From the NCBI GenBank assembly GCA_021324675.1, contig JAJPIR010000337.1, positions 1-34,939 on the forward strand: DNA of 34,939 nt, written 5' to 3'. Shown in pieces: positions 1 to 34,939 of the stretch (position 1 is the stretch's first letter; every line of letters starts with the position of its first letter). The notes beneath the pieces are model-generated. The model searched no databases, was not told the DNA's origin, and saw only the letters and a program-made list of their open reading frames with translations. Made by a program: the position numbers and the translations under genes. The stretch is from Actinomycetota bacterium. Its GTDB lineage: Bacteria > Actinomycetota > Actinomycetes > Mycobacteriales > Pseudonocardiaceae.

Positions 1-54
1 GACTAACGCCCACAACTCATCGGGCACCAACCGACGCGACAACTCGTCCACCAC
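1..54 (-). CDS. IS5-family transposase, N-terminus only (cut by window edge)
   Basis: Read on the minus strand, the first 54 bases give an open frame beginning with two consecutive GTG codons and ending in the stretch RRLVPDELWALV. That stretch is typical of the extreme N-terminus of IS5-family (DDE) transposases, where it precedes the 'EPLLP' segment. An in-frame stop lies just upstream (64-66), so the start is probably one of the two GTGs. The rest of the gene lies outside the window, so whether the element is intact cannot be judged. An insertion sequence at this edge fits the low coding density and repeat-containing DNA that follow. The call rests on about 17 residues; the motif is recognisable but short. 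Confidence 0.55.
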   Translation of the reverse strand, partial: MVDELSRRLVPDELWALV

Positions 55-135
55 GACCGGTGATCATGTAGGAAAGCACTCCATGACCCAAGTGAGACAC
101 GCTCTAAGCTCGGTCATTGATCCTGGCGTGGCGAC

Positions 136-180
136 GCTCCCGGACATTACACGGCGACAGCTGGCGTGATGTCCGGGAGC
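136..180. repeat. Perfect 12-bp inverted repeat, long hairpin
   Basis: The arms GCTCCCGGACAT (136-147) and ATGTCCGGGAGC (169-180) are perfect inverted copies separated by 21 bases; wobble and normal pairs extend the stem to about 15. It lies some 80 bases upstream of the transposase start. It could be a structure at the end of the insertion sequence, a regulatory hairpin of the element, or a leftover terminator. No T-run follows on either strand. Confidence 0.6.
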
Positions 181-227
181 CAGTCGCAAGCTATGAGCTT
201 TTTACAGCTCACCCCTAACGGTGGCGG

Positions 228-277
228 CGATCGGGCAACCTGAGGTACTCAACGATCGGACAACCGGAGGTACTCGA
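228..277. repeat. Two adjacent ~24-bp direct repeats
   Basis: Two head-to-tail copies begin at about 228 and 253. Both read CGATCGG, then RCAACC, then KGAGGTACTC, with only a few differences. They lie in non-coding DNA near the transposase edge. Paired short repeats of this kind occur at the ends of some insertion sequences, where transposase binds, but I cannot assign an element. They could also be a simple local duplication. Confidence 0.55.
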
Positions 278-1374
278 CCTGCACGACTGTAGGTTCGCGG
301 TGGCTTCGCCGATGATCAGCTTCTACTGACTTCGGCCCCAGCTTGGCCTGGCCATGGACCAGAGCATGAGCACTTCCCGCTGGTTGCCGGCACCTCCGGA
401 GAAGCGCATGCTGTCACGTCGGGATCGATCGAGTCGCAACAACACGGTCGGGCCGGTAGCGCTGCCGCCACGCACGTGGTGTGGGAGGCTCACCAGGATC
501 ATGCTGTGGAAGAAGATTGCACGCTCGTGGTCAAACCGTGTTGTGGCATGGTGTGCGCCGCAGCAGCAGCTGATGGCGCAGCACCTGCCAACTCACCTGT
601 ACGATCTCCGCGGTAATGCAGCACAACGCACCGACGGTTGAGCAGCCACTTCATCACCGTTATTCTCAAATGATCAAAACTTTGATCAAGCAGTCGAAGA
701 GGCGCGCCTGCGGATCCGTCCGTGGGATAAATAGAAAATCACCGGGGAGCGATTACCCGGCGTTGATGGCGCGCTCGATATTTGTCGCGGGCAGGTGCAT
801 CATTCCCCAAGGCCATGCCTATACGATGCATCGTATGCCAACCGGTGTCCTGCAAAACGGGCGGCCACAAAAAGGCAATGGTGCATCTTTCGTTCAGTCG
901 ACATATCCCCGGATCCAGCTGGCCACCGTTGTTGAAGTCTTGACACTGGTGAATATTTGACCAGGCGCGCGGCGCTGAGTACAGGGACATGCGCGCAGAT
1001 GATGTGCACGCTGTGATGTGAGGACGCCGGACGGCCAAATGGTGCATTCAACGATCGGCTCGCTCAACTTTGCGTGGCCTAACTGCTAACGCGCCGCATA
1101 TCCTCGACCGGCCACCGGCTGGCACGACATCTGTGGCGGCTTCCTGCCATCCGGCGGTCCTTCCCTTCGACGAACCTCATCCTGTGAATAAAGGGATCCA
1201 CCAATGATGCCGCGCCTGGTGATCGCGCTAACGGCACGGTTCCTTCTTGGTTGCCGGGTATGCGCTTAGCGGTATTAGCGCCAGCAAACAACTGTCCCGT
1301 ACCTGTAATTTTAGGTCATCCGTCAGCGAAATATAGGTATCGGAACTTCTTAACGGAGGCAGGGAGGGATCCCG
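278..1374. other. About 1.1 kb without a supportable gene
   Basis: Several open frames of up to about 115 codons exist on both strands, but none has a ribosome binding site, biased third positions or a recognisable domain. The stretch looks like degraded mobile DNA next to the transposase edge. Visible structure is limited to a 16-bp palindrome at 821-836 and a GAGCT/AGCTC hairpin near 196-212. The last 100 bases must hold the promoter of the small gene at 1375, but no clear -35/-10 pair can be named. Confidence 0.5.
821..836. repeat. Perfect 16-bp palindrome
   Basis: ATACGATGCATCGTAT reads identically on both strands. It lies in the gene-poor stretch with no adjacent start codon that could be called. 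A dyad of this size could be an operator or recombination site, but it may be chance. Confidence 0.5.
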
Positions 1375-1521
1375 ATGTTAGTTAGTGAGATTTTTTCCAA
1401 CGGCTTAAGCCGTCTCGGTGACCGTGATGACCGCGACCACCATCACCATCACCATCACCATCGTCGTCACCACCGTCGCTGGTGGGACGGGCGCCGTTGG
1501 TGCGACGAATGGTGGGACTGA
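1375..1521 (+). CDS. Histidine/tryptophan-rich small peptide, 48 aa
   Basis: The ATG at 1375 is preceded by a GGAGG box (1363-1367) at good spacing, and the frame closes at 1521, about 20 bases before a strong terminator. The peptide has an ordinary 15-residue N-terminus (MLVSEIFSNGLSRLG), an Asp/Arg segment, eight consecutive His, then RRHHRR, and a C-terminus with five Trp, one Cys and several Asp. His run plus acidic residues suggests metal binding (Ni, Zn, Cu or Co). The Trp-rich tail is unusual and might contact membrane or a partner. There are no Ser/Thr/Cys patterns of lanthipeptides, and no modifying enzyme is adjacent. I do not recognise a named family. That it is a real, monocistronic gene rests on the ribosome site and terminator. 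Confidence 0.7.
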   Translation: MLVSEIFSNGLSRLGDRDDRDHHHHHHHHRRHHRRWWDGRRWCDEWWD

Positions 1522-1541
1522 TCTCTGACTAGTTAATGCAT

Positions 1542-1574
1542 GAGCGGGGCCCGCTGGGCCCCGCTCCGTCTTTT
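1542..1574 (+). terminator. Strong intrinsic terminator
   Basis: An 11-bp perfect GC-rich stem, GAGCGGGGCCC / GGGCCCCGCTC, with a 3-base loop is followed after four bases by TTTT. The T-run is only on the plus strand side, so it terminates plus-strand transcription from the His-rich peptide gene. Confidence 0.85.
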
Positions 1575-1669
1575 ATGGCCCTGAGAAGCACTGAGACATG
1601 GGGAGCCCGGGTATAGCTGCCGCCAGTTGCTTGATTCTGCCAGATTGTCACGCGCGTGATCCGCTTCAA

Positions 1670-1705
1670 CCCCATGCCTGCCCGGCGGCTGCGGGAGGCA
1701 TGGGG
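1670..1705. repeat. Perfect 10-bp inverted repeat, possible terminator of the minus-strand peptide gene
   Basis: CCCCATGCCT (1670-1679) pairs with AGGCATGGGG (1696-1705), and a CCCG/CGGG pair extends the stem after a one-base bulge. It lies about 160 bases downstream of the stop of the minus-strand peptide gene and after the plus-strand terminator. It could end transcription of that gene or insulate the two. No T-run is present. Confidence 0.45.
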
Positions 1706-1865
1706 GTACGTCGAATGGTGTAGATGCCAGCGTACTGCAATAATCGTTACAACGGCGAAATTACCACCAGGCGACGTTGGGTCCGCGGCGCTTAAATCGT
1801 GGGGTGAGAGCGGGCAGTCGTCAGGACGCTTTACGGTGATGCTAGCGGTTTGGCAGAAGGAATGG

Positions 1866-2105
1866 CTAATCAAGATTCATCGACGATGGATTAGGACAAA
1901 CGCCAGGTTGATCTCCGCATGGGATTGTGGGATGCGGGGCTGATGCCATGTGGTCGTTTGTAGGTGTCGATGCGGATATTATACCGGCCAAACCACCAAA
2001 AAGGAACGTGACACCCCAGAGAAGCGCCGTTGCGATAGTGCGTTTGTGTGGCCGTCGCGCAGGTATTTGTCTCGGCGCCCCACGCATGGGATTTGTGTCT
2101 AACAT
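1866..2105 (-). CDS. Small membrane/exported peptide A with C-terminal CGDQPGVCP motif, 79 aa
   Basis: I chose the ATG at 2105, which has AAGGA about 10 bases upstream; the same frame is open further upstream but without support. The peptide has a basic N-terminus (RRPHKR around residues 17-22), one hydrophobic segment (about 24-44, ALLWGVTFLFGGLAGII), a polar linker, and the tail PCGDQPGVCPNPSS near 62-75. The two Cys lie seven residues apart and could close a disulfide loop. The divergent plus-strand peptide at 2747 has the same architecture and tail (PCGSKPGVCPDAS), although the rest of the two sequences differs. Conservation of just the tail argues that it is the functional part. It could be a secreted signal, a bacteriocin-like peptide or a small membrane regulator. 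No known family is recognised. Confidence 0.6.
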   Translation of the reverse strand: MLDTNPMRGAPRQIPARRPHKRTIATALLWGVTFLFGGLAGIISASTPTNDHMASAPHPTIPCGDQPGVCPNPSSMNLD

Positions 2106-2746
2106 TAGTATCGCATCCTTCTGGGCGCAGGCCGCAGCGTTGAGCCATCCATTAGTGTGCCACCGGCCCCGGTGGGACGCAACCTTAAGAGGGTCATGTG
2201 GGGTGCAATCACACTGCTGACAGTACGCGACCGTCATACTACAGGTGTACAGACCGGTGCGGAGTACTGCGTATGATGTAGTGGGCGCTCCATGGTGATG
2301 TACTCTGAAATCGCACAGTCGCTGCGGATCACTGGTTAAAAACTGGTTTCGAGAGAATGTGCCGCATGAATTGGTTCGTGGGTATCTGCTCAACTGCTCG
2401 CTTTGTGTAAAAAGCCTGGCGAGTAAATCGGTGTCGAGTCAAGGTGTAGAGAGCTCCTTCGTAGGTCGCCAGGATGGTAGGCGTGCCCCGCGGCTCGCTT
2501 GGCCTGAGCCTCACGCACCCAGAGTGTCACGGCCGGCCTGGAGCTACGGTGGCAGGCTTCTACGCCAAGCGTTCAGATGGGTACAGGCTGAAGTCACGGA
2601 GATCCCTCTGGCACTTTGCTACCTGCGTGAGCAAATGGATTGTTTGAATGCTTGTGTAAATGGCTTGCGACCGGTTGGGGCTGGGTGGAACACTGCTGGA
2701 TTGGCCAATAGCCTCTGGTTTGGTGCACGCTGAGGAGACGAGTACC
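2106..2746. other. Divergent intergenic region between the two paired peptide genes
   Basis: About 640 bases separate the divergent peptide genes, so promoters for both, and for the kinase operon, must lie here. Visible structure includes a CCACCG/CGGTGG hairpin around 2160-2175. Two doubtful short frames exist: a 14-codon frame starting near 2365 with GAGAGA upstream, and a 57-codon frame (2474-2647) listed separately. A longer 124-codon frame at 2359 overlaps both and looks non-coding. Confidence 0.5.
2474..2647 (+). CDS. Doubtful small ORF, 57 aa
   Basis: This frame starts at ATG 2474 and ends in TGA 2647. Its third codon positions are roughly two-thirds G or C, higher than the other frames here, and it contains a compact stretch, THPECHGRPGATVAGFYAKR, that looks protein-like. 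There is no convincing ribosome binding site and I recognise no family. It may be a remnant of a larger gene or chance. Its position, 100 bases upstream of the second paired peptide gene and on the same strand, is the main reason to record it. Confidence 0.2.
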   Translation: MVGVPRGSLGLSLTHPECHGRPGATVAGFYAKRSDGYRLKSRRSLWHFATCVSKWIV

Positions 2747-2944
2747 ATGATCGTGCCCGTTGTCCCATCTCAGTATGGAATGCCGATAAAATCGCACGCG
2801 CAGTCATTGTGGAAGGGTCCTGGAGTTAGGGTGTTGCTATCGAGCGCCGCTTTCGTCTTTGCGGGTTTGATGGCTTTTCCATTTAATCCGTGTGGGAGCA
2901 AACCGGGTGTCTGCCCGGACGCTTCGTTCGCGAAGTCGAAATGA
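2747..2944 (+). CDS. Small membrane/exported peptide B with C-terminal CGSKPGVCP motif, 65 aa
   Basis: The ATG at 2747 has GAGGAG (2732-2737) nine bases upstream, a better start than the upstream in-frame ATG at 2660. The peptide has a short N-terminal segment with Lys/His/Arg (about 15-28), a hydrophobic segment (about 28-46, VLLSSAAFVFAGLMAFPF), and the tail NPCGSKPGVCPDASFAKSK. The tail matches the divergent peptide A (PCGDQPGVCPNPS) while the remainder does not, so the Cys-x6-Cys element is the shared feature. The gene ends 45 bases before the sensor kinase at 2990 on the same strand, and no terminator separates them. The obvious hypothesis is that the exported tail is the ligand or a modulator of that kinase. 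A bacteriocin-like product or accessory membrane subunit are alternatives. Confidence 0.7.
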   Translation: MIVPVVPSQYGMPIKSHAQSLWKGPGVRVLLSSAAFVFAGLMAFPFNPCGSKPGVCPDASFAKSK

Positions 2945-2989
2945 CGGTCGACTGGAACGCCATTCTATAAACGGAAGCATGGAGACACG

Positions 2990-4216
2990 ATGCGGATCCC
3001 GGGTGTGGCACCGAAGATTATGCACGTGTCGCCGTCCGCAAGACGGGACGTCCTCCTACTCGCGGAGCTTTTTCTCCTTAACTGTTTTGTTTTTTCCAGA
3101 TGGCCTGAGCTGGGGCAGGTGTCAGCCAAGCCGTTGTTGCTGTTGAATTGGCTCTATGGGCTAGGTTCACTCATACCTCTCGCTTGGCGAGACAGAGCTC
3201 CCATAATTGTGCTCACTTGTGAATGGCTGCTGACCGTTGCGGCGTGGCCAATCATGCCTTATTATACCCCGGTTGCAGGTATTCCAGTTGCCGTCTACGC
3301 GGTTTCTGTGTATCGCGACAGAACGATATCCCTGTTGGCGTTGCTGGCCTCTTTCGTTCCAAACATGCTTAGTGCAACGGTGGTATTTAGAAGTTCCCCT
3401 GTCCGTGCTGAACATTTCCAGCAATTCATCGCCACTGCTATACTTCTTATCATAGTGACTGTCGGGGCATGGGGTGCCGGCCGGGTGACTCGGGCGATTC
3501 AACAGCATGTTCAGTCCCTGGAAGGGGAACGGGAAGTGACCCGACAGGCAGAAGCAGTGGGGGCCGAACGGCGAAGGATCGCGCGGGAACTCCACGACAT
3601 CGTGTCCCATGCGGTGACGGTGATGGTATTACAGGCGGCCGGGGCCGCGAAAACCGTCCATATTGATTTGGCGCAGGTAATCCGGTCGCTAAATCATATA
3701 GAGGTCACTGGCAGGCAGGCTATGGACGAGTTACGGCGGCTCCTGGGAGTGCTCGGTGGCACCAATTCGAACGGTGAACTTGGAAAACAGTACGGACTGG
3801 CCGATCTGCCCATACTGCTCACCTCATTTAGAGACGCTGGATTGGCAGTTGATGTCCATATCGAAGGAACGCCAGGCCGGCTAGCTCCCAGCGTGGATCT
3901 TGCCGCATACCGGATCGTGCAGGAAGGGTTAACTAACGTCCTTAAACACGCAGGCAAAAATTGCAAATCTCGTCTACGGGTGGTCTGGGCCGCTGATGAT
4001 CTGTTGATCCAAATCGACAACGACACCAATCCTGTTAAGGAGGAATATGGGCGGGAGCTGTCCATCGGCCGTGGCTTGGCAGGCCTCCGGGAGCGAACCC
4101 TCGCGGTTGGCGGCGGCCTGCATGCAGGCTCTCTTGACAATGGCGGCTACCGACTCGTGGCCACCCTGCCGGTCGCGGGCATCGCACCAGGATTTGCCCT
4201 CGGTCAAGCATCGTAA
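2990..4216 (+). CDS. Sensor histidine kinase, NarL/DesK type (HisKA_3 + HATPase_c), 408 aa
   Basis: The first 165 residues contain about six hydrophobic segments (roughly 20-37, 47-67, 71-90, 94-108, 112-131 and 147-163) with only short loops, so there is no large extracellular sensor domain. A linker helix follows, then the HisKA_3 phosphoacceptor motif ERRRIARELHDIVSH with His202. The ATPase domain has the N-box YRIVQEGLTNVLKHA (about 308-321), a G1-like QIDND (341-345) and G2 GRGLAGLRER (360-369). GGAG lies just upstream of the ATG. The kinase is downstream of peptide B and upstream of its cognate regulator. Kinases that sense through membrane helices can detect small hydrophobic or peptide ligands or membrane state; the neighbouring peptides make a peptide ligand attractive, but this is inference. 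Confidence 0.92.
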   Translation: MRIPGVAPKIMHVSPSARRDVLLLAELFLLNCFVFSRWPELGQVSAKPLLLLNWLYGLGSLIPLAWRDRAPIIVLTCEWLLTVAAWPIMPYYTPVAGIPVAVYAVSVYRDRTISLLALLASFVPNMLSATVVFRSSPVRAEHFQQFIATAILLIIVTVGAWGAGRVTRAIQQHVQSLEGEREVTRQAEAVGAERRRIARELHDIVSHAVTVMVLQAAGAAKTVHIDLAQVIRSLNHIEVTGRQAMDELRRLLGVLGGTNSNGELGKQYGLADLPILLTSFRDAGLAVDVHIEGTPGRLAPSVDLAAYRIVQEGLTNVLKHAGKNCKSRLRVVWAADDLLIQIDNDTNPVKEEYGRELSIGRGLAGLRERTLAVGGGLHAGSLDNGGYRLVATLPVAGIAPGFALGQAS

Positions 4217-4301
4217 CTATTAGTATTCTACGATTTGAGCGCATGCGCGGTTCTATTCTCCTGGCTGAGTCTCAGACCGAGAGGATTGAGGAAGGTGTCG
4301 T

Positions 4302-4979
4302 ATGATCCGAGTCGTGATCGTCGATGACCAGCCGCTGGTGCGGGCTGGGATAGCGATGATGGTAAATGCCGAAAAAGACATCACCGTCGTTGCCGAAGCC
4401 GCCGATGGCAAAGGTGCACTTGCCCAGGTTCGCGCTGAGCGCCCGGATGTAGTTCTGATGGATGTGCGCATGCCAGGCACCGACGGAGTCACCGCGACGG
4501 GTGCTGTAGTCGCTGAGGGCATCACAGCGCATAGCGGTCGGCCCGTCGGGGTCATCATTCTCACTACTTACGACCTTGATGAGGCTGTCTACGCAGCGCT
4601 GCGCGCCGGTGCTGTAGGATTTCTCCTCAAAGATGCTTCATCTACCGAGATTGTTAGCGCGATTCGTGCGGTAGCCGCCGGCGAAGGCTGGCTGCATCCT
4701 GCGGTCACGCGTCGCCTCATCGAAGAATTTGCTGCACGGCCCGCTCAGCACACAGCGGCAGCACGGGAGATAGCTCAGCTGACGCCGAGGGAGCGAGAAG
4801 TACTCATCTTGGTAGCCCAGGGTCTGTCCAATGCCGAGGTCGCCATGAGGCTGTTCATCAGCGAGGCCACGGTAAAAACACACATTGCACGGGTGATGAT
4901 GAAGCTGGGAGTTCGAGAAAAGGCGCAGGCAGTGGTCGCGGCCTATCAATCCGGGCTCGTCCGGTTTCCAGCCGGTTGA
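4302..4979 (+). CDS. Response regulator, NarL/LuxR family, 225 aa
   Basis: The N-terminal receiver domain has the acidic pair VDDQ (8-10), the phosphoacceptor Asp54 in LMDVRMPG, the Thr in ILTTYD and Lys in FLLKDA. The C-terminal LuxR-type helix-turn-helix spans about 158-212 (LTPREREVLILVAQGLSN, then the recognition helix region SEATVKTHIARVMMKLG). The ATG has GAGGAAGG six bases upstream. It lies 85 bases downstream of the histidine kinase and should be its phosphorylation partner. Likely targets are unknown; the divergent promoters between the two small peptide genes are the first place to look. Confidence 0.93.
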   Translation: MIRVVIVDDQPLVRAGIAMMVNAEKDITVVAEAADGKGALAQVRAERPDVVLMDVRMPGTDGVTATGAVVAEGITAHSGRPVGVIILTTYDLDEAVYAALRAGAVGFLLKDASSTEIVSAIRAVAAGEGWLHPAVTRRLIEEFAARPAQHTAAAREIAQLTPREREVLILVAQGLSNAEVAMRLFISEATVKTHIARVMMKLGVREKAQAVVAAYQSGLVRFPAG

Positions 4980-5095
4980 TCAGACCGCGGTACCCTGCGC
5001 GGCGATCAGCCGAGGAACTAGGTCGACTTGTCATACCCATCGCATCCGGCCGTCGAGTGACCGCTGTCGAGTCGGGGATAGCCGGGTGTGGGGAG

Positions 5096-6304
5096 TCAGC
5101 GCAGCCCGGGGCGGCGTGCCCGCTGAGCAGTGAGCGTCAGGTTCGCGGCCAGCGTCGCTGCGACGGCGACGCCCGTGAGCAGCACCGCGAAACCGAGGCC
5201 GAGCACCGGTGCGCTGAGCGTCACCAGGCTCACCGTGATTACGCCAACTGCTATCAACGTCGGGTGGCCGGTCGCGCCCGTGTGGGCCACCTGGTGCAGC
5301 GCGGCCAGCACGATCATGAATACCGCTACCGGAACGGCAACGCTGGCCGCCGCGGCCCGTTCGGACAGATGCCCGTGGTGGTCAAGGGTGTCGATGGCGA
5401 CCTCCAGACCCGCGCCGAGCGCCGCGACCGCCGCGAAACAGACATAGTGGCCGTATCCCCAGACCAGAGCAGTGCGGAGGTTGGTCAGCTGCACTTCGGC
5501 GCCGGTGACATAAATCCACCACAGGCTGAACACCAGCAGCAGGCCGCCACCCGCAACCAGCAGCACTTGGCCCGCGGCGATCTGCTGGCTCAGCGAGAGC
5601 TGCACCGCCGCCAGGGTGGCAAGCACGACCTCGCCGAGCACGATGATGATGAAAGCGCCGTACCGGTCGGCGACGTGGCGCGGGTGCCAGGGGGTGGGTT
5701 GGCCACGGTATTCGGCCCAGATCGGTACGGCGATCTCGGCCAATACCAAGACCGCGAAGCCGGCTAGACCAGCGGCTCCCGGCAGCCATAGCCGCGCGAT
5801 CCAACCGGCTTGCACCAGGCTGACTCCGATGGCGTAGCGCACCGATGCGCTACGCCCGGCCGGGTGCTCGGCAGCGGCACGCAGCCATTGGCCGACCAGC
5901 GCGATGCGCATGATCACGTAGCCGATCGTGATGACGGTGAAGTCGTAGTGGGTCAGCCCGGCCGGCACACCGGCGGCCAACACCAGCACTCCAGCCATCT
6001 GCAGCAGCGTCAGCAACCGGTAAGGCACGTCGTCGGGGTCGTAGGCGGAGGCGAACCAGGTGAAGTTCATCCAGGCCCACCAGATCGCGAAAAACACCAT
6101 CGCGTAGCCCACCAGCCCCACGGCCAGGTGGCCTTCGGCCAGTGCATGGTGCAGCTGCGCAGCAGCCTGGGCAACCGCGACGACAAAGCACAGATCGAAC
6201 AGCAGTTCCAGCGAGGTAGACACCCGGTGGGCCTCGGCTGGATCGCGGCCACGCATCGGCCGCCACCAACCGGCGTGAGTCGGCGCAGCCGGTGGCCCGG
6301 TCAA
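5096..6304 (-). CDS. ltrA: Low temperature requirement protein A (LtrA) family membrane protein, 402 aa
   Basis: This polytopic protein carries the LtrA-family signature near the N-terminus: LELLFDLCFVVAVAQ (32-46), then FFAIWWAWMNFTWFASAYDPDD (about 71-92, in two parts) and YRLLTLLQMAGVLVLA. Some ten or more hydrophobic segments continue to the C-terminus, which ends in a short basic tail. The family is named from a Listeria gene needed for growth in the cold, but its biochemical role is unknown. The start is TTG at 6304 with GGGAG five bases upstream. The gene converges on the response regulator with about 116 bases between stops. A family member of this length (380-420 aa) is normal. Confidence 0.88.
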   Translation of the reverse strand: MTGPPAAPTHAGWWRPMRGRDPAEAHRVSTSLELLFDLCFVVAVAQAAAQLHHALAEGHLAVGLVGYAMVFFAIWWAWMNFTWFASAYDPDDVPYRLLTLLQMAGVLVLAAGVPAGLTHYDFTVITIGYVIMRIALVGQWLRAAAEHPAGRSASVRYAIGVSLVQAGWIARLWLPGAAGLAGFAVLVLAEIAVPIWAEYRGQPTPWHPRHVADRYGAFIIIVLGEVVLATLAAVQLSLSQQIAAGQVLLVAGGGLLLVFSLWWIYVTGAEVQLTNLRTALVWGYGHYVCFAAVAALGAGLEVAIDTLDHHGHLSERAAAASVAVPVAVFMIVLAALHQVAHTGATGHPTLIAVGVITVSLVTLSAPVLGLGFAVLLTGVAVAATLAANLTLTAQRARRPGLR

Positions 6305-6896
6305 CGATTCTCCCTGCTTTGGTCACGGCTCGGACTGGTTGACCTTCCCATCCGCGACCGTGAGGTGCCAAGCGGTGCGGTGGTATCTCGCCACCCAGAG
6401 GCGATCGCCAGCGATGCAGGGAGAGCGGGTTGTTCGTACGCAGCCGTAGCGTGGCTGCGGCGATGGGAAGCCTGGCTGATCTTGCTCTCCACCGACGTAA
6501 CGGCCTCAGACCTGCGGGTCACCAGCGTTCATCACCTCAAGTGCGGCATGAGTGCCCGGCGAATCGGTGACTTGTGATCATGTGACTAGTATTGCCTGAC
6601 CCGTGGTGCAATCGGCAATACTGGCACAGCCTGGACGATTCTTGCTATCTCGCGACTGTTGGCTGCCGGCCCAAGGCACTGATGGCCGCCACCGTCCCGG
6701 ACCGCTTGCTGAGAAGACACAAAACAGCAGATCCCTGTTTTGGTTTGTAGCCGTACGAATCGTGTTGGTATTGACTCTGTTGGCCGTTGCTGGCTGATTA
6801 TCCTGAGTAGATCATGGCAGTAGGCATGGATGGGGGAGTGGTTCGGCGACAGTGTCCCTGTCCGGCCCACACGCTGGCTAACCCTAGGAGATCACC
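6305..6896. other. Intergenic region without a supportable gene
   Basis: About 590 bases separate ltrA from the small membrane peptide gene. Short frames on both strands lack start signals and domain similarity. The one notable structure is the inverted repeat at 6588-6622. Promoters for ltrA (minus) and the small gene at 6897 (plus) must lie here. Confidence 0.5.
6588..6622. repeat. Perfect 9-bp inverted repeat, spacer 17 bp
   Basis: AGTATTGCC (6588-6596) and GGCAATACT (6614-6622) are exact inverted copies. The site lies about 280 bases upstream of either neighbouring gene start. It may be a regulator binding site or a weak hairpin; no T-run follows. Confidence 0.45.
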
Positions 6897-7061
6897 ATGC
6901 TGGCCATCATTGCCGCGGCCCTGTTCCTCATCGCCCTGGTCTTTGAGCTGATCTTCGGGCTGGGCACCCTTGGCTTTCGTACCATGCTTGTGCTGGTGTT
7001 CATCACGGCCGGACTGCTGTGCCTGGCGCTACAGCTCGCCGGAGTCGGCCGCCGCGTTTAA
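6897..7061 (+). CDS. Small two-helix membrane protein, 54 aa
   Basis: The ATG at 6897 follows AGGAG (6886-6890) by six bases, and the frame ends in TAA at 7061. The product is almost entirely hydrophobic, with two membrane segments (about 2-20 and 28-48) separated by the turn GLGTLGFR, and ends in GRRV. Very short two-helix proteins of this sort are common in actinobacteria but have no assigned role. It precedes the MarP-like protease gene on the same strand by 225 bases, so cotranscription is possible but not shown. Confidence 0.75.
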   Translation: MLAIIAAALFLIALVFELIFGLGTLGFRTMLVLVFITAGLLCLALQLAGVGRRV

Positions 7062-7286
7062 AGATGCGGCGGTTCACCCAGCACAGACGCGAGTCCAGGC
7101 CAGGATCACCGATGCCAGGCCCGGTGATCATCGCGGGATTCGGTCATTAACGGATTTGACGCAGGCTTTCGTCCGGTGACGATCGGCAGCCGCGCTAATT
7201 TCAACCCTGATCTATGAACCGTGAACACCGACGGCGAGCCGACCAACACGAGCTAGGGCCTATAAGCAGGGTGCGAGGGACCTCGC

Positions 7287-8485
7287 GTGTACTTTGGCGG
7301 CATTACCACCACCAACGTGCTGGACGCCGTGCTGTTGCTGGTGCTGGCCTACGTATTGTTTCGAGGCTGGCAGCAGGGGGCGGTATCCCAGATCGCTGCG
7401 TTCGGCGGTTTGCTGATCGGGTTATTGGTGGGAATGTCGGCGGGGCCTTGGGTCGGCGGATTGGTCGTCGACAAGCCGGGGCGGGGGCTTGCGCTCCTGA
7501 CCCTTGGCGTGTTGCTCGTTGCCGCGGTGATAGGCCAGGGCATCGGCGTGCGCATCGGCTTACGACTGCGCCATGCCGTGGAGGGCGCTGGCATGGGCAA
7601 GCTCGACCAAGTCGCGGGGTGGGGGTTGGCGCGGTCGGCTTGGTGCTCGTTGTGTGGCTGCTGTCAAGCGTGCTGGCGCAGGGTCCCTTTCCGGGCTTGG
7701 CGCAGCAGATCCGTGGCTCGCAGACCATCCAGGCGATCGACGCCGCGTTGCCGCCACCCCCGGACGTTACCGGCCGCGTCTCCCGCTACCTCGACGACCA
7801 GGGCTTCCCCCAGGTATTCGCGGGCGGCGGGATCACGGCACCGCCCGTGTCACCCACGACCGATCAAGCCGTGCAGGCCGCGGCCGCGGCCGGGCAGCCA
7901 AGCACGGTGCAGATCCGGGGGTTTGGTTGTGGTGGCAAGATCGGCTTCGGGTCTGGATTCGTCAGCCAGCCTGGGTTCGTCGTCACCAACGCCCACGTGG
8001 TCGCCGGCTTCGACTGGTTACGTGTACGGGATGCCGCCGGCGAGCATCCGGCGGTCGCGATCCACGTCGACCCGGCACTTGACGTCGCTGTGCTGTCCGC
8101 AGATGTGCTGGCGCCTGCCATCGGCTGGACCGATGTCGCGGCCACCCGCGGCACCCAGGGAGCGACGCTCGGATTCCCTGGCGGGCAGTCGCAGATGGTG
8201 GTGCAGCCGGCGACGGTGCAGAGCCGAATCGAGGCTATTGGGCGTGATATCTACGGGCAGGGCAGCGCGAGGCGCGAGATCCTTGCCCTCGCTGCCGCTG
8301 TGCAGCAAGGAGACTCCGGCGGACCCTTTGTCACTAGCGCCGGCCGCGTCGGCGGCATCGTGTTCGCTGCCGATCCCGGCAACCGCACCATCGGGTACGC
8401 GCTTACTGCCGAACAGGTCCGTCCCGGCGTCGCGGCCGCGATCGCCCGCAATCAAAGGGTTGCCGTCGGCGCCTGCCGCTTCTGA
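7287..8485 (+). pseudogene. MarP-like membrane serine protease, broken by a single-base frameshift
   Basis: The 5' part (GTG 7287, GAGGGA six bases upstream) encodes four hydrophobic helices of a CvpA-like membrane domain up to GKLDQVAG. At 7616-7620 the sense continues one base back in another frame (VGVGAVGLVLVVWLL), through a periplasmic trypsin-like domain to the stop at 8485. The triad is visible: His in TNAHVV (codon 7994), Asp in ALDVAVL (8081) and Ser in QQGDSGGPF (8315). This is the architecture of mycobacterial MarP (Rv3671c), an acid-resistance protease. All catalytic residues are intact, so the break is recent, a sequencing error in the G-run GGGGTGGGGG, or a -1 slip. The periplasmic frame is also open upstream to 7214, but there it does not encode the membrane domain. 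Confidence 0.82.
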
Positions 8486-8759
8486 TCCTTCGGCGCCTGA
8501 TCCGCTCCGCAGGCAGCGTAGTTCGCGTCTTCCTGCCTTCCCCAGACCGGCCGCATCAAATTCGCGACAACGGGGAGCCGAACCGAAGGCGACTGCTTCA
8601 CACGGTGGCCGGCGGTGAACGCGCTTTCGCACACTCATCCCTCAACGATACGGTGCACAAAATCGCCGACTACCGAACATCGTACGCAACGATTGTCGTC
8701 AGCTTCATGATCTCCTCTCAGCGCTCAAAAGGCAATGCGTCCGCAGGCCGTCAATTGGC
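8486..8759. other. Convergent intergenic region
   Basis: This 274-base stretch separates the convergent protease and peptidase genes. The frames crossing it are extensions of shadow frames. A loose GCCTGC/GCAGGC pairing near 8470-8515 could contribute to termination, but there is no T-run and I see no gene. Confidence 0.4.
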
Positions 8760-10439
8760 TTAACCTGCTGCTTTGCATCGTGTTCCTTCGGCCGGAAGCT
8801 GGAGATTGGTGAGGTAGCTGATCCCGACTTGATCGACACACCTGTTTCCTTGCAGGAAGGCGGTATGTTGAGTGCCTTCGTAGGTCAGCAAGCGTCCGTT
8901 GAGAGCGCGGGCGAGGTTGACGCCAGCCTGATACGGCGTGGCGGGGTCCTGTGTTGTGGAGATTACTAACACTGGTGCCAGCCCGGGGACCTGTGGATGA
9001 TGCGGCCCGCCGGTGGGTGGCACCGGCCAGAACGCGCAATTGTCCAGCGCGGCAGATGGTGGTCGTCCCGTGTCCAGGAAGGGAGCGGCCGCACGGTATT
9101 GGGCATCAACATCGCGAGCCAGGTTTCGATCTTTGATGGGCGGATTGTCGACGCACAAAACCGCCTGGAAGACGTCCATCGTTGTGGAATACGAACCATC
9201 CGGCTGCCGTCCGTAGTAGATATCAGCCAGGCGGATGAGGATATCCCCCTGGCCCTGGGCAAGTTCCCGTAGACCACGGTTCAACGGTTCCCATAGAGCC
9301 GGAAGGTACAGCGCTTGTACCGTGCCGATAGTGGCATCGGTGTACGACAGTTTACGCCCATCGGAGACACTCGCCGGCTCGCTGATCAGTGGACGGACAC
9401 GAGATTGGAAGTGGTGCACGGCTTGACTGGTGTCCTGTCCCAACGCGCAATCTCTCCGTGTCGCACACCACGCCGCGAAGGTATCGAATGCTCGTTGAAA
9501 CCCTCGACCTTGGTCGATGAGCTGGGCAATCGGATCCTGTGCTGGATCGACAGCACCATCGAGCACCATCGCACGGACACTGCCCGGGAAGACTTCCGCG
9601 TAACTTGTGCCAATCCGCGTGCCATAGGAATAACCGAGGTAGGTCAGCTTTTCATCGCCGAGAGCCGACCGCATGACATCCATGTCGCGGGCCACCTCGC
9701 GTGTCCCGATGTGGGCAAGTACGTCAATGCCGGTGCGGTCGACGCATTTGGCATTTTCGGCCTTTTCGTGGCTTTCAGTACGTGCTACGCCGGTTGGTGA
9801 GGTGTCAACGTTGAGGTTCATCAGGCGCTCAGCGTCCCGCTCCGCCGGGGTCAAGCACTCAACGCGTGGGTCGCTGGAGCCAACACCGCGCGGGTCGAAC
9901 CCGACAAGGTCAAAGCGCTGCCCGACATCACTGGCTGCCACCTCGTTGGCCAGGCTGGCTGCCGCGCTCATGCCCGAAGCTCCGGGACCACCCGGATTGA
10001 TCACCAAGGAGCCGATGCGGCGCGCGGGGTCTGAGGCGGGCCGGCGAAGCAGGCCAACCTTCATCACCCGACCGTGAGGTTTCGTATAATCCAGCGGAAC
10101 CGTCAGATAGGCGCACTGCAAGCCCGGATCAGCATAAGCATCCTTATCATTCGGGGTGGTCGCGAATGCCGAGCAGCCACCCCACGATAGATCCTGGTCG
10201 TAAAATCGCTCGAAGCCTGGCGGGTCTGCACCAATGGGACCTTGCTGCGCGATGGCCGTCTGCGATTGAACGGCAGAACCGAGAATAAATACACCTAGCG
10301 CTATCGTGACGGTGACCGGCCCAGCCAGTATTATTCGGCGGCGATGTAATCGCCCCGATGTAAACGAGCGACGCGCCCACATCGAGCAGTCCGTCGGACG
10401 CAAGCTGTGCCTGCCACTGTCTGCGTCGCACCCGCCCAT
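8760..10439 (-). CDS. Secreted alpha/beta hydrolase, S33 tripeptidyl aminopeptidase type, 559 aa
   Basis: I chose ATG 10439 because AAGGAGG lies six bases upstream; the frame is open 60 codons further but without a start signal. The N-terminus has a basic region (RRSFTSGRLHRRR) and a hydrophobic core (IILAGPVTVTIALGVFILGS), a signal peptide or anchor. The hydrolase fold shows the oxyanion segment NPGGPGASG, FDPRGVGSS, and the nucleophile Ser about residue 271 in GYSYGT. The C-terminal TAP-type domain supplies the acid (VISTTQDPATP) and His (GTQHTAF). Actinobacterial homologues are exported peptidases removing tripeptides from N-termini, or related hydrolases. Scattered Cys residues suggest disulfides outside the cell. 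It converges on the MarP-like gene. Confidence 0.88.
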   Translation of the reverse strand: MGGCDADSGRHSLRPTDCSMWARRSFTSGRLHRRRIILAGPVTVTIALGVFILGSAVQSQTAIAQQGPIGADPPGFERFYDQDLSWGGCSAFATTPNDKDAYADPGLQCAYLTVPLDYTKPHGRVMKVGLLRRPASDPARRIGSLVINPGGPGASGMSAAASLANEVAASDVGQRFDLVGFDPRGVGSSDPRVECLTPAERDAERLMNLNVDTSPTGVARTESHEKAENAKCVDRTGIDVLAHIGTREVARDMDVMRSALGDEKLTYLGYSYGTRIGTSYAEVFPGSVRAMVLDGAVDPAQDPIAQLIDQGRGFQRAFDTFAAWCATRRDCALGQDTSQAVHHFQSRVRPLISEPASVSDGRKLSYTDATIGTVQALYLPALWEPLNRGLRELAQGQGDILIRLADIYYGRQPDGSYSTTMDVFQAVLCVDNPPIKDRNLARDVDAQYRAAAPFLDTGRPPSAALDNCAFWPVPPTGGPHHPQVPGLAPVLVISTTQDPATPYQAGVNLARALNGRLLTYEGTQHTAFLQGNRCVDQVGISYLTNLQLPAEGTRCKAAG

Positions 10440-11040
10440 TGAGCGCCTCCTTGCCTCGGCTCCTATCCTCCCGCTCGCTGCAGAGGCGTGATGAAGCGGG
10501 GATCTACTAACCGCACAGCTAGCCTCCGTGGAGTATGACCTCGGTACGACAGTGTCCCGGACAGGCAGACTCCCAGCAACAGCTAAGCGCAGGAATCCTA
10601 CCCGACCAAACCAAGTCAAACCCTTTGAACGTGCAGACTGGCCGTCTGGATCGTCTCATCAAAGTTGCGCCGTAAGCGGTGGTCCGCTCGTGCCGAGTAA
10701 TGATCTCCATAACGCATACTGTCTTTGGAAGAATTGTCGTCGTGGTTTTGTAGGCCGCCGTTGCGCTCCGATCACGGCGGCCAGTCGAAGTCAGGCTGGG
10801 CGCAACAGCCGGTGCCCCGTCGGTCGGATCGCTGAGCTCCGGTAACCACAGTAGGTCCGGCGTCTGCTGTCACGCAGTTCGGCTTGGACGCTGCCCCGGC
10901 CGGTCACCGGCGGCAGACGTCATGCCGGCGCTCGTGCTGTTCAGGGCTGGTCTCGCGCCTGAGCCTGCGGTAGATAGCTGGGTATTCGGCCAAGAGCTCC
11001 ACGAGGAAAGGGCTGCCGTGCGCAAGGCTCGACTGATGCG
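10440..11040. other. Intergenic region, no supportable gene
   Basis: About 600 bases separate the divergent hydrolase and membrane zincin-like genes. The longest frame (10528-10845, 105 codons) has no ribosome site or domain and biased residues typical of a shadow. Promoters for both neighbours are expected here. AGGAAAGGG at about 11004-11012 is a good ribosome binding site, but it lies too far from the only usable in-frame starts. Confidence 0.4.
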
Positions 11041-11928
11041 TTGTTCACCACCGTGCACTACCGCCCCGTTGACCTGGAGGATCTGATCGGAACCGTCGTC
11101 TCACTGGCTACTTGGATTTCAGCCATCTCGGCAACGCCACTGCGCAGGCTGGGAGTAGCGGGAAGTTACATCGATGCCGTAGGGCAGCCGGTTTTTCTCG
11201 TCGTGCTGCTGATCGCTTTGATCGTCGGCGCGGGATTCGGTGCGGTCGGCGCAGCAGCTAACGCCGTAACGGCTTGGGACGAATTTGTGCTGTGGGTGAT
11301 TGGTGGGACGGTCGGTGGTGTGCTGACCGTTGTGTGCTGGGACGGCATTCTCTGGAGTCTTTGCGCACTCTGTGGGCTCGACGCGAGCGTCACCCTCATC
11401 GCCATCGTTGGTTTGTTTCTTTTCAGCATAGCGGCTTTGTTCGGGACTGTGGTCGCGCCGCTGTTGGACGACATCGATAGCGCGGTGGCGTGGTTGTTCA
11501 GCTTCCTGATCAAATGGATGCAATCGCCGCTGCTGACAACCGCAAGCCTCGTTGCGACGATGATCGTGATGCTCCGGGGTGGCAAGGTCGATTTCCGCCG
11601 GGGCATGCTGTTCATCGCAGTGGGCTCTGGTCGCTCTGCGCTGACGCTGGGTGCTGTGGGCTGGACGCAATCCGGTTGTTTCCGTGCGGACGGGGCTGTG
11701 CCGGACAATCTGGCCCGGCACGAGTCGGTCCACAGCCGGACCGTAGCGGCCACCGGCGAGCTCGGCTTCTACCTCACCTACATCACCCTCGGTGCTACGT
11801 GGGGGTTGGCGCAAGGTGGCTCGTGGAACAACCTCAACGCAGCCGGCTGCGGCAATCCGTTCGAAAAAAGCGCGCACACGTTCACCAATGACCCGGCTAC
11901 GCCCCGGTCGGCGAGTCACTGCCAGTAG
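11041..11928 (+). CDS. Polytopic membrane protein with HExxH zincin-like C-terminus, 295 aa
   Basis: The first 200 residues hold about six hydrophobic segments (roughly 14-31, 50-72, 82-104, 117-138, 147-158 and 166-178). The soluble tail has LARHESVHSR with HESVH at 227-231, then GELGFYLTY and GCGNPFEKSAH, where Glu275 in NPFExxA could be the third zinc ligand. HExxH followed by a downstream Glu is the gluzincin/M48-like arrangement, so a membrane-bound metalloprotease or a related catalytic-like domain is suggested; I cannot name a family. The start is uncertain: TTG 11041 and GTG 11053 are the only in-frame options after the preceding stop, and neither has a clear ribosome site. The long antisense frame across this gene is a shadow. 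Confidence 0.6.
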   Translation: MFTTVHYRPVDLEDLIGTVVSLATWISAISATPLRRLGVAGSYIDAVGQPVFLVVLLIALIVGAGFGAVGAAANAVTAWDEFVLWVIGGTVGGVLTVVCWDGILWSLCALCGLDASVTLIAIVGLFLFSIAALFGTVVAPLLDDIDSAVAWLFSFLIKWMQSPLLTTASLVATMIVMLRGGKVDFRRGMLFIAVGSGRSALTLGAVGWTQSGCFRADGAVPDNLARHESVHSRTVAATGELGFYLTYITLGATWGLAQGGSWNNLNAAGCGNPFEKSAHTFTNDPATPRSASHCQ

Positions 11929-11943
11929 GCGCCCACGGGCGTT

Positions 11944-11960
11944 CAGGCCGCGGCGGCCTG
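11944..11960 (+). terminator. Weak terminator-like hairpin
   Basis: CAGGCCG and CGGCCTG pair around a 3-base loop 15 bases after the membrane gene's stop; a CGCCC/GGGCG pair lies just before. No T-run follows, as is often the case in high-GC actinobacteria. Confidence 0.35.
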
Positions 11961-12087
11961 TTGGGCAGAGGTCAAGCAAATATTGTGGCCAGGTGAGTTC
12001 GGTGCGCCCAATCCCGGAGACGGAGTTCATGGGCAGTGAGAAGCTCTCTACCGGCGACGCCTGGCACACGGTGCGGCGCTGCGCATC

Positions 12088-12981
12088 ATGAATGCCGACC
12101 GGTTGCCCCTGTTTTGCGATGCTGAGCTGGCTGAGCGCATCGAGCGGGTCGAGGCGCAGCTGGTCGCCCAGGGCAGCAAGGCGGCCCACCATCGCTCGGG
12201 GGAGAGCGCGGGCTTCCTGATCCCCGTTGCCGGTGGCCTGGCCAGTTTCGCCGAAGAGGGCTCGCCGCTGAACAAGGTGGTGGGGCTGGGCTTCGGTGGT
12301 GCGCCGACCGCTACCGAGCTGGAGAAGATCGAACAGGTCTTCAGCGCCCGCGCTGCTCCCGTGCAGGTCGAGCTCGCCCATCTGGCCGACCCCGCGATCG
12401 GTGCCCTGCTGACCGATCGGGGCTATCGGCTGACCTCGTTTGAAAACGTGCTTGGCCTTGCCCTTAAGGGCAGGTCCGAGCCAGTCACACCATCTGGTGT
12501 CGAGGTGCGGCGCAGCCGCGATGATGAGTTCGAGTCGTGGCTGGACGTCGTGATCGAGGGCTTTGCCCACCCCGACATCCAAGGGGTGCCCTCGCACGAG
12601 GAGTTTGCGCGCGAGGTCATCGCCATGGCCGTGCGCGATCTCACCGCGGCGGCCGGCATCATGCGTTACGTCGCGCTGCGCAACGGGGTCATCGCCGGCG
12701 GCGCCAGCGTCCGAATGGCGGACGGCGTGGCGCAACTGACCGGCGCGGCAACCGCCCCCGCGCATCGCCGCCGGGGGGTGCACACGGCACTGCTGTCGGC
12801 CCGGCTCGCTGATGCCGCCACTGCCGGCTGCGACATCGCAGTGATAACCACGCAGCCGGCGTCGAAGTCGCAGCAAAACGCGCAGCGTCGAGGCTTCGAC
12901 TTGCTCTATACCCGGGCCATCCTGGTCAAGCCCGCAACCCAGCCGAACCCGGAACAGCAAGGCACCGGCGGCGCCCCGTAG
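12088..12981 (+). CDS. GNAT-family N-acetyltransferase, 297 aa
   Basis: The C-terminal half carries the GNAT fold. Acetyl-CoA binding motif A is QLTGAATAPAHRRRGVHTALL, with the pyrophosphate loop RRRGVH at about 227-232. A second strand follows (CDIAVITTQPASKSQQNAQRRGF), and the aromatic LLYTRAI closes the domain. The N-terminal 130 residues look like a partly degenerate duplicate GNAT fold (VQVELAHLADPAIGALLTDRGYRLTSFENVL), as is common in two-domain actinobacterial acetyltransferases. The substrate is unknown. The ATG at 12088 has no strong ribosome site. It converges on the DUF397 gene. Confidence 0.85.
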   Translation: MNADRLPLFCDAELAERIERVEAQLVAQGSKAAHHRSGESAGFLIPVAGGLASFAEEGSPLNKVVGLGFGGAPTATELEKIEQVFSARAAPVQVELAHLADPAIGALLTDRGYRLTSFENVLGLALKGRSEPVTPSGVEVRRSRDDEFESWLDVVIEGFAHPDIQGVPSHEEFAREVIAMAVRDLTAAAGIMRYVALRNGVIAGGASVRMADGVAQLTGAATAPAHRRRGVHTALLSARLADAATAGCDIAVITTQPASKSQQNAQRRGFDLLYTRAILVKPATQPNPEQQGTGGAP

Positions 12982-13038
12982 GGTGCCTGGAGGTCATCGT
13001 CGGCGGATAGCCTGGGGACGTACGGCCTGCCGCGATCG

Positions 13039-13239
13039 TCAGCCGATCTGACCGGCGCGCACGGCGGCGGTGAAGGCGACCCAGGCAGGCACGGGCACGG
13101 CCAGCATGCCACCGGTCGGATTCTTGGAGTCGCGTACAGCAACGATGCCGGCGGCGACGGCGACCTCGACGCAGTTTGCATTGTCGGTGCTGCGGCTGCT
13201 CCTGCGCCAGCGGGAGCTGCCGGCGTCCAGCGCGCGCAT
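13039..13239 (-). CDS. DUF397 domain protein, 66 aa
   Basis: The ATG at 13239 has GAGAGGAG seven bases upstream; an upstream in-frame start would add 21 unrelated residues. The protein is a complete DUF397: WRRSSRS, DNANCVEVAV, VAVRDSKNPTGG, then VPAWVAFTAAVRAG. DUF397 proteins in actinomycetes nearly always pair with an XRE-DUF5753 regulator, as here, where that gene ends 47 bases upstream on the same strand. In Streptomyces such pairs (whiJ-like loci) affect development and secondary metabolism, with the small protein thought to modulate the DNA-binding partner. The actual target here is unknown. Confidence 0.92.
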   Translation of the reverse strand: MRALDAGSSRWRRSSRSTDNANCVEVAVAAGIVAVRDSKNPTGGMLAVPVPAWVAFTAAVRAGQIG

Positions 13240-13286
13240 TCCGGGCTCCTCTCGATACTCAAATAGCCCTGCGCGGCCCGCTGGTT

Positions 13287-14135
13287 TCAGCGTAGTTCGC
13301 AAGCGATCTGGGCGATCAGCTCGGCCGTTGCAGCAGGTGCAAGGGCTGCATGCAGGATAGTCCCGAGAGCGAGCCGGTAGGCGGCCAGATCGGCCTCTTC
13401 TTCCAGAAAGAGTCCTGTTCCGTGGTTTTCGATGAACACCAGTGCCGGTTCATCGGCGAATTCCAAGATCACAAATGGGCCGCGCAACCCGGCGTACGCG
13501 CCCGCGGCCACAGGCACAATCCGCACCGTGACGTGCGGTTGTTCGGCCACTCCGAGCAGGTGGTGCAGTTGCCGGTGCATGACCCCTGGCCCGCCGACGG
13601 GACGGCGCAGGGCGCCCTCGTCCACCACGGCAAAAAACTGCGGCGCGCTGGACCGGGCCAGCACCGTCTGGCGCGCCATCCGGGCTGCGACCAGATTGTC
13701 CAGCTCGGCCTCCGACACGGTGGGGGCGACGCCCTGGATGATCGCTCTGGTGTACTCGGCCGTTTGCAGCAGCCCGGGTACGACGAGAGCCTCGTAGTTC
13801 TGGATACGGGTGGCTTTGGCTTCAAAGTCGATCAAACTGCGCCACAGCTGGGGCAGCCCGGGCTGGCGGGTCCACCAGCCACGTTCTTCGGACCGCCGTA
13901 CCAGGTCGAGCAGTTCATCACGGGTAGCTGCGGGCACCTGGTACAGACCCAGTAATGCCGCGACGTCTTCGATCTGCAGGCCACTGTTCCCGGTCTCGAT
14001 CCGGCTGATCTTGCTGGGTGACATGCCCATGCGCTTGGCCACCTCCGCGCCGGACAACCCCGCCCGTTCACGAAGTTCCCGCAGCGCGGCGGCGACTTGC
14101 CGGGATCGGACGGAGGTGTGCGGATTACCAGGCAT
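13287..14135 (-). CDS. XRE-family regulator with DUF5753, 282 aa
   Basis: The N-terminal helix-turn-helix spans about 13-67 ([38 protein letters not shown]). The long C-terminal DUF5753 region includes [41 protein letters not shown] and the C-terminal [23 protein letters not shown]. This is the whiJ/AbaA-type architecture of actinomycetes. I chose ATG 14135 rather than the upstream 14171 because it leaves a normal N-terminus; no ribosome site helps. It is upstream of and probably cotranscribed with the DUF397 gene. It is divergent from a small gene at 14225, and the repeat-rich site between them (14186-14208) is a candidate operator. Confidence 0.92.
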
Positions 14136-14185
14136 GGGGCGCACTATGCACCTGCCCGAAGCCGGGTCCAATCACTCAATCGCGT

Positions 14186-14208
14186 TATTGCTTGCATTAC
14201 TTGCAATA
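14186..14208. promoter_or_regulatory. Candidate operator for the XRE regulator
   Basis: TATTGC (14186-14191) and GCAATA (14203-14208) form an inverted repeat, and between them CTTGCA occurs twice in the same direction. The site is between the divergent XRE gene (start 14135) and small gene (start 14225), overlapping where the latter's -10 (TATCTG, 14207-14212) would be. An autoregulatory operator is inferred from position and symmetry only. Confidence 0.45.
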
Positions 14209-14224
14209 TCTGATTGTTCCCGGC

Positions 14225-14452
14225 ATGGACCCTCTAGCGAAGGCCACCAGCGAGCTGGTGGTGGAGAAGACCTGGCAGATTCCTGCGAACGGGAGCAAGG
14301 CAGGCCCGGTCACCGTCGTCGTACGCATGCCCAACGTGTTGATCATCGATTCGCGCGGCAGGCACATCCTCGTGGCACCAGAACAGGCCCAGCTCGTGAG
14401 CGCCAAGATGGGCGAAGTCGCCGCCTGGATCAGCAATGCGGCCGTCAGCTGA
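14225..14452 (+). CDS. Small conserved-looking protein divergent from the XRE gene, 75 aa
   Basis: The ATG at 14225 opens a frame with a compact globular composition: [39 protein letters not shown], ending [11 protein letters not shown] longer in-frame extension upstream runs through the XRE gene antisense and is not credible. No Shine-Dalgarno is present, and the candidate -10 lies about 13 bases upstream, so a very short or leaderless transcript is likely. Small proteins next to XRE-DUF397 pairs are frequent, so it may be part of the same regulatory module. I do not recognise its family. Confidence 0.6.
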
Positions 14453-14508
14453 GCGCGCCGGTGCGGCAGACTGACCGCGGATGCACGCCGCCGAGGAGGA
14501 GCAATCAC

Positions 14509-15525
14509 GTGGCCCGGTCGCAGGTCGATGTGCTAGCTGTCGCCCGACAACAAGTGCTCCAGCACGGGACGGCGCTCACCGAGCAGCAAATCCTTGACGT
14601 GCTGCAGCTACCGGACGACCGGATGGAAGAGCTCCTCGCCCTGGCCCACGAGGTACGGATGCGCTGGTGTGGTCCCGAGGTGGAAGTCGAGGGCATCGTC
14701 AGCGTCAAGACCGGCGGCTGCCCGGAGGATTGCCACTTCTGCTCGCAGTCGGGCCACTTCGACTCGCCGGTACGGGCGGCATGGCTGGATATTCCGGGCT
14801 TGGTCGAGGCAGCCAAGCAGACTGCGGCCACCGGGGCGACCGAATTCTGCATCGTCGCTGCTGTACGCGGACCGGACCGCCGGTTGATGTCTCAAGTCAA
14901 AGCCGGTATCGAGGCGATCCGCCAAGAATCCGATACCGCGCATCTCAACATCGCCTGCTCGCTGGGCATGCTGACCCAGGACCAGGTGGACGAGTTAGCT
15001 GCCGCCGGTGTGCATCGCTACAACCACAACCTTGAGACCGCCCGCTCGTACTTCGCCTCCGTGGTGACCACGCACACTTGGGAGGAGCGTTTCCAGACGC
15101 TGCAGATGGTGCGTGAGGCCGGGATGGAAGTCTGCTGTGGCGGCATCATCGGTCTGGGGGAGACCGTGGCCCAGCGCGCAGAATTCGCCGCCCAGCTTGC
15201 CTCGCTGGCGCCGGATGAGGTGCCGATGAACTTCCTCATCCCGCAGCCTGGTACCCCCTACGAGAACTATGACGTGGTAGCTGGTGCCGATGCGCTCAAG
15301 ACGGTAGCGGCGTTCCGGTTGGCGCTGCCCCGCACGATCCTGCGCTTCGCCGGAGGTCGCGAACTCACCTTGGGCGATCTGGGCGCCGAGCGGGGAATGT
15401 TGGGCGGCATCAACGCCATCATTGTGGGTAACTACCTGACCAATCTCGGTCGGCCCGCACAGGCAGACCTGGACATGCTTACCGACCTGCGCATGCCGAT
15501 CAAGGCGTTGGGCCAGACGCTGTGA
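14509..15525 (+). CDS. bioB: Biotin synthase
   Basis: This radical SAM enzyme inserts sulfur into dethiobiotin in the last step of biotin synthesis. The GTG at 14509 follows GAGGAGGA by eight bases; the much longer upstream frame is a shadow. The SAM cluster motif is C71-x3-C75-x2-C78 in [13 protein letters not shown]. The second cluster's ligands appear as Cys in EFCIVAA, NIACSLG and EVCCGGI, with Arg in [16 protein letters not shown] and the C-terminal [16 protein letters not shown] are also characteristic. The length, 338 aa, is normal. The stop overlaps the GTG of bsaP, so the two are translationally coupled, as in mycobacteria. Confidence 0.97.
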
Positions 15526-15707
15526 CGTTCTGCGACGCCTGCGGGCGCCCGACCCGCGAGGGCGACCATATGGACTGCGCGCGCCGCCGCGGTCGGCAGC
15601 CACCCCGGTACTGCCCGCGGTGCGGGCGCCGGATGGTGGTGCAGGTGATGCCGGCCGGCTGGTCGGCCAGGTGCAGCGCGCATGGCACCTACCCGGGGTG
15701 CGCATGA
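15522..15707 (+). CDS. bsaP: Biotin synthase auxiliary protein, 61 aa
   Basis: The GTG overlaps the bioB stop by 4 bp. The protein has seven cysteines: C4 and C7 (FCDAC), C19, C31 and C34 (YCPRC), C51 and C60, with many Arg between them. That pattern could bind zinc or an iron-sulfur cluster. Position, size and cysteine pattern match the actinobacterial biotin synthase auxiliary protein downstream of bioB (Rv1590 in M. tuberculosis), which supports BioB activity. The start is supported by the coupling alone. Its own stop overlaps the next gene's ATG. Confidence 0.88.
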
Positions 15708-16237
15708 GCGCGGTCGACATGCCAACACAGCCCGCTGCCTCCGGTGCAGTGGTGCGGGCGGACCTGGTGCCCGCGCTCCAGGTGCTCGGAGCGGTGGCTT
15801 TGCTGGGACTCCCACTCGGCGTGCTGTGGTCTCAGCTGGCGCCGCCGGAGTTTGTCGCACGATCGGCCCTCGCGCCGACGCCTGGCGGTGTCCTGCCCTT
15901 CATCGGGCAAAGCGAGCATCGCTTCGACGACATGGCGACGTTCCTGCTGTTCGGTATTGCCGCTGGAGTGCTCATTGGCGCGGCATTGTGGCAATTCCGG
16001 CGCTGGCGCGGACCGTTGTTCGTCGTCTCCGCAGTGCTCGGATCGTTGATTGGTGCGTGGCTCGCGATGCGCACCGGGCTGTGGATTGTCGCCGCCTCTT
16101 ATCCCAATCTTGCGAGTACCGGCGCGCCGTACCCCCGCGCACCGGTACTGGAGTCGAGTTGGGTGATCATTGCGCAGCCCTTCGGTGCCGCCGTCAGTTA
16201 CTGCATCGCCGCGGCGTGGAATCGTGAGGCGGGCTAG
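15704..16237 (+). CDS. DUF2567 family membrane protein, 177 aa
   Basis: The ATG overlaps the bsaP stop (ATGA). Four hydrophobic segments are visible: about 23-41 ([18 protein letters not shown]), 84-101, 108-129 and 158-171. The loop after the first segment contains [15 protein letters not shown], conserved-looking in this family. The same gene order, bioB - bsaP - DUF2567, occurs in M. tuberculosis (Rv1589-Rv1591). Function is unknown; the tight coupling suggests a link to biotin metabolism, but mere co-expression is possible. The last four bases overlap the convergent LON-domain gene. Confidence 0.85.
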
Positions 16238-16902
16238 TTCTGAGTCGCCTTCTCTGCGAATTGGTTCAACGGCACCGGTACCGCGCGCAGTGCCCGAAGG
16301 AACGCTGCTTCCCGGACGAGCAGATTGCGTACCAACCGCAGCCGCTTCACCGGGTCGCATTCCTCCAGGACAGCTTGCCGGTCCTCCAGGGTCAGCAGGC
16401 AGTCTGCGGCGAGCAGATGCGCCAGCGTGGCGATGTCGACGTCGTCTTCGGGTTCTTCCCAGTCCTCGTGCTGCCATGCCGCCAGGCAGTATTGCCGGTG
16501 AGCCTCCCGGGCCGATGCGGCCAGCACTCGGACGAGCATCAACTGTTCTGGTGGCGGGTCATCATCGGGCACCCACTCGATGATGCCTACCAGGTATGGC
16601 GCCAAGGTGTTGTCGATATCCAGTAGCCGGAACCGTTTTTCGCCACGGGTGACAATGTCGAAGCGGCCGTCGGGAAGCCTGCGAGCCTCCCGAAGCACTG
16701 CGGTACATCCGATGGAGTGCGTTTCCTCGACCGTGTCCCAACCTTGCTTTACCGCGATCACTCCGAAGCTGCGGCCAGGTACCGCACCGGTGACCAAGTC
16801 GACGGTCAGCTGGCGGTACCGGGGCTCGAAGATATGTAGCGGAAGCGATGCACCCGGGAGCAGCACCGTGCTCAACGGGAACAGTGGGACGGTTACGGCC
16901 AC
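16234..16902 (-). CDS. LON substrate-binding domain protein, 222 aa
   Basis: The protein begins VPLFPLSTVLLPGASLPLHIFEPRYRQL (in parts, about 5-32), the signature of the LON N-terminal (LAN) domain. The domain's further markers are SIGCTAVLREARRLPDGRFDIVTRGEKRFRLL (about 63-94) and the helical second half with YCLAAWQ. It lacks the Lon ATPase and protease parts, so it is a stand-alone form, common in bacteria and of unknown role, possibly peptide or protein binding. The GTG start lacks a ribosome site. It converges with the DUF2567 gene, overlapping by 4 bp at the stops. Confidence 0.9.
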   Translation of the reverse strand: MAVTVPLFPLSTVLLPGASLPLHIFEPRYRQLTVDLVTGAVPGRSFGVIAVKQGWDTVEETHSIGCTAVLREARRLPDGRFDIVTRGEKRFRLLDIDNTLAPYLVGIIEWVPDDDPPPEQLMLVRVLAASAREAHRQYCLAAWQHEDWEEPEDDVDIATLAHLLAADCLLTLEDRQAVLEECDPVKRLRLVRNLLVREAAFLRALRAVPVPLNQFAEKATQN

Positions 16903-16951
16903 AGGCTAACGTTACGGCGCAGCGAGCTGATCCGCGAAACGAAACCGCTTG

Positions 16952-17653
16952 TCAGGCCTCTGGTGGCCGCAGCACGGCGAACGGATCGGTGACGCGGATG
17001 TCGTGTTCGGCGAAGCGGTACAGCGCTGCCGGCCGTCCACCGGAGGGTCCTGGAGCAGCGGTCCCGCCGGTGGGGACCAACACCCCGCGGCGGGCCAGAA
17101 CCCGTTGCAAGTTGGTTGCCGACACCCGGTGTCCCAGTGCGGCCGAGTACAGGCCACGCAAAGCCGAGACCGTGAACTCCGGTGCGGCCAGTGCGAACCC
17201 CAGATTGGTGTAGGACAGCTTCGCTCGGAGCCGGTCGCGGGCTCGCCGCACGATCATGCCGTGATCGAACGCAGTGCGCAGTGATCCATCCAGCACATCG
17301 GTGATCGGGTGCCACGCCGTGTCGGGCGGGAGCGCGGGATCGGCCACGCAGGGGACCAGCCCGAGAAATGCGGTGGCCACGGTGCGCTGTTGCGGCATCC
17401 GATCTGGTGCGCTGAACACCCCGAGCTGTTCCACGTGCGCCACCTCGCGGACATCGACCTTCTCGGCGAGCTGGCGCAGCACCGAGGCCTGCACGTCTTC
17501 GTCAGCGCCGAGCCGGCCACCCGGTAGCGCCCACCGTCCGGCCTCGGGTTCGATGCCGCGTTGCCATAGCAATACCTGCAGCTGACCGTCGCGGACCTGC
17601 AGCACCGCAGCGAGGACTTCGTGCACCGCGAGCCCAACGCTGTTATGATTCAT
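16952..17653 (-). CDS. nrtR: NrtR-type transcriptional regulator of NAD synthesis, degenerate Nudix + winged helix, 233 aa
   Basis: Residues 8-130 form a Nudix domain, but the Nudix box is altered: at the REUXEE core the sequence is R60-Q61-L-A-E64-K65, so two metal-binding Glu are lost. A non-catalytic Nudix that senses ADP-ribose or NAD metabolites is the hallmark of NrtR. The C-terminal part ([20 protein letters not shown] to RRGVLVPTG) is the winged-helix DNA-binding domain. The gene is divergent from nadABC, as the equivalent gene (Rv1593c) is near nadABC in M. tuberculosis. The ATG is immediately next to a perfect inverted repeat, suggesting a nearly leaderless transcript and self-repression. 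Upstream in-frame codons run through nadA antisense and were rejected. Confidence 0.88.
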
Positions 17654-17676
17654 GTTTTCGATTCTAAGGCGAAAAC
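17654..17676. promoter_or_regulatory. NrtR operator candidate
   Basis: GTTTTCG (17654-17660) and CGAAAAC (17670-17676) are exact inverted copies separated by nine bases. The site directly abuts the nrtR start codon and lies 37 bases before the nadA ATG, in the only divergent gap. Position, size and symmetry are those expected of the NrtR repressor site; specificity is inferred, not known. Confidence 0.7.
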
Positions 17677-17713
17677 CTCGATATGGCCCAGCGGGTGCTG
17701 GCGAAGGAGCGAT

Positions 17714-18730
17714 ATGACCGCTACTGCGGCAACGGAGCGGACCCATGCCGGCCGCTCGGGTCCGGAACCGGATCGCGCGTGGCGTGCGGAAGTGCGAGCG
17801 CTTGCCGACCAGCGTGACGCGGTGCTGCTGGCACATAACTACCAGCTGCCCGAAATCCAGGATGTCGCCGATCACGTCGGGGATTCCCTGGCGCTGTCTC
17901 GCATCGCCGCAGACTGCACGGCAACCACCATCGTGTTCTGCGGGGTGCACTTCATGGCCGAGACCGCGAAGATCCTCGCGCCGGGCAAGACGGTGCTCAT
18001 CCCGGACGCGCGGGCAGGGTGCTCGCTGGCCGATTCCATCGATGCCGAGCAGCTACGCGCCTGGAAACGCGAGCACCCTGGCGCGGTCGTGGTCTCCTAC
18101 GTCAACACCAGTGCCGAAGTCAAAGCCGAGACCGACATCTGCTGCACCTCGGCCAACGCCGTTGAGGTGGTGGACTCGATCCCCGCTGACCGCGCGGTGC
18201 TGTTCCTGCCCGATCAATTCCTCGGTGCGCATGTACAGCGCGTCACTGGCCGGCGCAACCTGCACATCTGGGCTGGCGAATGCCACGTGCACGCCGGGAT
18301 CAACGGCGCTCAACTGGCGGCCATGGTCGCCGCCGCACCGGATGCCGATCTCTACATCCACCCGGAATGTGGCTGCGCCACCAGCGCGGTCTACCTGGCT
18401 GGTGAGGGAACGGTACCTGCCGAGCGAGTACGGATCCTGTCCACCGGCGGGATGCTCGACGCTGCTCGGACGACAGGGGCGCGGCAGGTCCTGGTGGCCA
18501 CGGAGGTCGGCATGTTGCACCAGCTACGGCGCGCCGCTCCTGACGTCGATTTCCGTGCGGTGAATGATCGGGCTTCCTGCCGCTACATGAAAATGATCAC
18601 CCCGGCGGCACTGCTGCGCTCCCTGCGTGACGGCACCGACGAGGTGCATGTCCCGCCGCAGATCGCCGAACGGGCCCGCAGCGCGGTGCAACGCATGATC
18701 GCTATCGGTCGTCCGGGCGGCGGCGAGTGA
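17714..18730 (+). CDS. nadA: Quinolinate synthase A
   Basis: NadA condenses iminoaspartate, from NadB, with dihydroxyacetone phosphate to quinolinate, using a [4Fe-4S] cluster. Likely ligands are C103 ([10 protein letters not shown]), C190 (AGECHVH) and C289 (RASCRYMKM). Other signatures are [21 protein letters not shown] (in parts, 38-58) and [24 protein letters not shown] (in parts). The ATG at 17714 follows AAGGAG with a spacing of four. The length, 338 aa, is typical of this class. It is the first gene of nadABC; its stop overlaps the nadB GTG. Control by NrtR is inferred from the operator upstream. Confidence 0.96.
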
Positions 18731-20448
18731 CCACGGAAGTAGTTGGTCCCGCGGAGGCGGCGACGGTCACCACCGACGTACTTGGTCCCGCGGAGGCGGC
18801 GACGGTAACCCGCCGGCGCGCCCCTGTGACGGCGTGGGAGGCCACCGCGGACCTTGCGGTGGTAGGTACTGGCGTCGCCGGGTTGACTGCTGCATTGCGT
18901 GCCGCCGAGTTGGGTTTGCGAGTGGTCGCCCTGACCAAGACCACGGTCGAGGACGGCAACACCCGGTGGGCGCAGGGCGGTGTCGCGGTAGTGCTACCGG
19001 GCGCCCCGCACATCGCCCCGGACATCGCCCCGCGCATCGCCCCGCACATCACTGACAGCGTGGACGCGCACGTCGCGGATACCGTGGCGGCGGGTGCTGG
19101 ACTATGTCATGAGGGCGCCGTCCGGGCGATTGTGGCCGCTGGTCCGGCCGCGGTTCGTACCCTGCGGGCGCGCGGCGCCAGCTTTGACAGCGATGCCGGT
19201 GAGTTGCAGCGCACTCGGGAGGGCGGGCACCGGGCATTCCGGGTGATTCACGCCGGCGGGGACGCTACCGGAGCGGAGATCGAGCGCGCCCTGGCCGGCG
19301 CGGCCCGTGGTGAGGGGCTGCCCTTGCTGGAAGGGCAGCCGGTGACCGATGTGCTGTTCGACGACACCGGCCGGGTGGCAGGGTTGGCGCTGCTTGGCGG
19401 CGGTGTGCTGCGGGCCCGCGCCGTCCTGCTCGCGACCGGGGGTCTCGGCCAGCTCTATGCCGTGACGACCAACGCCGAGGTGGCCACCGGCGACGGGCTG
19501 GCGTTGGCGTTGCGGGCTGGCGCGATGACCGCGGATCTGGAATTCGTGCAGTTCCACCCGACAGCCCTGTATGCCGGGGGCGGCTCGCGGGGTCGCCAGC
19601 CGCTGGTCACTGAGGCGCTGCGGGGTGAGGGTGCGGTGTTGCTGGATATCACCGGCGCGCCGGTAATGACGGGTGTGCATCCCCTCGGGGGGTTGGCGCC
19701 CCGTGATGTGGTAGCCGCGGCGATCACCAGCCGGATGGCTGCCACGGGTGCCGACCACGTGCTGCTTGATGCCACGCATCTGGGTGATGCGCTGCTGCGC
19801 CGTCGCTTCCCGACGGTGCACGCCGCCTGTACGGCAATCGGCGTGGATCCGGCATGCATGCCAATTCCGGTGGCCCCGGCGGCGCATTATCAGTGCGGTG
19901 GAGTGGTGACCGACATCTGTGGCCGCACCACAGTGCCCGGGCTCTACGCCGCCGGTGAGGTCGCGCGCACCGGCCTGCACGGCGCGAACCGGCTGGCTTC
20001 CAACAGCTTGCTGGAAGGGTTGGTCATGGGCGCCCGAGCTGCCGAAGCGGTAGCCGCTGATTTCGTGGCCATGCCCCGTCCGGGTACGCCATCGCAATGC
20101 TGCTCGGTGGTGCGCCCGCTCGCTGATCGTGACGCGGTGCAACGGGCGATGAGTGCCCACGGTGGTATCGGCCGGGACGCCACCGGGCTGACCACCGCGC
20201 TGGCCGTCGCGCAAGCTACCACCCGGCGTCCGCTCCGGACCGCTCGTGATGCCGAGGATGCAGCACTGACCCTGGCTGCCGCTGCGGTACTCGCCGCCGC
20301 GACAGCCCGCGCCGAAAGCCGTGGATGCCATCTACGCACCGACTATCCGCGCACTGTGTCGCGCTGGAGACGCAGCATCGCCGTCGTGCTCGACGACGCT
20401 GGGGTTCCGGTGCCGGCTGCGTCGGCGCTAGTGGGAGGCGCGGCATGA
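18727..20448 (+). CDS. nadB: L-aspartate oxidase
   Basis: NadB is a flavoprotein oxidising L-aspartate to iminoaspartate. The GTG overlaps the nadA stop. FAD binding is shown by [19 protein letters not shown] (about 45-63), the active-site region by [28 protein letters not shown] and [10 protein letters not shown], and the C-terminal FAD motif by [18 protein letters not shown]. At 573 aa it is about 30-50 longer than usual. The extra length comes from two in-frame tandem repeats: a 13-residue unit twice at the N-terminus (GPAEAATV) and a four-residue unit, APxI, four times at about 93-108. The core is intact, so the enzyme should be active. A later start is possible (for example near 18826). 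Confidence 0.95.
18730..18807 (+). repeat. Two tandem 39-bp units inside nadB
   Basis: The repeat encodes [13 protein letters not shown] followed by [13 protein letters not shown], 11 of 13 residues identical, and the DNA is nearly identical over the GGTCCCGCGGAGGCGGCGAC core. The period is 13 codons, so the frame is kept. It lies before the FAD-binding fold. Confidence 0.85.
19003..19050 (+). repeat. Four tandem 12-bp units inside nadB
   Basis: GCCCCGNNNATC occurs four times in a row (NNN = CAC, GAC, CGC, CAC), encoding [16 protein letters not shown]. It is placed after the active-site segment [11 protein letters not shown], where other NadB proteins have a short loop. Confidence 0.9.
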
Positions 20449-21311
20449 GTACTGGCATCGCCATTTCGCGACTCGATACCGACGACATGCAGCGGGTTAT
20501 CGCCACCGCGCTGGAAGAGGACCTGCGGTACGGCCCGGATGCGACCACGGCTGCCTGCGTGCCGCCAGGCGCCGTTGCCACCGCGACCGTCTCCCCTCGC
20601 AGTCCCGGCACGCTCGCCGGATTGCCGGTATTCCTGGCAGTTCTCGATACGGTGCTCGGCGCTGGTGGGTACGAGGCCAGTACCCGGCGCCGGGACGGCG
20701 AGCGGATCGCCGGTGGGGATACCGTCGTCGCTATCCGCGGCCCGGTGGCCGGCCTGCTCACTGCCGAGCGCAGCGCGCTCAACCTGCTGTGCCACCTGTC
20801 CGGGATCGCCACTGTCACGGCGGCTTGGGTTGACGCGGTAGCCGGTACCGGCGCATCGATCCGCGACTCCCGTAAGACGCTGCCCGGATTGCGCAGGCTG
20901 CAGAAGTACGCGGTGCGCTGCGGTGGTGGAGTCAACCACCGGATGGGCCTTGGGGATGCCGTGTTGATCAAGGACAATCACGTGGCCGCAGCGGGGTCGG
21001 TGACCGCCGCCATTGCCGCCGTGCGCGCCGCAGTCCCGCAACTGCCCTGCGAGGTGGAGGTCGGGACCCTCGATGAGTTGGACGAGGCGCTTGCCGCGGG
21101 TGCATCGCTCGTGCTGCTGGACAATATGACGGTGGCGCAATGCGCCGAGGCGGCCCGCCGCGCCGCGAATTCGGCCACCGAGCTAGAGGCTTCAGGCGGG
21201 CTAACCCTGGACGTCGCGCGCGCGTATGCCGAAACTGGGGTGCATTACCTCGCGGTGGGCGCGCTTACCCACTCGGCCCCGGCATTGGATTTCGGTCTGG
21301 ACCTCGAGTGA
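20445..21311 (+). CDS. nadC: Nicotinate-nucleotide pyrophosphorylase (carboxylating)
   Basis: NadC converts quinolinate and PRPP to nicotinate mononucleotide with loss of CO2. The ATG overlaps the nadB stop (ATGA), and the upstream frame extension is not needed. Recognisable segments are EEDLRYGPDATT, RSALNLLCHLSGIAT, the substrate loop RDSRKTLPGLRRLQKYAV, GGGVNHRMGLGDAVLIKDNH, EVEVGTLDELDEALAAG and LLDNM. The length, 288 aa, is standard. It ends the nadABC operon; 180 bases of intergenic DNA follow without a gene. Confidence 0.96.
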   Translation: MSTGIAISRLDTDDMQRVIATALEEDLRYGPDATTAACVPPGAVATATVSPRSPGTLAGLPVFLAVLDTVLGAGGYEASTRRRDGERIAGGDTVVAIRGPVAGLLTAERSALNLLCHLSGIATVTAAWVDAVAGTGASIRDSRKTLPGLRRLQKYAVRCGGGVNHRMGLGDAVLIKDNHVAAAGSVTAAIAAVRAAVPQLPCEVEVGTLDELDEALAAGASLVLLDNMTVAQCAEAARRAANSATELEASGGLTLDVARAYAETGVHYLAVGALTHSAPALDFGLDLE

Positions 21312-21492
21312 ACGCCGCCTGTGAGACCGACGGAGCTCACGCCTGCTCATATCCCTGACCCAGTAAGCGAAGGTATCCCGGTCCACGATCAGCAACCGTA
21401 GTGATCACGCGAAAATCCGGTGACAGCCGACATCGCAAGGCGATTGGCTGGCAGATGCAGTGTCGCCTGTGGTCTACCGCTGTATCAGAGCT

Positions 21493-22716
21493 CTAGCTTG
21501 CTCTCTCATGCGTGGCTTCAGCGAAGATTCGCTCGACGTTCTCGTGGGAGAAGAACTCCGAGGGGCAGGTGACTCCGGCATTAACCCGGGCGAAGGCGTC
21601 CATCGCTTCGGTGTTGCCGTGTAGGGCTTGCAGCAACTTCGCCAGCTCCGGTGGGGGAGGCTCCAGCGTCGCAAGCTGGATGGTGAACTCGTACATTGGC
21701 AGCACGTGCTGGTCGCGGGTGTGCTGGTAGCGCGCCATCGCGACCTCGAAAGAGCACGCCCCGGATAGCGCCTCGTCCAATGCCGTGGCGCACAACTGCG
21801 CGTCCCGGAAAGCGTCGGTGATTCCCTGCGCCGTGATGAAATCCTTGTTGTATCCGGCATCCCCCACCAGTGCCCAGCCCGGACCGAATGGTTTGCGGAA
21901 GAAGTTCGGCACTGCCGTGCCAACGAAGCGATCCTCGCGGTGGGCTGCCCGGATCCTTTGGGCGAAAGGCGGCGCCAATTCCAACATCTTGAGGAAGTTA
22001 CCCTCGATGTCCTTTTTGTTGGCATCGAACTCAGCAAATGGCCAGCCACCGACGACGAGCGTGAGGTCGTCATTTGTGGCCCACGCCGCGAATCCTCGAT
22101 CAGGGCGAACATAGGTCTCGAAGCGTCCGGACATCTCCAGCCCGCTGTAGTAGGTGTAGTAGCCGCAGAGCAAGCGCGGTTTGTCGTGGTACTGGTAAGG
22201 ACGTACGGACCGGGCGACGCGGGAACGCCAACCGTCGGCGCCGACGACTACGCGAGCGCGCTCGGTGACCAGCGCACCGTTGCGGCCGTGCCCGCGAACA
22301 CCGACCACTCGGCCATCATCAATGACGACATCAGAAACGGTGAATCCTTCCCGGACCTCAGCTCCTGCCTCGGTTGCCGCGTCCACGAGCAGCTTGTCCA
22401 GCACTGTCCGCCGAGGCCCATACGCGACGGGAGCGCCCTCGGTGCCCGGCGACCCGGTGATGGCGAACGGCCCAAAGTCAAACATGTAGGTGTCGATCGG
22501 TGGGCATCCCGTTGCCTTCAGCCGATCCAGCAGGCCCCACCTGCGCAGCGCCGCCACACCCGGCGGATGGACCAGGTGTGTTGAGATCGTGTCGCTGGGG
22601 AATGTCGCGCGGTCGACGGCAAGGACCCGGTAGCCTGCCCTCGCCAGCAACATCGCGGTCGGCGACCCGGCGCAGCGGGCCCCCACCACAATGACGTCAT
22701 AACGGTTCTCGGTCAT
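21493..22716 (-). CDS. FAD-dependent oxidoreductase, 407 aa
   Basis: The N-terminal dinucleotide-binding motif VIVVGARCAGSPTAMLLARAG (about 8-28, in parts), GADGWRSRVAR (159-169) and GDAGYNKDFITAQGITDAF (285-303) place it in the FAD_binding_3/geranylgeranyl reductase-like group of class A flavoproteins. Substrate is unknown; hydroxylation or reduction of a small aromatic or isoprenoid compound would fit the family. The ATG at 22716 has GGGAG seven bases upstream and gives the expected short N-terminus; the frame is open ten codons further. It follows the TPR-LuxR regulator on the same strand by 78 bases, suggesting control by it. Confidence 0.85.
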   Translation of the reverse strand: MTENRYDVIVVGARCAGSPTAMLLARAGYRVLAVDRATFPSDTISTHLVHPPGVAALRRWGLLDRLKATGCPPIDTYMFDFGPFAITGSPGTEGAPVAYGPRRTVLDKLLVDAATEAGAEVREGFTVSDVVIDDGRVVGVRGHGRNGALVTERARVVVGADGWRSRVARSVRPYQYHDKPRLLCGYYTYYSGLEMSGRFETYVRPDRGFAAWATNDDLTLVVGGWPFAEFDANKKDIEGNFLKMLELAPPFAQRIRAAHREDRFVGTAVPNFFRKPFGPGWALVGDAGYNKDFITAQGITDAFRDAQLCATALDEALSGACSFEVAMARYQHTRDQHVLPMYEFTIQLATLEPPPPELAKLLQALHGNTEAMDAFARVNAGVTCPSEFFSHENVERIFAEATHERAS

Positions 22717-22794
22717 GTCCTGACTCCCGCTCTTCGGTAACGACAAGCAGGATGCGAGTACCGAATGCGAGGAAGTATCGGGGAACTCCCCTAT

Positions 22795-24444
22795 CTACCG
22801 GCTGGGTTTCTCCCTGGTCGCATAGGCGGCGGCTTCGGCCCGGTTACGCAGCCCGAGTTTGGCCAGCACGTTGCTCACATGGTGCTCGACGGTCTTGCGG
22901 GTAATGTAAAGCCGGTCGCCAATCTCTGCGTTGGACAAACCGGCGCCGATCAGCTGGAGCACCTCGGTCTCTCGCTTCGTCAATGCGCCGTAACCTTTGG
23001 GACCGGTTCGAATCGGTGCGCCTAGCGAACGCAGCAGCGCACTGGCGGCGTCGGCGTGCCGGGTAGCCTTGAGTCGCTCGAAGTCGTCCAGTGCTGCCTT
23101 CGCGGCAGCGACAGCGACCTCTCGTGACTGTGCCGCAAGCGCCCGCGCCATCTGCAGACGTGTCGCCGCCAGCTCCATGGGCAACTGTGCTCGGGCGAAG
23201 CCTTCCAACGCCGAGTGCAGGCAGCTACGGGCGTCTGGATGCCCGCGGGCCACGCACACTTGCCCCTTCGCGAGCGCGGCAGCTGCTTTGAGATACGGCC
23301 CACACTGCGTCTCGGCGATACGGCACAGACGTCGGGCGGCGCGCTCAGCGTCGTCGAGGTTGCCCTGTTCCAGATGAACTTCAACGAGTAGCGCGAGCAA
23401 GGGGCCCACCATGGTCGTTTCACCAACGGTGGGTACCGCGCCGTCCGAACCCGCCGTGCACCGTTCGAGCAAATCCCGTGCCAACGCCGTCTCGCCCCGT
23501 GCCAGGTAGAGCCCAGCGAGGGTGCGGACCGCGTCTGGATGAGTATCGAGGCCCTCCAGGAGCAGGGCGGTCTGTTCAAGCTGCCCTTGGCGCAGGCGCA
23601 GATCCGCCAGGCGGATCAGCGACGCCGCGCGCCGCTCCGGCATGCCCTGGTCGAAATGCCGGGTGGATTCGATGAGTTGAGCCTCCGCCTCCTCCCAACG
23701 TCCGGCGGCGGTCAAGATCCCGCCGTAGTGGGCGCGGCAGAAGGCTGCTACGACGTTGCGACGCTGCAAAAGGTCAGCGGCCGCGCGCATCCATTGATCT
23801 GCCCGCGGCACGTCGTTGACCAGCTCGCAGGCCCAGAAGAAACCGCAGAAAATAGAATCCAGCACGGCGATGTCGGTCAGCTCACCGGCACACGCAGCTG
23901 CCAGACCCTCGTCGCACAGGGTCAGGCCTTCCTCGACTCGGTCAGTCATGATCAACAAGCCGCCGAGGTAGGTCAACGCATCGAACTCGAGGTCGGGATC
24001 GCCGCACCGGCGTCCAATGGCTATTGCCTCGTGCAGCAGCTGCTCGCGCACCTGCGCGTCCGGTTCCGAGTAGGCATCGATGATCAGTACCCAGCCGCGC
24101 TCGGGCCGGTCATCGGCGGCTTCGCTGAGGATGGTGCGAGCCCGAGCCAACCAACCGCTCTGCACGGCCCAATCACCTAGGACGTTGCCGCTGATCCAAG
24201 CGACCGCGCGCGCCGTTCGGCCAGCGGCCATGCTGTTGCCTTCGCGCCGGTAGGCGGTATAGGCCCGCTCGTAATGAGCAGCAGCAGCGGCGTATTCCTG
24301 CCCCAGATACAGCACCTCGGCGAGCCCTTCCAGTGCCGCGCCGGACTCGGATTCCGCGACGGCGAGCTCGAAGACTCGGCGTGCGGTCGCCGCGTCCCCC
24401 GCACGCAGCGCTGCCACGCCTTTATCGATCAGTGGCGCGCTCAC
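22795..24444 (-). CDS. LuxR-family transcriptional regulator with tetratricopeptide repeats, 549 aa
   Basis: The first 450 residues are built of helical TPR-like repeats, such as GAALEGLAEVLYLGQEYAAAAAHYERAY and AGRWEEAEAQLIES (quoted in part). The C-terminus (about 488-545) is a LuxR helix-turn-helix: LTKRETEVLQLIGAGLSNAE, then ITRKTVEHHVSNVLAKLGLR. It lacks the N-terminal P-loop ATPase domain of the large LAL regulators, so it is the short TPR-HTH form common in actinobacteria. The start is GTG 24444, with no clear ribosome site. It probably regulates the flavoprotein gene downstream; the signal is unknown. Confidence 0.88.
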   Translation of the reverse strand: MSAPLIDKGVAALRAGDAATARRVFELAVAESESGAALEGLAEVLYLGQEYAAAAAHYERAYTAYRREGNSMAAGRTARAVAWISGNVLGDWAVQSGWLARARTILSEAADDRPERGWVLIIDAYSEPDAQVREQLLHEAIAIGRRCGDPDLEFDALTYLGGLLIMTDRVEEGLTLCDEGLAAACAGELTDIAVLDSIFCGFFWACELVNDVPRADQWMRAAADLLQRRNVVAAFCRAHYGGILTAAGRWEEAEAQLIESTRHFDQGMPERRAASLIRLADLRLRQGQLEQTALLLEGLDTHPDAVRTLAGLYLARGETALARDLLERCTAGSDGAVPTVGETTMVGPLLALLVEVHLEQGNLDDAERAARRLCRIAETQCGPYLKAAAALAKGQVCVARGHPDARSCLHSALEGFARAQLPMELAATRLQMARALAAQSREVAVAAAKAALDDFERLKATRHADAASALLRSLGAPIRTGPKGYGALTKRETEVLQLIGAGLSNAEIGDRLYITRKTVEHHVSNVLAKLGLRNRAEAAAYATREKPSR

Positions 24445-24521
24445 CCGAATGATGATGGCACGGCCTCGCCCCAGGTTGGCACTTCATTCGGGCCTGGTCA
24501 AAGGTGTATATACGGCCATGA

Positions 24522-24545
24522 GCCGCCCGGTGCCCGTTGGGCGGC
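24522..24545. terminator. Terminator-like hairpin after the carboxypeptidase gene
   Basis: GCCGCCC and GGGCGGC pair around a 10-base loop, 12 bases beyond the stop of the minus-strand carboxypeptidase gene. No T-run is present. It may serve as a terminator in this high-GC genome. Confidence 0.4.
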
Positions 24546-24556
24546 CCAGCGGGAAC

Positions 24557-25840
24557 TCACGGCCGGGAGCAGGAAGCTCCGGTAATCCGTGGAACGCAGT
24601 CCGCGTAGTCCAGCAGCAAATCCACCGCCTTGTCGTTGCGGGCGGTTTCGCGGTCGATCACGGTTGCGGGCGGGTAGAAGCCGCCTTGGGTAAGGCTGGT
24701 CGGGTACATCTCCATGGTGTACGACCAGATGTGATGCTGTGCCCACATCCAGTCGCCAATCGAGCCGTCAGTGACGTAGAGGTGGCTGGATTGCTCGGGG
24801 GTGTAGCCGTTGGTTGCGGCCATCGCTTCACCGAGCTTGCGGAAGACTGCTGCGTCGGAGGCGCTCAGTCCCGGGCCAGTCGCGTCAGTCGTGAAGCCGT
24901 AGGGCCACAGCACCAGCTCGGAGAAGCTGTGGAAGTCGATGTGCGCGATGATCTGCTGTACCCCGCCGATCACCCGGCTGTTCACCCAGTTCCGCAGTTG
25001 CGCGGTCTCCGGCGCGGAAAACGGGGCGGGGCCGTGGTAGGCGTCGCTACCAGGATTGGCGCTTGAGCCGCCGCAGCAGGCCCACTCGTCGCCCCAGTTG
25101 CGGTTGGTATCGGTGCCCACGTCGGTCGTTCCTGGGGTGGGTTGCCGGTTCTTGCGCCACAGTGCAAACAGACCGGTGGCGATGTCGTACTCGGCGCCGT
25201 CCGGATTGACCATCGGCGCCACCCAGACCTCCCGGGAACGCACCAGCCGGGTAATGGTCGGATCGGTGCCATAACCCTGGGCCAACCGCTTGACGATGTG
25301 CAGGCACATCTCGACGGTGAGGTGTTCCCGGGCGTGCTGGGCGCAGGTGAACAGCACCTCGGGTCCGCGTTTATCGGTGTGCACGTCGTCGCTGACCTTC
25401 ACCAGCAGCAGCGGTCGACCCTGCACTGATTTTCCGTAACTGGAGACCGCAACCTGGTTGGGATGCGCGGCGGCCAGCGCGTTCAACTCGTCGGTCAGTT
25501 GCGCGTAGGTGTGATAGCCCTGGTAGCCGACCGGGAACTTGCCTGGTCCGACCGGAATCGGCGCCGCGGCCGGCAGCGGTACCAGCTGCAGCCCACCGGC
25601 CCGCAGCTGTTCGGCCTGAGCGGGTGTGGCCCGGATCTCCAGAAAGTCGCGGCCGATGCCGAGAATCTCTGCGCCCTGGCGCGCTATTGCCGTGCGAGCA
25701 GCCGCGTTGTCCACCCCTACCACCCGGTAGGTCGACGGCGGAGGGGGCGGAGGCTGCGGTGGTTGCGCTGTCGCGGACAGTGGAACGCCCAACGTCAGCA
25801 TTCCCACCAACATGACCACGGTAACCCGCCACCTCGACAC
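24557..25840 (-). CDS. Secreted zinc carboxypeptidase, M14 family, 427 aa
   Basis: The signal peptide is clear (residues 1-25, [23 protein letters not shown]), followed by a proline run ([10 protein letters not shown]). A short propeptide-like region precedes the catalytic domain (about 104-420). Zinc ligands are His168 and Glu171 in CAQHAREH and His303 in HIDFHSFSE. The catalytic base Glu376 is in YTMEMYP, and substrate-binding DTNRNW is present. This is the actinomycete carboxypeptidase T/A-like group, secreted enzymes removing C-terminal residues from peptides. Several Cys pairs (ACC, C-terminal CSRP) suggest disulfides. It is divergent from hisD. Confidence 0.93.
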
Positions 25841-25936
25841 CGGACGGAGCGTAATGACCGCGCCGCCTGCGTATGCAGCGGGCTCGGCGAGTTATTCGCC
25901 CACGGTGCGCACCGCTGGAGCATTAGGGTGGGGGGC

Positions 25937-29050
<3,114 letters not shown>

Positions 29051-29054
<4 letters not shown>

Positions 29055-29200
29055 GCTGGGTGGGATTGGTGCTGCTGGCTCTGGCCGGTTTCCTGCTCGG
29101 CGGCGTGACCTCACTCTGGCGCACCTCCCGGTTGCTGGCCGGGATCCTCGGGATCGCGGCGGCGCTAGCCACCGCCGCCGGTGTCGTCTGGTTGCTGTAG
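29051..29200 (+). CDS. Small two-helix membrane protein coupled to hisB, 49 aa
   Basis: The GTG at 29051 overlaps the hisB stop (GTGA), giving translational coupling. The product has two hydrophobic segments, about 3-20 ([17 protein letters not shown]) and 28-48 ([20 protein letters not shown]), joined by TSLWRTSR. No soluble part remains. Such mini-proteins are frequent in actinobacterial his operons, usually between hisB and hisH, but their role is unknown. They may tether or regulate the pathway or simply be a maintained neighbour. Confidence 0.75.
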
Positions 29201-29204
29201 CCAG

Positions 29205-29633
29205 CTAGGGCTTGATCAGGCCGAGTTGGCGCAACAGGCCGAGCTGGTCCAGGCATCCCCACCGCTCAACGATCTTGTCGCCGTCGATGCGGAAGATGTT
29301 GACACCACGCAGGGTGAGGGTTTTACCGCTCGGCGACGCACCCATCAGTTCTGCCCGGTGAGTCCCGCTGGCGGTGAACAACTCGGCGACGAGATCGCCC
29401 TCGGCGATCAGCGCCCCGACATCGGAGTGCCAGTCGGGCAGGGCCCGCCGGAATGTGGCGGCTGCCAGCCGCATGCCTTCCGGCCCGCCTGGCGCCCCGG
29501 GAAACGGCGGATCGTGGCTGACGAACTTCGGGTGCAGGTAGCGATCGACGGCCGCGAGATCGCCCTTGCTGAACAGGTCCTGGATGAAGTTGTTGACGAG
29601 GTCCTTGTTGCCAGTGATGCGGTCGGTAGTCAT
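29205..29633 (-). CDS. SnoaL-like (NTF2-fold) ester cyclase-type protein, 142 aa
   Basis: The compact protein shows NLVNNFIQDLFSKGDLAAVDRYLHPKFVSHDP-type features (DLVNNFIQDL, VDRYLHPKFVSHDPPF), then FRRALPDWHSDVGALIAEGD, LVAELFTASGTHRAELMGAS and RGVNIFRIDGDKIVERW. These are typical of SnoaL-like polyketide cyclase/ester cyclase family members. The ATG at 29633 gives the usual length; the long upstream frame is antisense to the next gene. It lies convergently after the his operon, four bases beyond the 49-aa gene, and is divergent from the LuxR regulator. The substrate is unknown. Confidence 0.88.
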   Translation of the reverse strand: MTTDRITGNKDLVNNFIQDLFSKGDLAAVDRYLHPKFVSHDPPFPGAPGGPEGMRLAAATFRRALPDWHSDVGALIAEGDLVAELFTASGTHRAELMGASPSGKTLTLRGVNIFRIDGDKIVERWGCLDQLGLLRQLGLIKP

Positions 29634-29721
29634 GGCCAGATCATGCGGCGGGCCGGGGCGAGCAACCATCCCAGGAAGTTGGGAATTCCCTGGCCGCGCT
29701 GCTGGCGGGACACTGGTCGTC
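29634..29721. promoter_or_regulatory. Divergent promoter region of the SnoaL-like and LuxR genes
   Basis: The 88-base gap between the divergent starts must hold both promoters and any autoregulatory site. An inverted element, GGAAGTTGGGAATTCC with GGAATTCC at its centre, lies at about 29671-29690. No clear -35/-10 pair was assigned. Confidence 0.35.
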
Positions 29722-30795
29722 ATGCCGAGGCGAGCAAGCGCGCGCCACGCCGAGCAGGAGATCATCCGGCATTGCCACAGCGGTTTGGACGTCGACGATG
29801 TGCAGCGCCGGGTGCTGCGATCTCTGCGCCGGCTGATGCCGATCGACGCGGCGTTTTTGGCCACCGCAGACCCGGAGACGCTGCTGTTTACCGGAGCGTC
29901 GAGCGAAGAGCCGCTCACGGAATCGGCATCGCTTTTTCTGGACAACGAGTTCGGCTGCCGCGACGTGAACAAGTTCACCGCACTGGCCACATCGGCGCGA
30001 CACGTTGCCTCGCTGGACGCTGCAACCGGTGGGGACCGGCTGTCCAGCGCGCGATACCGCGACATCATGCGGCCGCTGGGCCTGGGCGACGAGCTGCGGG
30101 CGGCACTGGTCACGGGGTCGTACTGCTGGGGCTTCCTGTGCTTGCATCGCGGGAACCACCCGCTGGGCTTTAGCCCCGTTGAAGCCGCCGTGCTGGCCAG
30201 GGTCGGCCCGCACATTGCCCACGCGCTGCGCCAGGCCGTGCTGCGGGCCAGGTCCCCGTCGCTCGACGACACCGCCGGTCCGGGTGTTGTCCTGCTCGCC
30301 GATGACTTCAGTGTCGTGGCGATCACGTCGCAGGCCGAGCACCTGCTGTCGCTGCTCAGCAACGGACCACCCGCCGAGCACCCATTGCCGGTCACGGTGC
30401 ATGCGGTGGCGGTAGCGCTGGCCGCGGTGGAAAACGGCACGTCGACGTCACTGCCGAGCGCCCGGGTCCTCACCAGAAGCGGTCAGTGGCTGTCCGTGCA
30501 CGCATCGCGGCTGCACGGGCCTGGTGAACCGCACATTGCCGTCGTGCTCGAACCCACCGAAGTCCGCGACAGCGCGCCACTCGTACTGGCCGCCTACGGG
30601 CTTTCCCGGCGTGAGGCTGAGGTAGCCAGGCTCGTGCTCCGTGGGAGCTCGACCCGTGCCATCTCCGATGCCCTGCACATCTCCGGGCACACCGTCCAAG
30701 ATCATCTTAAAGCTGTTTTCGACAAGGTTGGTGTGCGTAGCCGCCGTGACCTGGTGGGTCGGCTGCTCGGCGCGGCACGCCCGGATCGAGGTTGA
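29722..30795 (+). CDS. LuxR-family transcriptional regulator, 357 aa
   Basis: The ATG at 29722 removes a 52-codon extension that runs through the divergent gene. The N-terminal 230 residues resemble a GAF-like sensing domain (RRVLRSLRRLMPIDAAFLAT, VTGSYCWGFLCLHRGNHPLGF, EAAVLARVGPHIAHALRQAV). The C-terminal helix-turn-helix spans about 285-345: YGLSRREAEVARLVLRGSST, ISGHTVQDHLKAVFDKVGVR. The architecture fits an actinobacterial LuxR regulator with an effector-binding GAF. It is divergent from the SnoaL-like gene and overlaps or abuts the flavoprotein gene downstream, both likely targets. Confidence 0.85.
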   Translation: MPRRASARHAEQEIIRHCHSGLDVDDVQRRVLRSLRRLMPIDAAFLATADPETLLFTGASSEEPLTESASLFLDNEFGCRDVNKFTALATSARHVASLDAATGGDRLSSARYRDIMRPLGLGDELRAALVTGSYCWGFLCLHRGNHPLGFSPVEAAVLARVGPHIAHALRQAVLRARSPSLDDTAGPGVVLLADDFSVVAITSQAEHLLSLLSNGPPAEHPLPVTVHAVAVALAAVENGTSTSLPSARVLTRSGQWLSVHASRLHGPGEPHIAVVLEPTEVRDSAPLVLAAYGLSRREAEVARLVLRGSSTRAISDALHISGHTVQDHLKAVFDKVGVRSRRDLVGRLLGAARPDRG

Positions 30796-30803
30796 CTGCA
30801 CAC

Positions 30804-32162
30804 ATGACCACTCAAGTGCTGGTCGTCGGCGCCGATGCCACGGGGATGAGTGCGGCTTCCCGGGCGCTGCGGCGCGCCGGGCGCAACGGGCTGACTGTGA
30901 TGGCTTTCGAGCGTGGCCATCACGTGTCCTATTCGGCGTGTGGCATCCCGTACTGGGTGGCGGGTGATGTGTCCGGTCCGGACGCTTTGATCGCCCGCAG
31001 TGCGGCCAAGCACCGAGCCAACGGCATCGACGTGCGGTTGCGTACCGAGATTACGGAAATTGACCTGGATAAGCGCACGGCAACGGCCGTGCCGTTAGAT
31101 GGTGACGCCAGCTACCAAGTGGGCTTTGACGAGCTGGTACTGGCTACCGGCGCCGTCCCTGTGCGTCCGCGGCTACCAGGGGCGGATGCCCCAGGCGTGT
31201 ACGGCGTGCAGACGCTCGACGACGGCGCCGCTGTCCTGGCCGGCCTGAGGGATTCGCCGCGCCGAGCGGTGGTGGTGGGCGGCGGGTACATCGGCATCGA
31301 GATGGCCGAGGCGATGGTCCGTCGCGGTCTGGCGGTGACGGTGGTGGACCAGGCTGCCGAACCGATGTCCACTCTCGATCCGGACATGGGCGCTCTGGTG
31401 CGCAAGGCGATGGTCGGCATGGGCATTGAGGTGCTCACCGATACCCGGGTCACCGGCTTCGAGACCAGCCGCGGCGGCCGGGTATCCGCGGTGGCCACCC
31501 GGGACGGCACGTTGCCGGCTGAGGTTGTCCTGCTGGGTCTGGGTGTGCGGCCGAACACCGAGCTGGCCCGGGCGGTGGGCCTGCCACTCGGTGAGCACGG
31601 TGGGCTGCTCACCGATTTACAGATGAGGGTTCCCGGCCACGACGGGGTGTGGGCCGGGGGTGACTGCGTCGAGGTACTCCATCGCGTTTCGCAACGCCGG
31701 GTGCATGTTGCGCTGGGCACTCACGCCAACAAGCACGGCCAGGTGATCGGCACGAACCTGGCGGGTGGTTATGCGACCTTCCCCGGCGTGGTCGGCACCG
31801 CGGTCAGCAAGGTGTGCGACCTCGAGGTCGGCCGGACAGGGTTGCGGGAGGTCGAAGCGCGGGCAGCCGGATTCGAGCCGGTCACCGTGACGGTGCAGTC
31901 CACCACCAGGGCTGGCTACTTCCCGGACACCGCGCCGGTCACGGTCAAGATAATCGCCGAGCGAGGCACTGGACGGTTGCTGGGTGCGCAGCTTGTGGGC
32001 CGGCAAGGTTCGGGCAAGCGGGTCGACGTCTGCGCCGTAGCGCTGTGGAACGAGATGACCGTCGAGGAGATGACCAGCCTGGATCTCGGCTACGCACCGC
32101 CGTTCTCCCCGGTATGGGATCCCGTGCTGGTGGCAGCGCGCAAGGCTGCTGCAGCGGTGTGA
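30804..32162 (+). CDS. FAD-dependent pyridine nucleotide-disulfide oxidoreductase, CoA-disulfide reductase/NADH oxidase type, 452 aa
   Basis: Three features define this group: an N-terminal FAD motif (VLVVGADATGMSAASRALRR), the single redox Cys46 in SYSACGIPYWVAG, and the central NAD(P)H motif RAVVVGGGYIGIEMAEAMVR. AGGDCVEV completes the FAD site, and the C-terminal dimerisation domain follows (GAQLVGRQGSGKRVDVCAVA). The active-site Cys after GHHVSYSA corresponds to the cysteine-sulfenic or CoA-mixed-disulfide residue of the family. Reduction of CoA disulfide, persulfides or O2 is possible; the substrate cannot be chosen from sequence. A TTG (30792) in frame would overlap the regulator's stop, but the ATG is preferred. 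Confidence 0.88.
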   Translation: MTTQVLVVGADATGMSAASRALRRAGRNGLTVMAFERGHHVSYSACGIPYWVAGDVSGPDALIARSAAKHRANGIDVRLRTEITEIDLDKRTATAVPLDGDASYQVGFDELVLATGAVPVRPRLPGADAPGVYGVQTLDDGAAVLAGLRDSPRRAVVVGGGYIGIEMAEAMVRRGLAVTVVDQAAEPMSTLDPDMGALVRKAMVGMGIEVLTDTRVTGFETSRGGRVSAVATRDGTLPAEVVLLGLGVRPNTELARAVGLPLGEHGGLLTDLQMRVPGHDGVWAGGDCVEVLHRVSQRRVHVALGTHANKHGQVIGTNLAGGYATFPGVVGTAVSKVCDLEVGRTGLREVEARAAGFEPVTVTVQSTTRAGYFPDTAPVTVKIIAERGTGRLLGAQLVGRQGSGKRVDVCAVALWNEMTVEEMTSLDLGYAPPFSPVWDPVLVAARKAAAAV

Positions 32163-32177
32163 CGCCGGAATCCCGCA

Positions 32178-32831
32178 GTGCCAAAGGGTGATGAGAAAAG
32201 GCCTCACGGCGCAGCCGATGGATGTCCCGTTGAGGATGTCCACGTCGCGAGAGGGAACAATCGCCACCGGATTATTGCGACCGCATCGCAAGATTTTTTA
32301 GACAGGCCCGACCAGGTGGCAACTGTAAACAGGAGTCTTTTCCGTTCTCTGGTTATAGATGCCATTCCCATGTTGCGAGGCAGAACCCCGGACGATGAGG
32401 ATGTCGACAGGTGGTTTGCCAACAGCCCCGTCGAAAAGCGATTGCTGATTGTCAGGGGTCAACAGCAGGCGCTTCGATCGGCGCTTGCTCATGTTGTCTT
32501 CATGGAGTTGGTGGGTGATGTTCTGTTGCTGCTCGAGGCCGGCGATCCTTTAGTACCGTCGACTGAGGAAATGCCGCGAGATGGCGAGTACGTCGGTGAC
32601 GTGATCAATGTCCCTTATCGTGGCGGATATCATCGATTTATGCTTGCCGGGGCCCGATGGATACAGGGGCCGTCTTTTGTTTTTTACCGAATCGGTAAAG
32701 GCTCCGGATCACCCTTACCATCAGCTTCTTGCCGCTACCCATTCGGCGCAGTCCACTGTCCACGGCGTGCGAACAGAACAGTATGCTACCAAATTCCGGA
32801 CTGCATACCGGGGGATCATTCGCGATCATGA
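32178..32831 (+). CDS. Hypothetical protein, possibly the 5' part of a frameshifted gene, 217 aa
   Basis: Starting at GTG 32178, the product has a protein-like stretch (NRHRIIATASQDFLDRPDQV, IVRGQQQALRSALAHVVFME, LVGDVLLLLEAGD, EEMPRDGEYVGDVINVPYRG, MLAGARWIQGPSFVFYRIGK). After about residue 175 it becomes low in structure and cysteine-rich, ending at 32831. The following frame (32608-33390) overlaps by 224 bases and becomes protein-like at exactly this point. An insertion of one base near 32690-32720 would join the two. GC seems lower than in the metabolic genes, and no family is recognised. It may be an acquired accessory gene. Confidence 0.5.
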   Translation: MPKGDEKRPHGAADGCPVEDVHVARGNNRHRIIATASQDFLDRPDQVATVNRSLFRSLVIDAIPMLRGRTPDDEDVDRWFANSPVEKRLLIVRGQQQALRSALAHVVFMELVGDVLLLLEAGDPLVPSTEEMPRDGEYVGDVINVPYRGGYHRFMLAGARWIQGPSFVFYRIGKGSGSPLPSASCRYPFGAVHCPRRANRTVCYQIPDCIPGDHSRS

Positions 32832-33390
32832 GGATCTTGTATCGTACCGGCCACTGTTTTTGGCAAATTTCCAAGACATGATGATACCTCTGGTTGCCGC
32901 GCAGAAAGCCTGTCTCGCCCGAATGTATGGGGAAGGCGGGGGGTTCCCGCGGCCAGAAGAGATCGCCAGGCTTGTCTTGGCAAACCTCGATATGTTGTCC
33001 TTGCCGGCGCGTATGAAGCGGGAGGCTGCACTTAAGGTAATCCCGCACCCAGTGATCCGATACGCTGATCGCCCTATGGAGGATAAGCCGTTTGCGTCCA
33101 TGCCGCCACTGTTTGTCCTCGAAGACGCCGGAGATTTGAAGCTGAAGCTGGCGCCCGAGTTCGCCTATCTACAATCGGCGAGACACAGTTTTTGCGCGGG
33201 ACTCGTGGCGCATAGGTCATCCGATCCGAGAGGCCGAGAAACAGCGGAGAGGCTCCTTTCCGCGGCGGGTCTCCGGTCTGGCCGGCCACCCGGAGGTCCT
33301 GACTATGGAAAGATCGATCCGATAACAATTCTGGGGATCATCGCGGCGCGTATCGCCAGGGACACGATCTTCCGTGAAAGCCCTTCCTGA
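32608..33390 (+). CDS. Hypothetical protein, possibly the 3' part of the same gene, 260 aa
   Basis: From ATG 32608 the frame encodes a coherent helical protein to TGA 33390 (YHQLLAATHSAQSTVHGVRT, FRTAYRGIIRDHEDLVSYRP, FLANFQDMMIPLVAAQKACL, REAALKVIPHPVIRYADRP, LKLAPEFAYLQSARHSFCAG). It overlaps the previous frame by 224 bases, which is unusual for true neighbours. It could be a separate gene with an internal start, or the remainder of a frameshifted single protein of about 400 residues. No ribosome site precedes 32608. No family is recognised. Downstream it converges on the TetR gene with only five bases between. Confidence 0.55.
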   Translation: MSLIVADIIDLCLPGPDGYRGRLLFFTESVKAPDHPYHQLLAATHSAQSTVHGVRTEQYATKFRTAYRGIIRDHEDLVSYRPLFLANFQDMMIPLVAAQKACLARMYGEGGGFPRPEEIARLVLANLDMLSLPARMKREAALKVIPHPVIRYADRPMEDKPFASMPPLFVLEDAGDLKLKLAPEFAYLQSARHSFCAGLVAHRSSDPRGRETAERLLSAAGLRSGRPPGGPDYGKIDPITILGIIAARIARDTIFRESPS

Positions 33391-33395
33391 GGAAC

Positions 33396-34007
33396 CTAAT
33401 TAGTGGATAAAGCATCAGAATGCATCGCAGGCGCGCTGACCAACCGGTCGAGTTCCAGTAGTGCTGCGGCGGCGGACCGAGCCCGTTGGGCTGCGGCACC
33501 ATCACGCTCGACATGCGCGGTAATTATGGCTCCCTCAACCAGCAGCATCAGCCGATCAGCCAGTGTGGTGTGGTCAGTGACGCCGGATCCGGCCGCTACG
33601 TCGGCCAGCAACGCGCGCAGGGCTGCTTTGTGGTCGCGGGCGATGGATCTGGCGGTTGGGCTGGTGGCGAGCTCACCGGCGATATTGATAAACGCGCAGC
33701 CGTTGTAATTGGGCTGGGTAAACCACTGGGTCAGCGCGTCGAACACGGCGAACACGCGCGCCGGCCCGGACTCGGCAGTGTCTACGGCGTTACGCAGCCA
33801 ATCGAGCCAGCGCCGGTCCCGGCGCCGCAGATAGGCCTCGACCAGCCCATCTTTGGATCCGAAGTGCGCGTACAGGGTCTTGGTCGCCACACCGGCCTCG
33901 GCGACCACCGCGTCGACACCGACTGCCTGCACGCCGCGCTCGTAGAACAAGCGTTCGGCGGCGTCGAGCAGCCGCTGTGAGACGTCGTTGTCGACGGTCG
34001 GGCTCAT
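33396..34007 (-). CDS. TetR-family transcriptional repressor, 203 aa
   Basis: The N-terminal TetR helix-turn-helix spans about 10-58 (RLLDAAERLFYERGVQAVGV, VVAEAGVATKTLYAHFGSKD). The C-terminal ligand domain includes RVFAVFDALTQWFTQPNYNG, FINIAGELATSPTARSIARD and LMLLVEGAIITAHVERDG. The ATG at 34007 is preferred over the TTG just before it. It is divergent from the DJ-1/PfpI gene, with a 98-base gap containing two copies of a candidate operator 32 bases apart. Autorepression and control of the neighbour are inferred. Confidence 0.9.
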   Translation of the reverse strand: MSPTVDNDVSQRLLDAAERLFYERGVQAVGVDAVVAEAGVATKTLYAHFGSKDGLVEAYLRRRDRRWLDWLRNAVDTAESGPARVFAVFDALTQWFTQPNYNGCAFINIAGELATSPTARSIARDHKAALRALLADVAAGSGVTDHTTLADRLMLLVEGAIITAHVERDGAAAQRARSAAAALLELDRLVSAPAMHSDALSTN

Positions 34008-34040
34008 CAAGGCTTCAGTATACGGCTTGCGGACCTTGAC

Positions 34041-34088
34041 GGAAAACGGTCGTTACCCTACCGTCGCGCCCAGGAAAACGTCCGTTGC
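34041..34088. promoter_or_regulatory. Paired candidate TetR operators, upstream block
   Basis: GGAAAACGGTCGTTACC (34041-34057) and GGAAAACGTCCGTTGC (34073-34088) each contain AACG-NN-CGTT, with centres exactly 32 bases apart (about three helical turns). They fill the divergent gap between the TetR and DJ-1/PfpI genes. A half-site ACCGTC lies between them. Repressor binding is inferred from symmetry, repetition and position. Confidence 0.6.
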
Positions 34089-34105
34089 ATGGGTGAGGGG
34101 GCGAG

Positions 34106-34771
34106 ATGGTTGGCGGCGGGTTCCGGCTCGGGATCTACGTCTTCAAGGATGTCGAGATTGTGGACTTTGCGGCGCCGTATGGGGTTTTCGCTGTCGCCCG
34201 ACGATTCGATCCCGAGCTCGACGCGTTCCTCATCGCCGACGCGCTTCGGCCAGTGCAAGCCCAGGCCGGCTTCACCGTGCTGCCCAACTACTCCTTCAGT
34301 GACCAACCCGCGATGGACGCGTTCCTGATCCCGGGTGGATTCGGCACCCGGCAGGAAGTCAGCAACAGGCGATTGCATGAATTCATTCGCACCCAGCCGA
34401 ACGACACGCTGCTGACCAGCGTGTGCACCGGCTCGTGGATCTACGCGAAGATGGGTCTGCTCGACGGGATCCCTGCGACGAGCCGCAAGGAACCCGATCC
34501 TGTCGAAGCCAGGCCGCCAGGGAAGGTCCCGATCGACCGGCTCGCCAGCCTTGCGCCGGCTTGTCAGATCAGCCGCGCTCGAGTCGTCGACGCCGGCCGG
34601 ATCATCACCGCAGGTGGCATCGCGTCCGGCATGGAGCTGGGTTTTCACTTGCTGCGCCGTGCCGGCTACGACGAGAACCTGATCAGCGAGGTCGCCCGGG
34701 TGATGGAGTACCACGACGCCTACAAGCTCTACCGGGACGACCTGGAGGCAATCGAGCCACCACGTACTTGA
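34106..34771 (+). CDS. DJ-1/PfpI (class I glutamine amidotransferase-like) family protein, 221 aa
   Basis: The nucleophile Cys107 is in the elbow SVCTGSWIYAKMGLLDG, preceded by FLIPGGFGTRQEV, and a conserved acid is present in VEIVDFAAPYGVF (about 17-29). This matches the PfpI/isonitrile hydratase-like subgroup. The usual Thr-His after LLDG is replaced by ATSRK, so the catalytic mechanism may differ. Family members include isocyanide hydratases, glyoxalase III and stress proteins; the substrate is unknown. GAGGGGGCGAG precedes the ATG. The divergent TetR repressor and shared operators indicate inducible expression. Confidence 0.88.
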   Translation: MVGGGFRLGIYVFKDVEIVDFAAPYGVFAVARRFDPELDAFLIADALRPVQAQAGFTVLPNYSFSDQPAMDAFLIPGGFGTRQEVSNRRLHEFIRTQPNDTLLTSVCTGSWIYAKMGLLDGIPATSRKEPDPVEARPPGKVPIDRLASLAPACQISRARVVDAGRIITAGGIASGMELGFHLLRRAGYDENLISEVARVMEYHDAYKLYRDDLEAIEPPRT

Positions 34772-34776
34772 CTGAA

Positions 34777-34796
34777 GACGGTCGTTTCCGACCGTC
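34777..34796 (+). terminator. 8-bp hairpin downstream of the DJ-1/PfpI gene
   Basis: GACGGTCG and CGACCGTC pair perfectly around TTTC, six bases after the stop. It lacks a T-run. The 5' arm with the loop also forms a near-copy of the TetR operator core, so the element may be regulatory instead of, or in addition to, ending transcription. Confidence 0.5.
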
Positions 34797-34818
34797 ACCC
34801 GGGCAGGAAACGGCCGTT
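34777..34818. promoter_or_regulatory. Paired candidate TetR operators, downstream block
   Basis: GACGGTCGTT (34777-34786) differs in one base from the upstream core AACGGTCGTT, and AACGGCCGTT (34809-34818, flanked as GGAAACGGCCGTTTTC) is an exact core palindrome. Their centres are again 32 bases apart, and ACCGTC and CAGGAAA recur between them as in the upstream block. The block lies upstream of the coding start at the right edge. Confidence 0.5.
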
Positions 34819-34902
34819 TTCTGATCGACAGGCCGGCTGCCCCCGACCCAGGCTGAGGGGTGGCGCTGTGGCCGATCCACCGCCGCTGTGCAGGAAAGGG
34901 AC

Positions 34903-34939
34903 GTGCCATCGCCCGTGGTGACTGACAGCGCTGACGTGA
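34903..34939 (+). CDS. Start of a further gene, cut by window edge
   Basis: GTG 34903 follows AGGAAAGGG (34892-34900) at suitable spacing, and twelve codons (VPSPVVTDSADV) are open to the edge. The product cannot be identified from so little. The gene order of related actinobacteria would place hisH after hisB, and a short variable N-terminus before the HisH fold is possible, so this may be where the histidine operon resumes. Confidence 0.45.
   Translation, partial: MPSPVVTDSADV

Follow-up and report, generated by a model that had tools for sequence, protein, structure and literature searches.

In the window (the whole stretch of 34,939 nt analysed here), a small gene for a Cys-loop peptide is followed by the genes of a sensor histidine kinase and a NarL-type response regulator, and a unit of these three genes alone recurs at the related loci of the genus. 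We judge it about an even bet (a probability of roughly 0.5) that the kinase has the exported peptide as its dedicated ligand, and that the regulator controls a sigma factor gene as well as its own operon.

The Cys-loop peptides and their genes

The operon peptide, pepA (2747..2944, + strand; 65 aa), has a basic N-terminus, one hydrophobic segment (residues 29–45, from hydropathy and the family alignment) and the loop CGSKPGVC (2891–2914, +). Its ATG at 2747 lies 3′ of GAGGAGA (2732..2738, +), which is likely to be its ribosome-binding site. Its stop codon ends at 2944 and the kinase begins with an ATG at 2990, so that the gap of 45 nt reported in the initial annotation was reproduced. The kinase (2990..4216, +; 408 aa) was assigned from Pfam, its relatives, hydropathy and a structure model: the membrane sensor part, DUF7134 (about 2990–3559, +), is followed by HisKA_3 and by HATPase_c, whose match falls just under its own cut-off; the HisKA_3/NarL-type two-component layout is present. 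The regulator (4302..4979, +; 225 aa) carries a receiver and a GerE/LuxR helix-turn-helix of the NarL type (Response_reg and GerE in Pfam), and Pfam and NCBIfam bear out the order of peptide, HisKA_3 kinase and NarL-type regulator. A second peptide gene, pepB (1866..2105, − strand; 79 aa), is an orphan paralogue whose product is probably exported or membrane-bound, as judged from hydropathy and a family match, and its loop is CGDQPGVC (1896–1919, −). Re-reading of the two small ORFs gave the tails CGSKPGVCPD and CGDQPGVCPN, as described before.

The two peptides had been regarded as unrelated over most of their length. This is true when they are compared directly, but pepB matches the peptides of C241 (E 5.6e-5) and C182 (E 0.02), so that pepA and pepB look like members of one family. 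Neither pepA nor pepB nor the C241 peptide had a Pfam or NCBIfam match above cut-off. The Cys-loop tail is not a chance motif in the genus DNA. The pattern CR?G..PG.C gave 22 matches in the six frames of 307,858 bp (the window and 62 loci, overlapping loci being counted more than once); 20 of these belong to a Cys-loop peptide gene and two lie elsewhere. The peptide genes are also under purifying selection, with dN/dS values of 0.25–0.57 in eight of the nine informative pairs (exception: G004–G007, 0.92). Ten chosen pairs were used for this calculation, and one of them, C241–G002, gave no value, its two peptide genes being identical.

In the family alignment of 13 peptides, M1 and the C, G, P, G and C of the loop are the only invariant residues. 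The precursors are 62–103 aa long, and the loop measures 8–9 residues with a Pro-Gly turn. The extension past the loop ranges from 0 to 31 residues, two precursors terminating at the last of the two invariant Cys. By hydropathy, all of the 14 peptides examined have a single hydrophobic segment.

This layout bears on the main rival, in which the peptide is an uncleaved single-span subunit comparable to MgrB; through contact between its extracellular Cys loop and the helices of the kinase, it would either inhibit the kinase or confer redox sensing on it. The layout agrees with that of MgrB in PMC10576120, which describes a bitopic protein with a short cytosolic N-terminus and two essential extracytoplasmic Cys, its loop contacting the kinase. 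The segment of pepA is separated from its loop by three residues only, and a common operon with overlapping stop and start codons at some loci would suit a fixed ratio of subunit to kinase. On the other hand, this spacing ranges between 3 and 24 residues in the 14 peptides, and between subfamilies the hydrophobic segment differs, conservation being limited to the loop. In addition, the MgrB family gave no Pfam match, and AxA-type signal peptidase sites can be read in the C241 (IAAEA) and C182 (TAAEA) peptides. The sites in G001 and G006 look poor, which counts against the ligand reading; export and cleavage were judged here from hydropathy and by eye. We regard an MgrB-like subunit as unlikely, although it is the most serious competitor of the ligand reading.

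Pairing of peptide and kinase within and beyond the genus

A small gene with a C(R)GxxPGxC tail was found directly upstream of every one of the 13 genus kinase genes with upstream DNA (11 genomes, 12 distinct loci), and peptide and kinase co-occur in 11 of 11 genus genomes. The named records of this little-known, uncultured actinobacterial genus are all metagenome assemblies. Thus, the co-occurrence of tail and kinase that was put forward earlier is borne out for the genus. At ten loci, the start of the peptide stop codon falls anywhere from 131 nt ahead of the kinase gene's first base to 1 nt past it; in C241, C182 and G002 the stop and start codons overlap (ATGA).

Exceptions were also found. 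The peptide is present in 10 of the 11 loci that a scan of the genome contigs gave, the exception being L080; neither L080 nor L038, the more distant kinases, has a peptide of this type in the examined stretch, and no kinase remnant for pepB was found elsewhere in the window. The initial annotation had named tails away from any kinase and kinases lacking the peptide as evidence against the link. Such cases thus exist in part, and they limit the pairing to this genus. The kinase profile detected 11 of 11 genus genomes and, among the candidates scored, one of 286 other genomes of the family, weakly (G282, E 6e-21); the peptide motif is absent in the examined stretch of G282. Among the candidates scored in 393 other genomes of the class, none reached E 1e-18. 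The peptide profile was strong in 11 of 11 genus genomes and weak in 21 of the 286 family genomes (best E 8.7e-5). Both profiles were built from the genus genomes themselves, and the searches scored first-look candidates only (up to 11, 17 and 8 for each genome listed in the respective searches), so that weak relatives may be missed.

The divergence of the peptides follows that of the kinase sensors (mirror-tree r 0.93), and also that of the catalytic half (0.91) and the regulator (0.79). The partial correlation between peptide and sensor is 0.80 given the regulator and 0.54 given the catalytic half. This signal is confounded, and shared descent accounts for much of it. Ten of the 13 loci were used: C241, which is near-identical to G002, and the partial kinases G007 and G010 were left out.

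The sensor had been described as six helices with short loops. A low-confidence AF2 model (mean pLDDT 63.9) is compatible with this description; hydropathy counts five segments in the window sensor; among ten relatives, six segments were counted in two and five in eight. Among solved structures, DesK is the closest to the catalytic half (E 7.9e-15). An alternative is a DesK-like kinase that senses the membrane or small molecules, with the secreted peptide as an effector (an antimicrobial or an envelope protein, for example) transcribed together with it. The peptide-less kinases L080 and L038 would agree with this, but the unbroken pairing across the 13 genus loci and the placement of the variable positions within a fixed loop scaffold argue against it. 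The orphan pepB carries the promoter element of the operon, as described below, which also counts against an effector, although co-regulation would fit one too. Overall, we consider the effector reading improbable.

The operator-like element and the ShbA-type sigma factor gene

Nine genus genomes carry an operator-like element of 42–43 bp 5′ of the peptide gene, with the consensus CTAC(A/C)TCA-nn-TGAGGTAG and a third half-site; in seven genomes it lies 5′ of an extra ShbA-type sigma factor gene. It also occurs 5′ of pepB (2239..2281, −; 43 bp), ending 133 bp ahead of the pepB ATG; this copy was recognized from the genus copies and from its score, 26.5, where 200 mononucleotide-shuffled versions of the window did not exceed 1.5. 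With a promoter element of its own, pepB looks like an additional gene for the genus-type peptide. Nothing points to antagonism, and the earlier proposal of two antagonistic ligands is not supported. An intact element is absent at pepA and at three fused loci (C241, C182 and G002), where the ShbA-type gene directly precedes the peptide, kinase and regulator genes. Genome-wide, 23 palindrome sites were counted, 16 of which lie 5′ of peptide (7), sigma (7) or dus (2) genes; the reversed control pattern gave 12 sites. The loci without the intact element and these counts weigh against the proposed circuit.

Since two dus genes have their own copy, the element could serve dus or be bound by a different protein. 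The reader may be MerR, and it may be the sigma factor itself. MerR, whose gene adjoins the sigma gene in some genomes, was set aside, since the called neighbours in G003 and G007, where the element precedes the sigma gene, include no MerR. The element-linked sigma factor is an extra copy of the ShbA family (NF007230), and the element-bearing genes are not separated as one clade from other ShbA-type genes, a further point against the proposed circuit.

The same element bears on the view that a thioether or lanthionine modification places the peptide among the class III lanthipeptides. LanKC exceeded the cut-off in 10 of 11 genus genomes, and the related L080 kinase adjoins a LanKC/RamC cluster. 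But the six genus LanKC loci that were read, each with its own RamS-like precursor, lie elsewhere in the genome, and they have neither the element nor a kinase in their 1.5-kb flanks; lanthipeptide regulation was rejected on these grounds. Moreover, the peptide has an export layout without the LLDLQ leader, and no modifying gene, LanKC included, was seen among the genes at the peptide loci. A lanthipeptide is very improbable, and the least probable of the alternatives.

A proposed circuit and its known counterparts

In the ligand reading, the basic N-terminus and the hydrophobic segment would direct the precursor to export, and the C-terminal CGxxPGxC loop would be displayed extracellularly, a disulfide probably closing it around its Pro-Gly turn. 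Freed by signal peptidase or still attached to the membrane, the loop would contact the adjoining kinase, whose receptor part would be its five to six membrane helices alone. The kinase would then pass phosphate to the NarL-type regulator. The regulator would bind the three half-sites of the element; its targets would be the peptide–kinase–regulator operon, by feedback, and the extra ShbA-type sigma gene. If this is true, each part is open to testing, from the compact ligand and its receptor to the operator and the sigma-factor output, and the circuit would bear on the control of ShbA-type sigma factors.

A further, tentative extension, which we hold to be possible though doubtful, is an actinobacterial pheromone system, in which the released peptide signals through the HisKA_3 kinase and the operator to the ShbA-type sigma factor, the loop variants are specificity types, and orphans such as pepB serve eavesdropping or cross-talk. 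It would tie cell–cell signalling to the sigma class on which the supply of the housekeeping sigma factor depends in Streptomyces. Firmicutes offer well-known examples of peptide signals sensed by membrane kinases; no comparable peptide–kinase system for this actinobacterial group is named in the titles among the listed matches of the literature searched.

The earlier description of the module as resembling AgrC-type sensing holds as an analogy. AgrA is a LytTR-domain regulator, and AgrC belongs to a kinase class that differs from HisKA_3; here, a HisKA_3 kinase is combined with a GerE regulator. As in the staphylococcal Agr system (PMC5007282), a small precursor gene lies beside a multi-helix kinase and a regulator. 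The Agr ligand is ring-shaped, as is proposed here, and autoregulation is suggested here as well. In contrast, Agr uses one Cys, the fifth residue from the mature C-terminus, to form a thiolactone (PMC5007282), while two Cys are invariant here. The flanking genes tested matched Dus, PhoU, MFS_3, ShbA and LtrA, among others; no AgrB-type protease and no other maturation protease adjoining the peptide genes was found among them, which counts against the ligand reading. The Cys-loop module is therefore not Agr by membership, and the likeness to AgrC is an analogy only.

The DesK/DesR pair shares with the present system a related catalytic core, a few-helix sensor and a NarL-type regulator, and differs in that the sensor here is DUF7134. 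DesK is not known to have a peptide partner. MgrB–PhoQ (PMC10576120) resembles the Cys-loop module in the single hydrophobic span and in two extracytoplasmic Cys thought to form a loop, this sidedness being predicted here. No sequence relation was found by Pfam or NCBIfam, the peptide gene here heads the kinase operon, and the loop is an 8–9-residue Pro-Gly turn, with good cleavage sites in some members. Finally, the proposed output can be compared with ShbA (SCO4769) of Streptomyces, which drives the principal sigma gene hrdB and whose control was unknown before the in-vitro data of PMC9205884, according to that paper. The output proposed here is likewise a sigma factor of the ShbA family, and it differs in being encoded by an extra copy of the gene.

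Peptide genes of the window and the genus

Two small genes on opposite strands, pepA (2747-2944, +; 65 aa; tail CGSKPGVCPDASFAKSK) and pepB (2105-1866, −; 79 aa; tail CGDQPGVCPNPSSMNLD), bear out the two ORFs and tails described in the initial annotation. The pepA gene is preceded by a good ribosome-binding site and is separated by 45 nt from the downstream gene for a 408-aa sensor kinase (DUF7134, HisKA_3 and HATPase_c, the last slightly under the cut-off), which is followed by a NarL-type (Response_reg-GerE) regulator and then, on the opposite strand, by LtrA. Peptide gene, kinase and regulator are referred to as the module hereafter. The G+C content is 55-61% in window 1-4800 as against 60-69% in the following 4 kb, so that its own genome may have acquired the module recently. 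A 48-aa ORF at 1375-1521 (+), MLVSEIFSNGLSRLGDRDDRD-H8-RRHHRRWWDGRRWCDEWWD, encodes a small protein rich in His, Arg and Trp, without a match in the Pfam scan; by eye, a purine-rich stretch precedes it, and a GC-rich hairpin-like stretch and a T run follow.

The sensor profile matched 11 of 11 genus genomes, and a small peptide gene lies directly upstream of all 13 kinase genes with upstream DNA (12 distinct; three in the own genome and one in each of ten relatives). Two further kinase fragments of the relative G007 start at contig edges and therefore are not scorable. When the 13 peptides, including pepB and omitting the G002 peptide (identical to that of contig C241), were aligned, invariance was confined to the initial Met and the residues C, G, P, G and C; the last Cys ends the protein in G004 and G007. 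A six-frame scan of 307,858 bp from the genus (the window and 62 loci, overlaps recounted) found CR?G..PG.C 22 times: 20 occurrences are peptide genes and 2 lie elsewhere. The dN/dS values were 0.25-0.57 in eight of 10 peptide-gene pairs and 0.92 in G004-G007; the remaining pair was identical and gave no value. By the motif count and dN/dS, the peptide genes are real and not chance ORFs. The ten named records matching the genus loci are all Pseudonocardiales/Pseudonocardiaceae MAGs. At loci L074-L076, L078 and L079, an MFS_3-type exporter is encoded downstream of the regulator, and dus lies divergently upstream of the peptide; the exporter gene adjoins the regulator in G001 and apparently G006, and is more distant in the rest of this set.

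Paralogues and distant relatives

A pepB search of the own assembly matched contig C241 (E 5.6e-5) and, more weakly, C182 (0.02), both with the order ShbA-type sigma factor, peptide, kinase, regulator. Their peptides have a signal-peptide layout and the tail CRG(E/Q)KPGVCPDYS, the stop codon of the peptide gene and the start codon of the kinase gene overlap in each, and their kinases are 58-59% identical to the window kinase. The 3.2-kb C241 is 99.6% identical across 3,170 bp to the G002 locus; because of this near-identity and the contamination rating of the assembly (3.47%), C241 may not be part of it.

Since the profiles were made from genus members, matches there are expected, and the other genomes provide the informative contrast. 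Among 297 family genomes, the kinase profile found the 11 genus members and, weakly, G282 (E 6e-21), and the peptide profile found the 11 members strongly and 21 others (best E 8.7e-5); in a class-wide draw, none of 393 other genomes matched the kinase profile. In the family and class searches alike, scoring was confined to a limited set of first-look candidates from each genome. The linkage of tail and kinase claimed initially holds at 13 of 13 genus loci and was not seen at two kinase relatives: the motif was not found in the stretch examined around the G282 match, nor a peptide in the stretch read around a kinase of Pseudonocardia sp. OFTM335, which is about 50% identical over the sensor and faces a divergent regulator. 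The latter kinase and regulator (L080:3970-10528) lie beside a class III lanthipeptide cluster with LanKC (lanthionine synthetase), a RamS-like precursor MALLDLQELELPEDEGGELGAAPKGSRASKGCGNASGLSLLLC and an ABC transporter.

Sensor topology and proposed role of the peptide

The six helices first attributed to the sensor are not reproduced by hydropathy, by which the window sensor has five segments and its relatives have five or six; they are seen in a low-confidence AF2 model of mean pLDDT 63.9 (15-43, 49-65, 70-85, 97-108, 111-134 and from 139), in which 49-65 and 111-134 are each split in two and no extracellular domain appears. The nearest solved chain is DesK, for the catalytic half only. 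In 14 of 14 peptides, a single hydrophobic segment is followed by 20-62 residues containing the loop.

In the proposed mechanism, the loop peptide would be exported and sensed by the neighbouring kinase, which would act through the NarL-type regulator on the module's own operon and the sigma factor. A ligand role is favoured by conservation of the loop, by the variable residues within it and by the unbroken pairing, and we put the probability that the peptide, released or attached, is the kinase ligand at about one half. That it is an effector unrelated to the kinase seems quite improbable. An uncleaved MgrB-like subunit, for which MgrB is a precedent (PMC10576120), would suit pepA, whose loop is just three residues from the membrane; this reading is rather unlikely, as the membrane-to-loop distance varies from 3 to 24 residues and the C241 and C182 peptides have good AxA sites by eye, both of which favour release of the ligand.

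Operator-like block and ShbA-type sigma genes

The upstream alignment revealed a block of 42-43 bp, mostly CTACATCAnnTGAGGTAG-N11-12-TTCTACATCTGTGG, ending 101-107 bp ahead of the peptide ATG in nine genomes. The pepB block (2239-2281) scored 26.5 against 1.5 for the best of 200 mononucleotide shuffles; the leave-one-out scores of eight 43-bp sites were 49-70, and two hits near pepB strength (27.7 and 26.0) precede dus in L082 and L083. The intact block is absent from pepA and from the loci of C241, C182 and G002, where the sigma gene directly precedes the module; on our reading of the alignment, these sigma promoters appear to retain its degenerate right half. With up to one mismatch allowed, the palindrome was found at 23 places across 11 whole genomes as against 12 with the reversed control, so that the counts are weak by themselves and the evidence lies in placement: 7 at peptide promoters, 7 upstream of ShbA-type sigma genes, 2 upstream of dus (G010 and G007) and 7 elsewhere.

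The sigma genes so marked (G001, G003 and G005-G009) carry the full block in 7 of 7 cases. At E 1e-30 or better, 24 ShbA-type genes were found in 10 of 11 genomes (none in G010): 7 with the block, 3 directly upstream of the module and 14 with neither within the flanks examined. As the seven were not resolved as a single clade separate from the others, the term "extra ShbA-type gene" refers to context and not to descent.

Beside the block-bearing sigma gene in L112 (1041-1289, −), L111, L113 and L103 is a small gene with the core DALSF(A/T)EV..QHVELLPARTVLSMF and a Gly/Ser-rich tail, without a family match in either copy that was scanned; the gene faces the block, and co-regulation is possible. 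In the own genome (L110:1501-1541; G000:C8), two one-mismatch palindromes stand in tandem, flanked by a DCC1-like thiol-disulfide oxidoreductase gene and an ORF resembling, by eye, an AMP-ligase start. Exact palindromes between a sigma-70-family and an HlyD-type gene in L117 (G007:C63) and L108 (G004:C13), the families being scanned in L117 only, are a possible further target.

Among the titles listed for the literature searched, whose coverage omits most subscription journals, no such motif or system appeared. Identity with Agr was rejected: AgrB was not found among the flanking genes examined, and the module has two Cys, a HisKA_3 kinase and a GerE regulator (the Agr features compared come partly from PMC5007282). 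The module would be a new form of peptide-kinase signalling.
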